From assembly GCA_016286055.1 (NCBI GenBank), contig JAEERW010000004.1, positions 62,001-126,000 on the forward strand: a stretch of 64,000 bases of DNA, in the 5' to 3' direction. A program made the position numbers and the translations under genes. The notes under the pieces are model-generated. The model was not told the origin of the DNA, did no database searches, and worked only from the letters and a program-made list of their open reading frames with translations. This document shows, one piece after another, positions 1 to 64,000 of the stretch; position 1 is the first letter of the stretch; each line of letters opens with the position of its first letter. This stretch comes from Bacteroidales bacterium (GTDB taxonomy: Bacteria > Bacteroidota > Bacteroidia > Bacteroidales > UBA3824).

Positions 1-605
1 ATAGTACGAGGAAATCTGATTATAGTGCCCTGCGGAATACCATTTTTGAGTCCCGGGTTATACTTTACTATATCATCAATGCTAATAGAATAACGTTCCG
101 ACAATGAATACAAAGTTTCGTTTTGACGGGCGGTATGGTACACAAACTCAGCATCCTGACGGTCGGGCTTGCCAGGGTTCCCTTTGGGAATTTTCAGCAC
201 CGTGCCGGTTTTGAGACCATTCTTGGTGTCGGGATTGTATTGAAAAATGTCTTCTTGCGACACGCCATACTGCTTGCAGATGGAATAGAGTGTCTGTTTT
301 TTCTCAACTGTATGATACACAAACTGTTGTGTATATCCAGGAGTTTGATTAGAGCCGATAACAGGAATTTTTAGGCTTGTTCCAGCAGATATTTTGCCGC
401 CGAGTGCCTTGTTTTCCATATTGATTTCCTGCACCGTTACGCCGTACGCTTTGGCTATTGCCTCCATTGTTTCGCCCTCGCGAACGGTGTGTAGATAGTA
501 TTTTGTACCAAATATCTGTACAAAGATGTCTGATTTTTTAACCTGCTGTGCCTGCACTATACCGCAGCACATAACTGTCAAGAGTAGTATTAATAATTTT
601 TTCAC
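1..605 (-). CDS. LysM-repeat exported protein (3' end outside window)
   Basis: At least 201 residues are visible and the reading frame runs off the left edge. It starts at a GTG (603-605) followed by a signal peptide (KKLLILLLTVMCCGIVQAQ). The next ATG, at codon 12, would cut that signal peptide in half, so GTG is preferred. At least three LysM modules follow, around residues 38-80, 92-134 and 147-190. Each has the pattern YHTV..-E-T-L-Y-S-I-...-Y-G-V-...-I-...-N-P-...-G-x-x-L-K-I-P. LysM modules bind the GlcNAc-containing glycan of peptidoglycan, so a periplasmic wall-binding protein is likely. Any catalytic or ABC-substrate-binding-like C-terminal domain would lie beyond position 1. It is divergent from the protease gene at 706. 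Confidence 0.8.
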   Translation of the reverse strand, partial: MKKLLILLLTVMCCGIVQAQQVKKSDIFVQIFGTKYYLHTVREGETMEAIAKAYGVTVQEINMENKALGGKISAGTSLKIPVIGSNQTPGYTQQFVYHTVEKKQTLYSICKQYGVSQEDIFQYNPDTKNGLKTGTVLKIPKGNPGKPDRQDAEFVYHTARQNETLYSLSERYSISIDDIVKYNPGLKNGIPQGTIIRFPRT

Positions 606-705
606 TGTAATATTAAGTTAAATAATGCAAATTTAGCAAAACAGGCGCAATTTCGAAAAAAACAATTACTTTTGCAATTGCAACTCCGTTTTATTTTGCA
701 AAATT

Positions 706-2652
706 ATGAAAAAAAATATATTAACGATTATTTTTCCCGCTTTTATAACCATAAATCTTTCTGCTCAGATCACAACAAATAGTCTGACTCATAGCCGTTT
801 TTCGTATCTACCTAAAACTAAGGAATATATAGATATCACTCTTGCACCATCAACTAAGACAGAAATTCCAGAAAATTGTGTCGGGCGACTTGCCAAATGC
901 AACCGCAGTTTCTTCAACAACGCCGAAGAAACAAATGTGGAAGGTGGCACGCTGTGGCGTATTGGTGTAAGTGCCAAGGATGCAGGTTCTATTGGCGTTG
1001 ATTTTCAGGGTATAACACTTTCTAACGGGGTTGAAATGTGCTTGTATGGCGGCAACGATTTTTTGGGAATAATTACCGATACCATCAACAATGAAAACCA
1101 AAACCTCCGTACTCGCTATATCGACAATGATTCCATTACAATTGAACTATTTGTACCAGACAATATCTATCAACCAGACTTTACTATAGCTAAAATTGCC
1201 TATGGCTTTTACCCCATATCCAAATTGCTCAAAGGTCATGGACTCTTTGACAATACATGCGAGCAACCCGACATCAATAGTGCCGCTGGACAAAAGTATC
1301 AGGTTGAAAAACACGCAGTTGTGCTCTACCAGTTCGACGAAGACGATGGCTACAGCTATGTTTGCACTGGCACGCTCATCAACAACACTGCAAACGATGC
1401 CACACCTTATTTATTAACAGCGGCGCACTGTATCTGCAATCAAAGCCAGGCTGCTTCTGTGGTAACATATTTCAACTTTGAATTGTCGTCTGACGGAAAC
1501 TCTCCTTCTCCATTTCAAACCCTTTCGGGCGCTGAATTGATTGCCTTTCCCACCAAAACCCACCGTTGGGGACTGCGCGATTTTGCTGGCATCAGAATTC
1601 CAGAAAATGATTACAACGATTATGATATAAGTTTATTGAAACTCAACACCATACCTCCTAAATCATACCTCCCATATTATATGGGCGTGTCGTTGTCTAC
1701 GCGGCAAAACATCGACACTGTGGTAACTATTCATCACCCAGCAGGAAACGAAAAAGCAATCGCTGTAAGCAATATGCCGCCATACCAAGACTCTTACCCC
1801 ATAAGCGACGAGATTTTCAACAACAATTCGCATTGGCACATCGATACTTGGCATCTTGGTTATACTGAAACCGGCTCTTCGGGTGCTCCTCTTCTCAATC
1901 AAGAAAAAAAGATCATTGGAGTACTTTCGGGTGGGTTTGCCGACTGTGAAGAACCTTACGACGATTATTATCAAATGATTGCCACAGTTTGGAATACAAA
2001 CCCCAATCCAAACCATCAGTTGGCATACTGGCTCGCCAACGGCAAAGAAAACACCGATATTGAAGGGTTCGACCCATATGGCAATTTTTCAAGCACTGCG
2101 GTGGCATGGCTCTCAGGCTGGTGGAACGAAGATTCAACAGCCATCGAACTTGAATGGGAAGACTATGGTAATCCTATCCTCTACCGCATCTACTGCAACA
2201 ATACTGTTATCAAAGAAATAAACTACGGAGAATCAAATAGTTACACTTTTACCAACATATCACCAAATTCCACATACACCTTTTATATAGAGAGTGTTTT
2301 TGAAAACGGTACAGAAACATCGCGAAGCAATGGCACTGTATTGGCAAACTTTGTTAACCCGATTCCCGCCCCCGACCCTATTACGGCAGTTAACAATGTG
2401 GCAGAAGAAACCACCGCTGCGATTTATCCCAATCCTACAAAAAACTCAATCAATATATTGTTTAACAAAGATTTGGAACATTGCACAATATCGCTTTATT
2501 CCCTTTCTGGCAAAAAAATAAAATCCATTAAGGCTAATATCATAGCGGGGAATCCTTTTGTATTAGATTTAACGCACATAAAATCAGGAATTTATCTTCT
2601 ACATATAGACTCCACTGCAACGCATATCACACAAAAAATAGTAATAGAGTAA
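706..2652 (+). CDS. Secreted trypsin-like (lysyl endopeptidase-type) serine protease with type IX sorting domain
   Basis: 648 aa. A signal peptide (about residues 1-20, ending in LSAQ) is followed by a long beta-rich pro-region. The S1-family protease domain has a readable catalytic triad: His241 in LLTAAHC, Asp307 in NDYDISLLKL and Ser392 in TGSSGAP. Around residues 470-555 there is a fibronectin-III-like segment (LEWEDYGNPILYRIYCNN...NISPNSTYTFYIESV). The last ~75 residues (IYPNPTKNSINI to a basic/hydrophobic end) match the T9SS type A C-terminal sorting domain. This predicts export through the Sec system and then the type IX system, to the surface or medium. Domain order resembles Achromobacter-type lysyl endopeptidases of Bacteroidota, but substrate specificity cannot be deduced. 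It is a single gene with no operon partner. Confidence 0.88.
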   Translation: MKKNILTIIFPAFITINLSAQITTNSLTHSRFSYLPKTKEYIDITLAPSTKTEIPENCVGRLAKCNRSFFNNAEETNVEGGTLWRIGVSAKDAGSIGVDFQGITLSNGVEMCLYGGNDFLGIITDTINNENQNLRTRYIDNDSITIELFVPDNIYQPDFTIAKIAYGFYPISKLLKGHGLFDNTCEQPDINSAAGQKYQVEKHAVVLYQFDEDDGYSYVCTGTLINNTANDATPYLLTAAHCICNQSQAASVVTYFNFELSSDGNSPSPFQTLSGAELIAFPTKTHRWGLRDFAGIRIPENDYNDYDISLLKLNTIPPKSYLPYYMGVSLSTRQNIDTVVTIHHPAGNEKAIAVSNMPPYQDSYPISDEIFNNNSHWHIDTWHLGYTETGSSGAPLLNQEKKIIGVLSGGFADCEEPYDDYYQMIATVWNTNPNPNHQLAYWLANGKENTDIEGFDPYGNFSSTAVAWLSGWWNEDSTAIELEWEDYGNPILYRIYCNNTVIKEINYGESNSYTFTNISPNSTYTFYIESVFENGTETSRSNGTVLANFVNPIPAPDPITAVNNVAEETTAAIYPNPTKNSINILFNKDLEHCTISLYSLSGKKIKSIKANIIAGNPFVLDLTHIKSGIYLLHIDSTATHITQKIVIE

Positions 2653-2693
2653 AAAAAATCTCATTTTTTTAGTATATTATTCCAACTTTTTTA

Positions 2694-2701
2694 TACATTT
2701 G
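2694..2701 (+). promoter_or_regulatory. Candidate -7 box for hisS
   Basis: TACATTTG fits the Bacteroidota -7 consensus TAnnTTTG and lies 47 bp before the hisS ATG. No TTTG is found at the -33 distance, so the call is weak. Confidence 0.35.
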
Positions 2702-2748
2702 GAAAAAATTAGGCGTAAAGCATATTTAACACAAACAGAAAGACAAAA

Positions 2749-4305
2749 ATGAGAGGAATAGTTCCCCAAAAAGTTAAAGGATTCAGAGACATCACACCGG
2801 GGCAGAACTTGCTCCGACAGTTCATAATCAACAAAGCAACAGAGGTTTACCGCCGTTTCGGATTCAGCCGTTACGACACCCCGATAATGGAATATGCCGA
2901 GTGTCTTGGCAAATATCTACCCGATGCCGACACCGTGGCTCAGGGCGTTTACTCGTTTAAAAATCCAGAAGAAGAACCAGTTTTCGATACCAACGGACGC
3001 GAAATGCGCGACGCCGAAAACCGTGTGATTATGGAAAACCACTTTGTAGCGCTCCGTTACGACCTTACCGCTCCGCTTGCACGTGTTTACGCCGAAAGCC
3101 TTTGGCAACAGCACCTTAGGGGCGAAATTCAAGGCAAGACAAACCTTTTCCGCCGTTACCAATACGGACCAGTTTTCCGTTTTGAGGCAAAACTCGACCC
3201 GGGACGTTTCCGCGAATTTTGGCAAATGGACTTTGATACCGTGGGTGCAGAAGACGTGAGCGCCGATGCCGAAAACTGTATGATACTTTCGCAGGCGTTA
3301 GAAAACATCGGTCTAAAACGCGGCACTTATCTTATCAAAATCAACAACCGCAAGATTGTGAACGGACTGCTCGCCTTCACCGGCATCACCGACAAGGAGC
3401 AGGAGATGGCTGTAATGCGCGTTATTGACAAATTAGACAAAATTGGAATCGATGCCGTAGCCAAAGAACTTGGCAAGGGTCGTGTAGATGAAACTTCGGG
3501 TGCTGAAATCCCCGGACTCAACATCGAAAAGAAATATGTTGACATCATCATACAGTTTATCAAAGACTTTGAAACCCGTGGCACACGAGCCGAAGTTTTA
3601 GCCAAACTTAAAGCAAAACCCGCCTTCGAAAACGAAACATATAAAGAAGGTGTAGACGAACTTGAAAAAATCGACACAATACTCGCGCAACTTGGTTACA
3701 ACGAAGAAGTTGCAATACTCGACCCGGGTATGGTTCGCGGATTAGGATATTACACAGGACCCATTTACGAAGTAGAATCGTTGCAGACCTACAAAGACGA
3801 AAAAGGCCGCGAACGCCGTGTGGGCTCAATCTGCGGAGGCGGTCGCTACGATGGTTTGGTAGAAAACCTCTTGGGCGTAAAAGTACCCGCAACAGGTGCT
3901 TCAATAGGCGTTGACCGTTTGGCAGAACTTCTCACACTCACCAATCAGGCGCAAATCAACAACGACGGTCCTGTTATAATAATCGCATTCGACGACAGCC
4001 TTATGCCACTCTATCAAAAAACTGCCATGCAGCTACGCTCAGCTGGCATCGACACCGAAATATACTACGGCGCAAAACGAGGACTCAAGCACCAGATGGC
4101 ATACGCCGACCGCAACAATAGTCCTTTGGCAGTAATCATTGGTAGCAACGAGGCAGAAAAAGGCGTTGCCACTATCAAAAACCTCCGTCTCGGCAAGCAG
4201 CTGGCAGAATCTATCGCCGACAAAAACGAGTGGAAAAACAAGGTACAGCAAGAGGTGGCAATCGAAAAAATTGCAGAAGAAATAAAAAAAATATTAGAAA
4301 AATAA
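2749..4305 (+). CDS. hisS: Histidyl-tRNA synthetase
   Basis: 518 aa; charges tRNA-His with histidine in the cytoplasm. It is a class II synthetase. Motif 2 is seen near residues 133-145 (NLFRRYQYGPVFRFE). The histidine-specific motif is LGYYTGPIYEV (about 331-341), and the ATP/histidine-binding motif 3 region begins GGGRYDGL (about 363). An anticodon-binding domain fills about residues 410-500. At 518 aa it is longer than the ~425 aa Escherichia coli enzyme; the extra length includes the segment around residues 60-90 (EPVFDTNGREMRDAENRVIMEN) and the region between motif 2 and the HisA motif. This is the longer form common in Bacteroidota. The ATG at 2749 directly precedes the conserved RGIVPQKVKGFRDI start. 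Its neighbour purH lies 73 bp downstream. Confidence 0.96.
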   Translation: MRGIVPQKVKGFRDITPGQNLLRQFIINKATEVYRRFGFSRYDTPIMEYAECLGKYLPDADTVAQGVYSFKNPEEEPVFDTNGREMRDAENRVIMENHFVALRYDLTAPLARVYAESLWQQHLRGEIQGKTNLFRRYQYGPVFRFEAKLDPGRFREFWQMDFDTVGAEDVSADAENCMILSQALENIGLKRGTYLIKINNRKIVNGLLAFTGITDKEQEMAVMRVIDKLDKIGIDAVAKELGKGRVDETSGAEIPGLNIEKKYVDIIIQFIKDFETRGTRAEVLAKLKAKPAFENETYKEGVDELEKIDTILAQLGYNEEVAILDPGMVRGLGYYTGPIYEVESLQTYKDEKGRERRVGSICGGGRYDGLVENLLGVKVPATGASIGVDRLAELLTLTNQAQINNDGPVIIIAFDDSLMPLYQKTAMQLRSAGIDTEIYYGAKRGLKHQMAYADRNNSPLAVIIGSNEAEKGVATIKNLRLGKQLAESIADKNEWKNKVQQEVAIEKIAEEIKKILEK

Positions 4306-4330
4306 AATACAACTATATAGAAAAAAATTT

Positions 4331-4338
4331 TATATTTG
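4331..4338 (+). promoter_or_regulatory. Candidate -7 box for purH
   Basis: TATATTTG is a perfect TAnnTTTG box, 40 bp before the purH ATG. The -33 element is not recognisable. Upstream sequence is A-rich. Confidence 0.45.
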
Positions 4339-4378
4339 CCGAATATAGCAAATATCAATATTTGAAAACACAGAAACA

Positions 4379-5911
4379 ATGAGCAACGATAAAAAAATAA
4401 AATCGGCACTGATCTCGGTATTCTACAAAACCGACCTCGACAAAATAGTAAGAAAACTTGCAGAACAGGAAGTTGAAATATATTCCACCGGCGGCACTCA
4501 GAAATTTATTGAGGGTCTCGGCGTAAAATGCAAAACAGTGGAAGGTCTCACCGGCTATCCCTCGATACTCGGTGGACGCGTAAAAACCCTCCACCCAAAA
4601 GTATTCGGCGGAATCCTTGCCCGCCGCGACAACGAAACCGACGCACAGGAAGCTGCTAAATACGAGATTCCTATGATGGACCTCGTGATTGTAGACCTCT
4701 ATCCCTTTGAGCAGACAGTGGCAAGCGGTGCGTCAGACCAAGACATCATCGAAAAGATAGATATAGGCGGCATCTCGCTCATCCGCGCAGCCGCTAAAAA
4801 CTATAAAGACGTAGTAATTGTTCCCTCAACAAACCAATACGCCGACATTCTTGAAATACTTGAAAATCAAAACGGTGTAACCACTTTGGAACAGCGTCGC
4901 GAATTTGCAAAGAAAGCATTTGCGGTATCTTCATACTACGACAGCAAAATTTTCACATATTTCGACGGTGGCAACGACCAATTCCACGCTAACCTCCGCA
5001 TTGCCGAAGACACCAAACAAGAGATGCGCTACGGCGAGAATCCTCACCAAAAAGCAATGTTCTTTGGCGACATCAATGCAATATTCGACAAACTTCACGG
5101 CAAAGACCTCTCTTACAACAATATGCTCGACGTAGACGCCGCTGTAAATATGATGAACGAATTTGACGAAACCACATTCATCATCATGAAGCACAACAAC
5201 GCCTGCGGTGTAGCTTGTCGCGAAACCTTGCTTCAGGCTTGGAAAGATTGCCTTGCCTGCGACCCCGTTTCGGCATTCGGCGGCGTAGTTATCACCAACC
5301 GTCAGATTACCAAAGAGGTGGCTCAGGAGATGAACTCACTATTTATGGAAGTTATCATTGCTCCCGGCTACGATCAGGAGGCTCTCGAAATTCTTGAAAC
5401 CAAAAAGAACCGCATTATCTTGGTTCAGAAAATCACCAAGACACCCACAACGCTCGTTCGCTCGGCTCTCAACGGATTTCTCTATCAAGAGCGCGACCTC
5501 AAAACAGAAACTCCCGACGACCTCACAAGCGTTACCGACAAGAAACCCACTCAGCAGGAAATAGAAAGTATGCTGTTTGCCAATAAAATTGTTAAGCACT
5601 CAAAATCAAATGCAATAGTACTTGCCAACCACAAGCAGCTCTACGCTTCGGGTATAGGACAGACCTCGCGTGTTGACGCTCTCAAACAGGCCATCGAAAA
5701 AGCCAAGAGTTTTGGATTCGACCTCAATGGCGCAGTTATGGCATCAGACGCATTTTTCCCGTTCGGCGACTGCGTGGAACTTGCTCACAATGCGGGCATT
5801 ACAAGCGTAATTCAACCCGGCGGAAGCGTTCGCGACAATGAAAGCATCGACTATTGCAACAAAAACGGCGTGGCCATGGTCTTCACTGGTGTACGCCACT
5901 TTAAACACTAA
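4379..5911 (+). CDS. purH: Bifunctional AICAR transformylase / IMP cyclohydrolase
   Basis: 510 aa; catalyses the last two steps of de novo purine synthesis, AICAR to FAICAR (using 10-formyl-THF) and then to IMP. The N-terminal MGS-like cyclohydrolase domain covers about residues 1-150 (STGGTQKF; GGRVKTLHPKVFGGILARR; IDIGGISLIRAAAKN). The transformylase domain follows with RYGENPHQ, the catalytic Lys271-His272 pair in KHNNACG, FPFGDCVE, IQPGGSVRDNE and the terminal VFTGVRHFKH. It is close in length to the E. coli enzyme (529 aa) and complete. folD at 37399 makes the C1-folate cofactor used here. The gap to mreB is only 61 bp, so readthrough into the shape operon is possible. Confidence 0.97.
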   Translation: MSNDKKIKSALISVFYKTDLDKIVRKLAEQEVEIYSTGGTQKFIEGLGVKCKTVEGLTGYPSILGGRVKTLHPKVFGGILARRDNETDAQEAAKYEIPMMDLVIVDLYPFEQTVASGASDQDIIEKIDIGGISLIRAAAKNYKDVVIVPSTNQYADILEILENQNGVTTLEQRREFAKKAFAVSSYYDSKIFTYFDGGNDQFHANLRIAEDTKQEMRYGENPHQKAMFFGDINAIFDKLHGKDLSYNNMLDVDAAVNMMNEFDETTFIIMKHNNACGVACRETLLQAWKDCLACDPVSAFGGVVITNRQITKEVAQEMNSLFMEVIIAPGYDQEALEILETKKNRIILVQKITKTPTTLVRSALNGFLYQERDLKTETPDDLTSVTDKKPTQQEIESMLFANKIVKHSKSNAIVLANHKQLYASGIGQTSRVDALKQAIEKAKSFGFDLNGAVMASDAFFPFGDCVELAHNAGITSVIQPGGSVRDNESIDYCNKNGVAMVFTGVRHFKH

Positions 5912-5972
5912 AATAAAATATTCAGCGGAGAAATCCGTTTAAAATACGTTACAAGAAAAACAAAAGCAAAAT

Positions 5973-6995
5973 ATGGGATTATTTTCATTCTTTACACAGG
6001 AATTGGCGATGGACCTTGGCACAGCCAATACGGTCATCATCATGCACGACAAAATCGTGGTTGACGAGCCATCCATCGTAGCAATCGACCATATCTCGGA
6101 AAAGACAATCGCCATAGGTATGAAAGCGCAGCTCATGCACGGCAAAACGCATGAGAACATACGCACAATCCGTCCCCTTCGCGACGGTGTGATTGCCGAC
6201 TTCAAGGCGGCCGAGATGATGATTCGCGGTATGATCAAGATGGGCAACACCCGCAGGTTGTTTTTCAACCCATCTATCAAAATCGTAGTAGGTATTCCCT
6301 CTGGTAGCACCGAGGTAGAACGACGCGCCGTTCGCGACAGCGCCGAACACGCGGGAGCACGCGAGGTTTGGATGATTTTCGAACCAATGGCAGCCGCTCT
6401 CGGTATCGGTATCGACGTTGAAGCACCAGAAGGAAATATGGTAGTAGATATAGGCGGTGGTACCACCGAAATTGCTGTAATCTCACTCGGAGGTATTGTC
6501 TGCAACCGCAGTATCCGTATTGCGGGCGACGATTTCACCGAAGACATCATGGAGTATATGCGTCACCAACATAATATAAAGGTGTTTGATCGTACAGCCG
6601 AAGCTATTAAAATTAACGTAGGCTCGGCCATTACCGACCTTGACGACCCGCCAGCCGACTATATGGTACGCGGACCTCACCAAATGACAGCATTGCCCGT
6701 AGAGATTCCAATTTCGTATCAAGAAATTGCTCACTGTCTCGACAAATCGATATGCAAAATCGAAGCGGCTATTCTCAACGTTTTGGAGCAGACACCGCCC
6801 GAACTTTATGCCGACATTTTCAAAAACGGTATACACCTTACAGGTGGCGGAGCTTTGCTGCGCGGATTAGACAAGCGTCTGTCTGAAAAGACAAACCTTC
6901 CCGTGAAAGTATCGGAAGACCCATTGCATGCTGTAGCACGCGGCACTGGTATCGCGCTTAAAAATGTTGACAAATTCCCGTTTTTGCTTAAATAA
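5973..6995 (+). CDS. mreB: Rod-shape-determining actin homologue MreB
   Basis: 340 aa; a bacterial actin that polymerises under the inner membrane and guides the elongation machinery. The start MGLFSFFTQELAMDLGTANT carries the phosphate-1 motif (DLGTANT). Other actin-fold motifs are VVGIPSGSTEVERRAV, the phosphate-2 motif VVDIGGGTTEIAVI and the adenosine-binding motif LTGGGALLRGLDKRL near residue 287. Full length for the family. It heads a cluster with mreC and mreD. A nested inverted repeat lies between it and mreC, so the downstream genes may be transcribed at a different level. Confidence 0.97.
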   Translation: MGLFSFFTQELAMDLGTANTVIIMHDKIVVDEPSIVAIDHISEKTIAIGMKAQLMHGKTHENIRTIRPLRDGVIADFKAAEMMIRGMIKMGNTRRLFFNPSIKIVVGIPSGSTEVERRAVRDSAEHAGAREVWMIFEPMAAALGIGIDVEAPEGNMVVDIGGGTTEIAVISLGGIVCNRSIRIAGDDFTEDIMEYMRHQHNIKVFDRTAEAIKINVGSAITDLDDPPADYMVRGPHQMTALPVEIPISYQEIAHCLDKSICKIEAAILNVLEQTPPELYADIFKNGIHLTGGGALLRGLDKRLSEKTNLPVKVSEDPLHAVARGTGIALKNVDKFPFLLK

Positions 6996-6998
6996 TAG

Positions 6999-7060
6999 AG
7001 GCTGTCCGAAATACGCCGCAAGGCATAATTCTATGCTTTATGCTGTTTCGGACAATCCCT
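6999..7060. repeat. Nested inverted repeat between mreB and mreC
   Basis: The outer arms TGTCCGAAA (7003-7011) and TTTCGGACA (7046-7054) are perfectly complementary. They extend imperfectly to 14 nt (GAGGCTGTCCGAAA against a copy ending CAATCCC). Inner arms GCATAA (7023-7028) and TTATGC (7038-7043) form a second stem. A short CCCTTTTA follows. It could be a weak terminator or processing hairpin inside the mre operon, or the remnant of a dispersed repeat. The sequence alone does not decide between these. Confidence 0.6.
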
Positions 7061-7073
7061 TTTATACATTACT

Positions 7074-7910
7074 ATGGACAGTCTGTTTAGGTTTCTAAAA
7101 AAGATCTACTTTCAAATCATTTTCATTGTTTTGGAAGTAATAGCTCTTATATTGGCCATAGGTGGCGATGCAAAACGAAACAGCGTTTTCTGCACCTCCG
7201 CCAATTTTGTTACGGGCAATATTTACGACCTTGCTTGGACATACGTAAGCTACTTCAACCTGCGCGAAGAAAACGCCATGCTTATGGAGCAGCTATCTAA
7301 CCTCCGCCGCAAAAGCAACGCATTCTATGTAGCCGACACTGCCCAGTTTAGAAACCAGACCGACTCATTAGGCAACCTAAAATACCGCTTTATCACAGCA
7401 TCGGTACTTAAAAACTCAATCAACAGCCAAAACAACTTTATGACCTTGGACGTAGGCGAAGCCCAAGGCGTTCATCCCGACATGGCTGTAGTGTCGGCGT
7501 CGGGTGCAGTGGGAATAGTGGTAAATACATCCGAACACTTTTCGCTCGCCATATCTCTTCTAAACAACAAGGTAGGCATCAGCGCAGGACTTAAGAACAG
7601 CAACTTTTACGGCAAACTAAACTGGAGCGGCGAAGACTACCACACCGGCATTCTTCATGAAATTCCAAACCACGTGACTCTTCAGGTTGGCGATACAGTA
7701 GTTACAAGCGGCTACTCGGCAATTTTTCCCCCGGGCATTCCAGTAGCGGTTATCGAATCGTTTGTGCGAAACAGCGACGACAACTTTTACAGCATAAAGG
7801 TTAAATTCACTACCGACCTCAAATGCCTCACCAGCGTATTTGTGATTGAAAACCTCATGCAGGAAGAGCAATATCAATTAGAAGAACAAGCATCAAAATT
7901 TGTACAATAA
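7074..7910 (+). CDS. mreC: Rod-shape-determining protein MreC
   Basis: 278 aa; a bitopic inner-membrane protein that links MreB filaments to periplasmic cell-wall synthases. It has a cytoplasmic N-terminus and one transmembrane helix (about residues 12-29, IIFIVLEVIALILAIG). A short coiled coil follows (about 60-85, REENAMLMEQLSNLRRK), then the two-beta-barrel periplasmic domain with conserved NFMTLDVGEAQGVHPDMAVVS and VVTSGYSAIFPPGIPVAVI. Its stop codon overlaps the mreD start (TAATG), which suggests coupled translation. Confidence 0.92.
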   Translation: MDSLFRFLKKIYFQIIFIVLEVIALILAIGGDAKRNSVFCTSANFVTGNIYDLAWTYVSYFNLREENAMLMEQLSNLRRKSNAFYVADTAQFRNQTDSLGNLKYRFITASVLKNSINSQNNFMTLDVGEAQGVHPDMAVVSASGAVGIVVNTSEHFSLAISLLNNKVGISAGLKNSNFYGKLNWSGEDYHTGILHEIPNHVTLQVGDTVVTSGYSAIFPPGIPVAVIESFVRNSDDNFYSIKVKFTTDLKCLTSVFVIENLMQEEQYQLEEQASKFVQ

Positions 7911-8422
7911 TGGATCTCAGGGGTTATCTAAAGGTTTTAGGTCAATATCTACTATTGGTATTATTGCAAGTGCTGATTTTCAACAATATAAAAATCAGTT
8001 CATTGGGTATTACACCTATGTTCTATGTTTTGTTTGTACTTATGGTGCCGTTTGAGGTTCCTAATTGGCTGCAACTCTTCTTTGCCTTTGTGCTGGGCTA
8101 CACTGTGGATATGTTTGCCGACACACCTGGACTCAACACGGCAGCTTCGGTATTTATGGCGTTTCTACGTCCCATGATGCTCAATATGCTCGCACCTCGC
8201 GACGGCTATGAGTCAGGTCTCTATCCATACGCTTCGTATATGGGTATGCAATGGTTCGTCCGTTACTGCGTGCCATTGGTTTTTGCCCACCATCTTTTTT
8301 TCTTCTTAATTGATTCAATAGGCTTTTTCTCATTCACTCAAATAGCAGCCAAAGTATTCTTCACTTCTGCGGTAACTATCTTATTTGTAATTCTATCGCA
8401 GTTTTTGATTACTAAGAAGTAA
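7910..8422 (+). CDS. mreD: Rod-shape-determining membrane protein MreD
   Basis: 170 aa, very hydrophobic, with about five predicted membrane helices (LLLVLLQVLIFNNI; FYVLFVLMVPFEV; LQLFFAFVLGYTVDMFAD; the VFAHHLFFFLID region; FTSAVTILFVILSQFL). The GYTVDMFADTPGLNTAASVFMAFLRP stretch matches the MreD signature. Identification rests on this pattern and on position after mreC, since MreD sequences are weakly conserved. In most Bacteroidota the next genes are mrdA (PBP2) and rodA. Here a xylanase follows only 55 bp later. Confidence 0.88.
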   Translation: MDLRGYLKVLGQYLLLVLLQVLIFNNIKISSLGITPMFYVLFVLMVPFEVPNWLQLFFAFVLGYTVDMFADTPGLNTAASVFMAFLRPMMLNMLAPRDGYESGLYPYASYMGMQWFVRYCVPLVFAHHLFFFLIDSIGFFSFTQIAAKVFFTSAVTILFVILSQFLITKK

Positions 8423-8477
8423 CATCTTTTAGTTGACCATACTCAACCATTTATTATTAATATTTAAATTCAATATC

Positions 8478-10235
8478 ATGAAAAAATTCTTGCTACTAAC
8501 ATTTGCAGCATTAATAGGATTATCTGGCTGCAAAAAGGACGACAACGACGACACAGTTGTCCCCGACAACAAACCTGACACCACACAAAAACAGGTAAAA
8601 CCGACCACTTCGATGCTTTGCATCCACAACAACAAAGTGTCGACTCAGGCATACCAGGTGCAATATGTGGTTGCCGACAACATTGGAGTAAAAAAAGGTA
8701 AACCGTACGAAATCATCATTAAGTTGAAAGCGTCGAACAATGCCAAACTATCATTTGTTATAGGCGACTGGACTAACACCGTCAGCCTTTCTATCAACGC
8801 CACAACCGAAATGAATGAATATAAATTGGCTTTTGAACCCAAAGTTGACGATGGTCATGTACTATTCCAAACTGGTGATTTTGTGGGCGACATCTACATC
8901 GAAAGCGTAAAAATTACTCACAAAGGCAGCGGACAAACTATTCCCCTTACCGAACAACAAAAACACGACACTCTTGTTTGGGCTATGGATCATTGGATTG
9001 AAGGAATGATGACCGCCACCAACGGTTATGTAAAATCTTGGGACGTGGTAAACGAGGCTATTGCGGGAGGTGGCAATATAAATGGATACTTCACTCTTCA
9101 ACACTCATCTAATCCCAACGACGATGAAGTGGTGGTACAATCGGGCAATTTCTTCTGGCAGGACTATATGGGCGACATTGATTATGTGCGTACAGCAGTA
9201 GCCAGCGCAAGAAAGCACTTCAAAGGCGACCCCGACGAACTGAAACTCTTTGTCAACGACTATAACCTTGAATCAGATTGGGACGACAACAAAAAACTCA
9301 AAAGCCTAATCTATTGGGTAGACAAATGGGAAGCTGACGGAGTTACCAAAATTGACGGTCTCGGAACTCAGATGCACATTTCGTATTACGATGATGAAGG
9401 CACTCAAAAAAGCAAGGAGGAGCACATTGTAAAAATGTTTGAACTGATGGCTGCCACTGGCAAACTTGTACGCGTGTCGGAACTCGATATGGGCTATATG
9501 CGTGGCAACACACAGCTCAAAACATCTCAAGTTACAGCTGCTGAACTACAGAAGATGGCTGATTATTACGAGTTTATTCTCAACAAATATTTTGAGATAG
9601 TACCTCCTGAGCAGCAATACGGATTCTGCCAATGGTGCATGACCGACGCTCCCGACAATACAAGCTGGAGAGCCGGCGAACCCGTAGGTATTTGGAAAGC
9701 TGGATACGTTAGGAAAGCTGCCTACAAAGGTTTTGCACAAGGTCTTGCTGAACAAAAGCTCTCCGACGACCTCGCCGACTTAAAGCCCCTCAAAAGCTAC
9801 ATCAAACGTTCAAACCATCCGATTTTCAAAATTAGCGGCGCTCTCGACGTTTCTGAGTTCAGCAGCAATGCCACACTCAAAACCATTGTAAAAGAAAACT
9901 TCGATGAAGTTGTGGCTGGCAATGCTATGAAATACCAATCGTGTGTTAATGGTGGCGGAGAGTTCGATTTCAGCCGAGTTAAAACATTTATAACTAATGC
10001 AAAAAACGCTGGCGTAACAATTTTTGGACACACACTGGCTTGGCATTCGCAACAACAACCCGGCTATCTGCTCGGACTTATGAAAGATATCGAAATTGAA
10101 GTGCCCGACAAAGAAAAGGTTGACGTGGTTAATTATTCAATTTCGTACGACAAAATTACAGAATACAAAATGTGGCGTTCCGACAACGATGCCAACAACA
10201 ACGTAGACTACTCAGTAAGTATAGTTAAACGATAA
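8478..10235 (+). CDS. Surface lipoprotein GH10 endo-1,4-beta-xylanase, circularly permuted
   Basis: 585 aa from the ATG at 8478. An upstream in-frame TTG at 8433 would bury the signal peptide. The lipobox LSGC sits at about residues 15-18, followed by an Asp-rich linker. Residues ~35-150 are part of a CBM4-like beta-sandwich (QVQYVVADNIGVKKGKPYEI...). GH10 barrel motifs then appear in this order: beta4 WDVVNEA with acid/base Glu193; beta5 KLFVNDYN; beta6 GLGTQMHI; beta7 VRVSELD with nucleophile Glu335; beta8 FCQWCMTDAPDNTSW; and only then beta1 FKISGALDVSEF (~449), beta2 FDEVVAGNAMKY (~474) and beta3 GHTLAWHSQQ (Trp522-His523). The last ~45 residues look like the missing first strands of the CBM. 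Ordinary Bacteroidota GH10 enzymes run beta1-3, inserted CBM, beta4-8. Both catalytic Glu and the substrate-binding WHSQ are present, so activity on xylan is plausible. No SusCD or other xylan gene is adjacent. Confidence 0.92.
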   Translation: MKKFLLLTFAALIGLSGCKKDDNDDTVVPDNKPDTTQKQVKPTTSMLCIHNNKVSTQAYQVQYVVADNIGVKKGKPYEIIIKLKASNNAKLSFVIGDWTNTVSLSINATTEMNEYKLAFEPKVDDGHVLFQTGDFVGDIYIESVKITHKGSGQTIPLTEQQKHDTLVWAMDHWIEGMMTATNGYVKSWDVVNEAIAGGGNINGYFTLQHSSNPNDDEVVVQSGNFFWQDYMGDIDYVRTAVASARKHFKGDPDELKLFVNDYNLESDWDDNKKLKSLIYWVDKWEADGVTKIDGLGTQMHISYYDDEGTQKSKEEHIVKMFELMAATGKLVRVSELDMGYMRGNTQLKTSQVTAAELQKMADYYEFILNKYFEIVPPEQQYGFCQWCMTDAPDNTSWRAGEPVGIWKAGYVRKAAYKGFAQGLAEQKLSDDLADLKPLKSYIKRSNHPIFKISGALDVSEFSSNATLKTIVKENFDEVVAGNAMKYQSCVNGGGEFDFSRVKTFITNAKNAGVTIFGHTLAWHSQQQPGYLLGLMKDIEIEVPDKEKVDVVNYSISYDKITEYKMWRSDNDANNNVDYSVSIVKR

Positions 10236-10256
10236 TAATCTGATTATCTGATAAAA

Positions 10257-10293
10257 AAAACTGCAACCCTAAATGAGGATTGCAGTTTTTTTT
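10257..10293. terminator. Bidirectional terminator between the xylanase gene and oadB
   Basis: The arms AAAACTGCAA (10257-10266) and TTGCAGTTTT (10280-10289) form a perfect 10-bp stem, extended inward by CCT/AGG. It is flanked by A8 on one side and T8 on the other, so it can serve both convergent genes. Confidence 0.85.
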
Positions 10294-10316
10294 ATATTAT
10301 TAAATTGCTTCGAATC

Positions 10317-11705
10317 TTATCCCAAGAATGCAATCAATATACCTGCTGCCACTGCTGAGCCGATAACGCCCGAAACGTTTGACGACATGCAGTAGTTGAG
10401 TACGTGGTTGCGGGGGTCGTATTTAAGAGCAATGTCGTTGGCAACACGTGATGCCATGGGCACTGCGCTAAGTCCGGTGGCTCCAACAAGCGGATTAACT
10501 TTCTTCTTAGAGAAGAGGTTGTAGATTTTGGCAAGCATAATGCCGCCGAAAATCGAGAATCCAAATGCCAAGAATCCACCTGCTACGATTCCGATGGTTG
10601 TCCAGTTGAGGAATGCGTCAACGGTCATTGTAGCACCTACGCTGAGTCCAAGGAATATTGTAGCCGAGTTCATAATGGCGTTGGATGCAGCATCAAAAAT
10701 ACGAGATGTAGAGTTTCCAACCTCTTTAATCAAGTTTCCGAACATCAACATACCTACCAACGGAACTGCCGAAGGAACGATGATGGCAACTACAGTGGTG
10801 GTTGCAATCGGGAAAATGATTTTCAAAACTCGCATATTTTTGAACTCTGTTTTTGAAGGATAGAGTTTGTCTTGCTCCTTCATGTTGATTGAGAGTTCTT
10901 TTTTGCTACAAGTAAGTTTTACCACCAAAGGAACAATCACAGGCACGAGAGCCATGTAAGAGTAAGCTGCAATGGCGATAGGACCAAGAAGGTGAGGAGC
11001 CAATTTAATGGTAGTGAAGATAGCCGTAGGACCGTCGGCACCACCGATGATAGCGAGCGAACCAGCCTCTTGCAAGGAGAAGAAGTTGCAAGCCACGAGC
11101 AATACGGCAAAGATACCAAACTGAGCACCTGCGCCAAAGATTGCGAGTTTGAGGTTGCGAAGCATAGGACCAAAGTCAGTCAACGCACCTACGCCCATAA
11201 AGATAATCGGAGGAAGCATACCGCTCTTAATCAATGCGTAATAGATAAAGTTCATTACACCAAATTCGTGAGCGATATCGTGCAAAGGCATATCCCAAAT
11301 TTTGAAAATCTCAATATGGTTTAAAATGTCAGGAGTTTCCAAAATGGGATTCTTTGCCAAGTCGTACCATAATGCACCTACTTGCACAAATCCTTCTTGA
11401 AATTCTTTAACACCCTCTTTTAATGGAAGATACTTAAATCCATCAAGACCATTGTTAAAGAACGAATTAGCAACTCTAAATAGTTCGCCTTCGCCGTTCA
11501 CAGCCAAAACGCCCATGTCGCCGCCCGGAAAGTTGGCAATCAACACACCGAACGCGATAGGAATCAGCAACAACGGCTCATACTGCTTTTTGATACCCAA
11601 ATAGAGCAACAGAAAAGCCAAGGCGTACATTATCAGAAACTGCGGCTGATCGAAAAGCGAATCAAGCGCAGTCATGTGGAAAATATTACTGAAAACTTCT
11701 CTCAT
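10317..11705 (-). CDS. oadB: Sodium-translocating decarboxylase beta subunit
   Basis: 462 aa, with about ten membrane helices. It is the integral-membrane subunit that decarboxylates carboxybiotin and exports Na+. Family-typical segments are visible: LLIPIAFGVLIANFPGGDMG near the N-terminus, GAGAQFGIFAVLL, the conserved ion-pathway region IIGGADGPTAIFT, GNLIKEVGNSTSRIFDAASNAIMN, and the end NHVLNYCMSSNVSGVIGSAVAAGI. Compared with ~375-430 aa homologues it has a longer N-terminal region (about residues 55-130: VNGEGELFRVANSFFNNGLDGFKYLPLKEGVKEF), as seen in other Bacteroidota beta subunits. It is the last gene of the gamma-alpha-beta operon; the start is 4 bp after the alpha-subunit stop. Confidence 0.92.
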   Translation of the reverse strand: MREVFSNIFHMTALDSLFDQPQFLIMYALAFLLLYLGIKKQYEPLLLIPIAFGVLIANFPGGDMGVLAVNGEGELFRVANSFFNNGLDGFKYLPLKEGVKEFQEGFVQVGALWYDLAKNPILETPDILNHIEIFKIWDMPLHDIAHEFGVMNFIYYALIKSGMLPPIIFMGVGALTDFGPMLRNLKLAIFGAGAQFGIFAVLLVACNFFSLQEAGSLAIIGGADGPTAIFTTIKLAPHLLGPIAIAAYSYMALVPVIVPLVVKLTCSKKELSINMKEQDKLYPSKTEFKNMRVLKIIFPIATTTVVAIIVPSAVPLVGMLMFGNLIKEVGNSTSRIFDAASNAIMNSATIFLGLSVGATMTVDAFLNWTTIGIVAGGFLAFGFSIFGGIMLAKIYNLFSKKKVNPLVGATGLSAVPMASRVANDIALKYDPRNHVLNYCMSSNVSGVIGSAVAAGILIAFLG

Positions 11706-11709
11706 TGCC

Positions 11710-13839
11710 TTACTTTATTTTCATTAAAACATCGTCTTCCGAAACCGAATCGCCTGATTTGAAGCAGATTTCGGCAATTACACCGTCTGATTCGGCGGCT
11801 ATGGCGTTGAAGGTTTTCATCGCCTCGATGTAGCAAACGGTCTGACCTTTTTTAACAGCATCGCCAACTTTTACAGCGGGGTCGCCAGTGTTTTTTACAA
11901 GGTAGAACTTGCCTTCGAGTGGCGAAGTGAGGTCTGCTGCATTGCCCGATGCTGCGGGAGCGGCTGTTTCGCCTTCGGCAGCGATACGCATAATTACATC
12001 GTCTTCTGAAACCGAATCACCTGATTTGAAGCAGATTTCGGTGATTACGCCGTCACATTCGGCTGCAATGGCGTTGAAGGTTTTCATAGCTTCGATGTAG
12101 CATACTGTCTGACCTTTTTTAACCTTGTCGCCAACTTTTACAGCGGGGTCGCCAGAGTTTTTAACCAAGTAGAACTTGCCTTCGAGCGGTGCTGTAAGGG
12201 GTTTGCCTGTTCCAGCTGCGGCAGGTGCTGATGCAGCGGGAGCGGCTGATTTGCCGTCGTTTGCACCGATTGTAACTGCGTATTTAACACCGTTAACGTC
12301 AACTGTAACAGTCTGCGGGAACGATGCCAATGCAGGAACGTTTGATCCGCCTTTGCCAGCTTTTTCGGCTTTGCGTTTTGCGAGGTCGGCTTCAAAATCT
12401 CTCTTGGCTGCGCCTGATTTGTACAAGCGGTACTGCTGCGGGTGCATTGCAAGTTCAAAGAGCTCTTCGTCGTCTTCGCCAAAATCCCAGCCGTTGTCTT
12501 TCATCTCCTTGCGGAACGAGTCGAGTGCGTCGGGATATTCGTCCTGAGGATTGCCGGTGAAAAATTCGCGACCCTGCTGTTTTGCAAGTTCCACGAGTTC
12601 GGGAGCCACTTCGCCAGGCAGTTTGCCCGATTTTCCAAGCAACATACCCCAGATATCGTCGGCGATAAGGCTCCAACGCTCTTTGCCTTTTTCCATCTGC
12701 ATAACGTTGGTGAGAGCCATATTCTTAACGTACTGGCTAAAAGGTGTTACCAATGGAGGATAGCCCATCTTAGGCCAAACGTATGTTACCTCGTCGAAGA
12801 GTTTTATCATAAGTTCGTCCTGTGTAAGTTTGGGCAGGTTGTGTTTCTCTTTGTATTTGTTTACCGATTCGAGGTTAGATTCGAGGTCGGTCATAAGCGA
12901 ACCCATCATACCGCCTGGCAAACCAGGAGCGATAAGGAGCGAGTTCATAAAGCGGTTGCGCTGAGGAATATAGTATCCGAGGAAATCGTCCATCATCTCT
13001 TGAATCAACGAACGAACTTCCATATAAGCGCTCATATTGATCTCTTTAACGTCGAAACCAGCATCTTTCAACATAGGCTGAACGGCGAGGATGTCAACGT
13101 GTCCTGTACCCCAAGAGAGGGGCTCCATACCAACGTCAACGTAGTCGCAACCAGCTTTACATACTTCCAAAACAGAAGCCATAGCAAAACCAGGACCTGC
13201 GTGAGAGTGGTATTCTACAACTATATCTTTGTAATCTTTGATGCCTTTAACTATTTTGCCGAGTTTTACGGGACGGCCAATACCAGCCATATCCTTGATA
13301 CAGATTTCGTCGGCACCTGCGTCGATAAGCTGCTTAGCAAGGTTTACGTAGTATTCAACAGTGTGAATAGGGCTTTCGGTGATGCAGAGGCAGCACTGCG
13401 AAATCATGTGAGTGCCGTCGGGACGGGTGGCTGCATGTGCGTATCCGATAGAGGGGATAATGTTTCTCGGGTCGTTCAAACCGCAGAAAGTACGTGCGAT
13501 GTCGGTACCCTGAGTATATTTTACTTTGTAGAAAAGTTTGCGAACGTCAACTGGGCAAGGGTTCATACGGATGCCGTTGAGTGCGCGGTCGAGCATTTCG
13601 GTTTGAATACCTGCCTCGTGAAAAGGTTTGGTCCATGCACGAACCGATTTGTTAGGATTTTCGCCGTAAAGGAGGTTAACCTGCTCAAAACCACCGCCGT
13701 TGGTTTCAACGCGGTCGAAGCAGCCCATCTTTATAATAGCGGGGGCAACTTTTAAAAGTTGGTCGACACGTGGCTGATATTTACCCGAACTCTGCCACAA
13801 GTCTCTGAATACAAGGTTGAATTTTACTTGTTTGCTCAT
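11710..13839 (-). CDS. oadA: Biotin-dependent decarboxylase alpha subunit (oxaloacetate decarboxylase type) with two biotinyl domains
   Basis: 709 aa, longer than the usual ~600. Residues ~1-300 form the carboxyltransferase TIM barrel (LVFRDLWQSSGKYQPRVDQLL; ICIKDMAGIGRP; metal-ligand motif EYHSHAGPG). A PYC/OADA-type conserved domain reaches about residue 480. Two biotinyl/lipoyl domains about 89 residues apart then follow an Ala/Pro-rich linker, each with EAMKTFN. The biotin-accepting lysines are Lys586 and Lys675. The usual motif in this family is EAMKM. The copies are nearly identical in protein and DNA, which points to a recent tandem duplication. The barrel has WQS where many homologues have HQS, so the exact keto-acid substrate (oxaloacetate is the best guess) is inferred from the operon partners. 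Confidence 0.9.
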   Translation of the reverse strand: MSKQVKFNLVFRDLWQSSGKYQPRVDQLLKVAPAIIKMGCFDRVETNGGGFEQVNLLYGENPNKSVRAWTKPFHEAGIQTEMLDRALNGIRMNPCPVDVRKLFYKVKYTQGTDIARTFCGLNDPRNIIPSIGYAHAATRPDGTHMISQCCLCITESPIHTVEYYVNLAKQLIDAGADEICIKDMAGIGRPVKLGKIVKGIKDYKDIVVEYHSHAGPGFAMASVLEVCKAGCDYVDVGMEPLSWGTGHVDILAVQPMLKDAGFDVKEINMSAYMEVRSLIQEMMDDFLGYYIPQRNRFMNSLLIAPGLPGGMMGSLMTDLESNLESVNKYKEKHNLPKLTQDELMIKLFDEVTYVWPKMGYPPLVTPFSQYVKNMALTNVMQMEKGKERWSLIADDIWGMLLGKSGKLPGEVAPELVELAKQQGREFFTGNPQDEYPDALDSFRKEMKDNGWDFGEDDEELFELAMHPQQYRLYKSGAAKRDFEADLAKRKAEKAGKGGSNVPALASFPQTVTVDVNGVKYAVTIGANDGKSAAPAASAPAAAGTGKPLTAPLEGKFYLVKNSGDPAVKVGDKVKKGQTVCYIEAMKTFNAIAAECDGVITEICFKSGDSVSEDDVIMRIAAEGETAAPAASGNAADLTSPLEGKFYLVKNTGDPAVKVGDAVKKGQTVCYIEAMKTFNAIAAESDGVIAEICFKSGDSVSEDDVLMKIK
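11725..12180 (-). repeat. Tandem duplication of the biotinyl-domain coding sequence
   Basis: Two direct copies, about 11725-11915 and 11990-12180, lie in phase inside the alpha-subunit gene. They encode TSPLEGKFYLVKNTGDPAVK and TAPLEGKFYLVKNSGDPAVK followed by near-identical 60-residue stretches. Differences are few and mostly silent or conservative, such as AESDGVIAE against AECDGVITE. Confidence 0.9.
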
Positions 13840-13874
13840 TTTTTTTAAACTTGTTTCGGTTTAACCGTTTTTAA

Positions 13875-14144
13875 TTAAATTCTTTCAATTTTTTCTACGC
13901 GACCACGGCCGCTTGTAATTTGCTCAATCGCTTTTGCGATAGCCTGCTGCACATCGGGAGCAATAGCCGCCTGAGTGGGAGTAGACACTGCTTTTTGCGG
14001 TGCTTCTTCTTCGGGCGCAATTTTGTTAACCACTTTGATCAGCAGTTTGCCAAACTGAATAATCAGCAAAAGCACCACAAACACGGTGCTCAAACCGATA
14101 ACCATCAGTTGTAAGGCTTCAAAAAAATTACTTGAACCATTCAT
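13875..14144 (-). CDS. oadG: Sodium-pump decarboxylase gamma subunit
   Basis: 89 aa from the ATG at 14144. An in-frame ATG at 14189 would add only a polar 15-residue tail and overlaps a palindrome, so the shorter form is preferred. One N-terminal membrane helix (about residues 10-32, LQLMVIGLSTVFVVLLLIIQF) is followed by a charged cytoplasmic tail ending in ITSGRGRVEKIERI. This is the architecture of the small gamma subunit that anchors the alpha subunit to beta. It is first in the operon, 35 bp before the alpha-subunit gene. The sequence is short and poorly conserved, so the name rests partly on position. Confidence 0.83.
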   Translation of the reverse strand: MNGSSNFFEALQLMVIGLSTVFVVLLLIIQFGKLLIKVVNKIAPEEEAPQKAVSTPTQAAIAPDVQQAIAKAIEQITSGRGRVEKIERI

Positions 14145-14188
14145 ACTATTGTTGTTTTTTCGAATATGTGTTACTTCGTTTTTATGCA

Positions 14189-14211
14189 TTTATCCATGCA
14201 AAATGGATAAA
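14189..14211. promoter_or_regulatory. Perfect palindrome upstream of the decarboxylase operon
   Basis: The arms TTTATCCAT (14189-14197) and ATGGATAAA (14203-14211) are separated by GCAAA. The element lies 45-67 bp upstream of the chosen oadG start. There is no T-run, so it is more likely an operator or a 5'-UTR hairpin than a terminator. No regulator can be named. Confidence 0.5.
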
Positions 14212-14325
14212 TATACAATTTTCGCCAAAATTATAAAGAAAATTGAATAAATATATACTTCGTATTTAAAGTTATTGTAAACAAACGCATTTTTAACAAC
14301 ACCTATATTATATAAGGTGTGATAA

Positions 14326-15573
14326 TTACGCACGGGTTGCGCCATCGCTTGTTACAATCCATTTGTAACTTGTGAGTTCTTTTAATGCCATAGGTCCGCG
14401 GGCGTGAAGTTTTTGGGTGCTAATTCCAATTTCGGCGCCAAGACCAAACTGCGCTCCGTCGGTAAATGCAGTGCTTGTGTTGATGTAGCAACATGCGGCA
14501 TCCACAGCGTTTACAAAAGTTTCAGCGGCGGTGGCATCTTCTGTGATAATTGCCTCAGAGTGTTTCGACGAATATGTATAAATATGGTCTAATGCCTCTT
14601 GAAGGTTGTCAACCGTTTTGATTGCCATGCGTAATGCTTGAAATTCGTATCCAAAATCACTCTCTTGGGCGTGTTTCAACGATGCTTTGTAATTACCTTC
14701 TAAAGCCTTGTAAGCACGTTCGTCGGCGAGGATTTCTACATTTTTTTCGGCAAGCGGAGCGGCAAGTGCGGGCAAATCATTAAGGCGTTGACTATTGATA
14801 ATCAAGCAGTCTAACGCATTGCAAACGCTCACACGGCGAGTTTTGGCATTGCAAATAATGCGTTTGCCTTTTTCGAGGTCGCCTTTAACATCAAAATATG
14901 TATGCACAACGCCTGCACCTGTCTCGATAACAGGCACTTTGGCATTGTCGCGAACGGCGTTGATAAGGTTTTTGCTGCCACGTGGGATCAGCACGTCGAT
15001 ATATCCAACAGCATTCATAAGGTCGGTGGCAGCCTCGCGACCGGGAGGCAAAAGTTGGATAATATCTTTATCTACTCCGCAATTGGTTAATACATTGTGC
15101 ATTATATCTACCAAAACGGCATTGCTGTCGGCTGCGTCGCTACCGCCTTTTAGCACTACGGCATTGCCCGAACGCAAGCAAAGTGCTGCAACATCAACAG
15201 TTACATTTGGACGGGCTTCGTAAATTACGCCCACAACACCTAATGGAACGCGCACTTTTTTGAGATTGAGTTTCGACGGGAGTGTTTTTGTTTCGAGTAC
15301 TTCGCCGCAAGGAGCTTCTAATGTAGCCACATTGCGGGTATCGGCTGCAATTCCCTTAATACGGTCGGCATTAAGCAAAAGACGGTCGTACATTGGGTTT
15401 TCGGGATTCATACGCGCAAGGTCTTTTTTGTTTGCCTCAATAATGCGCTCGGTGTTTTGTACAAGAGCATCGGCAAATGCGTTGAGAATCTCGGTACTTT
15501 TGTCTGCCGCAATAGGATTCGTGCGTCGTGCCGCCTCCTTAACTGCTTTCAATTGGGTAAATGTTTGTTCCAT
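14326..15573 (-). CDS. proA: Gamma-glutamyl phosphate reductase
   Basis: 415 aa; the second step of proline synthesis, reducing glutamyl-5-phosphate with NADPH. It belongs to the aldehyde dehydrogenase superfamily. Signatures visible include [40 protein letters not shown] near residues 109-148 (written here only as a location), LIPRGSK, and the catalytic-cysteine region [13 protein letters not shown], in which the Cys aligns with the nucleophile. The end [14 protein letters not shown] is typical of ProA. Length matches the family (~415). It is transcribed after proB with an 11-bp gap. A proC gene is not in the window. Confidence 0.96.
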
Positions 15574-15584
15574 TTTTATTCAAA

Positions 15585-16664
15585 CTATTGATTTTCAGGA
15601 TATATATATAGATAGTCGTAATGTATTAATGGTTTAGAGTGATCGTCAGGTGTCATTTTTTCAGCTTTGTCTTTGTCCATACCTGCGCGACCTACGCCTA
15701 AGGTGTTGCCTTCTTGGTCTTTGATTAAGAGAATGTCGTCTTTTTTAAAGTCGCCATTAAAATTGGTAACGCCGGGGAGCAACAAACTTGCAGCCTTGTC
15801 GTGCGCCAGCAGAGCGGCTTTTGCACCATTGTTGATAACAACAGAGGCTTTTGCGAAACCGTCGGAATATGCAATCCATTTTTTAACGGCAGCACTTGGT
15901 TCACCGGCAGCAAAGTGGGTGCAAACAAAATCTGGGTCGCCGTTTACCAAGCGTGTTATCACATCCTTTTTTGTGCCGTTGGCAATGTAGACGTCGATAC
16001 CCGAATCGGCAGTTTTGCGGGCAATGCGGCATTTGGTCTGCATTCCGCCACGTCCAAAACCCGATTTTGTGGTTTGCACATACTGCGAAATATTAGCGCC
16101 TTGCTTAATTTCGCGTATCACCGAAGTGCCAGGGTCGGATGGATTTCCATTAAAAATGCCGTCGATATTGCTGAGTATAAACAATTTTTGGCAAGCCATC
16201 ATCGACGCCATAAGTCCCGACAATTCGTCGTTGTCGGTAAACATCAGCGAAGTTACCGACACGGTGTCGTTTTCGTTAACTACGGGAATCACGTTGCTTC
16301 CCCACAGAGCGAGTACGCAGTTGCGCATATTGAGGTAATGCTCACGTGTAGAAAAATCTTGCTTGGTAACAAGAATCTGCCCAATGCGGATGTTGTAGAG
16401 GTCGAAAATCTGCTTGTATTGGTCTATAAGTTTTACCTGACCGATACTCGAAAGTATCTGACGCTGAGCCACGGGGTCTAATTCTTGATAACCCGAAATC
16501 ATACTGCGACCAGCCGCCACAGCTCCCGAAGTTACCAAAATTATACGGTGTCCAGAGCGATGAAGTTGAGCAATTTCGGCTACAAGACCTGCCATGCGCT
16601 CGGTGTCTAACGTTCCATCAGCGCGTGTAAGCACATTTGAGCCTATTTTTATGGTGAATGTCAT
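15585..16664 (-). CDS. proB: Glutamate 5-kinase
   Basis: 359 aa; phosphorylates glutamate, the first and normally proline-inhibited step of proline synthesis. The amino-acid-kinase domain covers about residues 1-255 (KIGSNVLTRADGTLD; ILVTSGAVAAGR; PVVNENDTVS; the FGRGGMQTKCRIARK loop). A C-terminal PUA domain (about 270-350, GAKAALLAHDKAASLLLPGVTNFNGDF) is present as in the E. coli enzyme. The start ATG at 16664 begins MTFTIKIGSNV. It is first in the proBA operon, with a plausible promoter 23-55 bp upstream and no leader terminator. Confidence 0.96.
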   Translation of the reverse strand: MTFTIKIGSNVLTRADGTLDTERMAGLVAEIAQLHRSGHRIILVTSGAVAAGRSMISGYQELDPVAQRQILSSIGQVKLIDQYKQIFDLYNIRIGQILVTKQDFSTREHYLNMRNCVLALWGSNVIPVVNENDTVSVTSLMFTDNDELSGLMASMMACQKLFILSNIDGIFNGNPSDPGTSVIREIKQGANISQYVQTTKSGFGRGGMQTKCRIARKTADSGIDVYIANGTKKDVITRLVNGDPDFVCTHFAAGEPSAAVKKWIAYSDGFAKASVVINNGAKAALLAHDKAASLLLPGVTNFNGDFKKDDILLIKDQEGNTLGVGRAGMDKDKAEKMTPDDHSKPLIHYDYLYIYPENQ

Positions 16665-16686
16665 TATTGCGTTATTTTCTGGAACG

Positions 16687-16719
16687 CAAAAATAAAAAAA
16701 GTTTCAGATTACAACCAAA
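16687..16719 (-). promoter_or_regulatory. Candidate promoter for proBA
   Basis: On the minus strand TTTG (16716-16719) and TATTTTTG (16687-16694) are 21 bp apart, at the upper end of the usual spacing. The -7 box lies 22 bp before the proB ATG. Confidence 0.5.
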
Positions 16720-16751
16720 AACGGTAGGTTTTCAAATTGTTAACTTTTAGA

Positions 16752-16786
16752 AATTATGAATTATGAATTATGAATTGTGAATTATG
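16752..16786 (+). repeat. Five tandem heptamers AATTATG
   Basis: Three exact AATTATG units, one AATTGTG and a further AATTATG run head to tail. A shorter copy of the same motif occurs at about 34003-34022, downstream of pheA. No gene or obvious function is attached. Confidence 0.8.
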
Positions 16787-16789
16787 CAT

Positions 16790-16896
16790 AAAAAAAGGGA
16801 ATTGCCTTGCTTATTGTTTAGTTTGCACTATAAAAAGGGAATATAGAGGAGAATAATTAATGAAAAAGAAAAATCTATACTGCAACGACAATTCCC
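16790..16896 (-). terminator. Long-range inverted repeat with T-run, probable rpoD terminator
   Basis: GGGAATTGCCTTGC (16797-16810) and GCAACGACAATTCCC (16882-16896) are imperfect inverted copies about 100 bp apart. Read on the minus strand, the second arm is followed by seven T, as expected for a factor-independent terminator after rpoD, though the 71-nt loop is unusually large. A 13-codon plus-strand frame (16860-16901, MKKKNLYCNDNSR) lies inside it, preceded by GAGGAG. It could instead be a small structured RNA. Confidence 0.5.
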
Positions 16897-16918
16897 GATG
16901 AAAATATATTACTACTTG

Positions 16919-17773
16919 CTACAAATACTGTTTAATAAGGAAACTCTTAGATTTCAACGCTTTAATGGTTTTGCTTTTAATCTGTCGCACACGCTCGCGG
17001 GTAAGCCCAAATTTTTCACCGATTTCTTCGAGTGTAAAAGCGTGAGGAGCATCAATACCGAAATACAGTCTTACGATGTCGGCTTCGCGTTCACCAAGAG
17101 TGCTGAGCATTCGTTTGATTTCGATGCGGAGCGAATCGTTCATAAGCTTGTTGTCGGGTTTGGATATTTCGCTTGTGGGCATAAAATCTACCACACACGA
17201 ATCTTCGCCTTCGTTGATAGGAGCATCAATGCTTACGTGATGGCTTGCATTAGATAGTGCGCAACGAACTTCGCGGGGAAGAAGGTCGAGCTCTTTTGCT
17301 ACTTCTTCGGGACTTGGTTCACGTTGAAATTCGTAAAAAAGTTTGCTATATGTTTGGTTGATTTTAGATATTGCACCAATTTTGTTGAGTGGCAAACGAA
17401 CCATTCTCGACTGCTCAGCCAAAGCCTGAAGAATCGACTGACGAATCCACCACACAGCATAAGAGATAAATTTGAATCCTTTGGTTTCGTCGAAACGTTG
17501 AGCGGCTTTGATTAATCCTACATTGCCCTCGTTAATAAGGTCTGGCAAGCTAAGACCTTGATTTTGATATTGTTTTGCAACCGAAACTACAAAACGAAGG
17601 TTTGTTTTAATTAGGCGATCAAGTGCCCGAGAATCACCTTTGCGTATTCTTGCCGCAAGGTCAACTTCTTCATCGTCTTTGAGCAGACTTATGCGAGCTA
17701 TTTCCTGTAAATATTTGTCGAGCGAAGCGGCTTCGCGATTGGTAACTTGTTTTGTAATTTTCAACTGTCTCAT
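16919..17773 (-). CDS. rpoD: Primary RNA polymerase sigma factor (RpoD/SigA type)
   Basis: 284 aa, the short form of the housekeeping sigma factor typical of Bacteroidota, without the large region 1.1. Region 1.2 is at about 15-45 ([22 protein letters not shown]). Region 2 is at about 50-117, including [20 protein letters not shown], the core-binding/-10-recognition part [16 protein letters not shown]. Region 3 follows. Region 4 with the helix-turn-helix is at about 222-276 ([20 protein letters not shown]). It should direct most transcription from the TTTG/TAnnTTTG promoters noted in this window. It stands alone; proB lies downstream on the same strand after a 254-bp gap. Confidence 0.95.
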
Positions 17774-17929
17774 AATATATCTCTCTTTTTTTTTAATGTG
17801 TGTTTTTTTAATTAGCTATCTGAAACAATGCTTTCAGTTTCCAATGCTAATATACCGAGTATATAAAAACAATACTACTATTCATTTTGTTCATTTTTTT
17901 GAATAGCGCATATTTTTTTAAGGCATAAA

Positions 17930-17947
17930 GTAGAGAAACATCTCTAC
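17930..17947. promoter_or_regulatory. Perfect 18-bp palindrome upstream of the galM promoter
   Basis: The arms GTAGAGA and TCTCTAC flank AACA. It ends 16 bp before the -33 element of the galM promoter, a position suited to an activator or repressor. No T-run follows directly. The regulator is unknown. Confidence 0.5.
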
Positions 17948-17963
17948 ACACTAAATATTTTTT

Positions 17964-17993
17964 TTTGCGATATTGAAATTTTCGCTATATTTG
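17964..17993 (+). promoter_or_regulatory. Promoter for galM
   Basis: TTTG (17964-17967) and TATATTTG (17986-17993) are 18 bp apart, an excellent match to the Bacteroidota consensus. The start site would be near 18000, giving a leader of about 30 nt. Confidence 0.75.
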
Positions 17994-18028
17994 CAACAAA
18001 CATTAATCAGAAAAAACACATATTTATT

Positions 18029-19084
18029 ATGATAAGAATTGAAACTTACGATGCCGCCAAAGGCATAAAACGCTACATACTTAGCAACGGTATGGGCATG
18101 GAGGCCGGTTTTATTCAACGCGGCGCCACTATCACAAATATCAACGTCCCTGGCAAGGACGGCAAATCAGAAAACGTTATCCTCGAACTTAAAGACTACG
18201 ACGAATATGTTAAAAATCAGTCGTATATCGGTGTAGTTCCCGGTAGATACGCCAACCGCATCGGCGCAGCTAAATTTACTCTCGACGGTGTAGAATACAA
18301 ACTTAATCCCAACGACGGGCCCAACAGTCTGCACGGCGGACCTACTGGTTTTAGTGTTCGCGATTGGAACGTAAAAAACACAGTTGACGGCGACGAACCC
18401 GAAATCACTTTTGAATATACGAGTCCCGACGGTGAAGAAAATTTTCCCGGCACTCTCACAGCATCTGTTACTTACAAGATTACAAAAAACAACGAACTTG
18501 TAATGCATTATCAGGCTGTTACCGATAAGGCTACCCCTGTAAACCTTACTCAGCACGCATATTTCAACCTCAGCGGCGATTTAAAAAACACATCTATTGC
18601 CAATTATGCAGTAATGATCAATGCCAATGCGATTACCGAGGTTAAGAGCGACTGTATACCTACTGGTGTGCTGATGCCTGTTGACGGTACCGATTTTGAT
18701 TTCCGCAAATTCCGCCGCCTAAAAACCATCAAAGATTTTGCATTTGACCACAACTACGTGCTCAATACCAAAGACGGCGACATGTTTCTTGCCGCCGAGG
18801 TAGAAGACCCCGACAGCGGACGTATATTAAAGGTGTTTACCAACTATCCCGGAATGCAGTTTTACACCGGCAACTGGCTCGACAATACTCTCACACACCG
18901 CTGCGGCAAAAAAATTCCACGCCAAAGCGCATGCTGTTTTGAAACACAGTTTTTCCCTGATTCGCCCAACAACAGCAATTTCCCAAGTGCTATTTTGCGT
19001 CCCGGTAAATCGTACAACCAAAAAACCATATTCAAGTTTGAGGTAGAAAACGACAACGATCGCAAGTTCTTCCCTGAGTTGTAA
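18029..19084 (+). CDS. galM: Aldose 1-epimerase (galactose mutarotase)
   Basis: 351 aa; interconverts alpha and beta anomers of galactose, glucose or related sugars. No signal peptide is seen (it begins MIRIETYDAAKG), so it is probably cytoplasmic. Motifs are VVPGRYANRIGAAKFTLDG, NSLHGGPTGF with a substrate-binding His, TQHAYFNLSG with the catalytic acid His, FDHNYVL, and the catalytic-base region CCFETQFFPDSPN with Glu. Length is normal. The kinase gene starts 32 bp after its stop and may be co-transcribed. Confidence 0.94.
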   Translation: MIRIETYDAAKGIKRYILSNGMGMEAGFIQRGATITNINVPGKDGKSENVILELKDYDEYVKNQSYIGVVPGRYANRIGAAKFTLDGVEYKLNPNDGPNSLHGGPTGFSVRDWNVKNTVDGDEPEITFEYTSPDGEENFPGTLTASVTYKITKNNELVMHYQAVTDKATPVNLTQHAYFNLSGDLKNTSIANYAVMINANAITEVKSDCIPTGVLMPVDGTDFDFRKFRRLKTIKDFAFDHNYVLNTKDGDMFLAAEVEDPDSGRILKVFTNYPGMQFYTGNWLDNTLTHRCGKKIPRQSACCFETQFFPDSPNNSNFPSAILRPGKSYNQKTIFKFEVENDNDRKFFPEL

Positions 19085-19116
19085 AACAGATTTTTACAAA
19101 CTTCACACGAACTTTT

Positions 19117-21336
19117 ATGACCAAGAGCGATATTACCAATTTTATTATCAATGTAGGAATATTATTGATTTTTAGGTCGATATACGATTTCTACTGGGTA
19201 AAATACCGCGAAACCTTCAAATCTCTTATGCAGTATGCCACTGGCTTAGTGATAGGTTCGGTTGGCATTATGCTTATGATAGAAAATATTGGCTGGTACA
19301 GCGGAGCTAAAATTTATTTAGATGCCAAAACTGTGCTCTTGTCGCTCTCTGGTCTGTTTCTTGGTGCAAGAACCACTATCACTGCCGCAATCGTAATCGC
19401 AGGCTATGCCTCTTACAGATATTTTGAGCCGGAATTGCAATTTTATGCCGTTGATGTAGGCACCGACGTGTGGAATGCCGACGGAATGCTTATTTTCGAC
19501 CTTTACACCATTGTAATTTCGGCTCTGTGCGGAATACTTTTCAACAGGTTTTATCACAGATGGGTGGCGCTGCACGAGATCAAAACCCTCATCAAACTTG
19601 CTTGGGCGGTGCACCTGTTGATGTATCTGATGACTCCGGTAATTATCACCGACAAGACTCTTTATAATATGGTGGCGATTGCTCCCACCATTTTGTGCGT
19701 TTTTCCAGCAGCCACCGTGCTACTCGGCCGACTTATGATCACCGATGCCACCCGATGGGACATTAAAGCTCAACTGGCATACACCGAAGACAAATTCAAT
19801 AAGGTGGCGCTATGCACCGACGACTGTTTTTGGGAGATCGACCGCAAGGGATTTGTTGTGTATGTGAGCGACACCGTTGCAAAAATTATTGGCTATTCGC
19901 CATGCGAAATCGTAGCTAAAAAGCCATATCAGTTTCTCAGCGATTTGGAATCGAAAAACCGTATTTTGGAATACGTGCTCAACAACTCAAACCCCGACGA
20001 CATATTCGACAACGAATTGGTGCTGCTACACAAAGACGGCGCCAAAATTCACTGCACGGCACGTGGAATGAAACGTTTCGATAGGTTTGGAAATCTAGCT
20101 GGATACATTGGCATTATCCACAACGCTAACGAACAGTATATCCAGCACGAACTTATGCGGCGAAACCAGATGCAGCTTCGCGAACAAAACAAACAATACG
20201 AAACTCTCAACAACGAGCTAAAAATAAACTACGAAAAAATCAACTCGATAAACCAAGAACTTGTAACCGCTAAAACTCAGCTCGAAAACGCCGAACAAGC
20301 CAAAAAAAATTTCATTGCCAACATCAGCCAAGAGATAAAAGCTCCATTGGCCACCATCAACAACTTTCTCGACACAGCATCAAGTCCGTTTCACAGAACC
20401 GAAGACCACATTCAGTTTATAACGGCAGTAAAACAGCAATGCGACGACATAATGCTACTGTTAGAAGAGATTTCTTACCTCGAAAAAATCGACGAAGGAT
20501 GTTTTACTGTAAGCGAAACTGCCGGCGACATCGGTTACCTATTCAACGAAATATGCGAGCATTACAAGCTCCGAAGCCTATTCCTCAACAATAAGCGCAT
20601 AGAGTTTATTCACCGTTTGAGCATCAGAGGCGAAAAACAGGCTGTAAAAACCGATTTTGCAAAACTGCGGATCGTGCTCAAAAACCTTATCAACAACGCT
20701 TGCGCCTTTACCGACAAGGGTGAAATACGGTTCAGCTGCTCGCTCTTCAACAACGACACCGAAATCAAATTTGAGGTTTCAGACACTGGCATTGGTATCG
20801 ACAGCGAAACGCTCAAAGAGATATTCAAGCGCTCCCATCAGGCACCCGCCAACACCCGTGGCTACGCTTCAAGCATAGGATTGCCTGTTGCAAAAGCCAC
20901 AGTGGAAGCATTGGGCGGCGATATTAATGTAGAATCTACTGTGGGAGAAGGCACCACATTTTGGTTTACTATTCCCTACCACAAAGCCATTATCGCCGCC
21001 AACAACAAATACAACTGGAAAGATAAAAACGCAGTGGTACTATGCAAAGACCGCCTTCTATCGGTGTATATCACCAACATCCTTATGAAAACCGACATCC
21101 ACTACAAGGTGTATACCATAGAGCGCAACCGTTCGTTGATCGATGACCCTATTCTCGTTACTTACGATGTGGTGCTAATGGATTCTCGCCTTGTAAAATC
21201 AGAATATGGTGACTTCATAGAGGAGTTTTTGAAAGATAAATCGGCTCCTGTAATATATTTAGACCCTTCGGAAAACGGCAATATGCCAGAAAGCGCCACC
21301 ATATACGAAGCAATTGCCAATGTACTAAGTAAATAA
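19117..21336 (+). CDS. LytS-type membrane sensor kinase homologue with Gln in place of the catalytic His
   Basis: 739 aa. Residues ~1-200 form a multi-helix membrane domain of the LytS 5TM type (DAKTVLLSLSGLFLGARTTI). A PAS domain lies at about 225-340 (DDCFWEIDRKGFVVYVSDTVAKIIGYS), then a coiled coil. The HisKA-like region FIANISQEIKAPLATINNF has Gln405 where SHE would carry the phospho-accepting His. The ATPase domain keeps the N box (LKNLINNACAFTDKG), DTGIGID and the G2-type loop (GEGTTFWF). The last ~110 residues resemble a receiver (YDVVLMDSRL) but lack a clear conserved Lys. It can probably bind ATP but should not autophosphorylate in the usual way. No partner response regulator is adjacent; a LytTR regulator lies 33 kb away. 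Confidence 0.87.
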   Translation: MTKSDITNFIINVGILLIFRSIYDFYWVKYRETFKSLMQYATGLVIGSVGIMLMIENIGWYSGAKIYLDAKTVLLSLSGLFLGARTTITAAIVIAGYASYRYFEPELQFYAVDVGTDVWNADGMLIFDLYTIVISALCGILFNRFYHRWVALHEIKTLIKLAWAVHLLMYLMTPVIITDKTLYNMVAIAPTILCVFPAATVLLGRLMITDATRWDIKAQLAYTEDKFNKVALCTDDCFWEIDRKGFVVYVSDTVAKIIGYSPCEIVAKKPYQFLSDLESKNRILEYVLNNSNPDDIFDNELVLLHKDGAKIHCTARGMKRFDRFGNLAGYIGIIHNANEQYIQHELMRRNQMQLREQNKQYETLNNELKINYEKINSINQELVTAKTQLENAEQAKKNFIANISQEIKAPLATINNFLDTASSPFHRTEDHIQFITAVKQQCDDIMLLLEEISYLEKIDEGCFTVSETAGDIGYLFNEICEHYKLRSLFLNNKRIEFIHRLSIRGEKQAVKTDFAKLRIVLKNLINNACAFTDKGEIRFSCSLFNNDTEIKFEVSDTGIGIDSETLKEIFKRSHQAPANTRGYASSIGLPVAKATVEALGGDINVESTVGEGTTFWFTIPYHKAIIAANNKYNWKDKNAVVLCKDRLLSVYITNILMKTDIHYKVYTIERNRSLIDDPILVTYDVVLMDSRLVKSEYGDFIEEFLKDKSAPVIYLDPSENGNMPESATIYEAIANVLSK

Positions 21337-21341
21337 AAAAA

Positions 21342-21362
21342 GGCGGCAACTATGCAGCCGCC
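21342..21362 (-). terminator. Terminator of the DUF4870 gene
   Basis: GGCGGC (21342-21347) and GCCGCC (21357-21362) form a GC-rich stem with a 9-nt loop. On the minus strand it is followed by seven T. The plus-strand kinase gene may use it less well. Confidence 0.75.
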
Positions 21363-21387
21363 GCCAATTTAATGATTAAAGATTTCC

Positions 21388-21738
21388 TTACTTAATAAAA
21401 GTGAACGATTTGTCGAACATTTCTCCGAAAAGAGGAAGTTTATCGGTGTTGGGTTTCACTGCATGAACTACGCCGAGAATCCAGAAAACAAAAATAATCA
21501 GGTAAAGAACCATGGCTATCAAGCCTCCGATAGTTCCAAAGTTACCTAAAATACTTGCTATCAAGCAAAGGATAAACAAGCCTATTCCTTGACGGAGATG
21601 AGTTCTAAGGTAATCGCCTCTCTCTTCTACTTTTACTGCCAACAATGGAACGAGGAAAAGGATTCCACAGTAGCTAAGAACGCCCATAAGTTTGTTGGGC
21701 TCATTTCCAGATTGAACTGGTGTTGTTTCTTCTGCCAT
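21388..21738 (-). CDS. DUF4870-family small membrane protein
   Basis: 116 aa with three predicted membrane helices (about residues 19-36, 54-75 and 78-102). The motifs LSYCGILFLVPLLAV, YLRTHLRQGIGLFI and IIFVFWILGVVHAVKPNTDKLP are those of DUF4870 proteins, whose function is unknown. The end LFGEMFDKSFTFIK resembles the family's conserved P-x-G-E-x-F tail. It is followed by its own terminator and starts about 100 bp away from the exonuclease gene end, so it is probably monocistronic. Confidence 0.8.
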   Translation of the reverse strand: MAEETTPVQSGNEPNKLMGVLSYCGILFLVPLLAVKVEERGDYLRTHLRQGIGLFILCLIASILGNFGTIGGLIAMVLYLIIFVFWILGVVHAVKPNTDKLPLFGEMFDKSFTFIK

Positions 21739-21843
21739 AATTGTGTTAGTTTAGAGTTTTAATATATTTAAAATTAAAAGTGCTGCAATATACAATTTTT
21801 TTTTTGATTAATGATAAAAATAATAAAAAAAAATAAAAAAAAA

Positions 21844-22620
21844 TTATCGGTTGAATCGTGCTCCTCGTAATTTGATGGCTGTGAGCACTTTTTTGGTGTA
21901 AAGAGGGAAGTCGCCATTCATCATCCAAGTGTAATAATTGGGTTCACGTTTAAGCACTTCTTCCACTTTCATTCCCTTGTGTTTGCCAAAATTTACAATT
22001 TCATTACCTTGCTCGTCGTATACGAAACGTCCGGCGAAGTCCACATTGTTGGTCTGCACCGAAAACTCAGAAAGTTTTTCTACATCGTTTTCAATCTGGT
22101 CTTTGTATTTTTCGAGCTGAGCTTTGAGCACTTCGTAAGTGGCGCGGGTATCGCCTAGTGCAGAGTGAGCATCGGTAAGGTCTTTGCCACAGTAAAATTT
22201 GTACGCGGCAGCGAGATTGCGCTGTTCAAGTTTGTGATAAATCACCTGCACGTCAATAGCACGGCGTTTTTTCATATCAAAGTCGAAACCGGCTCGGAGA
22301 AGCTCCTCCGCCAGCATCGGAATGTCAAACTTATTAGAATTGAAACCAGCCAAATCGCAGTTTTCGATAAACTTGTTTAGTTTAGGAGCAATTTGTGCAA
22401 AAGTAGGGCAATCTTTGAGGTCGTCATCGGTAATGCCGGTAACCTCCGACGCCTCTTTGCTCATAGGTATTGTAGGATTTACACGTGCGGTAAAAGTCTC
22501 CTCGGTGTGGTCGGGATTGATTTTGAGCACGCACACCTCCACCACACGGTCGGTAGCCACGTTAATGCCAGTGGTTTCCAGATCAAAAAACACTATCGGT
22601 TTTTTAAGATTCAGTTCCAT
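21844..22620 (-). CDS. DnaQ-like 3'-5' exonuclease (DEDDh family)
   Basis: 258 aa from the ATG at 22620. The frame is open further upstream, but that part lies inside lptB. The exonuclease domain occupies about residues 1-170: Exo [19 protein letters not shown], Exo [16 protein letters not shown], and Exo III with [13 protein letters not shown] giving the His and Asp. The C-terminal ~80 residues carry a short conserved module ([21 protein letters not shown] and [18 protein letters not shown]) seen in Bacteroidota DnaQ-like proteins. It may be a proofreading or repair nuclease; the substrate is not known. Its start overlaps the 3' end of lptB by 17 bp, which implies translational coupling. Confidence 0.88.
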
Positions 22621-23413
22621 AAGTAGGATCGTTATTGGTGTTATTATCTTCGGTCGACGAGTTGTCTTCTCTGTTGGTGATGAAAGCTGGACGGCGCAGT
22701 TCGAAGTTTTTGCCCAGGTAAACGCGGCGCACTTCTGGGTCGTTGGCAAGGTCTTCGGGCGTGCCGGCTTGAAGTATTTTTCCGTCGTAGAGCAAATATG
22801 CCCTGTCGGTAATTGCGAGAGTTTCGTCTACGTTGTGGTCGGTGATAAGGATACCGATGTTCTTATTTTTAAGGGTAGCTACAATTCCTTGGATATCTTC
22901 CACGGCAATAGGGTCTACACCGGCAAACGGTTCGTCCAAAAGGATAAATTTAGGGTCTACCGCCAATGCACGGGCAATTTCGGTACGACGGCGTTCGCCA
23001 CCCGAGAGCTGTATGCCAAGGCTCTTACGTATATGTCCAAGACCAAACTCCGTTATCAGGCTTTCGAGTTTATCTTTTTGATACTCTTTGCTGAAACCGC
23101 GCACCTCCATCACCGACTTGATATTGTCTTCCACGCTCATCTGTCGGAAAACCGAAGCTTCTTGTGGTAGATATCCCACGCCCAACTGAGCGCGTTTGTA
23201 CATTGGAAACTTGGTTATTTCGGTCTGGTCAAGAAATATTTGCCCACCGTTGGGTTTGATAAGTCCTACAATCATATAAAACGAAGTAGTTTTGCCAGCG
23301 CCGTTAGGACCTAAAAGCCCCACTATTTCGCCTTGCGATACGTTGATCGACACATCTTTTACAACGGTTCGCTTTCCATATATTTTAATAAGGTGTTCTG
23401 CGGTTAGTTTCAT
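22604..23413 (-). CDS. lptB: Lipopolysaccharide export ABC transporter ATPase LptB
   Basis: 269 aa from the ATG at 23413; an upstream TTG at 23437 is less likely. It powers the Lpt bridge that carries LPS from the inner to the outer membrane. Nucleotide-binding motifs are Walker [10 protein letters not shown], the Q-loop region, signature [15 protein letters not shown], Walker [14 protein letters not shown] and H-loop [24 protein letters not shown] and [10 protein letters not shown] are typical of LptB. A polar C-terminal tail of about 25 residues ([16 protein letters not shown]) extends past the usual end. lptC, lptF and lptG are not in the window. Confidence 0.94.
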
Positions 23414-23447
23414 CTCCAAGAAAATTTTCGTGCGCAAAGATCTAAAA

Positions 23448-23480
23448 AAAAAGCAAAATGACTATAGCATTTTGCTTTTT
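23448..23480. terminator. Terminator between the CBM48 gene and lptB
   Basis: AAAAAGCAAAATG (23448-23460) and CATTTTGCTTTTT (23468-23480) make a perfect 13-bp stem with a 7-nt loop, flanked by A and T runs. On the minus strand it would end the CBM48 transcript before lptB. Confidence 0.85.
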
Positions 23481-23504
23481 TTATACTTTTTTTCAGTAAA
23501 AAAA

Positions 23505-23885
23505 CTACTTAACTTCAATCACCGAGTTGATACCGAGATCGTTTTCTTCGGTAGGAAGGTTGGGATCGTTGCCCCAGATAGTGCCGTCGAAGATATAACG
23601 GAACTGGTGAACGCCTTTTTCAAGTTCTATCTCGGCAGAAAATTTCTTAGTTTTTTTATCGAATTTCATCACAGTAATTTCTTTGTCCCAGTTGTTGAAG
23701 TCGCCGGCGAGGTTTACTGTCTGCGCATTGTTGGCAGCCTCCTGAGAGATAGAAAAGAGGGTTTTTACTTTGGAACCAAAGATGTTTTTTGGTTCTTCTT
23801 TTTTAGCTGCTGTTTTTTTTGTGGTTGTCTTAGCAGTTTTGGGGGCTTTTTCTTCTGCCTCAGTTGCTTTTTTCTTTGTTGCCAT
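23505..23885 (-). CDS. Small CBM48 / AMPK-type glycogen-binding domain protein with Lys-rich tail
   Basis: 126 aa. Residues 1-35 are Lys/Ala/Thr-rich (KKKATEAEEKAPKTAKTTTK) with no signal peptide. Residues ~38-125 form one CBM48 (isoamylase early-set) domain: TVNLAGDFNNWDKEITVM, then KGVHQFRYIFDGTIWGNDPN with Trp and Asn expected in the glucan-binding surface. There is no catalytic domain. Such stand-alone modules may bind glycogen or another alpha-glucan in the cytoplasm. The basic tail could bind nucleic acid or protein, but that is speculation. TATCTTTG at 23916-23923 on the minus strand is a plausible -7 box. It ends in a strong terminator and is monocistronic. Confidence 0.82.
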   Translation of the reverse strand: MATKKKATEAEEKAPKTAKTTTKKTAAKKEEPKNIFGSKVKTLFSISQEAANNAQTVNLAGDFNNWDKEITVMKFDKKTKKFSAEIELEKGVHQFRYIFDGTIWGNDPNLPTEENDLGINSVIEVK

Positions 23886-24003
23886 GTTTTTAGTTTTTGG
23901 TTATTATTAATGTTGCAAAGATAATGTATTTTTGCTTATTAAATATATATTTTTGTAATTTTAATATTAAGTTTCATTAAACTTTTTGATTTTATGGCAA
24001 TAA

Positions 24004-25923
24004 CTATTCCATTTTTTGCACTTCGGTGAAGTATTCGCCTTCCTCATTTATCGCCACCACTCCGTCGTCAACCATTTTGCGTAGCACCTGAGTTGTGTGG
24101 TCGAGGTCGTAGGTGCAGTTGCTGGTAATTTCCGACAATGTGCGTGGTGTATCTTTTACAAAGTGGAATATATTGTCGAATATGGCATCAAATTCTTCGG
24201 AAAATTCATATCGATCACGTTTTGAGCGACATACATCGCAGCACCCACAATCTTTGTCGCTGCTTTCGCCAAAATAACTGGTAAGCTGGCGGCTGCGGCA
24301 AGTTTGATCGTTGATACAATATTTTATAACAGCGTTTACTCTTTCGGAGTAATGTTCTTTTAGCATGTCGTACGATTCGGGTGAAATTATAACGCTCTTG
24401 TCGTCGAGACGTTCTTCTGAAAAAACGAGAAATGGCGTGCGCTTTTGAGGTATGTAGCTTATGATTTTTTGCTGCGACATTTTTTTGAGCACCTCCACCA
24501 CGGTGTCGCGGCTGCATTGCGCATATTTTGCAAGCATATCCTCATCGATGTCGGCATAGTTGCTAAACAATCCGGTGTAACTACGCAAGAGCAGTTTGAT
24601 GAAAGCATCGGTTTGTCGGTTTGCCACTTGATATTTATAAAGTTCTTCGCGCGAAATCAAAAACATAATACGCGAACTTACAAACACTTCGTCGGTGGTT
24701 TCAATGTAGCCATTGCGCTGAAGTATTTTTAAAGCGCTCATACACTGCAATATATTTAGGTTGTACTGCTCTACAAAATGGCCAATCTTAAATTCAAATG
24801 TACGTCCCTTGGCACTGCCAATTGGTATCTGGTAATAGTTGCCAAGCATATTGTACACCTGCTTGATATACTCCTTTGGTGGAAACGAAGTGGTAAGATT
24901 GCGGCGAAGGTTTGATATATCGCGGTCGTTGTACATCAACACTGCGTAAGCGGTTTTTTCGTCGCGGCCGCCCCTACCCGCCTCCTGAAAATAGGCTTCA
25001 AGGCTGTCTGGAATGTCCATATGAGCCACAAACCTCACATCAGACTTATCGATACCCATTCCAAAAGCATTTGTAGCACAAATAATGCGGGTCTTGCCAT
25101 CTTTCCACTGCTGCTGACGAAAATCTTTATAAGCCTGAGTAAGTCCGGCGTGAAAATAATCTGCCGAAACGCCTTTGGATTTCAAGAAATCAGATGTTTC
25201 GCGAGTTTTTTTTCGGTTACGCACATACACCACGCCCGTTCCAGGCTGATTATTAACAATGCGCATCAGATAGTTTTCCTTATCTTCTACCTTGCGGACT
25301 ATATAAATAAGGTTGCTGCGGGCAAAACTTTTTTTAAAGAGGTTCTTTTCTTTGAAAAGGAGTTTTTCTTGAATATCGTCGGCCACTTGCGGGGTGGCGG
25401 TGGCGGTAAGAGCGAGCACTGGCACACCTGGCAACAAACGGCGGACGTCGGCAATTTTGAGATACGATGGACGGAAATCATAACCCCACTGAGATATACA
25501 GTGAGCCTCGTCGATAGCCAGCATACTTACTTTCAGGGTTTTAAGACGTTCTAAAAACAATTCGGTACTGAGTCTTTCGGGCGAAAGATACAAAAACTTG
25601 GTGCCACCAAAAGTGCAAGAGTCAAACGCAGCCTGAATTTCGTGATATGTGAGTCCCGAATACACAGCCACAGCGTTGATGTTGCGGCGGCGGAGGTTTT
25701 CCACTTGGTCTTTCATCAAGGCTATCAGAGGAGTAACCACTATGCACACACCCTCTTTGCTGAGCGCAGGCACTTGAAATATGATGCTTTTGCCGCCACC
25801 TGTGGGTAAAAGTCCAAGAGTGTCGCGACCCTCGTCAGCCACAGATTTTATTATCTCCTCCTGCAAAGGACGAAACGACGTATAGCCCCAATAGTGTTTC
25901 AATATGTCGGTATAAATACTCAT
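24004..25923 (-). CDS. recQ: ATP-dependent DNA helicase RecQ
   Basis: 639 aa from the ATG at 25923; a GTG two codons upstream is possible. It is a 3'-5' superfamily-2 helicase for recombination and repair. Helicase motifs are FRPLQEEII, Walker A LLPTGGGKS, DEAH box AIDEAHCISQWG, LTATATPQV, ICATNAFGMGIDKSDVR and QEAGRGGRD. The RecQ-C-terminal zinc site is seen as four Cys in CINDQTC and CGCCDVC (about residues 530-560), then a winged helix. There is no HRDC domain; the end is a short winged-helix-like segment (TLSEITSNCTYDLDHTTQVL). A possible -7 box TACCTTTG (25929-25936) is only 6 bp from the start codon, so a very short leader is possible. Confidence 0.95.
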   Translation of the reverse strand: MSIYTDILKHYWGYTSFRPLQEEIIKSVADEGRDTLGLLPTGGGKSIIFQVPALSKEGVCIVVTPLIALMKDQVENLRRRNINAVAVYSGLTYHEIQAAFDSCTFGGTKFLYLSPERLSTELFLERLKTLKVSMLAIDEAHCISQWGYDFRPSYLKIADVRRLLPGVPVLALTATATPQVADDIQEKLLFKEKNLFKKSFARSNLIYIVRKVEDKENYLMRIVNNQPGTGVVYVRNRKKTRETSDFLKSKGVSADYFHAGLTQAYKDFRQQQWKDGKTRIICATNAFGMGIDKSDVRFVAHMDIPDSLEAYFQEAGRGGRDEKTAYAVLMYNDRDISNLRRNLTTSFPPKEYIKQVYNMLGNYYQIPIGSAKGRTFEFKIGHFVEQYNLNILQCMSALKILQRNGYIETTDEVFVSSRIMFLISREELYKYQVANRQTDAFIKLLLRSYTGLFSNYADIDEDMLAKYAQCSRDTVVEVLKKMSQQKIISYIPQKRTPFLVFSEERLDDKSVIISPESYDMLKEHYSERVNAVIKYCINDQTCRSRQLTSYFGESSDKDCGCCDVCRSKRDRYEFSEEFDAIFDNIFHFVKDTPRTLSEITSNCTYDLDHTTQVLRKMVDDGVVAINEEGEYFTEVQKME

Positions 25924-26066
25924 AAGCACAAAGGTAAAAATTTTTTTTCTTATTTAACGTTAAAAAAATGGCTTAGGATAAATATTTTTCTAATTTTGGC
26001 GAAAATTACGGATAGTGTTTTCCGACGGGTTTTCTAACCTCTATATTTTGAAGATTATTATTTGAA

Positions 26067-27998
26067 ATGAAAAAATTATTATTATCAATAATAACTGCAA
26101 GTAGCATTACAATAAGCTTAAAAGCTCAACAAGCCGAGCCTATTTTTACTATAGACAACAAGCTCGAAGTGTTCGCCGACGAATTTTGGCGCGAATACAA
26201 GTTGCACAGCGACTCTGAACCTGACGACTTAAACCTTCTGGTAGAACGGTATGCCGACTATCGTCTGCAAATTTACGATGCGGAACAACGAAACTTAGAC
26301 ACCGCAACTTCGGTGAAAAGTGCCCGCAATTATTATCAAAACTATTTAATAACCAAGCACATATCCGAAGGCAAACAAGCTCGGCAAACAATTTCGCAGC
26401 TTACCCGTGAATGTGGCACTCAGTACCGTGTGTCGCACATTCAAGTGAATATCGACAGCGACCAACCCTCCGACACTGCCGCTGCCTACTTCAAAGCTGC
26501 TAAAATACGCACCAGACTCACCTCTGGCGCCGACTTTGCCCTTGTAGCACGTCAGCTGAGCGACGACCCTTCTGCCAACTTCAATGGTGGCGACCTCGGA
26601 TATATTTCGGTTCTCGAAATGCCAGGATACAACTTTGCCCAATACGTTAAAGCCAATCAAGGAAGCTCAGAAATTTCGCAGCCCGTGCACGACAAAAAAG
26701 CATATCATATAATAAAGGTGTCGGACAAACGTCCGGCGGCAGATTCTGTTTTGATTTCGTGCATCGAAATTCGCAAAACAAAACGATGGCGAGTAGACGA
26801 TTCGCTGCGCACCCTCGCCACCCAACTCTGCGAGAAAATTAAGAAAGGTGAAGATTTTTCGGCCCTACAAAAAAAGCACTCTTTTCAAATCGGAAGCCAA
26901 AAACTCTCGATATTTGAAGCCGTAGACCGATACGGTTCGCAAATCAACGACCTTAAAAAAGAAGGCGACTCTTATGTGAAACCCAACGAAACTTACGGCT
27001 CGTTCTTTATTGTCAAGCTCCACAAACTATATCCCCGCAGCTCCGACAGCAAAACCATCGACGAGAAAGTAAGGTCGCGCTTTATGCTCAGCCACAAATT
27101 CAAAGAACTTTCCGACGCATTTCTCGACAGCATAAAAACCGTATCGGGTTTCAATGGCGTGGAAAATTACGGACAGCTCGTCAACGCTATCGACGAAACC
27201 GTATTTGACGGAGAATGGGTACCGCAGGAGGGTATCACGCTCATCGACGACAAACTATTCTCCTTTGGCAAAGAAACTTACACCATAGGCGATTTTGCCA
27301 GATATATTTACGAAAACCAAACTCCGTGCGCATTAACTTCACCACGCACCTATCTCGACAACAAGCTCAAGGAGATGACCGACCGTCTTGCCGTAGAGGC
27401 TGCAAAAAAGATGCTTCTGCGTCGTTATCCACAATACAACGTACTGTTGCACGAATACACCTACCCCATACTTTACTCCCTTGCCGACCGCTACAACTCA
27501 TTAGAACAAAAGGCCGACAACTTCTCCGAAGTGGAAGAGTATTACAAAAAAAATTCGTCGAAATATCTTAGCGGCTACTTATTGTACCTCAGGATATTAG
27601 AACCAGTACAAGGAGCAGCTCCAAAGAAAATTTCAAAAGCGGCATCCGAACTTGCGCTGTCGCCCGACAAGGCACCTGACCTTTCGCTGATGCGCCCAGT
27701 GATAGCCGACACCTTTCAATTAGGACAAAACCCCATCGCCGACATTGTGATTAGGGGGTTCAACTCTGGAGAATACACCTATCCCGCCGACAAGGTGATA
27801 AATCTTAACGACCAAAACAGAATTGTAATAGTAAAGGTGTTGGAAGCGCCTCATCCTATTGAACTCAGCCAAATATATCCGCAAGTGAGCGCAGATTACC
27901 GCAGCACACTCAAAATCGGTTACTCCAGCAACTTGCGCCATAAATACGACTTAAAAATTTCCAAAAACGCAGAAACGATACTTAAAGAATCTTATTAA
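26067..27998 (+). CDS. Periplasmic PpiC/parvulin-type foldase
   Basis: 643 aa with an N-terminal signal peptide (MKKLLLSIITASSITISLKAQ). A parvulin domain is readable at about residues 118-225: YRVSHIQVN, ADFALVARQLSDDPSANFNGGDLGYIS, and KKAYHIIKVSDKRP. A second, degenerate parvulin-like segment follows at about 230-325 (CIEIRKTKRW..., FSALQKKHSF). The remainder is helical and unassigned. It should act in the periplasm as a chaperone or prolyl isomerase for envelope proteins. It is the first of three foldase genes in a row; the next starts 14 bp after its stop, suggesting one operon. Confidence 0.85.
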   Translation: MKKLLLSIITASSITISLKAQQAEPIFTIDNKLEVFADEFWREYKLHSDSEPDDLNLLVERYADYRLQIYDAEQRNLDTATSVKSARNYYQNYLITKHISEGKQARQTISQLTRECGTQYRVSHIQVNIDSDQPSDTAAAYFKAAKIRTRLTSGADFALVARQLSDDPSANFNGGDLGYISVLEMPGYNFAQYVKANQGSSEISQPVHDKKAYHIIKVSDKRPAADSVLISCIEIRKTKRWRVDDSLRTLATQLCEKIKKGEDFSALQKKHSFQIGSQKLSIFEAVDRYGSQINDLKKEGDSYVKPNETYGSFFIVKLHKLYPRSSDSKTIDEKVRSRFMLSHKFKELSDAFLDSIKTVSGFNGVENYGQLVNAIDETVFDGEWVPQEGITLIDDKLFSFGKETYTIGDFARYIYENQTPCALTSPRTYLDNKLKEMTDRLAVEAAKKMLLRRYPQYNVLLHEYTYPILYSLADRYNSLEQKADNFSEVEEYYKKNSSKYLSGYLLYLRILEPVQGAAPKKISKAASELALSPDKAPDLSLMRPVIADTFQLGQNPIADIVIRGFNSGEYTYPADKVINLNDQNRIVIVKVLEAPHPIELSQIYPQVSADYRSTLKIGYSSNLRHKYDLKISKNAETILKESY

Positions 27999-28012
27999 TA
28001 TACCTCGATAAA

Positions 28013-28894
28013 ATGAAAAACTTCAACAGAATACTGCTTATTGCAATCTTATCAAACCTACTATTAGCATCGTGCGGCAAGGAAACTCCTACAGGCACAC
28101 GCATTCCGATAGTAAAAGTCTACGACAAATATCTCTACCAAGACGACATTGAAGCACTCGTACCCGAAGGCACATCACCGCAAGACAGTGCGCTCAAAGT
28201 TAAGAACTATGTAGACGTGTGGGTTCGCAAGCAGCTTATGATCAAAAAAGCGGAACTCTATCTCACCGACGAGCAGAAAGACGTTGAACGTCAGCTCGAA
28301 GACTATCGAGCAAGCCTATTGATTTACAAGTATCAGCAAAAATACTTGGCAGAAAACTTCGACACTACCGTTACACCTAACGAAATTAAAGAATATTACC
28401 AGCAGCATCAAGACGATTTCAAGCTGCAACGACCCGCCATCAAAGCTTTCTTTGTAAAAATACCTCTTGAATCTAACGACATACCAGCTCTGCGCGTGCT
28501 GTTAGACTATCGTTCCGAAAAAGACTCCATAAGATTGATGGATTTTTGCCGCGATCATTCGCTAACATACGACAATTTTGGCGACGAATGGATTACTCTT
28601 GCCGAAGCATCGGAAAAAATGCTCGAAAACATTGACGAAAACGACGACCATGTAAAAAGCCGCCGAATCATCACCCAACCCGACGATCAGTTTATGTATA
28701 TGCTCAAAATCAGAGATTTTCTCGCCGCTGGACATCTTGCGCCTTATGAAATGGCACAGCACAGAGTTACCGAAGTGTTGCTCAAATCAAAAATGGCAAA
28801 AGGATTGAACATGCTCGAAAACGAACTTTACCAAAACGCCGTAGGTAACGGCAATTTAGTAGAATACTTTGACAACAAAAACACTATAAAGTAA
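28013..28894 (+). CDS. Foldase-like lipoprotein (SurA/PrsA-N type, no clear isomerase domain)
   Basis: 293 aa. The lipoprotein signal ends LLASC at about residue 20. The next ~120 residues resemble a SurA/PrsA N-terminal helical chaperone region (VKNYVDVWVRKQLMIKKAEL...; VTPNEIKEYYQQHQDDFKLQRPAIKAFFVKI). The part that would hold a parvulin domain lacks the F-x-x-x-A-x-x-x-S and GGxLG patterns, so chaperone rather than isomerase activity is more likely. Its stop codon overlaps the next start (TAATG). Middle gene of the three-gene foldase operon. Confidence 0.78.
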   Translation: MKNFNRILLIAILSNLLLASCGKETPTGTRIPIVKVYDKYLYQDDIEALVPEGTSPQDSALKVKNYVDVWVRKQLMIKKAELYLTDEQKDVERQLEDYRASLLIYKYQQKYLAENFDTTVTPNEIKEYYQQHQDDFKLQRPAIKAFFVKIPLESNDIPALRVLLDYRSEKDSIRLMDFCRDHSLTYDNFGDEWITLAEASEKMLENIDENDDHVKSRRIITQPDDQFMYMLKIRDFLAAGHLAPYEMAQHRVTEVLLKSKMAKGLNMLENELYQNAVGNGNLVEYFDNKNTIK

Positions 28895-30402
28895 TGATTA
28901 AGAAGATTTTGATATTATCCGCAATATTTTGCTCGGTTGTGGCTGGCACAGCCACCGCTCAAGACTCTACCGCTGTGGTAAAAGACACCGTTGCCGTAAC
29001 AAAAGATACCGCCACCGTTGCCGTAACAAAAGACACCGCAGCAGCTGCCAGCCAAATTATCACAGTACTGCAACCCGAAAAAATGCCCACTTCTACCGAC
29101 ACCATTGTGGTAGACAAGGTGGTTGCCATAGTGGGAAACAAAATTATTCTCGAATCAGAAGTGCAGTCGCAGTATATGCAAGCCCAAGCACGAAGCGCCT
29201 CCGCCAGCAAAGGTCAGGTATTTGAAGACCTTCTTTACCAAAAACTGCTTGTGGCTCAGGCCGAAATCGACAGCGTGGACGTAAAAATCACCGACAAGAT
29301 GGTAGACGACCAGGTAACCGAAAAACTCAACCGCTTTATCGACGAAATGGGCGGTGTTGAAAAAATGGAAGAGTATTTCAACAAACCTCTGGCAGAAATT
29401 AAAGAAGACCTCCGCGATGTTACACGCGACCAATTGATTGCAAACACCGAACAAGGCGAAATCACTAAGGATGTAAAAGTTACGCCTGCCGAAGTAAACA
29501 AATACTACAAATCACTGCCCAAAGATTCGCTGCCACTTATCGACCTACAATATGAAATCAACGAAATAGTGATTCATCCCACCATATCAAAAAAAGACCG
29601 CGATGAAGTGAAAAAGAAACTTCTGGACATAAAAAAAGACATCCTTGAAAACGGGGCACTATTTGAAACCAAAGCCGTGCTCTACAGCGAAGACCCCGGA
29701 TCTGCTGTCGACGGCGGTGAATTAGGCATGATGTCGCGCGGTGAACTTGTACCTGAATTTGCCGCTGCTGCATTCAACCTAAAAAAAGACTCTATTTCCG
29801 ACATTGTGGAGTCGGAATTCGGATACCACTTGATACAGCTTATCGACCGCAAAGGCGAAAGAATTAATGTGCGCCACATTCTTATGAAACCCAAATTCTC
29901 ACCCGAAGCAAAAGCTCAGGCAAAAGTTAAAATCGACAGCATCTATCAGGCACTCAACGACAAATCAATCACTTTTGAAGACGCTGCCAAACTTTTCTCC
30001 ACCAATGACAAAACAGGCAAAAACGGTGGTGTAAAAGTGAACCCATTCTCTGGCAACGCTAAATTCACGGTAGAGGCATTGCAGCAAGCCGCTCCTGCCG
30101 ACTATTACTATATTAGAAACATGGCTGCAAACGAAATTTCTAAACCTTTTGAATCTTTCGACGACAAAGGCAATTCAGTTTATAAGATAATTCTTCTTAA
30201 ATCAAAAACCGAGCCTCACGTAGCATCTATCGAAACCGACTACCAAACCATACAAGATATGGCGCTCGACCACAAATACGCCGAAGCTTACGACAAATGG
30301 GTAAAGGAAAAATCCAAATCAGTGTATGTAAAAATTGCCGACGAATACAAAAACGTAAATTTCAAATACCAAGGCTGGATTCATTCCGAATATGAAAGAT
30401 AA
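28894..30402 (+). CDS. surA: SurA-like periplasmic peptidyl-prolyl isomerase
   Basis: 502 aa. A signal peptide (to TATAQ, about residue 22) is followed by a Lys-Asp-Thr-rich low-complexity stretch with repeated VAVTKDT units (about 25-55). The SurA N-domain begins VVDKVVAIVGNKIILESEVQ. Two parvulin domains follow: about 212-310 (YEINEIVIHP; FETKAVLYSEDPGSAVDGGELGMMSRGELVPEF; FGYHLIQLIDRKG) and about 317-425 (INVRHILMKP; FEDAAKLFSTND; GGVKVNPFSG), the second less canonical. It is expected to escort outer-membrane beta-barrels across the periplasm. It is 13 bp upstream of the MoxR gene. The symbol is given by similarity of architecture. Confidence 0.87.
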   Translation: MIKKILILSAIFCSVVAGTATAQDSTAVVKDTVAVTKDTATVAVTKDTAAAASQIITVLQPEKMPTSTDTIVVDKVVAIVGNKIILESEVQSQYMQAQARSASASKGQVFEDLLYQKLLVAQAEIDSVDVKITDKMVDDQVTEKLNRFIDEMGGVEKMEEYFNKPLAEIKEDLRDVTRDQLIANTEQGEITKDVKVTPAEVNKYYKSLPKDSLPLIDLQYEINEIVIHPTISKKDRDEVKKKLLDIKKDILENGALFETKAVLYSEDPGSAVDGGELGMMSRGELVPEFAAAAFNLKKDSISDIVESEFGYHLIQLIDRKGERINVRHILMKPKFSPEAKAQAKVKIDSIYQALNDKSITFEDAAKLFSTNDKTGKNGGVKVNPFSGNAKFTVEALQQAAPADYYYIRNMAANEISKPFESFDDKGNSVYKIILLKSKTEPHVASIETDYQTIQDMALDHKYAEAYDKWVKEKSKSVYVKIADEYKNVNFKYQGWIHSEYER

Positions 30403-30415
30403 AAACTATTAGACT

Positions 30416-31381
30416 ATGATACAATACAAAAGCGACGTTGAAGCCGCTGACGCCTTAAAACAAAAACACGACCAGCTAATCGAAGAGATTGGCAAGGTGG
30501 TTTTCGGACAAAAAGAGATTATAGAACAGGTGCTTGCCGTTATGTTCAGCGGCGGACACTGCCTTTTGGTCGGCGTCCCTGGATTGGCCAAAACTCTCTT
30601 AGTAAACACCATAGCCAAGGCTCTCGACCTCAAATACAAGCGTATACAGTTTACTCCCGACCTTATGCCCTCTGACATCACTGGCAGCGAGATTCTCGAT
30701 GAGCAGAAGAATTTCCGCTTTATCAAAGGTCCTGTGTTTGCCAATATAATCCTTGCCGACGAGATTAACCGTACTCCGCCTAAGACCCAGTCGGCACTCT
30801 TGGAGGCTATGCAAGAGCATACCGTTACTGTTTCGGGCAACAACTACACCCTCGACGAACCTTTCTTTGTGCTCGCCACACAAAACCCAGTGGAGCAGGA
30901 AGGTACCTATCCCCTACCCGAGGCGCAGTTAGACCGTTTTATGTTTAATGTGATTTTAGACTATCCATCTGTTGACGAGGAGATTACAATTGTAAAAAAC
31001 ACCACTCGCGTCACCACAGTTCAAACACAAAAGGTGATTTCTGCGGAAGAAATCATATATTTCCGCAACCTTATAAAAAAGGTGGCAGTATCCGACAATG
31101 TGGTGAAATACGCCGTTACACTTGCAGCCAAAACTCGTCCTCACACAGCTACAGCACACACCGCCGCCGACAAGTACCTCAACTGGGGTGCAGGTCCGCG
31201 TGCGTCGCAATATTTAGTAGCTGGAGCAAAAACCTACGCAATGCTCCACGGCAAATATTCGCCCGACATCGACGATGTGAAAGCCGTTGCCCTGCCAGTA
31301 CTCCGTCACCGTATCATACGCAACTATCAAGCAGAGGCAGAAGAACTTACCGAAGACGACCTGATCAAGATGATGCTTTAA
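30416..31381 (+). CDS. MoxR-family AAA+ ATPase
   Basis: 321 aa, cytoplasmic. An AAA_3 core has the Walker A-type loop VGVPGLAKTLLVNTIA, Walker B with LADEINRTPPKTQSALLEAMQE, and the sensor region FFVLATQNPVEQEGTYPLPEAQLDRF. A C-terminal lid ends AEELTEDDLIKMML. MoxR proteins act as chaperones for metal-cofactor or surface complexes, usually with a DUF58 and von Willebrand factor A gene (the bat cluster) just downstream. Here no such gene follows; the next gene is on the other strand. Its place 13 bp after the SurA-like gene suggests expression with the foldases. Confidence 0.92.
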   Translation: MIQYKSDVEAADALKQKHDQLIEEIGKVVFGQKEIIEQVLAVMFSGGHCLLVGVPGLAKTLLVNTIAKALDLKYKRIQFTPDLMPSDITGSEILDEQKNFRFIKGPVFANIILADEINRTPPKTQSALLEAMQEHTVTVSGNNYTLDEPFFVLATQNPVEQEGTYPLPEAQLDRFMFNVILDYPSVDEEITIVKNTTRVTTVQTQKVISAEEIIYFRNLIKKVAVSDNVVKYAVTLAAKTRPHTATAHTAADKYLNWGAGPRASQYLVAGAKTYAMLHGKYSPDIDDVKAVALPVLRHRIIRNYQAEAEELTEDDLIKMML

Positions 31382-31386
31382 GACGT

Positions 31387-32034
31387 TTATTGAGAAAACT
31401 CAAATGCTTCTAAGATTTTCTTGATCTGATTGATAGTGAGCTGTCCAGGAGCAGTAGGTGCTCCGTCGTCGGCAGCGGCGTAGGTAAAAGGCGCACCCAT
31501 CATCACCGAGGCGGCTCGTGTTATCTTGCCAGTTTCGCCCATGCAAAATGCCACAATGTCGTTGTACTCACCGTAGAGACCCAAAATACGGGCATTGTCC
31601 GACACTGAGTTAGATTTGCATGCCATCTTCACAATATCAGCGCCTAATTCCTTGCAGTATTTGATAATACCTTTGAGAATACCGGCATCGGGAGTGGTTT
31701 CGTAGTTGTGATACGAGATTATCAGCTTGCATTTCTTGCTTAGCAGACATGCGCGGCGCAATTTGAGCGCAAACTCAGGCGCACGCTCTATCTCCAAGTC
31801 GATGTATTCGGCACCGTTGAGCGCAGCGGTTTCGAGCATAGATATGTCGTAATCTTGCTCATACACACCAGGGCGGCACGTAACTATATATTTATACTCC
31901 TCGGCAGAGAGCATCTGAATCATTTCGTCGGCGGTGGGTTTCACCAAGTCGACGCGCAGCTCGGCACATTTGTGTCCGCCGAGCTGATGCATCGCATTGT
32001 CCACGCCTTCGGCCGATAGGCATACGTAGAGCAT
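31387..32034 (-). CDS. aroD: Type I 3-dehydroquinate dehydratase
   Basis: 215 aa; third step of the shikimate pathway, dehydrating 3-dehydroquinate. Class I features are ELRVDLVKPTADEMI, EYIDLEIE, the catalytic His in LIISYHNYETTPD and the Schiff-base Lys in DIVKMACKSNS. The C-terminal substrate lid is MMGAPFTYAAADDGAPTAPGQLTINQI. It is slightly shorter than the ~250 aa enteric enzyme. Last gene of the pheA operon; its start overlaps the upstream stop (TAATG). The 3' end faces the MoxR gene with only 5 bp between. Confidence 0.93.
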   Translation of the reverse strand: MLYVCLSAEGVDNAMHQLGGHKCAELRVDLVKPTADEMIQMLSAEEYKYIVTCRPGVYEQDYDISMLETAALNGAEYIDLEIERAPEFALKLRRACLLSKKCKLIISYHNYETTPDAGILKGIIKYCKELGADIVKMACKSNSVSDNARILGLYGEYNDIVAFCMGETGKITRAASVMMGAPFTYAAADDGAPTAPGQLTINQIKKILEAFEFSQ

Positions 32035-33098
32035 TATTTCTTGGGGTTAATGATTTTATCCTGTATGTTGATAGATTCTTGGTGGATGGCCTGGAATATC
32101 TTGGTGATGAGTTCGCGGCTCAGACTGTTTTCGCCTGCCATCATCATATACTTGTTGAGCAACGAATCCCAGCGTGCGGGCTGAAGCACTGCCATCTTGT
32201 TTTCCTTTTTGTAACGTCCGATGCCTTCCGAAATGCTCATACGCTTTTTCAAGAGGTCGATAAGCAGGTCGTCGATAACGTCGATCTTGGCGCGGAGCTC
32301 GTCGAGGAGTTTGGGCGAAATACCTTGTGGCAGAACGTCGCGAATAACTAAGTTGCCGAGCATCTCATTCAATGCGGCGGGGGTGAGCTGCTGCTTAGCG
32401 TCGCTCCAAGCCTTGTCGGGATTGATGTGCGATTCAATCATAAGACCGTCGACGTTGAGGTCTAACGCCTTCTGTGCAATTTCAAATAGGTATTCGCGTT
32501 TGCCGGCAATGTGGCTCGGGTCGCAAATAAGGTGAAGGTCGGGACGGCGGCGTTTCATCTCGATAGGAATCTGCCACAGCGGTGCGTTGCGGTAGAGTAT
32601 TTTTTCGTAGCTTGAGAATCCACGGTGAATAAGTCCAATCTGCGAAATGCCAGCATCTTGCAGACGTTCTACAGCGCCAAGCCAAAGGTCAACATCGGGG
32701 TTAACAGGGTTCTTAACCAATACGGGAATCTCCACGCCCTTGAGGCAGTCGGCAATCTCCTGCATGGCAAATGGGTTGGCAGATGTACGTGCACCAATCC
32801 AAATGATGTCGATACCAGCGTTAACGGCTTCTTCCACGTGGTGAGTGTTGGCCACTTCGGTAGATGTAATCATACCAGTTTCCTCTTTTACACGCTGCAT
32901 CCATGGAAGTCCCACAGTGCCGATACCCTCAAAGTTACCCGGACGTGTGCGTGGTTTCCAAATACCAGCGCGGAATACTTTGATGCCATTGGCGGCAAGT
33001 TGGCGTGCAGTTTCAATGGTTTGTTCCTCAGTTTCGGCGCTGCACGGGCCGGCTATAATCAATGGTCTTTTTTCAAAAAGGCTGTTAAGATCTATCAT
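32034..33098 (-). CDS. Bifunctional DAHP synthase / chorismate mutase
   Basis: 354 aa. Residues ~1-255 form a 3-deoxy-7-phosphoheptulonate synthase of the KDO8P-synthase-like (I-beta) type: LIIAGPCSAE, FRAGIWKPRTRPGNFEG, IGARTSANPFAMQEI, PVLVKNPVNPD and LICDPSHIAGKR. Residues ~265-350 are an all-helical AroQ chorismate mutase (LLDELRAKIDVIDDLLIDLL, KKRMSISEGIGRYKKEN). The fusion joins the first step and the branch step of aromatic synthesis and is common in Bacteroidota, where the mutase part often serves feedback control. It sits between tyrA and aroD in one operon. Confidence 0.95.
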   Translation of the reverse strand: MIDLNSLFEKRPLIIAGPCSAETEEQTIETARQLAANGIKVFRAGIWKPRTRPGNFEGIGTVGLPWMQRVKEETGMITSTEVANTHHVEEAVNAGIDIIWIGARTSANPFAMQEIADCLKGVEIPVLVKNPVNPDVDLWLGAVERLQDAGISQIGLIHRGFSSYEKILYRNAPLWQIPIEMKRRRPDLHLICDPSHIAGKREYLFEIAQKALDLNVDGLMIESHINPDKAWSDAKQQLTPAALNEMLGNLVIRDVLPQGISPKLLDELRAKIDVIDDLLIDLLKKRMSISEGIGRYKKENKMAVLQPARWDSLLNKYMMMAGENSLSRELITKIFQAIHQESINIQDKIINPKK

Positions 33099-33116
33099 AA
33101 TCTGAATGTTTTATAT

Positions 33117-33962
33117 TTATTTGTTTAATACTTTCTTTACTCTGTTGGCTTGGTTGATGTAGTTGTCCATGCCGTCGGTGTCGCCATTCTGGAGCAATGT
33201 GCGGAAATCCTTGAGTTTCTCGATATAGGTATCCAACACCGACAATACATTCTCCTTGTTGTCGTGGAAAATGGGAGTCCACATTTCAGCGTTACTCTTG
33301 GCAAGGCGGACAGTGCTTTTGAAACCGCCCGAAGCAAGGTTGAAAATGTTTTTCTCGTTTTTTTCCTTTTCTAATACTGTGAGAGCCAGTGCAAACGAGC
33401 AAACGTGTGGAATGTGCGACACGTATGCCACGTGGATGTCGTGATTGTAAGAGTTGAAAAACATAGGATTCATGTTAAGCACCTCAAACATATCCCTAAT
33501 AGTAGCTACAGCCTTTTCATCGCTGTCCTCGGCATCGCAGATGATAAACGCCTTGCCATCGAACATACCTGAGATAGCCGACCAAGGACCTGAATTTTCG
33601 GTTCCTGCCATAGGGTGACAGGCAACATATCTCTTGCGGTTTTGATGATATTTTACACGTTCGCAGATAGTTCCCTTGCAGCTTGCTACATCTATTACTA
33701 TCTGACGTTCGTTAACTTTGTCGAGAATCTGAGGCAAAATTTTAACCACTGCACTCACTGGCACAGCCACTATTATGATGTCGCCCTGCGCCACTGCCTC
33801 GTCGAAAGATACCTCTTCGTCGATAATACCAACCTGCTTGGCAAAGGCGGAGTGAACTGGATTCTTGTCGTAACCTATTACGGAGTCGGCAAATTTTCTT
33901 TTTCTGAGATCAAGAGCGAGCGAACCGCCCAAAAGTCCCAATCCTATAACTGATAATTTCAT
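33117..33962 (-). CDS. tyrA: Prephenate dehydrogenase
   Basis: 281 aa from the ATG at 33962; a TTG six codons upstream is less likely. It converts prephenate to 4-hydroxyphenylpyruvate for tyrosine. The Rossmann NAD-binding motif is VIGLGLLGGSLALDLR (residues 4-19). Downstream motifs include VIDVASCKGTI, VACHPMAGTENSGPWSA and VAYVSHIPHVCSFALAL with the conserved active-site His. No ACT domain is seen at the C-terminus. It follows pheA after a 58-bp gap and precedes DAHP synthase/chorismate mutase by 18 bp. Confidence 0.94.
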   Translation of the reverse strand: MKLSVIGLGLLGGSLALDLRKRKFADSVIGYDKNPVHSAFAKQVGIIDEEVSFDEAVAQGDIIIVAVPVSAVVKILPQILDKVNERQIVIDVASCKGTICERVKYHQNRKRYVACHPMAGTENSGPWSAISGMFDGKAFIICDAEDSDEKAVATIRDMFEVLNMNPMFFNSYNHDIHVAYVSHIPHVCSFALALTVLEKEKNEKNIFNLASGGFKSTVRLAKSNAEMWTPIFHDNKENVLSVLDTYIEKLKDFRTLLQNGDTDGMDNYINQANRVKKVLNK

Positions 33963-34020
33963 CTTATATCTGTTTTTCAATTAGTTTATTACGAATTATT
34001 TCTAAATTATGAATTGTGAA

Positions 34021-34863
34021 TTACATCATCACAGCGTTCCACGATTCCTCGCCAGCCTTGTATTCGCCCAAAACAGTAAGTTCCTTAAGCAGAGGACGAA
34101 TGGCAGTGAGCATATCGCAGTATTTCTGGTACTCAGCAAACCTTACATCGATGTAGAACATATAGTGCATAGGTTGTCCGATAATAGGGCTCGACTCAAT
34201 CTTGGTGAGGTCTACACCGTAAAACGAAATAATGCTGAGAATCTGCGAGAGGCTTCCGGGATGGTTTTGAAGAATAATCGAAAGCGATGCCTTGTTGCAG
34301 TTTTCGGGACGGTTGCCATTGTTGGGCTGGACAATTAAGAAACGGGTATAGTTTTTCTTGTTGGTTTCGATGCCGGAAGCAACAATTTCGAGACCGTACA
34401 TATTGGCGGCAAACTCACCTCCTATCGCGCCAATGCCATGCAAATTGTTTTCGGCTATCTGGCGCATGCTGATAGCGGTGCTCTCGCTTTCCACCAATCT
34501 TATATCAGGATATTTGCGAAAAAACTGACGGGTTTGGTTGATAGCCATATAGTGACTTCTAACTTCCTGTATATCTTCAAGTTTGGTACCGGGCAGCGCC
34601 ACTAAGTTTTGTTTAATGCGGAGCGACACCTCACCGCAAATTTTAACATCGTACTGACGGAGCAGTTTAAGGTTTGCGTGTATAGTGCCGCTGATGGTGT
34701 TTTCAATAGCCATAATACCATAGTCGCTCTCAAATCCGAGAACGCCTTCCATCACATCGTTAAAAGTAAGTTTCTCCACCACACTGATGTCGTATCCGGC
34801 AAAAAACTCGCGGGCAGCCACCTCGTGAAATGCGCCCCTTACTCCTTGTATTGCTACTTTCAT
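34021..34863 (-). CDS. pheA: Prephenate dehydratase with ACT domain
   Basis: 280 aa; forms phenylpyruvate from prephenate. The catalytic domain covers residues ~1-185: IQGVRGAFHEVAAREFF, IMAIENTISGTIHANLKLL, VRSHYMAINQTRQF, the ESTAIS segment, and the conserved end KKNYTRFLIV with the catalytic-pocket Thr-Arg-Phe. The ACT regulatory domain (about 197-275) has SLSIILQNHPGSLSQIL and the ESSPI motif of the Phe site, implying feedback by phenylalanine. There is no fused chorismate mutase; that activity is in the downstream DAHP synthase fusion. First gene of a four-gene aromatic operon behind an attenuator-like leader. Confidence 0.95.
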   Translation of the reverse strand: MKVAIQGVRGAFHEVAAREFFAGYDISVVEKLTFNDVMEGVLGFESDYGIMAIENTISGTIHANLKLLRQYDVKICGEVSLRIKQNLVALPGTKLEDIQEVRSHYMAINQTRQFFRKYPDIRLVESESTAISMRQIAENNLHGIGAIGGEFAANMYGLEIVASGIETNKKNYTRFLIVQPNNGNRPENCNKASLSIILQNHPGSLSQILSIISFYGVDLTKIESSPIIGQPMHYMFYIDVRFAEYQKYCDMLTAIRPLLKELTVLGEYKAGEESWNAVMM

Positions 34864-34881
34864 CTCTTTATTTAGTTTAAC

Positions 34882-34913
34882 AAAAAAGCCTCACCGATTG
34901 ATTTGGCGAGGCT
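34882..34913 (-). terminator. Attenuator terminator upstream of pheA
   Basis: On the minus strand AGCCTCGCC pairs with GGTGAGGCT (plus 34887-34895 and 34905-34913; one G-U), with a 9-nt loop followed by six T. It ends 19 bp before the pheA ATG, so it must be read through for expression. Confidence 0.85.
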
Positions 34914-34950
34914 CTAAATCTTTATATCATAAATACATACAACAAAGAAA

Positions 34951-34979
34951 TATCACCTCGCACAGTTGCTAAAGTGATA
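34951..34979 (-). promoter_or_regulatory. Pausing hairpin and antiterminator arm of the pheA leader
   Basis: TATCAC (plus 34974-34979, overlapping Tyr and His codons of the leader) can pair with GTGATA (plus 34951-34956). GCGAGG (plus 34956-34961) is complementary to CCTCGC inside the terminator stem (plus 34906-34911). The two pairings compete, as in classical attenuators. Confidence 0.65.
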
Positions 34980-35015
34980 ATAATAAATAAAATAAATCTT
35001 GTTGTTTTGTTTCAT
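34953..35015 (-). CDS. Aromatic-rich leader peptide of the pheA operon
   Basis: 20 codons from ATG (35013-35015) to TGA. The middle reads I-Y-F-I-Y-Y-Y-H-F, so seven of ten consecutive residues from the first Tyr are Tyr or Phe. It lies between a strong promoter and a terminator and just upstream of the antiterminator arm. The likely role is to stall the ribosome when Tyr/Phe-tRNA is short, which favours readthrough into pheA-tyrA. Too short to be detected by normal gene finding. Confidence 0.7.
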   Translation of the reverse strand: MKQNNKIYFIYYYHFSNCAR

Positions 35016-35038
35016 ATGTCTGCATTTTTTTAACGGTG

Positions 35039-35069
35039 CAAACTTAGTAGTTTTTTTTATAAATACAAA
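35039..35069 (-). promoter_or_regulatory. Promoter of the pheA-tyrA-DAHPS/CM-aroD operon
   Basis: Minus-strand TTTG (35066-35069) and TAAGTTTG (35039-35046) are exactly 19 bp apart. The start site is expected near 35033, about 18 nt before the leader-peptide ATG and 170 nt before pheA. Confidence 0.78.
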
Positions 35070-35172
35070 AAGGCATACCATTTTTTTTAATTAATTCTAT
35101 AAATAAGGAGGAAGTATAAATTCAATTCACGTAAAAAATTTTAATTTTTTTTAACAAATAAAGAAAAAAAAG

Positions 35173-35201
35173 TTTGCACAATCAGATTTTTTATAATTTT
35201 G
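35173..35201 (+). promoter_or_regulatory. Promoter of the lipoprotein gene at 35249
   Basis: TTTG (35173-35176) and TAATTTTG (35194-35201) are 17 bp apart. The leader would be about 40 nt. It is divergent from the pheA promoter about 100 bp away. The intervening A/T-rich sequence shows no other feature. Confidence 0.65.
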
Positions 35202-35248
35202 CAGTGCAAAATAAAAAATATAAAAACAATATTAAATTTTTTACTACT

Positions 35249-35902
35249 ATGAAAAAATTCTTTTATGTAGCAGCAATAGCTGCTTTGGCTCTCGCATCTT
35301 GCAAGGGCGGCAACAACAACGCAGAAGGCAACACCACCGAAGGCACAGAACAAACAGCAACTCAAGACGCAGCAGCACAGCAGGCAGCAGCAGAAGAGCA
35401 GGCACTTGCATCTGCAAAATCATTCCAAGGCTGGATTGAATCGATCAACGGACAAGACTACATCATCCGCAACGCTGACGGACAGACCATCACAGTAAAA
35501 ATCGCTAACCCTGGCGAGGAACTTATCGAAGGTGAGCCCATTATCATCAAATACATCGAAGCTGACGGCGCTAACAAAGCAGCTACCGACAATGCTAAAT
35601 CGCTCGACCTCACTCAGGCCGCAAACTTCAAGAAACTCCTCGGCAAATGGGGCACAGCCAACAACGAAATCACATTCGAACTCCGCAAGAGCGGCAAATG
35701 CAAAAACGTTGGCAAAGGTCAGAAAACCGAATTCAAATCTTGGCGTATGAAAGACAACAACACCATCGAATTTGAAGTAGCTAACGGCGATAATTCTTTC
35801 TACATGCCATGGGGTGTTGAAAACCTCAGCGACGAATCTTTAACTTTGAAAAATGGCGAAGCTAAATTTGAAATGACCCGCATCGACAGCAACCGCGAGT
35901 AA
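35249..35902 (+). CDS. Lipocalin-like lipoprotein
   Basis: 217 aa from the ATG at 35249, chosen because it opens a clear lipoprotein signal MKKFFYVAAIAALALASC. The mature protein starts with an Asn/Gln/Ala-rich linker (NNNAEGNTTEGTEQTATQDA), then an OB-like or beta-rich part (FQGWIESINGQDYIIRNADG). The C-terminal ~75 residues look like a small lipocalin-type domain (LLGKWGTANNEITFELRKSG; FEVANGDNSFYMPWGVENLS). Function is unknown; it is probably periplasmic or outer-membrane anchored. It ends in a strong terminator, so it is monocistronic. Confidence 0.75.
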   Translation: MKKFFYVAAIAALALASCKGGNNNAEGNTTEGTEQTATQDAAAQQAAAEEQALASAKSFQGWIESINGQDYIIRNADGQTITVKIANPGEELIEGEPIIIKYIEADGANKAATDNAKSLDLTQAANFKKLLGKWGTANNEITFELRKSGKCKNVGKGQKTEFKSWRMKDNNTIEFEVANGDNSFYMPWGVENLSDESLTLKNGEAKFEMTRIDSNRE

Positions 35903-35925
35903 TCTTAAACTCTCATATTAATTAG

Positions 35926-35967
35926 AAATCCCGGTCCGACATAATTATTCGAGCCGGGATTTTTTTT
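35926..35967 (+). terminator. Terminator after the lipocalin-like gene
   Basis: AAATCCCGG (35926-35934) and CCGGGATTT (35954-35962) form a 9-bp stem followed by T8. Confidence 0.88.
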
Positions 35968-35998
35968 GCTGCATGTTATGGTTTTCACGAATTATTTA

Positions 35999-36006
35999 TA
36001 TATTTG
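35999..36006 (+). promoter_or_regulatory. Candidate -7 box for ffh
   Basis: TATATTTG is a perfect TAnnTTTG match, 40 bp before the ffh ATG. The -33 element is not clear. Confidence 0.45.
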
Positions 36007-36046
36007 CGCCTTGTAAAATAGCGAAAACCAATTAAAAGAAAACATA

Positions 36047-37384
36047 ATGTTTGAAAGTCTAAGCGAAAAACTCGAACAGTCGTTCAAAAAGATAAAAGGC
36101 GACGGCAAACTTACCGAAATCAACGTTGTGGACGCACTTAAAGATGTGCGCCGCGCATTGCTCGACGCCGACGTTAACTACAACATAGTAAAGGATTTTA
36201 CCAACAACGTAAAAGAAAAGGCTCTTGGTTCCGAAGTTCAGGGACAACTTAACCCTACCCAGTTGATGATCAAGATTGTTCACGACGAACTCATCACCCT
36301 TATGGGTACTACCGAATCAGAAGTAAACCTCAAAGCCGACCCAGCCATCATTCTTATCGCTGGTCTGCAAGGTTCTGGTAAAACCACTTTCTCGGGCAAA
36401 TTTGCCAACTTTGTAAAAAGCAAAAAAGGCAAAAAGCCGTTGCTCGTGGCTGGCGACGTTTACCGTCCTGCCGCTATCGACCAGTTGAAAGTGCTCGCAT
36501 CGCAAATTGATGTTCCTGTTTATACTGTAGAAGGCGAAAAGAACCCCGTAAAAATTGCCCGCGACGCCATTAAGCAAGCCAAGCAAAACGGCAACGACGT
36601 GGTAATCATCGACACCGCCGGACGTTTGGCTGTTGACGAGGAGATGATGACCGAGATCTCAAACATCAAAAACGAGACAAAACCCACCGAGATACTCTTT
36701 GTAGTAGACTCGATGACAGGTCAAGACGCAGTAAACACCGCAAAGGCATTCAACGACCGACTCAACTTCGACGGCGTGGTGCTCACAAAACTCGACGGTG
36801 ACACCCGTGGTGGTGCTGCACTCTCTATCCGATACACTGTAGACAAGCCAATAAAATTTGTATCCTCTGGCGAAAAAATCGACGCCCTCGACATATTCTA
36901 CCCTGCACGTATGGCCGACCGTATCCTCGGCATGGGCGACATCGTTTCGTTGGCAGAACGCCTGCAAGCTCAATACGACGCTGAGGAAGCTGCCAAACTG
37001 CAACAGAAAATCCGCAAAGACCAGTTCAATTTCAACGATTTTCTCGACCAGATACAGCAGATCAAGAAGATGGGTAGCCTCAAAGACCTCGCCGCAATGA
37101 TTCCTGGCGTAGGCAAGGCTATCAAAAACTTAGACATCAGCGACGACGCTTTCAAAGAGATTGAGGCGATTATCAAATCTATGACTCCTTTTGAACGCGA
37201 ACACCCCGACATTATCAACGGTTCGCGCCGCCGCCGCATTGCCGACGGTTCGGGAACAGAGGTGGCAATAGTAAACCGCCTTCTCAAACAATTTGAAGAA
37301 ACCCGCAAAATGATGAAAATGCTCTCAGGCGGAGGCGGACGCCGTCTTATGGGTATGATGTCGGGCTTGGGAAGACATAGATAA
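36047..37384 (+). CDS. ffh: Signal recognition particle protein Ffh
   Basis: 445 aa; a GTPase that recognises nascent membrane proteins and delivers them to FtsY and the translocon. N domain about 1-90 and G domain about 95-295: G1 [26 protein letters not shown], and G4/G5 region [14 protein letters not shown]. The Met-rich M domain (about 330-445) binds 4.5S RNA and signal peptides and ends [20 protein letters not shown]. Family length. folD starts 14 bp after the stop, so the two are probably co-transcribed. The 4.5S RNA gene was not found in the window. Confidence 0.97.
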
Positions 37385-37398
37385 ACACCTTATATAAT

Positions 37399-38265
37399 AT
37401 GACACTCATAGACGGAAAACAGACATCGGCAGAAATCAAAGCCGAAATAGCACAAGAAGTAAAGCAGATGATTGCCGAGGGCAAAAAAGCCCCGCACCTT
37501 GCTGCTGTGCTTGTAGGTCACGACGGTGGCAGCGAAACATACGTTGCCCACAAAATAAAATCGTGCGAGGAGGTTGGTTTTAAATCGTCGCTCATAAGAT
37601 TTGAAGACGACGCCACCGAGCAGCAGATTCTCGACACTGTGGCAAAACTCAACAACGACCCCGACGTAGACGGTTTTATTGTTCAACTGCCCCTCCCAAA
37701 ACATATCAACGAGCAGAAAATAATCGAAGCCATATCGCCCAAAAAAGATGTTGACGGATTCCACCCCGTAAACCTTGGACGTTTGGTGGCTGGATTAGAT
37801 ACATTTGTTTCGGCTACTCCTTCGGGAATAGTTGACCTTATAAAACGCTACAAGATAGAAACTTCGGGCAAACACTGCGTAATCATAGGTCGTAGCAATA
37901 TCGTTGGACGTCCGCTGAGCATCCTTATGAGCCAGAAGGGCATCGACGCTACTGTTACCGTTTGCCACAGCCGTACCGAAAACCTCAAAGAGATAGCCCG
38001 TACAGCCGATATTTTGGTTGCCGCACTCGGTCGTCCCGGATTCGTTACTGCCGACATGGTAAAAGACGGAGCCGCTGTTATCGACGTGGGCACCACACGC
38101 GTTCCATGCGCCGACACAAAATCTGGTTTCAGGCTAAAAGGCGACGTTGATTTTGAAACAGTATCGCCCAAATGTTCGTATATAACACCGGTACCAGGCG
38201 GCGTAGGTCCTATGACGATTTGCTCGCTGCTCAAAAACACTCTCAAAGCCGCAAAACAGAGATAA
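37399..38265 (+). CDS. folD: Bifunctional methylene-THF dehydrogenase / methenyl-THF cyclohydrolase
   Basis: 288 aa; interconverts 5,10-methylene-, methenyl- and 10-formyl-tetrahydrofolate, with NADP. Signatures are the catalytic-lysine region [45 protein letters not shown], the dinucleotide motif [13 protein letters not shown], and [15 protein letters not shown]. Full family length. It supplies the formyl donor used by PurH at 4379. It ends with a very strong hairpin. Confidence 0.97.
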
Positions 38266-38280
38266 TGTTTTAAGAAGCAT

Positions 38281-38327
38281 ACAAAAAAACGCCGCAAAAA
38301 GATGTTCCTTTTGCGGCGTTTTTTTGT
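38281..38327 (+). terminator. Terminator after folD
   Basis: A perfect 19-bp stem: arms 38281-38299 and 38309-38327, with core CGCCGCAAAA and TTTTGCGGCG, a 9-nt loop and T7. The next gene starts only 17 bp later. Confidence 0.92.
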
Positions 38328-38343
38328 AAATTAATAGATACTT

Positions 38344-40422
38344 ATGCAACGCCTATTTGCAATACTTATAACAATAACAACGATGATACCGTGGAACGTT
38401 TCTGCCCAAAATCCACCAGTTCCACCCAACGATAGCAACAAGGCGTCGTATTACAACAACATTGCAACCAATTCAGAAAACATCGACTCTGTTATCCATT
38501 TTGCCACACTCTCGCTTAAATACTGCAACCAAACCGACTACCCACTCATTGCCTCAAACTATTTCTGCATTAGCAAGTCGTACTATATGCAAAACAAGTC
38601 GACAGAAGCGTTGACCTATTGTCTTATGGCATTGGACATTAACAAAAAAACAGATAACCAATCTGAATTAGCCCGCAACTACATCTTAGCCGCCAAATGC
38701 TACAACGACATCAGCATCAAAGACAGCATTTTCTACTATTTTGATAAGGCGCTCGACATCTATACCAAACTTCACGACACAGCAAACATTGCGTACACCT
38801 ATCAGTCGATAGGTTCGGTAAATGTTGACCTCGGATTTCCAAAAACCGCCCGAAAATACTACCTTTACGCTCTCGAAATAGATTCATTATCAGGCAACTA
38901 CCTTGATATGGCATTCGACTACCAAAACATAGCCTTTGCCGAAACCGAAACTGGTGCTAAAAAAAACGCACTCGAATACCTACGCAAATCTGTGCAGATA
39001 TTCGACACTGCCACTACATCCGACCCATACTACATCTACATCAAATACGCCACATATCTCGGACTCACAGCCACATACATAAATTTTGCCCAAGAAACTG
39101 GCGAAAAAAAATATGCCGACAGCAGTTACCACTATATCCAAAAAATAGGCAACTACTTCATATCCAATGGTGTGTATAGTTCTGAAATTTTCAAGGCCAT
39201 ATACTACGCCCGTTACCTATCGTTTTGCAACCAGCACAAAGCAGCCTTACAAACTCTTATCGACTGCAAGCCGCTATTAGAATTAGGCGAAGGTATTACA
39301 ATGCTTACACAATACTACGGACAACTTTCGGAAGAATACGCTTATTTGGGCAAATATAAAGAAGCCTACGACAATTTTAAAATAATGCACGAATACCGCA
39401 TTTCGTCGGCTAACGACAGCACTATGAATGTGATTGCAGACTTCAAAGCCGAACAGGAGAGCAAAATACAGCAAGCCGAAAACAACCGTCTTGAAGCCGA
39501 AAAAACTAAACTACAAACCATAATCACATCGCTTGTGGTAGGACTCATTCTTGCAGTGTTGCTTGTATTCGTTATCATTACGGCATTAAAAACCAAACAC
39601 AAATCAAACCAGCAGTTGTCGGATGTAAACAAAAAGTTGTACCGAAGCATAACATACGCTCAGAGAATACAAAAAGCGGTAATAACGGCACAAAAAGAGA
39701 TCAACCGGCTATTTCCCGAAAACTTTGTATTCTATCGCCCTCGCGACATACTCAGCGGCGACTTTTACCATGTAACACAATGCGGCAGATACCACGTGTT
39801 AGTTACTGCCGACTGCACAGGTCACGGCATTCCCGGAGCGTGCTTATCGATGTTGGGCATTTCGGCGCTCAAAGAGTTTTGCGTTACCGAAAAAGATGCC
39901 GAAAATCCGGGCACCATACTCGACCGTATGCGCGACTTTGTAAAATCTACCCTCACCTCTGGCAATCAGAGCGCAATTGGCGAAGGCATGGACATGACCA
40001 TTTGCAGTTTCGACTTTGAAGCAATGGAGATGCGATACGCCACTGCCAACCAAACAGCATACCTTATACGCCGTGGCGAAGTGCACAAACTAAGGGGCGA
40101 CTCTATGCCTGTGGGATTCTATGTAGTTGAAATCGAACATTTTACAACCTTTATTCAGCCATTAGAAAAAGGCGATATGGTATATACTTTTTCCGATGGC
40201 ATACAAGACCAGCCCGGTGGCGAAATAATCAATACTTCAAACCACAAAATAGCCAACATAATTGGCCGCAAGTTTTCGAGCAAAGGTCTTGTCAACTTCT
40301 TAAAAGAAAACTATTACCGTTCTACTGAAACCCAATACCGACTTCTTGAAAAAACTATCGACGACTGGCGAAACGGCCGTCCCCTCATTGATGATATGAC
40401 CATGATTGGTATCAGAGTGTAA
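38344..40422 (+). CDS. TPR-containing membrane SpoIIE-family protein phosphatase
   Basis: 692 aa. A signal peptide (about 1-20, MQRLFAILITITTMIPWNVS) is followed by a periplasmic array of TPR-like helices (about 40-370, e.g. AYTYQSIGSVNVDLGFPKTA). A short coiled segment and one membrane helix (about 400-422, SLVVGLILAVLLVFVIITAL) follow. The cytoplasmic PP2C/SpoIIE phosphatase domain (about 445-690) keeps the metal ligands: SGDFYHV, VTADCTGHGIPGA, FSDGIQD and the terminal DDMTMIGI. It should dephosphorylate a Ser/Thr-phosphorylated regulator (SpoIIAA- or SiaC-like) in response to an envelope signal. SiaC at 60577 is a possible target. There is hardly room for a promoter between the folD terminator and its ATG. 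Confidence 0.9.
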   Translation: MQRLFAILITITTMIPWNVSAQNPPVPPNDSNKASYYNNIATNSENIDSVIHFATLSLKYCNQTDYPLIASNYFCISKSYYMQNKSTEALTYCLMALDINKKTDNQSELARNYILAAKCYNDISIKDSIFYYFDKALDIYTKLHDTANIAYTYQSIGSVNVDLGFPKTARKYYLYALEIDSLSGNYLDMAFDYQNIAFAETETGAKKNALEYLRKSVQIFDTATTSDPYYIYIKYATYLGLTATYINFAQETGEKKYADSSYHYIQKIGNYFISNGVYSSEIFKAIYYARYLSFCNQHKAALQTLIDCKPLLELGEGITMLTQYYGQLSEEYAYLGKYKEAYDNFKIMHEYRISSANDSTMNVIADFKAEQESKIQQAENNRLEAEKTKLQTIITSLVVGLILAVLLVFVIITALKTKHKSNQQLSDVNKKLYRSITYAQRIQKAVITAQKEINRLFPENFVFYRPRDILSGDFYHVTQCGRYHVLVTADCTGHGIPGACLSMLGISALKEFCVTEKDAENPGTILDRMRDFVKSTLTSGNQSAIGEGMDMTICSFDFEAMEMRYATANQTAYLIRRGEVHKLRGDSMPVGFYVVEIEHFTTFIQPLEKGDMVYTFSDGIQDQPGGEIINTSNHKIANIIGRKFSSKGLVNFLKENYYRSTETQYRLLEKTIDDWRNGRPLIDDMTMIGIRV

Positions 40423-40428
40423 AAAAAA

Positions 40429-40457
40429 TCCTCCCAGCAGTGCAAGGAGGACTTTTT
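40429..40457. terminator. Bidirectional terminator between SpoIIE phosphatase and SusD genes
   Basis: TCCTCC (40429-40434) and GGAGGA (40446-40451) form a stem flanked by A8 and T6, serving convergent genes. Confidence 0.78.
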
Positions 40458-40474
40458 TATATCGCAAACAGATA

Positions 40475-42055
40475 CTACAAGTTGTTGGGATGGTCGTAAG
40501 AAGATTTTCTTACGTCCCAGTACATTTTTGAATAGTAGTTGTTTGTACCATCTTTGAGTTTCTGCAAAGCGTTGTTGAAAGCGTCACCGTTGAGAGTGCT
40601 CTCGATAACGGGATACTTAACACGTGCTATGATATCGCCCTTGGTATCGTTGAGAGGTGAGAATTTAATATTTTTGCCATCTAACGCGCCTACATTTTCG
40701 CCTGGACGAATCAACTGCTCAGGATAACCTGTACGGCGGATTTCGGTCCAAGCCTCTGTACCATTGGCATAAAGGTCGATATATTTCTGAATAGCGCAAG
40801 CCTCAGCGTCAACCTTGGTAGAAACAGCGGCTATATAAGCCTGCTTGTCTACTTCACTAACAACCACGCCAGAAAGATTGCTCCAGTAGTCGATAGATGC
40901 TTCTACACCAGCAATGTAGTACGAAGGATCGTAATTGTTGTACTCGCAAAGGATAAACTGCAATTCGGCGTATGTCATCACTGGCACAGCAAACTCTTTT
41001 GTCAAAATATATGGCTGAGTTCTATACCAATTGGGAGCAGAGCCTGCGAATTTAGCCTGTGTACCGGTAGGAGCGGCATATGATATACCATTGTATTCTC
41101 CAGCACTGTTGGGAGTTGTAAAAATTTTAAGACGAGGGTCTACAACGCCAGTCCAAGGGTGCGATTTGCCGTTGAGAGTATCTGGCTGACCTTTGAGAAT
41201 ATCTACAAATGGTTTGAGGATAGTAAGGTCGTTACGTCCGTCGACATAGAAACCTTCATAAAATTTACAATAATCCGAACCTGCAGAAGCATACTTAAAG
41301 TAAGCGGCATCGTCGTTGCTATCCATCACGCCGTCAGCCAATGCCTCGGCAATGTATGTTTTCCAATTAGGATCAACCTTCGACAAGTGGATAGCAAGAC
41401 GGCATTTGAGCGAGTTTGCCAATTTTTTCCACTTAGAAGCGTCTCCTCCAAAGATAACATCGCCACTTACAAAAGCATCCTCGTCTTCCTTAATTTGGGC
41501 AGCTGCTTCTGTAAGTTCTTTGATAAGATCAGCGTAGATATCTTTTTGGTCGTCGAATTTGGCGTAAACCATGTTATCACTTACCAATTTCAGAGCCTCG
41601 GAGTATGGAACTGCACCCCAAGTATCGGTAATAATATTGAAGAGCCATACTTTCATAATGCGGGCAGCGGCAATCTGGTTGTCGTTGGCACCGTAAATAG
41701 CATTATTTGGAGCAGTAGCGGGGTCGGTATTCAGTGTAATAACATTCTGAAAGTTGGCAAGTCCCAGATAAAGATACTTGAAATAATTGTTGTTTACCGA
41801 CTCGCGCACCTGATAGCGGTCTTCCTCGGTATAGTTGCGTTGTCCGATCTGCTGGGAATAATTAAGACACTGACGTCCACTAAACCAAACGTCGTAAATA
41901 TTGTCCATAGCCCACTTTTGCGCACCACACATAACCATGTTAGATGGTACTACACGAGGATCGTTAGGGCTCTCGTTGAGTTCGTCGAGGTCGGTGCAGG
42001 CAACAGCGCCCACAGCCAACAAAGATGCGAAAAAATATTTTGATATGTTTTTCAT
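40475..42055 (-). CDS. SusD/RagB-like surface nutrient-binding lipoprotein
   Basis: 526 aa with lipoprotein signal MKNISKYFFASLLAVGAVAC (Cys20). Features of the SusD-like_2 group are visible: LNESPNDPRVVP, ARIMKVWLFNIITDTWGAVPYSEAL, KWKKLANSLKCRLAIHLS, MTYAELQFILCEYN and the end region YNPL-like DGTNNYYSKMYWD. Such proteins lid the SusC pore and capture the ligand on the cell surface. No glycoside hydrolase or protease is adjacent, so the substrate cannot be inferred; this SusD group is also linked to non-glycan ligands. Transcribed directly after the SusC gene (17-bp gap). Confidence 0.93.
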   Translation of the reverse strand: MKNISKYFFASLLAVGAVACTDLDELNESPNDPRVVPSNMVMCGAQKWAMDNIYDVWFSGRQCLNYSQQIGQRNYTEEDRYQVRESVNNNYFKYLYLGLANFQNVITLNTDPATAPNNAIYGANDNQIAAARIMKVWLFNIITDTWGAVPYSEALKLVSDNMVYAKFDDQKDIYADLIKELTEAAAQIKEDEDAFVSGDVIFGGDASKWKKLANSLKCRLAIHLSKVDPNWKTYIAEALADGVMDSNDDAAYFKYASAGSDYCKFYEGFYVDGRNDLTILKPFVDILKGQPDTLNGKSHPWTGVVDPRLKIFTTPNSAGEYNGISYAAPTGTQAKFAGSAPNWYRTQPYILTKEFAVPVMTYAELQFILCEYNNYDPSYYIAGVEASIDYWSNLSGVVVSEVDKQAYIAAVSTKVDAEACAIQKYIDLYANGTEAWTEIRRTGYPEQLIRPGENVGALDGKNIKFSPLNDTKGDIIARVKYPVIESTLNGDAFNNALQKLKDGTNNYYSKMYWDVRKSSYDHPNNL

Positions 42056-42072
42056 TTTATAATCCTCCTTGT

Positions 42073-45000
42073 TTAGAATTTAAAGTTAACAGTGAAACCA
42101 AATGTGGCAACCATAGGAGTAGCACCACCCTCGATACCTTGTGTGTTGCCCGCATTGGTAACAATCATCTCAGGGTCGAAGTGCTTAACATCGGGACCCC
42201 AAACTGCGAGGTTGCGTCCGTAAGCCGAAAGGCGGAGCGATTTAGCAAAGAAATCGGGTTTGAAACGGAATGTATATCCGAAGTTTACTTCGCGAAGTTT
42301 CACATAGTCGCTTCTAAGGATGCTCTGAGCAGCTGGTCCATCGTAAAAATTCTCATAATAATCACGGGCAGCTACCGCTTCGGTATTCACCTGTCCATCT
42401 TCGGTAACGCCATCTGATACTATACCAGTTTCACGAACATTGTTAGCAGCGGTTTCTTCTAACATACCGCAATAGCTTCCCCAAAGCACAGTGGTACTGT
42501 AGAAGTGTCCACCTTTGGAGAAATCTAAGAGGACATTGAGGTCAAAGTTTTTATAAGTAAAGGTGTTAGACCAACCACCAGTAAAATCGGGGAAGATGTC
42601 GCCGAGAGGCTCATTGTTTTCGGTGGCTTTGTAGAGACCGTATTGATTCACCACTTTGTTGCCGTTTTCGTCAAATTGGTAATTGGTACCCATTATTACG
42701 CCATACTCCTTGCCTACCACTGCTCCAACCTCAGCTTGGAAAGGAGCTGCCTGAATACGATAGTAGTCAACACCTGGGGCAAGACTCTTTACCTTATTTA
42801 TGTTGGATGCATAGGTAATGCTTGTACTCCATTCAAAATCCTTAGTTCTTACAGGAGAGCCGTGGAGGGCTACTTCTATACCCTTGTTTTCGATTTCACC
42901 AGAGTTGATTACCTTATAGAAATATCCGGTGGCTCCTGATACGGTAAGAGGAACAATCTCGTTCTCTGTGTTGGTTTTGTACAAGGTAAAATCGAGACCA
43001 AGTCGGTTAGTAAAGAACGAAAGTTCAAGACCAGTTTCCCACGATGTGGTAGATTCGGGTTTCAACTCGCTGTTGTTAAGAGTGCTTGATAGACGGTATC
43101 CTGGTGCTGTCTCATCGATTTTTGTATACGCAACGTATGTGTCGTAAACACTGTATACATCGGTATCGTTGCCCACCATAGCATATCCAACGCGTAATTT
43201 ACCGTACGAGAACCATGGCATTTTATCTTTGAGAAGTTCGGAGAACAGCCAGCTTGCTGTAACCGAAGGATATACATACACATTGTTGCCTTGTGGCAAT
43301 GTTGAAGATTTATCGCTACGGATAGTAGATTCAAGATAAATCATATCCAACCAGCTGAGGGTGACATCGCCAAATAATGAATTGATACCTTTTTCGTCAC
43401 GCCTATTGAAACCGTCGGCTGCCACAATTGAGTTTTTCAAGTTGTAGAAATCAGGAATTGCCAAACCACCTACTGTTTCGCCATAAACATATTCGTAACG
43501 GCTCTTCATAATATTGGCACCTGCCAATGCCGAAACACCAAAGTCGCCAAAACGTTGATTGTAAGAAAGTACAAACTCGTGGTTGATTTCGTATTTCTGA
43601 CGGCTGGTTTCTTTATATTTCGACTGCTCAACAGAGCCAACAGCGTTGCGCTCGTATTGTTTATCAACAAAGAAGTCGAGGTTGACCTTGTATTGAGCCT
43701 TTAAGAAGGGGAAAATCTTGTAACTTGTACCGAGGTTTCCATATACACGGTTGCGTTCGTCGTTTTCATAGTTTTTGTAACGGCTCCAATATATATTGTT
43801 GTGATATGCTGCGCTCGGATCGTCGTAACTATTGCGGTTCCACGAAGCCATAGTACCATCGGGGTATTGATAAATAGATTCCAATTCGTTAATATTCAAC
43901 TGACGCTGACCCCACTGGGTAAACTTAACCATATAGTTGTTGTCGCCGTAGCCTATCTCCTGACGACCTTTGGTGCGGCTGTTGAAGTAACTTACATTGG
44001 TGAACACATCAAATTTCTTGTCGAAGCTGGTGATGTTGCCACTAACATTAATGGTGTTTTTATACATCGACGAGTTGGGAACATAGCCATCCAAAGTGCT
44101 GTTGGTGTAACTGATACGGAATGCTCCATTGTCGGTAGATTGCGAAATTGCAATGTTGGTCTGCTGCGAAATGCCTAACTTAAAGAAGTCGCGAACATCG
44201 GAACTTGAAGGACTCCAAGGCGAAGTAGTAGGATTGCCCTGTTTGCCGCTGACCTCCCATTTAGCAAGATCATACCACGAAAGCACTTGGCGACCGTCGA
44301 ATTTTGGACCCCAGCTTTCGTCCATCTCGTAGTCTACTGTGGTATATTTTATGCCATTGATTTCAGCCTCACCAAAGTCGTCTTCACCATCGAGAGCCTC
44401 GTAGCCGTAACCGCCACCATACTGGTTCTGAAGTTTTGGAAGTTTGGTAACTACCTCAAAACCAAGAGTAGAGGTAAAATCTACATTAAATCCTGAGCCT
44501 TTCTTAGCTTTCTTGGTTGTGATCATAACCACACCGTTGGATGCGCGGCTACCATAAAGGGCTGTAGCACTTGCACCTTTAAGCACCGAAATATTTTCGA
44601 TATCATCGGGGTTGATATCCTGAATAAGGTTACCATAGTCGTAGCCACCAGCACCACGCTGAGCGTCTATCGAGTTATAGTCCTTACCTTCGATCGGCAC
44701 ACCATCTACCACAAACAATGGCTGGTTGCTACCGCTGAGCGAGTTATTGCCACGGATAATAACCTTAGAGGAACCGCCCATAGATCCTGCGCCAGAACTG
44801 ATTTGCAAACCTGCAACCTTGCCTTGCAATGCGTTAACAGGGTTGTTTAAACCGCCACGCGATTTTGAAAGTTCTTCTCCATCAACATCGGTAACAGCAT
44901 AGCCGAGGGCTTTTTTCTCACGCGAAATACCGAGTGCTGTAACTACAACCTCTTCTACCTGAAGGTCGGCTTGCATCATTACAACATCAATTGTAGTGCG

Positions 45001-45270
45001 TCCCGCCATTGATTGTACTTGGTCTTGATAACCAATGTAAGAGAATACGAGCGAGTCGTTGGCAACGCGCTCAGGTACTTTGAGAGTGAAAGCACCGTTC
45101 TCACCAGAGATAGTGCCGATGGTAGTTCCCTTAACAGCGATTGTAGCGCCGAAAATTGGATTACCATCATCGCCTGTTACCTTGCCAGTTACTGTCTTGT
45201 CTTGCGCTTGAAGTGTAGCGCAGGCAAACAGAAGCATAGATAATAGTAACAATAATCTTTTTTTGCCCAT
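42073..45270 (-). CDS. SusC/RagA-type TonB-linked outer-membrane transporter
   Basis: 1065 aa. A signal peptide (to LQAQ, about 22) leads into an N-terminal carboxypeptidase-regulatory-like domain (VTGKVTGDDGNPIFGATIAV, about 28-110). The TonB plug (about 115-230) has VEEVVVTALGISREKKALGY, VIIRGNNSLSGSNQPLFVVDG, the SusC signature ISVLKGASATALYGSRASNGVVMI. A large beta-barrel ends in Phe (FGFTVNFKF), as outer-membrane barrels do. It imports ligand handed over by SusD, powered by TonB. First gene of the pair. A TATTTTTG box on the minus strand (45368-45375) is a possible -7 element. Confidence 0.95.
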   Translation of the reverse strand: MGKKRLLLLLSMLLFACATLQAQDKTVTGKVTGDDGNPIFGATIAVKGTTIGTISGENGAFTLKVPERVANDSLVFSYIGYQDQVQSMAGRTTIDVVMMQADLQVEEVVVTALGISREKKALGYAVTDVDGEELSKSRGGLNNPVNALQGKVAGLQISSGAGSMGGSSKVIIRGNNSLSGSNQPLFVVDGVPIEGKDYNSIDAQRGAGGYDYGNLIQDINPDDIENISVLKGASATALYGSRASNGVVMITTKKAKKGSGFNVDFTSTLGFEVVTKLPKLQNQYGGGYGYEALDGEDDFGEAEINGIKYTTVDYEMDESWGPKFDGRQVLSWYDLAKWEVSGKQGNPTTSPWSPSSSDVRDFFKLGISQQTNIAISQSTDNGAFRISYTNSTLDGYVPNSSMYKNTINVSGNITSFDKKFDVFTNVSYFNSRTKGRQEIGYGDNNYMVKFTQWGQRQLNINELESIYQYPDGTMASWNRNSYDDPSAAYHNNIYWSRYKNYENDERNRVYGNLGTSYKIFPFLKAQYKVNLDFFVDKQYERNAVGSVEQSKYKETSRQKYEINHEFVLSYNQRFGDFGVSALAGANIMKSRYEYVYGETVGGLAIPDFYNLKNSIVAADGFNRRDEKGINSLFGDVTLSWLDMIYLESTIRSDKSSTLPQGNNVYVYPSVTASWLFSELLKDKMPWFSYGKLRVGYAMVGNDTDVYSVYDTYVAYTKIDETAPGYRLSSTLNNSELKPESTTSWETGLELSFFTNRLGLDFTLYKTNTENEIVPLTVSGATGYFYKVINSGEIENKGIEVALHGSPVRTKDFEWSTSITYASNINKVKSLAPGVDYYRIQAAPFQAEVGAVVGKEYGVIMGTNYQFDENGNKVVNQYGLYKATENNEPLGDIFPDFTGGWSNTFTYKNFDLNVLLDFSKGGHFYSTTVLWGSYCGMLEETAANNVRETGIVSDGVTEDGQVNTEAVAARDYYENFYDGPAAQSILRSDYVKLREVNFGYTFRFKPDFFAKSLRLSAYGRNLAVWGPDVKHFDPEMIVTNAGNTQGIEGGATPMVATFGFTVNFKF

Positions 45271-45367
45271 AATAAAAAGTATTACTTTAAATTGTTAATT
45301 AATTAATGTGTTAATTAAATTGATTCTATTGTTGCCTTAGCAAACCAAATCTTTTCTTTTCCGAGTG

Positions 45368-45375
45368 CAAAAATA
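45368..45375 (-). promoter_or_regulatory. Candidate -7 box for the SusC/SusD operon
   Basis: Minus-strand TATTTTTG matches TAnnTTTG, 98 bp before the SusC ATG. No -33 TTTG is seen. The rest of 45271-45558 is A/T-rich and shows no gene. Confidence 0.35.
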
Positions 45376-45558
45376 TATAAATTAAGTTAAATAAATCTAA
45401 AATTTTAGATTTCATTAAAAAAACAGTATGCATTAAGCATTATTCGTACATTTTTAAGTGTTTTTTTCGCTTTTTTACCAGTTATCAGATTGATTTTAGG
45501 AAAAAAATGCTAAACACGTTTGCCGTATGGTAAGATTTTTGCCCAATAATTTAACATT

Positions 45559-46806
45559 ATGAAAAAGCATAACATCATATCAGCAATCCTTATTGCATCG
45601 GCGATGGTGATTACAGCCAACGCAAGCTGTTTGGTAAACCCTAACCAGAAGGCACTTACCGACACTATACCACCCGACTCGGTAGTCAAAGTTATAAGCA
45701 ATCCTCTCTCCGCCACTCTTATAGCCGTGGGCGACAACCTCTACGACTGGTATATGCTCGAGGCGGGCAAAAAGGGAAACTCCTATAATTTTGACCACAA
45801 TTACGACAACATCAAGCCATACGTTGCTCTTGGCGACCTCCGCGTTATCAATCAAGAAACCCCTCTCGGAGGCGACAACGGCTACAAGGCATCAGATGTA
45901 GAACTCAAAGATGTAAAGCCCGAAAACCGATGGGGCAGCTATCACGGATATGCAAAATTCAACTCGCCCGACGCCGTGGGTCACGCCGTTGTCAATGCAG
46001 GATTCAACATTGTAACTATGGCTACCAACCATATTTTCGACCACGGTATGTTGGCAGTGCAAAAATCGGCTGAATTTTGGGAAACTAATTACCCCGACAT
46101 ACCCGTAATAGGCATTCACAAAGATGCCTCAACAGTTGACACCATTATAGTAGTAGAAAAAAACAACATCAAGTTTGCGCTCTTAAACTACACTTACGGC
46201 GTTAACGAAGATGGTCAGATGCTTTCGTACCCTTACGCCACCGACATTCTCAACGAGGAAAAAATCCGCCGCGATGTGGCAAAGGCTAAGCAGATGGCAG
46301 ATTTTGTAATTGTGTTTCCGCATTGGGGCACAGAATACAAGCTCGAAGCCGACGAAAGCCAAAAAAAGTTCGCACAGATATTCCTCGATTGCGAGGTTGA
46401 CGTGGTGATTGGTTCGCATCCCCATATTGTGGAACCTATGGAATGGCTCGAAAAGGAGAACGGTCACCGAATGTTGGTATATTACTCGCTCGGCAACTTT
46501 ATTTCGATGTTCAAGAACTACCAATGCCAGCTTGAAGGTATGGCGTATCTAAAATTTGAGAAAGACGGCGATAGAAAATCCATTGCGGAAGGCTCTGTAA
46601 TTCCGCTTGTTAACCATTGGAAATACGACTTGAAAATCTACGGCTACCGCAATAATTTTACTGTCTACGCCCTAAAAGATTACACCGAAACCATAGCCAA
46701 AACCCACGGCTGCCTGCATTACAAAGGTGGCGCAGGATTTTCTGCAGCGTATATGCGGCAATTGGCTAATGAAATTTGGGGCGGATTTATCAAAGAGGGG
46801 TATTAG
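45559..46806 (+). CDS. Exported CapA-type (PGA_cap) metallophosphatase-like protein
   Basis: 415 aa with an N-terminal export signal (MKKHNIISAILIASAMVITANASC; a lipoprotein Cys at 24 is possible but the box is not ideal). The PGA_cap domain covers most of the rest: ATLIAVGDNLYD, DLRVINQETPLGG, GFNIVTMATNHIFDHG, FALLNYTYG, FVIVFPHWGTEY, VIGSHPHIVEPMEW and YSLGNFIS, i.e. the Asp/Asn/His metal ligands of this calcineurin-like fold. CapA-like proteins act in capsule or poly-gamma-glutamate anchoring or as esterases. No other capsule gene is near, so the role is open. Confidence 0.87.
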   Translation: MKKHNIISAILIASAMVITANASCLVNPNQKALTDTIPPDSVVKVISNPLSATLIAVGDNLYDWYMLEAGKKGNSYNFDHNYDNIKPYVALGDLRVINQETPLGGDNGYKASDVELKDVKPENRWGSYHGYAKFNSPDAVGHAVVNAGFNIVTMATNHIFDHGMLAVQKSAEFWETNYPDIPVIGIHKDASTVDTIIVVEKNNIKFALLNYTYGVNEDGQMLSYPYATDILNEEKIRRDVAKAKQMADFVIVFPHWGTEYKLEADESQKKFAQIFLDCEVDVVIGSHPHIVEPMEWLEKENGHRMLVYYSLGNFISMFKNYQCQLEGMAYLKFEKDGDRKSIAEGSVIPLVNHWKYDLKIYGYRNNFTVYALKDYTETIAKTHGCLHYKGGAGFSAAYMRQLANEIWGGFIKEGY

Positions 46807-46831
46807 TTTTTTAAACAAAAATACATCACAT

Positions 46832-47842
46832 CTATTCTATTCCAAATCGAGATGACTTAAGATAATTAGCATTGATAAACTTTCGCTTAATGTTAATACT
46901 ATCTACAGAGAAGGCGAAATAATAACTATAATGATAGTTGTAAATATACCAACCGGATTTAAACAAACTGTCAATTTCATGCGTTTTGGTTTCAAGATTA
47001 TTTATCAGACCTTTGTTATAACTAAAAATTTTAGTGTCATATCGACGTCCGTCGTGTTTTGAAATAAGACTTCCTGCATTATACCCTTCATTCCATCGTG
47101 AGATATAATCCTTCAATAACTCTGCGGGATTATCATTAGAATAATCAGGATAAAATTGACCAATGGGACCATGAGTACATATATTATCACCATCAAGGAA
47201 AATCCAATCTAAAATTGGATAATCATCAAATACAGGTGATACGGCCAACCTAACCAATAGTATTTCCATCAATCCAAATAAATGAGAATCTCTATCATAA
47301 GAATCAATTATAGTATCACTATTAAAATAAAGAGATTTTTTGTAATAATCGGAAAAATCTTTATCATCATCACACGAAGTCAGCAACTGATTATATTTTT
47401 CAGATTTGGCTCTAAATAAAGGGACAGAATCAAATTTCGATGAAAAGAATAAACCGTTTTTAACATCATCAAATTTAAAATTTAAATCATATTTAAGCGA
47501 ATCATATTGCGGAACAAAATGGAGACGTGCTGCATCATCAATTTTCAAATAACTGAGTTGTTTATTATCTAATACTTGCTCAATTATAAAACAATGATAA
47601 ATATAAGGAGGTTCTATAATAATCGACAAGTGGAGCATATTACTAAAACTGAAAACATAATCCACGTTTCCCTTTTCTAACTCTGCCACTAATTCAGGAG
47701 CCGGATTTCCATTCAGTTGTATTTCCTCACCCCATAATTCGATTTTTGAGTTCTCTAATGCAACTTTAGATTCTTCATTAACACAAGATACTACAACAAC
47801 TAACCATAATATCAATAATATGTAAGAAATAGATTTTCTCAT
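46832..47842 (-). CDS. Unknown lipoprotein, AT-rich
   Basis: 336 aa; the signal ends VVVVSC (about Cys20). I do not recognise a family. The sequence is rich in Ile, Asn, Asp, Lys and Tyr and the gene is clearly more A/T-rich than its neighbours. Visible local features are IELWGEEIQLNGNPAPELVAEL near the N-terminus and a Tyr-rich stretch near the end (YIYNYHYSYYFAF). The first codons overlap the stop of the preceding lipoprotein gene (ATGA), so the two form a translationally coupled pair. Confidence 0.7.
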   Translation of the reverse strand: MRKSISYILLILWLVVVVSCVNEESKVALENSKIELWGEEIQLNGNPAPELVAELEKGNVDYVFSFSNMLHLSIIIEPPYIYHCFIIEQVLDNKQLSYLKIDDAARLHFVPQYDSLKYDLNFKFDDVKNGLFFSSKFDSVPLFRAKSEKYNQLLTSCDDDKDFSDYYKKSLYFNSDTIIDSYDRDSHLFGLMEILLVRLAVSPVFDDYPILDWIFLDGDNICTHGPIGQFYPDYSNDNPAELLKDYISRWNEGYNAGSLISKHDGRRYDTKIFSYNKGLINNLETKTHEIDSLFKSGWYIYNYHYSYYFAFSVDSINIKRKFINANYLKSSRFGIE

Positions 47843-48459
47843 TGTAAAAGTAGGTTTACGCTTTCGTTAGTTTTAAGCAATGATAAGGAATAAGTATTAT
47901 TTTTGATGGTACTACCAAAAGTCCAACAAATAGTATCGTCTTTTATATCTTCATCAATAAGTTGAATACATCTTTTACGTTTCGTATCAGCATAAGTACC
48001 AGTACAATTTTTAGGGATTTCCAAAAAACATATCAGTTGTTGAACAACATATTTCAATACATTAACCTTGTTTTTAAACTTACAATTTTGATTGAAATAT
48101 GATGATTGTTCAATATAAGACTGAATTTTAATCAAATTGTTTTTATAATAATAAGAAATACTATCCTGTGAATTAGGCAGATACATAACTATAGCATCAT
48201 ATTCAAAAGAATTACATTTGTCATTATCCTTAGCAAACACCATTGCGAAACGATTTTCTATAGGGGTTTCAATTCCAATAAAAAAATCATAATCCAACAT
48301 AACATATCTTCCGACCCAATGATTACTACCAGATTCATTGTATATTTCACGCAAATATTTTTCATTAATAGGTTCTTGATACTCGAGATATTCGTTTTCG
48401 TTTCGACAACCTATTAAAGCAAAGATTACAACAATATATAGAAAAGAAATGTATTTCAT
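47839..48459 (-). CDS. Unknown lipoprotein, AT-rich
   Basis: 206 aa; the signal MKYISFLYIVVIFALIGC gives Cys18 as lipidation site. No known domain is recognised. Four Cys occur in the mature part (around NDKCNSF, NQNCKFKNK, KNCTGTYADTKRKRC, DTICW), which could form disulphides in the periplasm. Base composition is as A/T-rich as its partner at 46832, suggesting that the two arrived together. First gene of the pair; no clear promoter box was found in the 100 bp upstream. Confidence 0.7.
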   Translation of the reverse strand: MKYISFLYIVVIFALIGCRNENEYLEYQEPINEKYLREIYNESGSNHWVGRYVMLDYDFFIGIETPIENRFAMVFAKDNDKCNSFEYDAIVMYLPNSQDSISYYYKNNLIKIQSYIEQSSYFNQNCKFKNKVNVLKYVVQQLICFLEIPKNCTGTYADTKRKRCIQLIDEDIKDDTICWTFGSTIKNNTYSLSLLKTNESVNLLLQ

Positions 48460-48560
48460 TATGCCATATTTACAGATGTTTAAAGGTTTGATGCAAAGGT
48501 AATTATTTTGTTTGATATTGCAAAATAATTATCCACGGAAAACACGGAAAGGATAATTCC

Positions 48561-49547
48561 TTACAACTTTTCGATTTCGGAGATGGGGAGTTGAGTTAAA
48601 TCAGCAATAGTCTGAACATCAAAACCTTTGGTTCTCATACGTTTGGCGGTGTCAAGTTTTTCGGATTGAGCGCCTTCGGCAATGCCTTCTGCTTTGCCTT
48701 GTGCAATGCCTTGAGCAATACCTTCCTCCAAACCGATTTCTTTTCCTTTGCCAAAGCCTTTCATTTCGGCATCGTTCATGGCGTTGGTGATGTCCCACAG
48801 ATTGTGAAGGCTTTCTTCATAATCGGAATACTCTTTTTCGGTGAATTGGGCAATTTCGGCTTGGCGGAAAAGTTTATCAAAAATACGATCTTGCAACTCT
48901 TTGGGACGCTCCAACAAGCGTGATAGGTTTTTTAGTACAAACAGCCATTTGTCGTACATCGTGTGAAGTTCAGTCTCGGTCTTGCTGAACTTGGGCATTT
49001 CAAGATAGAGATACGCCAATTTTTTGTAAAACACTTTGCCGGTGCTCACGTCTACAAGCATCACTACGTGAAATAGGTCATCATCCGAAAATTCGTTGAT
49101 GGTTCTATACTCACCGTTTTCTTCGTCCTGAACCTCGTCTTTGAATACAAAATTCAAAATGCCAACAGTGTAGATTTTGTTGAGTTCGTAGTTCCAATGT
49201 TCGTTTGTGGTATCTTTTTTTGCCATTTCGCGGATGGGGAACGATGAATAATAGAGGCTACGATCTTTAAAGAACTGTTGGAAAACGTTTTGCATCTCTA
49301 CGATAAACTTTGCGCCGCTTTTGGTAGTGCAGTAAACGTCGAATATGGCACGACGTTCCGATGCCGAACGTCCGAGTTTCTCGGCGTTGAGATAGGTTAA
49401 ATCCTCAATTTCGTCTTTGGGTATTTGGTTGCTCTTTTCAAAAAGGGCATTGAGGAAACTTATCAAGAGGTCTTTGTTGAGTTCCGTGCCAAAGAGTTTC
49501 TTGAAGCCAAAGTCGGTATATGGGTTGAGGTATCGTGAATCTGCCAT
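48561..49547 (-). CDS. Rpn-family recombination-promoting nuclease / PD-(D/E)XK transposase-like protein
   Basis: 328 aa. The N-terminal ~220 residues match the PDDEXK_2 family: MADSRYLNPYTDFGFKKLFG, KDLLISFLNAL, and the nuclease motif RAIFDVYCTTKSGAKFIVEMQN (Asp, then Glu-x-Gln). The C-terminal part holds short G-I-A-Q/E repeats (about residues 278-300, EGIAQGIAQGKAEGIAEGAQ), and an end typical of the family (RTKGFDVQTIADLTQLPISEIEKL). These are often multicopy, rapidly changing genes. No terminal inverted repeats or target duplications were seen, so it is not called an insertion sequence. Confidence 0.88.
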   Translation of the reverse strand: MADSRYLNPYTDFGFKKLFGTELNKDLLISFLNALFEKSNQIPKDEIEDLTYLNAEKLGRSASERRAIFDVYCTTKSGAKFIVEMQNVFQQFFKDRSLYYSSFPIREMAKKDTTNEHWNYELNKIYTVGILNFVFKDEVQDEENGEYRTINEFSDDDLFHVVMLVDVSTGKVFYKKLAYLYLEMPKFSKTETELHTMYDKWLFVLKNLSRLLERPKELQDRIFDKLFRQAEIAQFTEKEYSDYEESLHNLWDITNAMNDAEMKGFGKGKEIGLEEGIAQGIAQGKAEGIAEGAQSEKLDTAKRMRTKGFDVQTIADLTQLPISEIEKL

Positions 49548-49609
49548 AGTATGTAGCGTTTATTGTTCAACTGCAAAAATACTAAATTAGTTTGATAATC
49601 CAAAATAAT

Positions 49610-50968
49610 TTACACAAACACCTTTCTCTGCGAATAGAGCAATCCACCTGAAATAACGGCGGCAAGGATATCCGAAAGTGTGCCAGAAAACCAAATGCCA
49701 GTGAGTCCACTGCCTCCAAAATGCTCAAATACCGAGGGGAAGATATATATAAACGGCAGCAAGATAATCACTTGACGCAAAAGACTTGTGGTTATTGCCA
49801 CCCACGGCTTATCGATTGATTGGAAAAAGTTTGAGTTGGTAATGGTAAAACCAATCAACGGCATCATACACATCATATAGCGGAAACACGGCACGCAGAG
49901 TTCTATAAGGTTTCGGTCGCCAGTGAATCCGTGTGCCAAAAGTCGCGGGAAAAGGCAGGCAAGCAACGCCCCCGCCAAACCGATTATCATATTAATCTTC
50001 ATCGAAAGGAAAAGCACCTCTTTGAGACGGTCTTTTAATCCAGCGCCGTAATTGTAGCCCGCAATTGGCTGCATACCCTGACATATACCGAGGATTATAA
50101 GCACGCCCATATTGCCAAAGCTATTCATAATGCCGTATGCCGAAACCGCGTTTTCACCGCCATAAACGGTTATCTGACGGTTCAACATAGCCACTACGCC
50201 CGCTGCGGCAAGGTTCATCAAAAACGGACTCATACCTATCAACAGTATGTTTCTAAAAATGTAGAACTTAGGCTGCCAAGCGTGACGGCGGAAACGTATA
50301 AACGAATCCTTCTTTACAAAATGCCAAACCGATGCCACAGCCGTTGCCACCATCGATATTGTGGTAGCCCACGCCGCACCAGAGATGCCGAGTTTAAACA
50401 CGAATATAAACAAAAGGTCGAGCACGATGTTGAGCACCGCACCACCTCCTAAAATATACATTGATTTTTTGGGGTAACCTGAGGAACGTATCATTCCTGT
50501 AAGGTTGTAACTCAGCGTGGTAAAAAACATTCCGGGCAGCACAATAAGCATATACTCACGTGCATAGCTAACGTTAAGCGGAGTGGCTCCAAGCAGCAAA
50601 AGAATATCGTCGATATAGAGATAACCCGCTGTCATAAATAGCGCACCAAACACAAAGGTAAGGTAAACGGCGTTGCCAAGAATATTTTCTGCCCAATTGA
50701 TATCTTTTTTGCCAAGCACAATCGACATTCTTGCACTTGCGCCCACACCCACAAGCGCGCCAAAGGCGTGAATGATGTTCATAAATGGGAATGTGATTGT
50801 CAACCCCGAAATAGCCATAGAATCAACGCCTTGACCTATGCACATACGGTCGGTAACGTTGTAGAGCGATGCTATTATCTGACTAATAATCGAAGGCAGT
50901 GCGTAAGCCCACAGAAGCGAGTTTATCTTCTTGGTAGCAAGTTCTTTGGTACGGTCTGAGTAGTCCAC
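49610..50968 (-). CDS. MATE-family multidrug/Na+ efflux transporter
   Basis: 452 aa if started at GTG (50966-50968); an upstream TTG at 51001 is also in frame. GTG is preferred because a -7-like TATTTTTG box lies 22-29 bp upstream and would fall inside the longer form. About twelve membrane helices in two homologous halves are visible: WAYALPSIISQIIASLYNVTDRMCIGQG opens the first half (two parts of it are quotable, YALPSIISQ and DRMCIGQG), with FLMNLAAAGVVAMLNRQI and GICQGMQPIAGYNYGAGLKD in the second. The latter is the conserved Q-P-x-x-G-Y-N-Y-G motif. The exported compound is unknown. A single gene. Confidence 0.92.
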   Translation of the reverse strand: MDYSDRTKELATKKINSLLWAYALPSIISQIIASLYNVTDRMCIGQGVDSMAISGLTITFPFMNIIHAFGALVGVGASARMSIVLGKKDINWAENILGNAVYLTFVFGALFMTAGYLYIDDILLLLGATPLNVSYAREYMLIVLPGMFFTTLSYNLTGMIRSSGYPKKSMYILGGGAVLNIVLDLLFIFVFKLGISGAAWATTISMVATAVASVWHFVKKDSFIRFRRHAWQPKFYIFRNILLIGMSPFLMNLAAAGVVAMLNRQITVYGGENAVSAYGIMNSFGNMGVLIILGICQGMQPIAGYNYGAGLKDRLKEVLFLSMKINMIIGLAGALLACLFPRLLAHGFTGDRNLIELCVPCFRYMMCMMPLIGFTITNSNFFQSIDKPWVAITTSLLRQVIILLPFIYIFPSVFEHFGGSGLTGIWFSGTLSDILAAVISGGLLYSQRKVFV

Positions 50969-50989
50969 TTTTGTTATTTTTTTTCTCGG

Positions 50990-50997
50990 CAAAAATA
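50990..50997 (-). promoter_or_regulatory. Candidate -7 box for the MATE gene
   Basis: Minus-strand TATTTTTG. Its position supports the GTG start at 50968 over the TTG at 51001. Confidence 0.4.
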
Positions 50998-51019
50998 ACA
51001 AAGGAGTGTTAACTAAACG

Positions 51020-51496
51020 CTATTTATAAATTAATACATTAGCATAGCAAGCTATTCCCTCTTCCCTACCCGTGTAGCCGAGGTGTTCGGTGGTGGTGGC
51101 TTTGACGGAAACATCGTCGGGGTCGAGGGTCATCACTTCGGCTAAAACCTTCTGCATCTGAGGAATATAGTCCTTGATTTTGGGTTTTTGCAGACAGATA
51201 ACGCTGTCGACATTGGATATTGAGTAACCCGCTCCACGGATTATCTCGCAGGTCTTACGCAAAAGTATTTTTGAATCAATGCCCTTGTATTGCGGGTCGG
51301 TGTCGGGAAAATGGTAGCCTATGTCGCGCATATTGGCAGCACCGAGCAGAGCGTCGCAGATGGCGTGGATAAGGCAGTCGGCATCGCTGTGTCCTACCGC
51401 GCCTTTGGTGTGTTCTATTTTGATACCGCCGACAAAAAACGGAATGCCGTCGGCAAGCTGGTGTACGTCGAATCCTATTCCTGTACGAATTTTCAT
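51020..51496 (-). CDS. ispF: 2-C-methyl-D-erythritol 2,4-cyclodiphosphate synthase
   Basis: 158 aa; fifth step of the non-mevalonate isoprenoid pathway. Zinc-binding and signature motifs are RIGIGFDVHQLADG-like at the N-terminus (TGIGFDVHQLADGIPF), HSDADCLIHAICDALLGAANM, DIGYHFPDTDPQYKG, and the C-terminal KATTTEHLGYTGREEGIACYA. Full family length. It starts 4 bp after the LRR gene stop, so it is probably co-transcribed with it. Other MEP-pathway genes are not in the window. Confidence 0.96.
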   Translation of the reverse strand: MKIRTGIGFDVHQLADGIPFFVGGIKIEHTKGAVGHSDADCLIHAICDALLGAANMRDIGYHFPDTDPQYKGIDSKILLRKTCEIIRGAGYSISNVDSVICLQKPKIKDYIPQMQKVLAEVMTLDPDDVSVKATTTEHLGYTGREEGIACYANVLIYK

Positions 51497-51500
51497 TGTG

Positions 51501-52613
51501 TTAGAATTTGAATGATGATATGTTTGAAAACTTGTTGGCTTTAAGTATCTGGCTTTGCGAAATATTGTTGCCTTCGAGATTTATCTCTTCGGCTTTTTTG
51601 AGTTTTGCCAGAGCAGGCTGAATCTGCGAAATATTGTTGAACCCGAGGAGCAGCCTTGAAATAAACGAAAGTTTTCCTATGGTCTTAGGAATGGCATTCA
51701 AGTTGTTTTGCGAAACGTCGAGTTCCTGCAACATCGACATCTCACCTATCGACGACGGAAGAACGGTTATCTGATTGTCGCTAAGGTTGAGCATGCGCAT
51801 AAACGACATCTTGCCTAAGTTCTGAGGCAGTGAGGTGAGGCTGTTGTGCGAAAGATCGAGATACAGCAGCTGTTTCAACTTGCAAAAATCTTCGTCGAGT
51901 GTGGATATGTTGTTGTGATAAAGGTCGCAAATCATCATAGTCTGAAGGTTGCCGAATGTAGATGGCAGCGCAGAAATCTGATTGTAAGAAAGGTCGAGGT
52001 TCCGCAGGGAGAGCGAACCAATAGACTGCGGAATCTGTTTGATATTGTTGTGAGTGGCCGACAGATTGGAAAGTTTTGACATTGAACCAATTGAATCAGG
52101 AAGCGATTCTAAACCGTTCCCGTCTAAGATAATATATCGTAGGTTTTCGAGCAAGCAGACATCCTCTGGCAAAGATTTCAGACGGTTGTCGCTTAGGTCG
52201 AGCAAAAGCAGGTTTTTGAGCCCTCCTATTTCAGATGGCACTTCAGAGAGCATATTGTGACTAAGCACAAGATATTGCAAGTTAGGTAGTGTTGCCACTT
52301 CGGGCGAAACAGAAGTGAGTTTATTAGAATCCAAATCAAGCACATGGAGATTATGGAACTGCACAATCTCGGAAGGAAACTCGTCCAAACCTTTTTTCGA
52401 AAGGTTAAGTTTAATCACCTTCAACGGATTGGCGAGAGCCTCGTCTAACGAAGTAAACTCGTAAACATCGGCAAGATACTCGTCGGCAAGTAATCCGTTA
52501 TCATCCAAATATTCAGGCAAGATATTGCCATTCTGATCAAACCATTCGTCGTTTTGGGCATATGCGCCTGCCACATTAAGAGCAAGCAACAATAGGAAAA
52601 TTTTCTTAATCAT
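51501..52613 (-). CDS. Exported leucine-rich-repeat protein
   Basis: 370 aa from the ATG at 52613, which opens a signal peptide (MIKKIFLLLLALNVAGAYAQ). Upstream in-frame codons give a longer but unlikely form. About 11 LRR units of ~23 residues cover residues ~65-350, with the pattern L-P-x-x-I-G-x-L-x-x-L-x-x-L-D-L-S-x-N-x-L. There is no T9SS tail or membrane anchor, so the protein is probably periplasmic or secreted through another route. Function unknown, likely protein binding. Located 4 bp before ispF. Confidence 0.88.
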   Translation of the reverse strand: MIKKIFLLLLALNVAGAYAQNDEWFDQNGNILPEYLDDNGLLADEYLADVYEFTSLDEALANPLKVIKLNLSKKGLDEFPSEIVQFHNLHVLDLDSNKLTSVSPEVATLPNLQYLVLSHNMLSEVPSEIGGLKNLLLLDLSDNRLKSLPEDVCLLENLRYIILDGNGLESLPDSIGSMSKLSNLSATHNNIKQIPQSIGSLSLRNLDLSYNQISALPSTFGNLQTMMICDLYHNNISTLDEDFCKLKQLLYLDLSHNSLTSLPQNLGKMSFMRMLNLSDNQITVLPSSIGEMSMLQELDVSQNNLNAIPKTIGKLSFISRLLLGFNNISQIQPALAKLKKAEEINLEGNNISQSQILKANKFSNISSFKF

Positions 52614-52783
52614 TATATGTACGGAATTAGATAATTGAGTATGCAAATATATAACAAAAACTATTTTCTCACCCAGAGTGTTGCCTGTCATTTTAAATAT
52701 TTAACTTTTTTAACTGTTTTTTTTACATTTTAGGGGATTATTTCATTTAATTTGTCATACTTAAAAACTTAATCTTAAACACC

Positions 52784-54193
52784 ATGAAAAAAATAGCTTC
52801 ACTTCTGCTGCTTGCCACCATACTCCTAAGTGCATGCCATAAAGACGACAAGGACGAACCAGTTCCAATTAACAACCAGAAAAAAAACTACACCATCCAC
52901 CGCTTTGTTTGGGAAACAATGCGCGACTACTATTATTGGAACTCCAATATTCCTGCGCATCTAGACTTCTCCAAATTCAACACTCCCAAAGATGTGTTTG
53001 AGTATTTTCTTTACCCCGAAGATCGTTTCTCCGCTATTATGAACAACTATACCGAAGCCGACAACCATCTCAACAATATATATGTTACCGACGGTATCTA
53101 TTACCTTTTAGATACAGACCGATTAAATAGCGACAATGTGGTTGCATACGTACAATATGTCTACAAAAATTCGCCTGGCGAGGCAGCTGGTATAAAGCGC
53201 GGCGATGTGATTACCAAAGTAAACAAACAAACCCTCAACAAAACGAATTACAAATCATTACTAAGTCTTGATTCGTACACACTTACATACTCTAAGCTAT
53301 CAGTTCCAAACGGAATTTGGGCGGCTCGTGAATATTACGACACCGAATACACATCGCCCCTAATCACCAAAAAGAGCATGGATATCGACCCTGTGCTGCA
53401 AGTTTCTACACACGAAATCGACGGCCACAAAATAGGATATTTCCTTTACGATAGTTTCGACGACGGCACCGAATCTCTTACACAGGCTTTTAAAAAGCTC
53501 CAATCAGATCAGATTACCGAACTTGTTTTAGACTTAAGGATAAACGGAGGCGGATATATCTCTACTCTCGAAAAAATAGCTTCTATGATTGTACCTGCCG
53601 GCAACGAAGGTAAAATCTTAATTCAAACCGAGGTCAACCCCATTCTTGCAAAAATGCTAAAAGAAGAAAACCAAGATCCTAACTCTTATTTTTCGGCTCA
53701 AGATACCCATCTCAACATCAACAAGCTCTATGTGCTAACATCATACCAAACGGCATCTGCAAGCGAGGAGTTAATTTCTGGTCTTCAACCCTATATGGAC
53801 GTGGTACTAATAGGTACACCTACTTACGGCAAATACACCACCAATTTGCTAATCAACGACAATTACGACCAAGGCTTTGATAGCGATGGAATTAGCTATT
53901 CAGAATGGGCGCTTTATCTTGTGGTAGGAGTTTGTAAAAACTCTGCTGGCGAAATGAATTTTAAAGACGGATTTACTCCCGATTACTTGCTTCCCGACTT
54001 TTTTGAAAGTTCGCTCGGCAATGTAGAAGAACCTCTTTTTGCAAAAGCCATTTCGCTTATCACAGGCAATCAAGCTCCTATAGCCAAACGTGCCAAAATA
54101 GCAACCGCCAATGATTATTCCTTTATCGGTGCATTAGAAAAGCCATTTTATAAACAAAACTTAACTATCAAACGCCCTAACACCCGCCAATAA
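52784..54193 (+). CDS. S41-family (C-terminal processing type) peptidase, lipoprotein
   Basis: 469 aa; lipoprotein signal MKKIASLLLLATILLSAC (Cys18) then an acidic linker. A helical N-domain (FVWETMRDYYYWNSNIP) is followed by a PDZ domain (about 100-170, VYKNSPGEAAGIKRGDVITKV). The S41 protease core has LDLRINGGGYISTLEKIA and the catalytic Ser in TSYQTASASEELI, with GTPTYGKYT after it. The general-base Lys probably lies in the GTPTYGK segment. It should cleave C-termini of envelope proteins. The 3' end overlaps the convergent LytTR gene by 17 bp. Confidence 0.9.
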   Translation: MKKIASLLLLATILLSACHKDDKDEPVPINNQKKNYTIHRFVWETMRDYYYWNSNIPAHLDFSKFNTPKDVFEYFLYPEDRFSAIMNNYTEADNHLNNIYVTDGIYYLLDTDRLNSDNVVAYVQYVYKNSPGEAAGIKRGDVITKVNKQTLNKTNYKSLLSLDSYTLTYSKLSVPNGIWAAREYYDTEYTSPLITKKSMDIDPVLQVSTHEIDGHKIGYFLYDSFDDGTESLTQAFKKLQSDQITELVLDLRINGGGYISTLEKIASMIVPAGNEGKILIQTEVNPILAKMLKEENQDPNSYFSAQDTHLNINKLYVLTSYQTASASEELISGLQPYMDVVLIGTPTYGKYTTNLLINDNYDQGFDSDGISYSEWALYLVVGVCKNSAGEMNFKDGFTPDYLLPDFFESSLGNVEEPLFAKAISLITGNQAPIAKRAKIATANDYSFIGALEKPFYKQNLTIKRPNTRQ

Positions 54194-54911
54194 ACTTTTT
54201 GAATTGGTCGCTGTATACATCGGTAACGCGTACTACCTCGTCGCCGATGTATATACAGTTGTTTTTATCTACCGAGCGTATCTTATTGATAGCCACTATA
54301 TAAGAACGGCTTACACGGACAAACTTGTCGGCAGGCAACATCTGCTCAAGGTTTTTCATGGTCATAAGCGAGATGATAGGCTTGCGTCCGCTATCGAACA
54401 CAAAGCGCACATAATCCTTTAAGGCACAGATATATAATATTTCTGACGTATCAATACGCACTAGCAAAGAGTCGCTCTTGATAAAAAAATTGTCGCTATT
54501 GGCAGGAGTTGACACGGCAGGGGCGGGTGATGGTGTTTCGGATGCTAATTTCATCTCATACCAGTCTACACATTTTTGCACTGCTTTGAGAAACTTGGCA
54601 TAACTTATAGGCTTGAGCAAATAGTCGATAGCGCTAACATCGTAACTGTCGAACGCATACTCTTTGTAGGCTGTTGAAAACACAATTTTGGTTTCTGGCG
54701 GCACCATCTTCGATAGCTGCATACCGTCCAAGTCGGGCATTTGGATATCGAGAAAAAGCACGTCGGGTGGATTCTGCTTTATAATCTGCACTGCTTCTAC
54801 GCTGTCGGTGTATCCGCCCACAAATTCAAGATTCTGAGTGCGTTCGATAAAATTCTGCATAAGCCGCACGGCTGGTGGCTCATCGTCAATTACCATACAT
54901 TTTAGTTTCAT
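54177..54911 (-). CDS. LytTR-family response regulator
   Basis: 244 aa. Receiver domain about 1-120: acidic Asp9-Asp10 (VIDDEPPAVRL), phospho-acceptor Asp55 in LFLDIQMPDLDG, and Lys in YLLKPISYAKF. An Ala/Pro linker leads to a LytTR DNA-binding domain (about 143-242): FFIKSDSLLVRIDTSEILYI, MTMKNLEQMLPADKFVRVSRSYIVAIN. No LytS-type kinase lies next to it; the only LytS-like protein here (19117) lacks the phospho-accepting His. Its partner is probably elsewhere. Convergent overlap of 17 bp with the S41 peptidase gene. Confidence 0.93.
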   Translation of the reverse strand: MKLKCMVIDDEPPAVRLMQNFIERTQNLEFVGGYTDSVEAVQIIKQNPPDVLFLDIQMPDLDGMQLSKMVPPETKIVFSTAYKEYAFDSYDVSAIDYLLKPISYAKFLKAVQKCVDWYEMKLASETPSPAPAVSTPANSDNFFIKSDSLLVRIDTSEILYICALKDYVRFVFDSGRKPIISLMTMKNLEQMLPADKFVRVSRSYIVAINKIRSVDKNNCIYIGDEVVRVTDVYSDQFKKFIGGC

Positions 54912-55012
54912 TGCTCAATCTGTTTTTAGTTTTTCACAAAATTATAATTTTTTGCTTTACTTTGCAATATTTTACACACAGTATTACGTTAAACAAACCA
55001 AAAAAGAGAATC

Positions 55013-55840
55013 ATGAAAAGACTATTAGCATTAATACCTTTATTTATAGCATTTTCCGTATCCGCCCAGGTGGATTCAGATTTTGAAAATGGCATAAGCC
55101 ACTCCGTAGCACTACTTGAACAGGCCCGTAATGCCGAAAACGATTCGCTACGCCAAGCTTTGGTAACCCAATTTGACAACGAGTTTTGGAATCTATTGGG
55201 CAAAGATGAAACCATGAGTTATCCATTCGACAACAACAAGCCTGTGTCGGTGCTAAAAAGTCCCGACAACAAGTTTAGGATTTTTACTTGGGGGCTGCAA
55301 TTTGCCGACGGCAACTACAAATACTACGGCATAGTGCAGATTAATGTACAAGGTGATGTGGTAGCTCTCCGTCTCAACGACATGTCGGACGGCACTACCA
55401 ACCCCTCAAACGCTAATATGCAGGCATCCAATTGGTACGGAGCCATATATTACGACCTTGTGCAGTTAGGCGGCAAGAAAAGCAACATTTACGCCCTCAT
55501 AGGTTGGGACGGCGGCGACCTATTTGTAAACCGCAAAGTACTGGAACAAGTGCGAATAGCTACCAACAACGGCGGCGAGATAATTTTCGGTGGTCATTTC
55601 ATCAACGAGCACAACAAAAAAGTAGACCGACTGATATTTGAGTTTACCGAACGCGCCGTAATGAGCCTCCGTTACGACAAGAAACTCAAGATGTTTGTGG
55701 CCGACCACCTCGCCTCTCCGTCAGAATACAAAGGCAACACAAAATTCATGGGTCCCGACGGCAGTTTCGACGGCTATAAGTACGACAAAGGTTTCTGGAT
55801 GTATGTACCAGACCTCGATATCAAGGCTACAAGGTTTTAA
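55013..55840 (+). CDS. Exported protein of unknown function
   Basis: 275 aa from the ATG at 55013, which begins signal peptide MKRLLALIPLFIAFSVSAQ. Longer in-frame starts lack a signal. The mature protein has a helical N-terminal part (ISHSVALLEQARNAENDSLR) and a beta-rich remainder (KFRIFTWGLQFADGNYKYYG; NIYALIGWDGGDLFVNRKVL; KYDKGFWMYVPDLDI). Similar proteins are common in Bacteroidota but I know no function for them. It is divergent from the LytTR gene (101 bp apart), which may regulate it. Its end is 3 bp from the convergent SpoIIE gene. Confidence 0.75.
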   Translation: MKRLLALIPLFIAFSVSAQVDSDFENGISHSVALLEQARNAENDSLRQALVTQFDNEFWNLLGKDETMSYPFDNNKPVSVLKSPDNKFRIFTWGLQFADGNYKYYGIVQINVQGDVVALRLNDMSDGTTNPSNANMQASNWYGAIYYDLVQLGGKKSNIYALIGWDGGDLFVNRKVLEQVRIATNNGGEIIFGGHFINEHNKKVDRLIFEFTERAVMSLRYDKKLKMFVADHLASPSEYKGNTKFMGPDGSFDGYKYDKGFWMYVPDLDIKATRF

Positions 55841-55842
55841 TT

Positions 55843-58800
55843 CTACCCTTTTATCTCCACTTTCTCTTTGATTTTCAGAATCAAGAAAGTAATATCGTCA
55901 CGCTGCTCGGTACCGCTTGAAAAGGCATTGAGCACACGTTCAATCTTTTGTTTCTGAATGTCGGGCGACAACGATGATGCATTATTGACAGCCTCGATAA
56001 GGCGTTTGCGGCCAAACCTTGTGCGTTCGGTATTGTTCAAGTCAATAATACCGTCGCTATACATATAAATAGTGTCGCCAGGAATAATCTCAAACACCTG
56101 CTGTGTAAATTGAGGACGATCAGATTGACGGCGCGTACCTCCTGCAATAGAGATTCGGTCGGCTGGAATCATCACACATTCTGAACTGTTGTGCCTACAG
56201 AATAGTATCGGACATTTAGCACCAGAATATACAAACTGATACATGTTTCCTTCTTCATCAACATCAAACCGGCACAACGACATATCCATACCGTCTTTGT
56301 TTTCGCCGTTGTCTTGTTTGAGCATCTGGGCTGTGGTTTCCGACACTTGAGCGAGAATGTCCATAGGTTCGGTAACCTTCATCGTTTGCACCACATCGCG
56401 CAGTATTTGGTTAGATATCAAACTCATAAACGCGCCTGGTACGCCGTGTCCAGTACAATCCACCACAGCGCAGAATACCATAAAGCCATTTTCGGATTTT
56501 TCCACACACTGCCAAATATAGTCGCCCGACACAATATCTTTAGGACGGTCGATTACCTCGGCTTCAAAGAGCTGTTTAAAATCCTCAATCTGAGGCAAGA
56601 ACAGTTTTTGGATGGTTTTGGCATAAGATATACTGCCGTTGATGGCAGCATTCTTGGATGCTATCTGCGAATATGCGTCAGCCTTTTCAATCACTATCTC
56701 GCTGTAAGAGGCTATCACTTTAAAAATCGCTATGTCGTTTTTGGTGAAAGCGTTTTCGTTGTGGCTGTTGATAATCATAACGGCGCACACTTCGTCGGCA
56801 TTAAAGAGCGGGATTCTTACGCAAGTGCGGTAACCTAATTCTGCCAAAAACGGTGTTACTTCATAGTCTGATGAGTTGTCGGCTACTATCTCCTGACGAT
56901 TGAAAAAACAAGCATAGGTAAGAGGCTCCATAAGTTCCGACAATTTTTCGTCGTCAAGATGGCAAATCTCTTCATTTTCGATATATGGCGAAAACTCTAT
57001 AATGCTCGGTTTCTTGGTACGCTTGCAGATGCACAATCCGCATCCCGCCAGCGAAACCACCTTATTGTTATACACAGTTTGCAGTATCGACTCAATGTTG
57101 GTGGCGCTTGAAATCTGCTTATCGAGTTCGCTGAGGTCTAAAAGTCTCTGATACGACTGTTGGATAGCCTTGCGGCTGGTATGCAGTTGGCTATTTTTTT
57201 CAAATAGTTCGTCGCGCTGCGACTGTATCTCCTCTTTTTGCTGCATCATCTCCTCGTTGCGCTGCTCAAGCACCGAGTTGAGGTTTACAAGTTCAAGCGT
57301 ACGGCTGTCTACAATCTCCTCCAGCTCTGTTTGACGGCGACGAATGCCACGCACTCTCAAAACGTGTATAAGCCAAAACAGCAGCAGTCCGAGCACAACA
57401 AAACCTGCGATAGCGCCCTTAGTCCTATACCAAGGCGGAAGTATCCTTATCACCAAAGTGCGTTCTTTGCTGCGTATGCGGTCGGAGTTTTCGGCAATCA
57501 GGCGAAGCGTGTAAGTACCCGGGTTGAGATTGGTGAAACCTAATTCGCGACGTGTACCGATGTCGGTCCATGAGTTCTGGTAACCGTCGAGTTTATAAAG
57601 GATTTTGATGTTTTTACCGTAAAGGTAGTCGAGCACTGTAAATTCAAACGAAAAAGCGGTATTGCGCCAATCGAGTTCAAGATAATCGGTGCAAGAAATC
57701 GACTGCCGCAAAAAAGAATTGGCAGAGTCGGGTGAAACCTTGTTGTAACTTAGCAACAAACTTGTAATCACAGGTTTAGCAACATTAGTCACTGCCTTTA
57801 TCTCTGACGGGTTAAAATACACCACTCCATCGTGAGTGCCGATATACACAGTGCCGCCTTTTGCCACAAACACCGCATGTCGCTCAAAACTAGTGGAGAG
57901 CAGTCCGTCATCTGTGCTATAAAGCCTTGTCACAGTGTTGACTTCTGGATTAAAATTTAAAATGCCGTTGCTAGTGGTAATCCACAAATCGTGAGAATTA
58001 TCCTCTATAATGCTGGAGCAAATGGTGTTTTTGATAACATTTCCCCCCGAGTAATGTGTGAATATACCGTGGCGGATGTCGAACTTGTCGATACCTGCGG
58101 GCGTTACCACCCAAACGCGGTTGTGCGAATCGAACAAAATATCGTTTACCACATTGTGCGCTATACTATAAGGCGAACCATAACTGAAAGCATAGTTCTC
58201 TATGATGTCGTGGTTTGGATAATAAACATACATACCAGAGTAAGTGCCTACGAGGATGGTGCTGTCGGGACCTTCTTCGAGGCAGGTGCCGTACATGCTC
58301 ACCGGCTCCACAAGCCTTGAATCGCACAACACACGGCTGAATTTCTTGGTCTTAGGGTCGAATCTCAACAATCCTGCACCGTTGGTAAGCACCCAGATAC
58401 GATCTTGACGGTCGATGAGAATGTCGGTAATAAAGTCGCTTGTAACTTCTTTTATGGTATTTACCAAGCTGTACGACTCTGATACTTTGTGGTTTCGGCT
58501 GAGTTTATGAAGAGGGTTGTTGTATCCACCCGACCAAAGGTTGCCTTCCTTGTCGTATGCAATAGCGAGTACCGACGATGATCTCATGTGGCTATTTGGC
58601 GTATTTTCGGTAAACTCGCCACTGTTGCTGTTGCTATATCCGTCCCAAAAAACAATACCACCGCCGTCGCTGGCTATAGTTAAAACGCCATCTGGCGACT
58701 GACATATCGACGAAATTTGGTTCAACTTCAATATTTTAGAATTTTCAGGATAACTAATGGCGTTGAACTTGATTGGATTATTGAGGCTCAGGAACGACAA

Positions 58801-59802
58801 TCCGTGCCAAGTGCCGAACCAGAGCAGCGAGTTGCTATCTTCGTAAATGGTATTCACAGTAACACTGTTGAGCCTGCGCAACGACTGCTGGCTGTGGTCA
58901 GACTCTATCATTTGAACACTTTTGTTATTAAGGTTAACCAAATATAGCTCTTCGGCGTTGGTACCAACCCAAATGTCGCCATTGCTGCGTTTAAAGAAAG
59001 TTTTGATACTCTTGGGCATAGGCTGTCCAGCTATGTCTTCAACCAGAGCAACTGTGCTTTTGGCAACGTCGATTTGGTAAATACCGGCATGAGAACCCAA
59101 CCAAACCGTACCGTCGCCGTGGTTGAGAAACGCGTTGGTTTCTACAAGCGGAAATGGATACTTGCTTTTACATTCGAGCGAATCAAGAACACGTCCGCCG
59201 AAATCCACGTGGTAGATTGAAGAGGCGTTTCGGTCAATAGCCCAGAAAGTTTCATCATCGTCTACAAAGCACGATTTAATATTATGGTGTGAAAAAAAGT
59301 CATAGACAAAAGGCTCAAACAACTGGCTATCATTGTTGTAGGCGTAGAGAAATCCGTCGCCGGTAAAAAACAATAATAGGTGGTTGCGAGTGATAAAGAT
59401 CCTGTCCACATGGTATGAAACAACACGGTTGCCGTCGTGAATAATATAATAGTTGGTAAGTTTTTCGTTTTTGATGCTATATTGCGACAGGCCGTGGTCG
59501 GTGGCAATCCATATATTGCCTATAGAATCGGTTTTAAGGTCGGTAATATTTGAGCCTTCGAGCAAAATAGAGTCATTGACACTTGAAATAGGTACAAACG
59601 ACCGACCGTCGAAACGCAGCAGCCCAGTTTGCGTGCCCAACCAGATAAAGCCGTCGCCATCTTCGGTAATAGAGGTTACAACGTCGTTGTTGAGACCGTT
59701 GGTCTTGCTAAGGCTATAAAAACGGTATTGTGCCTGCGGATAAGCATGCACGGCCGCCATCACCAGCACCACAGCCAATATGATATTTATTATCCTTTTC
59801 AT
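55843..59802 (-). CDS. Two-component-type beta-propeller sensor fused to GAF and SpoIIE phosphatase
   Basis: 1319 aa from the ATG at 59802; a TTG one codon upstream is in frame. Signal peptide, then two propellers of reg_prop repeats (about 30-690, e.g. SITEDGDGFIWLGTQTGLLR and IIEDNSHDLWITTSNGIL). A Y_Y_Y domain (about 700-790) and one membrane helix (about 797-816) follow. Next come a coiled coil (about 825-900), a GAF domain (about 905-1060, VCAVMIINSHNENAF), and a SpoIIE/PP2C domain (about 1085-1315) with SGDYIWQC, VVDCTGHGVPGA, MYSDGI and DDITFLIL. In hybrid two-component systems this periplasmic part feeds a histidine kinase. Here the output is a Ser/Thr phosphatase. The neighbouring SiaC/SiaB genes make SiaC a plausible substrate. 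A perfect -7 box TATATTTG lies at 59827-59834. Confidence 0.92.
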   Translation of the reverse strand: MKRIINIILAVVLVMAAVHAYPQAQYRFYSLSKTNGLNNDVVTSITEDGDGFIWLGTQTGLLRFDGRSFVPISSVNDSILLEGSNITDLKTDSIGNIWIATDHGLSQYSIKNEKLTNYYIIHDGNRVVSYHVDRIFITRNHLLLFFTGDGFLYAYNNDSQLFEPFVYDFFSHHNIKSCFVDDDETFWAIDRNASSIYHVDFGGRVLDSLECKSKYPFPLVETNAFLNHGDGTVWLGSHAGIYQIDVAKSTVALVEDIAGQPMPKSIKTFFKRSNGDIWVGTNAEELYLVNLNNKSVQMIESDHSQQSLRRLNSVTVNTIYEDSNSLLWFGTWHGLSFLSLNNPIKFNAISYPENSKILKLNQISSICQSPDGVLTIASDGGGIVFWDGYSNSNSGEFTENTPNSHMRSSSVLAIAYDKEGNLWSGGYNNPLHKLSRNHKVSESYSLVNTIKEVTSDFITDILIDRQDRIWVLTNGAGLLRFDPKTKKFSRVLCDSRLVEPVSMYGTCLEEGPDSTILVGTYSGMYVYYPNHDIIENYAFSYGSPYSIAHNVVNDILFDSHNRVWVVTPAGIDKFDIRHGIFTHYSGGNVIKNTICSSIIEDNSHDLWITTSNGILNFNPEVNTVTRLYSTDDGLLSTSFERHAVFVAKGGTVYIGTHDGVVYFNPSEIKAVTNVAKPVITSLLLSYNKVSPDSANSFLRQSISCTDYLELDWRNTAFSFEFTVLDYLYGKNIKILYKLDGYQNSWTDIGTRRELGFTNLNPGTYTLRLIAENSDRIRSKERTLVIRILPPWYRTKGAIAGFVVLGLLLFWLIHVLRVRGIRRRQTELEEIVDSRTLELVNLNSVLEQRNEEMMQQKEEIQSQRDELFEKNSQLHTSRKAIQQSYQRLLDLSELDKQISSATNIESILQTVYNNKVVSLAGCGLCICKRTKKPSIIEFSPYIENEEICHLDDEKLSELMEPLTYACFFNRQEIVADNSSDYEVTPFLAELGYRTCVRIPLFNADEVCAVMIINSHNENAFTKNDIAIFKVIASYSEIVIEKADAYSQIASKNAAINGSISYAKTIQKLFLPQIEDFKQLFEAEVIDRPKDIVSGDYIWQCVEKSENGFMVFCAVVDCTGHGVPGAFMSLISNQILRDVVQTMKVTEPMDILAQVSETTAQMLKQDNGENKDGMDMSLCRFDVDEEGNMYQFVYSGAKCPILFCRHNSSECVMIPADRISIAGGTRRQSDRPQFTQQVFEIIPGDTIYMYSDGIIDLNNTERTRFGRKRLIEAVNNASSLSPDIQKQKIERVLNAFSSGTEQRDDITFLILKIKEKVEIKG

Positions 59803-59826
59803 CAATCTCTAATACAGTACTAGTTA

Positions 59827-59834
59827 CAAATATA
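59827..59834 (-). promoter_or_regulatory. -7 box for the propeller-SpoIIE gene
   Basis: Minus-strand TATATTTG, 25 bp before the ATG. No clear -33 element. Confidence 0.5.
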
Positions 59835-59945
59835 CTGATTTTTAACAACAAGTGTTTTATTTTACGTATTAAATTTATGTTTATATTAAAAATACATAAT
59901 TCAATATTACTATTTACAAAAATTAGCATATATAATTATGCTATA

Positions 59946-59992
59946 TGCCATTTTGTCATTGACTTTTTGTCATTTTACTGCCATTTTGGCAG
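59946..59992 (+). promoter_or_regulatory. Repeated operator-like motif upstream of hsp20
   Basis: TGCCATTTTGTCA (59946-59958) and TGCCATTTTGGCA (59979-59991) are direct copies 33 bp apart, about three helical turns, with an extra TGTCA at 59968-59972. The second is a perfect palindrome (CTGCCA-TTT-TGGCAG). They could be enhancer-binding-protein sites for the sigma-54-like promoter next to them. Confidence 0.5.
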
Positions 59993-60030
59993 TATTTTTG
60001 CCAATTTCCCGTATTGGCACACGGTTTGAA
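59986..60030 (+). promoter_or_regulatory. Sigma-54-like promoter candidates for hsp20
   Basis: Two overlapping candidates have -24/-12 geometry. TTGGCAG-N5-TTGC (59986-60001) keeps GG-N10-GC. TTGGCAC-N5-TTGA (60014-60029) has the better -24 but a weaker -12. No TAnnTTTG box is evident. The leader would be about 30-70 nt. Confidence 0.5.
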
Positions 60031-60073
60031 AAATTGGTTTATGAAATGTCAAACCAATTAAAACTTATAGAAT

Positions 60074-60517
60074 ATGAAATCATATAACAATTTAAATACG
60101 GAGGCAAATATGTTGCAAAGATTATTAAATTCGGACTCCATTTTTGACAATGGAATTTTCACCCCTTACTACCAGAACAAAAAACAGTTCTGCATTCCGG
60201 CTGTAAACATCAGCGAAACCGACACCGACTTTGTAATCGACATGGCCGCCCCGGGATACGAGAAAAAAGATTTCAAGGTGAATATCCTGCGCGACGAATT
60301 GTCGATAGAGGTGGAACGCGAAACCCAGACTGAGCAAAACAACAAGTCTGACGTATACCGCAGAGAATACTCTTACGGTTCTTTCCGTCGTTCGTTCACA
60401 CTACCGAAGGATGTTGACACGTCCGCTATTTCGGCTTCTTACGTCAACGGTATCCTCACTATCAAAGTACCTAAGGCGGCTCATCAAGACACCAAGACTT
60501 CGGTAGAAATCCAATAA
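60074..60517 (+). CDS. Small heat-shock protein (Hsp20 / alpha-crystallin family)
   Basis: 147 aa; an ATP-independent chaperone that holds unfolding proteins. The alpha-crystallin domain covers about residues 42-140: FCIPAVNISETDTDFVIDMA, PGYEKKDFKVNILRDELSIE, EYSYGSFRRSFTLPKDVD and ASYVNGILTIKVPK. The A-x-x-x-N-G-x-L motif appears as ASYVNGILTI. The N-terminal arm is short. It stands alone between the SpoIIE gene and siaC and ends in its own terminator. The upstream region suggests sigma-54 control, so stress induction through an enhancer-binding protein is likely. Confidence 0.94.
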   Translation: MKSYNNLNTEANMLQRLLNSDSIFDNGIFTPYYQNKKQFCIPAVNISETDTDFVIDMAAPGYEKKDFKVNILRDELSIEVERETQTEQNNKSDVYRREYSYGSFRRSFTLPKDVDTSAISASYVNGILTIKVPKAAHQDTKTSVEIQ

Positions 60518-60537
60518 GCCATAGTGCTTTATCTCTT

Positions 60538-60571
60538 AAAAAAGCGGCGCCGCCATGGTGTCCGCTTTTTT
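60538..60571. terminator. Bidirectional terminator between hsp20 and siaC
   Basis: AAAAAAGCGG (60538-60547) and CCGCTTTTTT (60562-60571) form a perfect 10-bp stem usable from both sides. Confidence 0.82.
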
Positions 60572-60576
60572 TATTG

Positions 60577-60954
60577 TCAACACTCTATTTCTTCAAACTC
60601 GAAATGCATGCCGCATAGTTGAGAAAATCGTATGCCCGACTTGTGCATATCAGTGTCGTCAGATTCGTAACGCCACTTTATCGTCAGGGCTGTTTTTGAG
60701 CTGATGCCTTTAAGCATGTCGAGCATCTTGGTGATTATCTTCTCGCTCGATGTGTTAAAGTAAGAAAACGCAAACTCAAACACGGTTTCAGGATTCGGAT
60801 CCTGACAATATTTCTTTATCCATTCTATCACAGGGTGGTAAAACCTAAGTGCGTCGTCGGGATATGAGTTTTCGCCTATGTGGAAAACTCCATTGTCTTT
60901 GTCCAATGTTACAGAGGGGGTTTCGTCGGTGTGTTGAATAATTAGTTTTTCCAT
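60577..60954 (-). CDS. siaC: SiaC-family regulatory phosphoprotein (DUF1987)
   Basis: 125 aa, cytoplasmic, single domain. Typical stretches are IQHTDETPSVTLDKDNGVFH, GENSYPDDALRFYHPVIEWI and the segment VFEFAFSYFNTSSEKIITKM. In it the Asn-Thr-Ser-Ser aligns with the phosphorylated Thr region of SiaC (F-x-Y-F-N-T-S-S). In Pseudomonas, SiaB phosphorylates SiaC and the SpoIIE-type phosphatase SiaA removes the phosphate; free SiaC then activates a diguanylate cyclase. No cyclase is present here, so the target is unknown. It lies 22 bp after the SiaB-like gene, with which it must be co-transcribed. Confidence 0.88.
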   Translation of the reverse strand: MEKLIIQHTDETPSVTLDKDNGVFHIGENSYPDDALRFYHPVIEWIKKYCQDPNPETVFEFAFSYFNTSSEKIITKMLDMLKGISSKTALTIKWRYESDDTDMHKSGIRFSQLCGMHFEFEEIEC

Positions 60955-60976
60955 TTTTAGTGTAGTAAATATCTGA

Positions 60977-62089
60977 TTAATTGTTTAGCAGCCGGATAGT
61001 AAATTTAAACAGAGAATAATCGCCGTCAACTTTTTCAAAGAAATACTCGAGCGGGCTCTTGCTCTTGATGCGCATCTCTATAAAGCCGAGACCCGCCTCC
61101 TTTGTGGTTATCATTCTAAAATCGAAAAGACGCTCGTTGTAATAGTCTTCGCGCTCCTCGTCAGAAAGCGAATTAATGTAGTCTATTTTGGCTTTGAGTT
61201 TTTCTATTGCGTCGTTGGCGATATAGTTTATGGTGGTGAGTTCGTTGCAGCCGTTGTTTTCGGCTATGTAGAATATTCCCTTGCTGCCTTTGATTCCGTC
61301 AAATTCAATATCGCCATGGTGGATGATATTCTGGAGCATCTCTACCATAAGGCTTATGAGCTTTTTGCGCGAATTGCTGGTGTCGCCACTATTTTTCATT
61401 ATCTGAATCAGGCTCAAAAGACTGTCTTGATCAAACACCGTGCTATAAATCAGCAGCACATTATGCTTGATAATGAATTTGTGTAGGTCGGTCATATATT
61501 TGAGCGAGTACACCGAATTGTCGGGTGGCTCCGGGGCTTCACTGAGCGTGATAGTGTTGATGCTGCTGTGAAGATAAAAATACGACATCTGTTCGCTAAT
61601 TTTTTCAAGAGCGTATTTAAGCTTGTTGCCACTCTTGCGTGCCATCTCAATAAGACCGAGCCCCGCACCGCCCTTCGACGAAAGTTGTCCGTTGCTGAGT
61701 ACCTCGCGGTAAAATGCGTCAAGTTCTTCTTGATCAAGGTTGTTGATTTTGTCGAGCTTGCTGCAGAGCGATTCGGTTTTGGTGTTTTCTATAATATTGC
61801 CTGTGGAAATGTAATAATGTTCGCTTTGTTTTTGAATGCCAAAGATTGCTGTTTCTTCGGGTTTATATGGCTCGTCTTGATGGCGTGATATATTTTGTAT
61901 ACTCTCCACCATAATGTGGAATACCCGTTTTTTTATTTTCGACGAAATATGGTCTCGGTCGATATTTTTTTCGGCGAGAGATAGAATCTGGTGCGAGAGA
62001 CTTTGGGTAAACTCGCCACGATAGATATAGTGCATGTCGTCGTTTCCAGTCGACTGCATCAGTTCTAATATAAAATCACGCTCTGACAT
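60977..62089 (-). CDS. Tandem SiaB-like protein kinase (two kinase domains)
   Basis: 370 aa, made of two copies of the ~185-residue SiaB/DUF6272 kinase fold. Copy 1 (about 1-185) has N-box VESIQNISRHQDEP and loop SSKGGAGLGLIEMARKSG. Copy 2 (about 192-370) has VEMLQNIIHHGDIE and TTKEAGLGFIEMRIKSKS. These correspond to the GHKL-type ATP-binding motifs. Copy 2 has lost one Gly of the G-loop (EAGLG against GAGLG), so the copies may differ in activity. The normal SiaB is a single domain of about 180 aa. It is first in the operon with siaC, behind a sigma-54-like promoter. Confidence 0.83.
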   Translation of the reverse strand: MSERDFILELMQSTGNDDMHYIYRGEFTQSLSHQILSLAEKNIDRDHISSKIKKRVFHIMVESIQNISRHQDEPYKPEETAIFGIQKQSEHYYISTGNIIENTKTESLCSKLDKINNLDQEELDAFYREVLSNGQLSSKGGAGLGLIEMARKSGNKLKYALEKISEQMSYFYLHSSINTITLSEAPEPPDNSVYSLKYMTDLHKFIIKHNVLLIYSTVFDQDSLLSLIQIMKNSGDTSNSRKKLISLMVEMLQNIIHHGDIEFDGIKGSKGIFYIAENNGCNELTTINYIANDAIEKLKAKIDYINSLSDEEREDYYNERLFDFRMITTKEAGLGFIEMRIKSKSPLEYFFEKVDGDYSLFKFTIRLLNN

Positions 62090-62142
62090 GTGGCTATGTG
62101 GTTTGTATTGGTGTTATAATGTATTACTGATTAAAAAATCAG

Positions 62143-62158
62143 TGCATTTACCGTGCCA
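62143..62158 (-). promoter_or_regulatory. Sigma-54-like promoter for the siaB-siaC operon
   Basis: Minus-strand TGGCACG-N4-ATGCA fits the -24/-12 consensus TGGCACG-N4-TTGCA with one mismatch and keeps GG-N10-GC. The start site would be near 62133, about 44 nt before the ATG. A perfect inverted repeat ACTGATT-AAAA-AATCAGT (62126-62143) covers the predicted start. Confidence 0.55.
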
Positions 62159-62229
62159 TTCGACACCGTTTTAAAATTTTTGTTAAAGGTACGGAATTAT
62201 CAAATACGTGTCAAGTTTTTTTGAGAAAA

Positions 62230-62260
62230 TTTGTTGTTTTTAAAAATAGTTGTACTTTTG
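62230..62260 (+). promoter_or_regulatory. Promoter of ilvB
   Basis: TTTG (62230-62233) and TACTTTTG (62253-62260) are 19 bp apart. The start site would be near 62267, giving a leader of about 145 nt. Confidence 0.72.
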
Positions 62261-62282
62261 CGGTGGTAAACAATGCTATATT

Positions 62283-62333
62283 ATGTATAACAATGTATCA
62301 TATATTCCCGTCGTGGTCACACCGCAAAGTTAA
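62283..62333 (+). CDS. Valine-rich leader peptide of ilvB
   Basis: 16 codons, MYNNVSYIPVVVTPQS. The Ile-Pro-Val-Val-Val run (codons 8-12, including GTC-GTG-GTC at 62310-62318) lies just before the pausing hairpin. Branched-chain residues are the products of the pathway, so this fits ribosome stalling at low Val-tRNA. Other ATGs at 62273 and 62292 give frames without this property. Confidence 0.66.
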   Translation: MYNNVSYIPVVVTPQS

Positions 62334-62393
62334 TTGCGGCGGGATTGATTACGCATATTAAAGCCGCACCTTATAAATTGGAGCGGCTTTTTT
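62322..62393 (+). terminator. Attenuator of ilvB (pausing hairpin, antiterminator and terminator)
   Basis: Hairpin 1: CCGCAA (62322-62327) with TTGCGG (62334-62339). Antiterminator: TGCGGC (62335-62340) with GCCGCA (62363-62368). Terminator: AAAGCCGC (62360-62367) with GCGGCTTT (62383-62390), extended by CC/GG, then a T-run to 62393. Hairpin 1 and the antiterminator compete for the same bases, so stalling on the Val codons would allow readthrough. Confidence 0.75.
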
Positions 62394-62410
62394 ATTAAAA
62401 ACACAACTTT

Positions 62411-64000
62411 ATGAGATACAACAACATATCAGGAGCCGAAGCCATCACGCTTGCCCTCATTGCCGAAAACGTGGACATTGTGTTCGGCTATCCGGGCGGA
62501 GCAAACCTGCCTATTTACGACTCGTTTTACAATCACGGCGAAAAAATATCGCATATTCTCCTCCGCCACGAACAAGGAGCGGTACACGCCGCCGAGGGTT
62601 ACGCCGAAGCATCGGGCAAGGTGGGCGTGTGTATGGCCACATCGGGTCCCGGCGCTACCAACCTGCTCACCGGCATTGCCGATGCTATGCTCGACAGCGT
62701 GCCCATTGTGTGCATCACGGGTCAGGTAAACTCCGAAGACCTCGGTTACGACGCTTTTCAAGAAACCGACGTGGTGGGATTCTCTATGCCCGTTACCAAG
62801 TGGAACTATCAGATTACCACCGCCGACGAAATTGCCGAAACCATCGCCAAGGCTTTTTACATTGCCCGCAGCGGTCGCCCTGGTCCTGTGCTATTAGACA
62901 TTACCAAAAATGCGCAACTATCTATCATAAAGGAGTTTGAATATCATCAATGCACCAAGATAGCCAACTATCATCCCAAATGGAAACCCATTGTAGACAA
63001 GATAGACACCGCCGCCGCTCTGCTCAACAATGCCGAACGTCCGTTTATGGTGGTGGGTCACGGAGCATTAATTTCCAAATGCCGCGACGAGGTGCGCACC
63101 CTTGCCGAAAAACTTAATATACCCGTAGGCTGCACGCTCAAAGGTCTTACAGCTTTTTCGAGCGACAGTCCGCTCTTTGCCGGAATGGTGGGTCTGCACG
63201 GCAACTACGCCGCCAATATGATGACCAACGAGTGCGACGTGCTGCTTGCCGTGGGTATGCGTTTTGCCGACCGTGTAACAGGCAACGTAAAGAAATACGC
63301 TCCGAAAGCCAAGATTATACACATCGACATTGATTTTGCCGAACTCAACAAGGTGAAACGCGCCTACGTGCCTATCAATGCCGACGCAAAATCAGCCCTC
63401 AAACTTATCAACGAACGTATCACACCCAAAGAAAATCCCAAGTGGGTGGAAAAAATAGCCTTCTACCGACAAACCGAACTTGAAAAAATCATAAACCACG
63501 ACCTCGACCCCAATGCCGAGGAACTACGTATGGGAAGGGTTGTGGATGCTGTTTCGTCGCGTTTGCCAATGGGTGCGGTGTGCGTTACCGACGTGGGACA
63601 AAACCAGATGGCGGCGGCTCGGTATTTCCGTCACACTGTCTCCGACTGTCTGATTACCAGTGGCGGACTCGGCACTATGGGTTTTGCGCTTCCGGCTGCT
63701 ATCGGTGCGGCAAACGCCATTCAAGGCTGCAACATTGTGGCTTTTATGGGCGACGGCGGTTTCCAGATGACTATGGAAGAACTCGGTGCTATTATGCAAT
63801 ACCGTCTGCCTATCAAGGTTATCATACTGAACAACAAATACTTAGGAATGATTCGCCAGTTGCAAGACCTCTACTACAAGGGACACGACTATTTTAAAGA
63901 GTTGCAAAACCCCGACTTTGTAAAAATTGCCGCTGCATACGATATTCCCGCCCGACGAGTAACCACTCAAAGCGAATTAAATCAGGCAGTTGAGGATATG
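62411..64000 (+). CDS. ilvB: Acetolactate synthase large subunit (3' end outside window)
   Basis: 530 codons are present and the frame is open at the window end; about 35 residues should be missing. It condenses two pyruvates (or pyruvate and 2-oxobutyrate) in valine, leucine and isoleucine synthesis, with ThDP, Mg and FAD. ThDP-enzyme motifs: the cofactor-activating Glu in LLRHEQGAVHAAEGYA (about residue 54), SGPGATNLLTGIADA, and the GDGGF...NN metal/diphosphate motif starting Gly447 (MGDGGFQMTMEEL, then ILNNKYLGMIRQ). Quinone/FAD central domain lies at about 190-330. It starts at ATG 62411, 18 bp after the attenuator. ilvN and ilvC may follow beyond the window. Confidence 0.97.
   Translation, partial: MRYNNISGAEAITLALIAENVDIVFGYPGGANLPIYDSFYNHGEKISHILLRHEQGAVHAAEGYAEASGKVGVCMATSGPGATNLLTGIADAMLDSVPIVCITGQVNSEDLGYDAFQETDVVGFSMPVTKWNYQITTADEIAETIAKAFYIARSGRPGPVLLDITKNAQLSIIKEFEYHQCTKIANYHPKWKPIVDKIDTAAALLNNAERPFMVVGHGALISKCRDEVRTLAEKLNIPVGCTLKGLTAFSSDSPLFAGMVGLHGNYAANMMTNECDVLLAVGMRFADRVTGNVKKYAPKAKIIHIDIDFAELNKVKRAYVPINADAKSALKLINERITPKENPKWVEKIAFYRQTELEKIINHDLDPNAEELRMGRVVDAVSSRLPMGAVCVTDVGQNQMAAARYFRHTVSDCLITSGGLGTMGFALPAAIGAANAIQGCNIVAFMGDGGFQMTMEELGAIMQYRLPIKVIILNNKYLGMIRQLQDLYYKGHDYFKELQNPDFVKIAAAYDIPARRVTTQSELNQAVEDM

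Follow-up and report, generated by a model that had tools for sequence, protein, structure and literature searches.

The GH10 family belongs to clan GH-A, and the strand order beta1 to beta8 is usual among its members, although it is not what defines the family. In Bacteroidota GH10 enzymes, a CBM inserted after beta3 is common (PMC7848910; PMC5041131), as in BiXyn10A and BiXyn10C of Bacteroides intestinalis, where it lies between beta3 and alpha3 (PMC5041131), and in Pm25 from a termite-gut Bacteroides (PMC7848910). The GH70 glucansucrases are a natural circular permutation, which runs from alpha3-beta4 to beta8 and then from beta1 to beta3; their domain B is discontiguous and formed from both chain ends. 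Permuted and non-permuted members exist, and an origin by duplication, fusion and truncation has been proposed (PMC4919382). Domain B is an insertion after beta3 in GH13. A permuted beta/alpha barrel has also been engineered (Luger et al. 1989, cited in PMC2893209), reportedly a laboratory-made protein that is not a GH10 and has no inserted domain. Natural permutations are known mainly from comparisons of old families, in which the intermediate steps have been lost. We found no described natural permutation of a GH10 enzyme in the open-licence PMC literature searched, in line with the original prediction, which knew of none; subscription journals and CAZy were outside this scope, and absence is not shown.

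The gene described here lies in a 64,000-nucleotide stretch of DNA from gut Bacteroidales, which is referred to as the window. Like BiXyn10A, BiXyn10C and Pm25, its product has the GH10 catalytic motifs and a CBM in the beta3-alpha3 loop; this CBM is related to CBM1 of BiXyn10A (4mgs), and the PUL context of Bacteroidota GH10 xylanases is found in relatives of the window gene. Unlike in these xylanases, strands beta4 to beta8 precede beta1 to beta3, both chain ends lie in the CBM, and the signal runs into the CBM and not into beta1. As in GH70, the cut lies between beta3 and alpha3/beta4 within an inserted domain, a parallel that the original prediction did not draw; there is no sequence match, and family and clan differ (GH70 belongs to GH-H). 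The two forms of GH70 are old subfamilies, whereas those of the GH10 gene occur as alternatives at a single locus within one genus. The engineered barrel offers a further parallel, in that a barrel tolerates new ends. The permuted and the canonical GH10 genes retain an identity of about 60% or more, so that the steps, cost and benefit of a permutation are directly testable in this genus; close relatives have the canonical form at the same chromosomal place, which puts the rearrangement within reach near its origin. The same cut as in GH70, in a family of undetectable similarity, suggests that a barrel can be opened safely within a domain inserted after beta3.

Circularly permuted segment order of the window gene

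The gene is a single intact open reading frame for 585 residues on the + strand, from the ATG at 8478 to the stop codon at 10233-10235, and encodes, in this order, a lipoprotein signal, the distal part of a CBM, GH10 strands beta4 to beta8, a joint, strands beta1 to beta3 and the proximal part of the CBM (Table 1). The motifs WDVVNEA (beta4, residues 188-194), NDYN (beta5, 260-263), GTQMH (beta6, 296-300), SELD (beta7, 334-337) and QWCMTD (beta8, 385-390) are followed by GALDV (beta1, 454-458), NAMKY (beta2, 482-486) and GHTLAWH (beta3, 517-523). The protein matches PF00331 (GH10) with 161 bits at a cut-off of 22.1 (E 5e-47), which places it in GH10 by sequence, and it departs from the usual strand order beta1 to beta8: in a profile scan of its own genome, PF00331 positions 96-309 come first, and positions 10-92 follow. 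The remaining two GH10 genes of this genome have the normal profile order, and the permuted gene is a single copy in the interior of a contig (C22) of the 36-contig assembly. The protein matched 132 PDB chains, and in the three alignments inspected the order is swapped: the early part of the chain pairs with the C-terminal stretch of the query, and the late part with its N-terminal stretch. A Pfam scan at E up to 1 returned GH10 and two weak unrelated families, with no similarity to GH70 or GH13.

Glu193 (9054-9056), which we take to be the acid/base, Glu335 (9480-9482), taken to be the nucleophile, Trp522 and His523 are all present at these positions; the roles of the four residues are those known from the GH10 family. 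The window gene is a GH10 with a circularly permuted segment order. The original prediction had read the motifs as beta4 to beta8 followed by beta1 to beta3, with the four key residues in one open frame, and both claims held, each motif being located in the ORF; the GH10 profile, to which it proposed to align the two segments separately, falls on the gene in two pieces in the order claimed.

Table 1 Features of the permuted GH10 gene and of the adjoining intergenic region (window coordinates)
Feature	Position	Strand	Basis
Lipoprotein signal peptide, lipobox LSGC, Cys18 at 8529-8531	8478..8531	+	Sequence, by eye
Polar linker, residues 19-44	8532..8609	+	Sequence; AlphaFold pLDDT under 50 at residues 1-39
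Distal (second) CBM part, ~residues 45-150	8610..8927	+	Match to 4mgs, Foldseek
GH10 beta4 to beta8/alpha8, ~residues 151-424	8928..9749	+	PF00331 positions 96-309
Joint, old C-terminus to old N-terminus, 13 residues (425-437)	9750..9788	+	Comparison of permuted proteins, pLDDT
GH10 beta1 to beta3, ~residues 438-535	9789..10082	+	PF00331 positions 10-92
Proximal (first) CBM part, ~residues 536-585, plus stop codon	10083..10235	+	L055 equivalent aligned with 4mgs
Terminator-like inverted repeat with T tract	10251..10295		20-nt arms, 95% complementary

The inverted repeat sits between the convergent xylanase and OAD beta genes and is absent from the list returned by a terminator scan; a search for promoter motifs gave nothing informative. 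A 21-nt direct repeat (8615 and 10038, 86% identical) was put down to chance. The carboxylase next door (HMGL-like, PYC_OADA; 11713-13839, - strand) ends at its C-terminus in two tandem biotinyl domains, which are very similar, with Biotin_lipoyl matches in two stretches and off-diagonal blastn matches.

Occurrence and genomic position of the permuted and canonical forms

Matches at E up to 1e-10 were found in 16 of 18 genomes of the genus, and six of the 18 have the permuted order, five with a full-length gene and one with a gene cut by a contig end. Besides the window genome these are G015, G007, G011, G016 and G013, with 96, 65, 64, 63 and 60% identity to the window gene, respectively, so that homologues of the same order, which the original prediction had proposed to search for, exist in five other genomes, in four of them at full length. 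The G007 gene is broken by the contig end, yet it spans from beta6 across the joint to the end of the CBM. All six genes have the same cut, and the joint is 13 residues long in five and 14 in the sixth. A canonical gene of the same clade (GH10-B) is present in seven of the 18 genomes (G001, G002, G003, G005, G008, G012 and G014), without a CBM insert in G001, and no clade member was identified in G004, G006, G009, G010 and G017, several of which are incomplete. None of the 13 genomes with a GH10-B gene was seen to carry both forms together.

Separately, the CBM slot after beta3 turns over: it holds only 10 residues in G001 (L062:8704-10011) and 7 in L045:4884-6311, and the G012 gene (L060:3545-5494) has a CBM_4_9-type domain with a Pfam match, unlike the siblings tested.

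A scan of public genome contigs gave 17 loci, 15 canonical and two permuted, the latter from yak rumen MAGs (RGIG10234 and RGIG10068) that are already counted here as G015 and G011. When 393 Bacteroidales genomes, drawn evenly, were searched with a profile of the five permuted proteins, with a maximum of three candidates scored per genome, 28 matched at E up to 1e-30, and a single colinear match to the whole profile was obtained only in the window genome and G016. Of 20 genomes from the family that includes the closest relatives identified outside the genus, 11 matched at E up to 1e-120, without a full-length match, and the ten loci returned, from the nearest outside genus, all read as canonical. 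A phylum-wide PF00331 scan gave matches in 101 of 395 genomes and does not exclude further permuted GH10s. Because the outside relatives are canonical and the colinear matches restricted, the permuted form seems derived, and it has so far been seen in one genus only, in genome sets that included no metagenome collections. The same order in independent genomes and the canonical order in the nearest relatives, which we took as a criterion for a natural permutation, are both observed.

In G003 the canonical gene belongs to a cluster that begins with SusC-like, SusD, BT_3987-like/DUF5627 and large multi-CBM GH10 (GH10-A) genes and continues with GH10-B, an esterase/GH5 gene, DUF6057 and a PD40 protein, the neighbouring genes being named from the Pfam hits of one to three proteins in each blastp group. 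The permuted gene of G016 occupies exactly the GH10-B position of this PUL; in G011 it lies 3' of GH10-A and 5' of the esterase gene, and in G013 the DUF6057 and PD40 genes come after it. The SusC-like piece of G011 has no Pfam match, and the SusC-like proteins of G012 have Plug and CarbopepD_reg domains. In the window and in G015 the order is mreB, mreC, mreD, permuted GH10, OAD beta and carboxylase, with mreD assigned by position, without a Pfam hit. In G012 the same flanks as in the window enclose a cluster with two SusC-like/SusD pairs, GH10 and esterase/GH5 genes, and the canonical GH10-B adjoins OAD beta. The permuted and canonical forms share one slot, either in a xylan-type PUL or beside oadB; that both occur at the same locus within the genus was not part of the original prediction.

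In the window (8422-8478) the permuted xylanase stands alone between mreD and OAD beta, where G012 has the cluster (L065:4965-8702); loss of the cluster in the window lineage and its gain in G012 remain undecided. A recent rearrangement of the G012 gene at this locus is not supported, because DNA identity is 84-91% in the flanks but just 76% in the C-terminal half of the GH10 gene, and because beta1-3 of the window gene had no blastn match to the G012 GH10-B. The SASA-type esterase and GH5 form one fused protein in G016 (L052:10011-12143) and in G012 (L060:8695-10764), and are two adjacent genes in G011 (L051:9520-10659 and 10672-12111).

Predicted structure, chain ends and lipid anchor

For the AlphaFold model of the permuted protein, the input alignment comprised the window sequence together with two of its permuted relatives and 26 fragments drawn from 13 canonical ones. 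The model has a mean pLDDT of 80.7 and a pTM of 0.75, with strands at all eight barrel positions, that of beta2 being just three residues long, and with a pLDDT of 95-96 across the joint (residues 421-450). The weaker folded parts are residues 191-230, 481-500, 521-530 and 561-580, and pLDDT falls to 63-67 at 481-500 and to 63 at 521-530, which are parts of beta2-beta3. A canonical control, modelled from a shallower alignment (8 rows), gave a pLDDT of 73.6 and a pTM of 0.68. Among 50 PDB hits of the permuted model in a search with Foldseek, which keeps sequence order, most were GH10 structures, aligned over about 256-299 columns with target TM of 0.50-0.57; four two-domain xylanase chains aligned over 516-530 columns with a poor TM of 0.34-0.38, and 4mgs over 103 columns at 1.0 Å. 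The control aligned over 531-573 columns with TM of 0.71-0.84, except for four chains of the same two-domain xylanase types (0.36-0.38). Alignment of about half a barrel for the permuted model, and of both halves for the control, is what a permuted barrel should give, and does not prove closure. From the model we infer that beta4-8 and beta1-3 close one (beta/alpha)8 barrel through the 13-residue joint. The check for a closed barrel named in the original prediction is thereby answered in part, by eight predicted strands and a confidently modelled joint, closure itself being inferred.

Residues 34-149 of the window protein pair with residues 33-148 of the CBM in 4mgs (titled BiXyn10A CBM1). In the canonical relative L055 the CBM is uninterrupted and aligned to 4mgs 4-148, and the L055 stretch equivalent to the window C-terminus aligns with approximately the first 40 residues of 4mgs. 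In the alignment the cut point is the turn immediately ahead of MLCIHNNK in the window protein and of KMLHIKNNK in L055, and the L055 sequence preceding KMLHIKNNK corresponds to the window C-terminus. The N- and C-terminal pieces match complementary parts of one CBM, and therefore both ends fall within it, which supports the predicted position of the new termini inside a CBM inserted after beta3. Both chain ends thus lie at one CBM turn, and we infer, without binding data, that each is needed for a complete CBM.

The predicted lipoprotein signal is likewise supported by the lipobox LSGC. The mature protein would start with CKKDDN, which fits the surface-export signal C-X-K-(D/E)2-X, described as optimal in Capnocytophaga (PMC5080379), a genus other than that of the window. 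The product is a putative surface xylanase tethered via its CBM, with activity, CBM binding and surface exposure only inferred. The likeliest consequence of the permutation, by inference, is mechanical. In a (beta/alpha)8 barrel the chain starts on the face opposite the active site, so the lipid anchor of the canonical form, which precedes beta1, would hold the barrel by its back. The permuted form has the anchor ahead of the CBM, and this CBM sits in the beta3-alpha3 loop on the side of the active site; such an enzyme would be suspended at the cell surface through its CBM, its barrel facing the opposite way. If this model is right, the anchor has moved from barrel to CBM, a natural experiment on the orientation of surface glycan-degrading enzymes.

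Between the window and G015 genes, the two closest permuted ones, dN/dS is 0.127 overall, 0.19 for the distal CBM, 0.15 for beta4-8, 0.02 for beta1-3 and 0.08 for the proximal CBM; the joint has zero amino-acid changes, and the signal and linker are identical in DNA. Selection on both barrel segments was a further criterion for a natural permutation, and is borne out by the values for beta4-8 and beta1-3. All eight motifs checked, including the WD..NE and SELD contexts of the Glu residues, are present in the five full-length permuted proteins. The gene is under purifying selection with its catalytic motifs intact, and we infer, without activity data, that it encodes a functional GH10 endo-xylanase.

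Origin of the permutation

Segment trees were built from the six permuted genes and 23 other GH10 rows, which represent 21 distinct genes (G385 and G245 each appear twice) and of which four lie outside the GH10-B group; a smaller set has 13 other rows, and the distant GH10 A063 was left out of both. With the 23 rows, neither beta1-3 (AU p 0.003) nor beta4-5 (AU p 0.0014) allows the permuted genes to form a single clade, while in beta6-8, the segment beside the joint, one permuted clade is the best tree; the 13-row set shows the same pattern of disagreement among segments. Support for the beta6-8 clade is low (bootstrap 69 with 13 others and 49 with 23 rows), and alternative groupings are not rejected in the 23-row set (p 0.11-0.48). 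In the 13-row set, removal of the diagnostic columns leaves the clade 6.4 log units short of the best tree, though not rejected (p 0.41). L368, F383 and Q421 are common to all six permuted genes and absent from all 23 other rows (21 distinct genes), and the same comparison gave no permuted-specific shared residues in beta1-3 or beta4-5.

The window gene groups with canonical G001 in beta1-3, a grouping that is rejected for beta4-5 (0.0025), and with canonical G012 in beta4-5, a grouping rejected for beta1-3 (0.0078). In beta6-8 the pairing of the window and G012 genes is rejected in the smaller set (13 others, p 0.0007) but not in the larger one (23 rows, p 0.24). The reciprocal rejection of the G001 and G012 groupings points to recombination, and the permuted genes are most likely mosaics, a property absent from the original prediction. 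In a tree of GH10-A and GH10-B (44 rows minus two without the beta1-3 half and four repeated genes, leaving 38), the GH10-B clade of seven canonical and six permuted genes has a bootstrap of 100 for the concatenated segments, 100 for beta1-3 and 75 for beta4-8. A fusion joining GH10-A, the large gene upstream, to the GH10-B that follows it is rejected, because both permuted halves fall in the GH10-B clade.

We consider it likely that the gene is a natural permutation of a functional GH10 xylanase, which arose in a single event and later traded its flanking segments with canonical genes, function and history being inferred. In this scheme a canonical single-CBM gene would have been duplicated in tandem, the two copies fused and the outer parts lost, leaving the new ends at the CBM turn. 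The permutation would have happened once, and the flanks would later have been swapped with canonical genes by homologous recombination, with the joint retained. The tandem duplication with loss of the outer halves in the original prediction is plausible and fits a replacement in place, although the ORFs examined, which did not come from a dedicated search, contained no duplicated or fused intermediate.

An assembly join of tandem GH10 copies, which the original prediction named as its refutation, is all but excluded. The compared genomes are probably all metagenome assemblies, there is no read evidence, and adjacent GH10 genes do occur in relatives. Against this, five further genomes have the permuted order with 60-96% identity to the window gene, G015 is colinear with the window across 18.7 kb at 91% DNA identity, repeats longer than 21 nt are absent from the gene at the threshold used, and dN/dS over the gene is low. 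An assembly accident was set aside, in the absence of reads, on the same order, cut and 13-14 residue joint in six genomes. In another rival reading the two segments do not close in one chain, the protein acting instead as a swapped dimer or, with an inactive catalytic part, as a xylan binder. The structure is modelled and not measured, the order-keeping fold search covers just about half of the barrel, and pLDDT is lower in parts of beta2-beta3; nevertheless, the catalytic and subsite motifs of both halves are retained in the five full-length permuted proteins, dN/dS is well under 1 in both halves, and the short joint is modelled with confidence as a monomer, which makes this reading unlikely.

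More than one origin is harder to dismiss. Two or three independent permutations could have opened the chain at this one CBM turn, if few other positions tolerate a cut, with the joint-side residues as convergent adaptations. In favour, a single permuted clade is rejected in the trees of beta1-3 and beta4-5, where the permuted genes stand next to different canonical genes, and the shared changes lie in residues 365-421, which adjoin the joint in the chain. On the other side, the cut is identical in all six genes with a joint of nearly constant length, the best beta6-8 tree holds one permuted clade, and the reciprocal rejection of groupings inside the window gene suggests recombination. Recurrent permutation therefore remains possible but improbable. 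A bolder reading, which we also regard as doubtful, has repeated permutation at one CBM turn with canonical and permuted forms interconverting at the xylan locus; if true, it would be a recurring switch of the tethered end, and so of the way in which the CBM and the active site are presented to the fibre. A single event with later exchange of flanks remains our preferred reading.

As to markers of the genomes themselves, rpoB was located in 10 of 20, and purH was obtained as a full-length single piece in four of 15, in two pieces in two and as weak matches only in nine. Among the window genome, G015, G005 and G012, purH (4379-5911 in the window; loci L096-L115) shows 98-99% identity, with the G005 and G012 matches in pieces, and the nine other genomes of the genus searched gave only weak matches, of 51-57% over about 70 residues plus pieces of 27-30%. 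From these strong and weak matches the genus seems to be split in purH.
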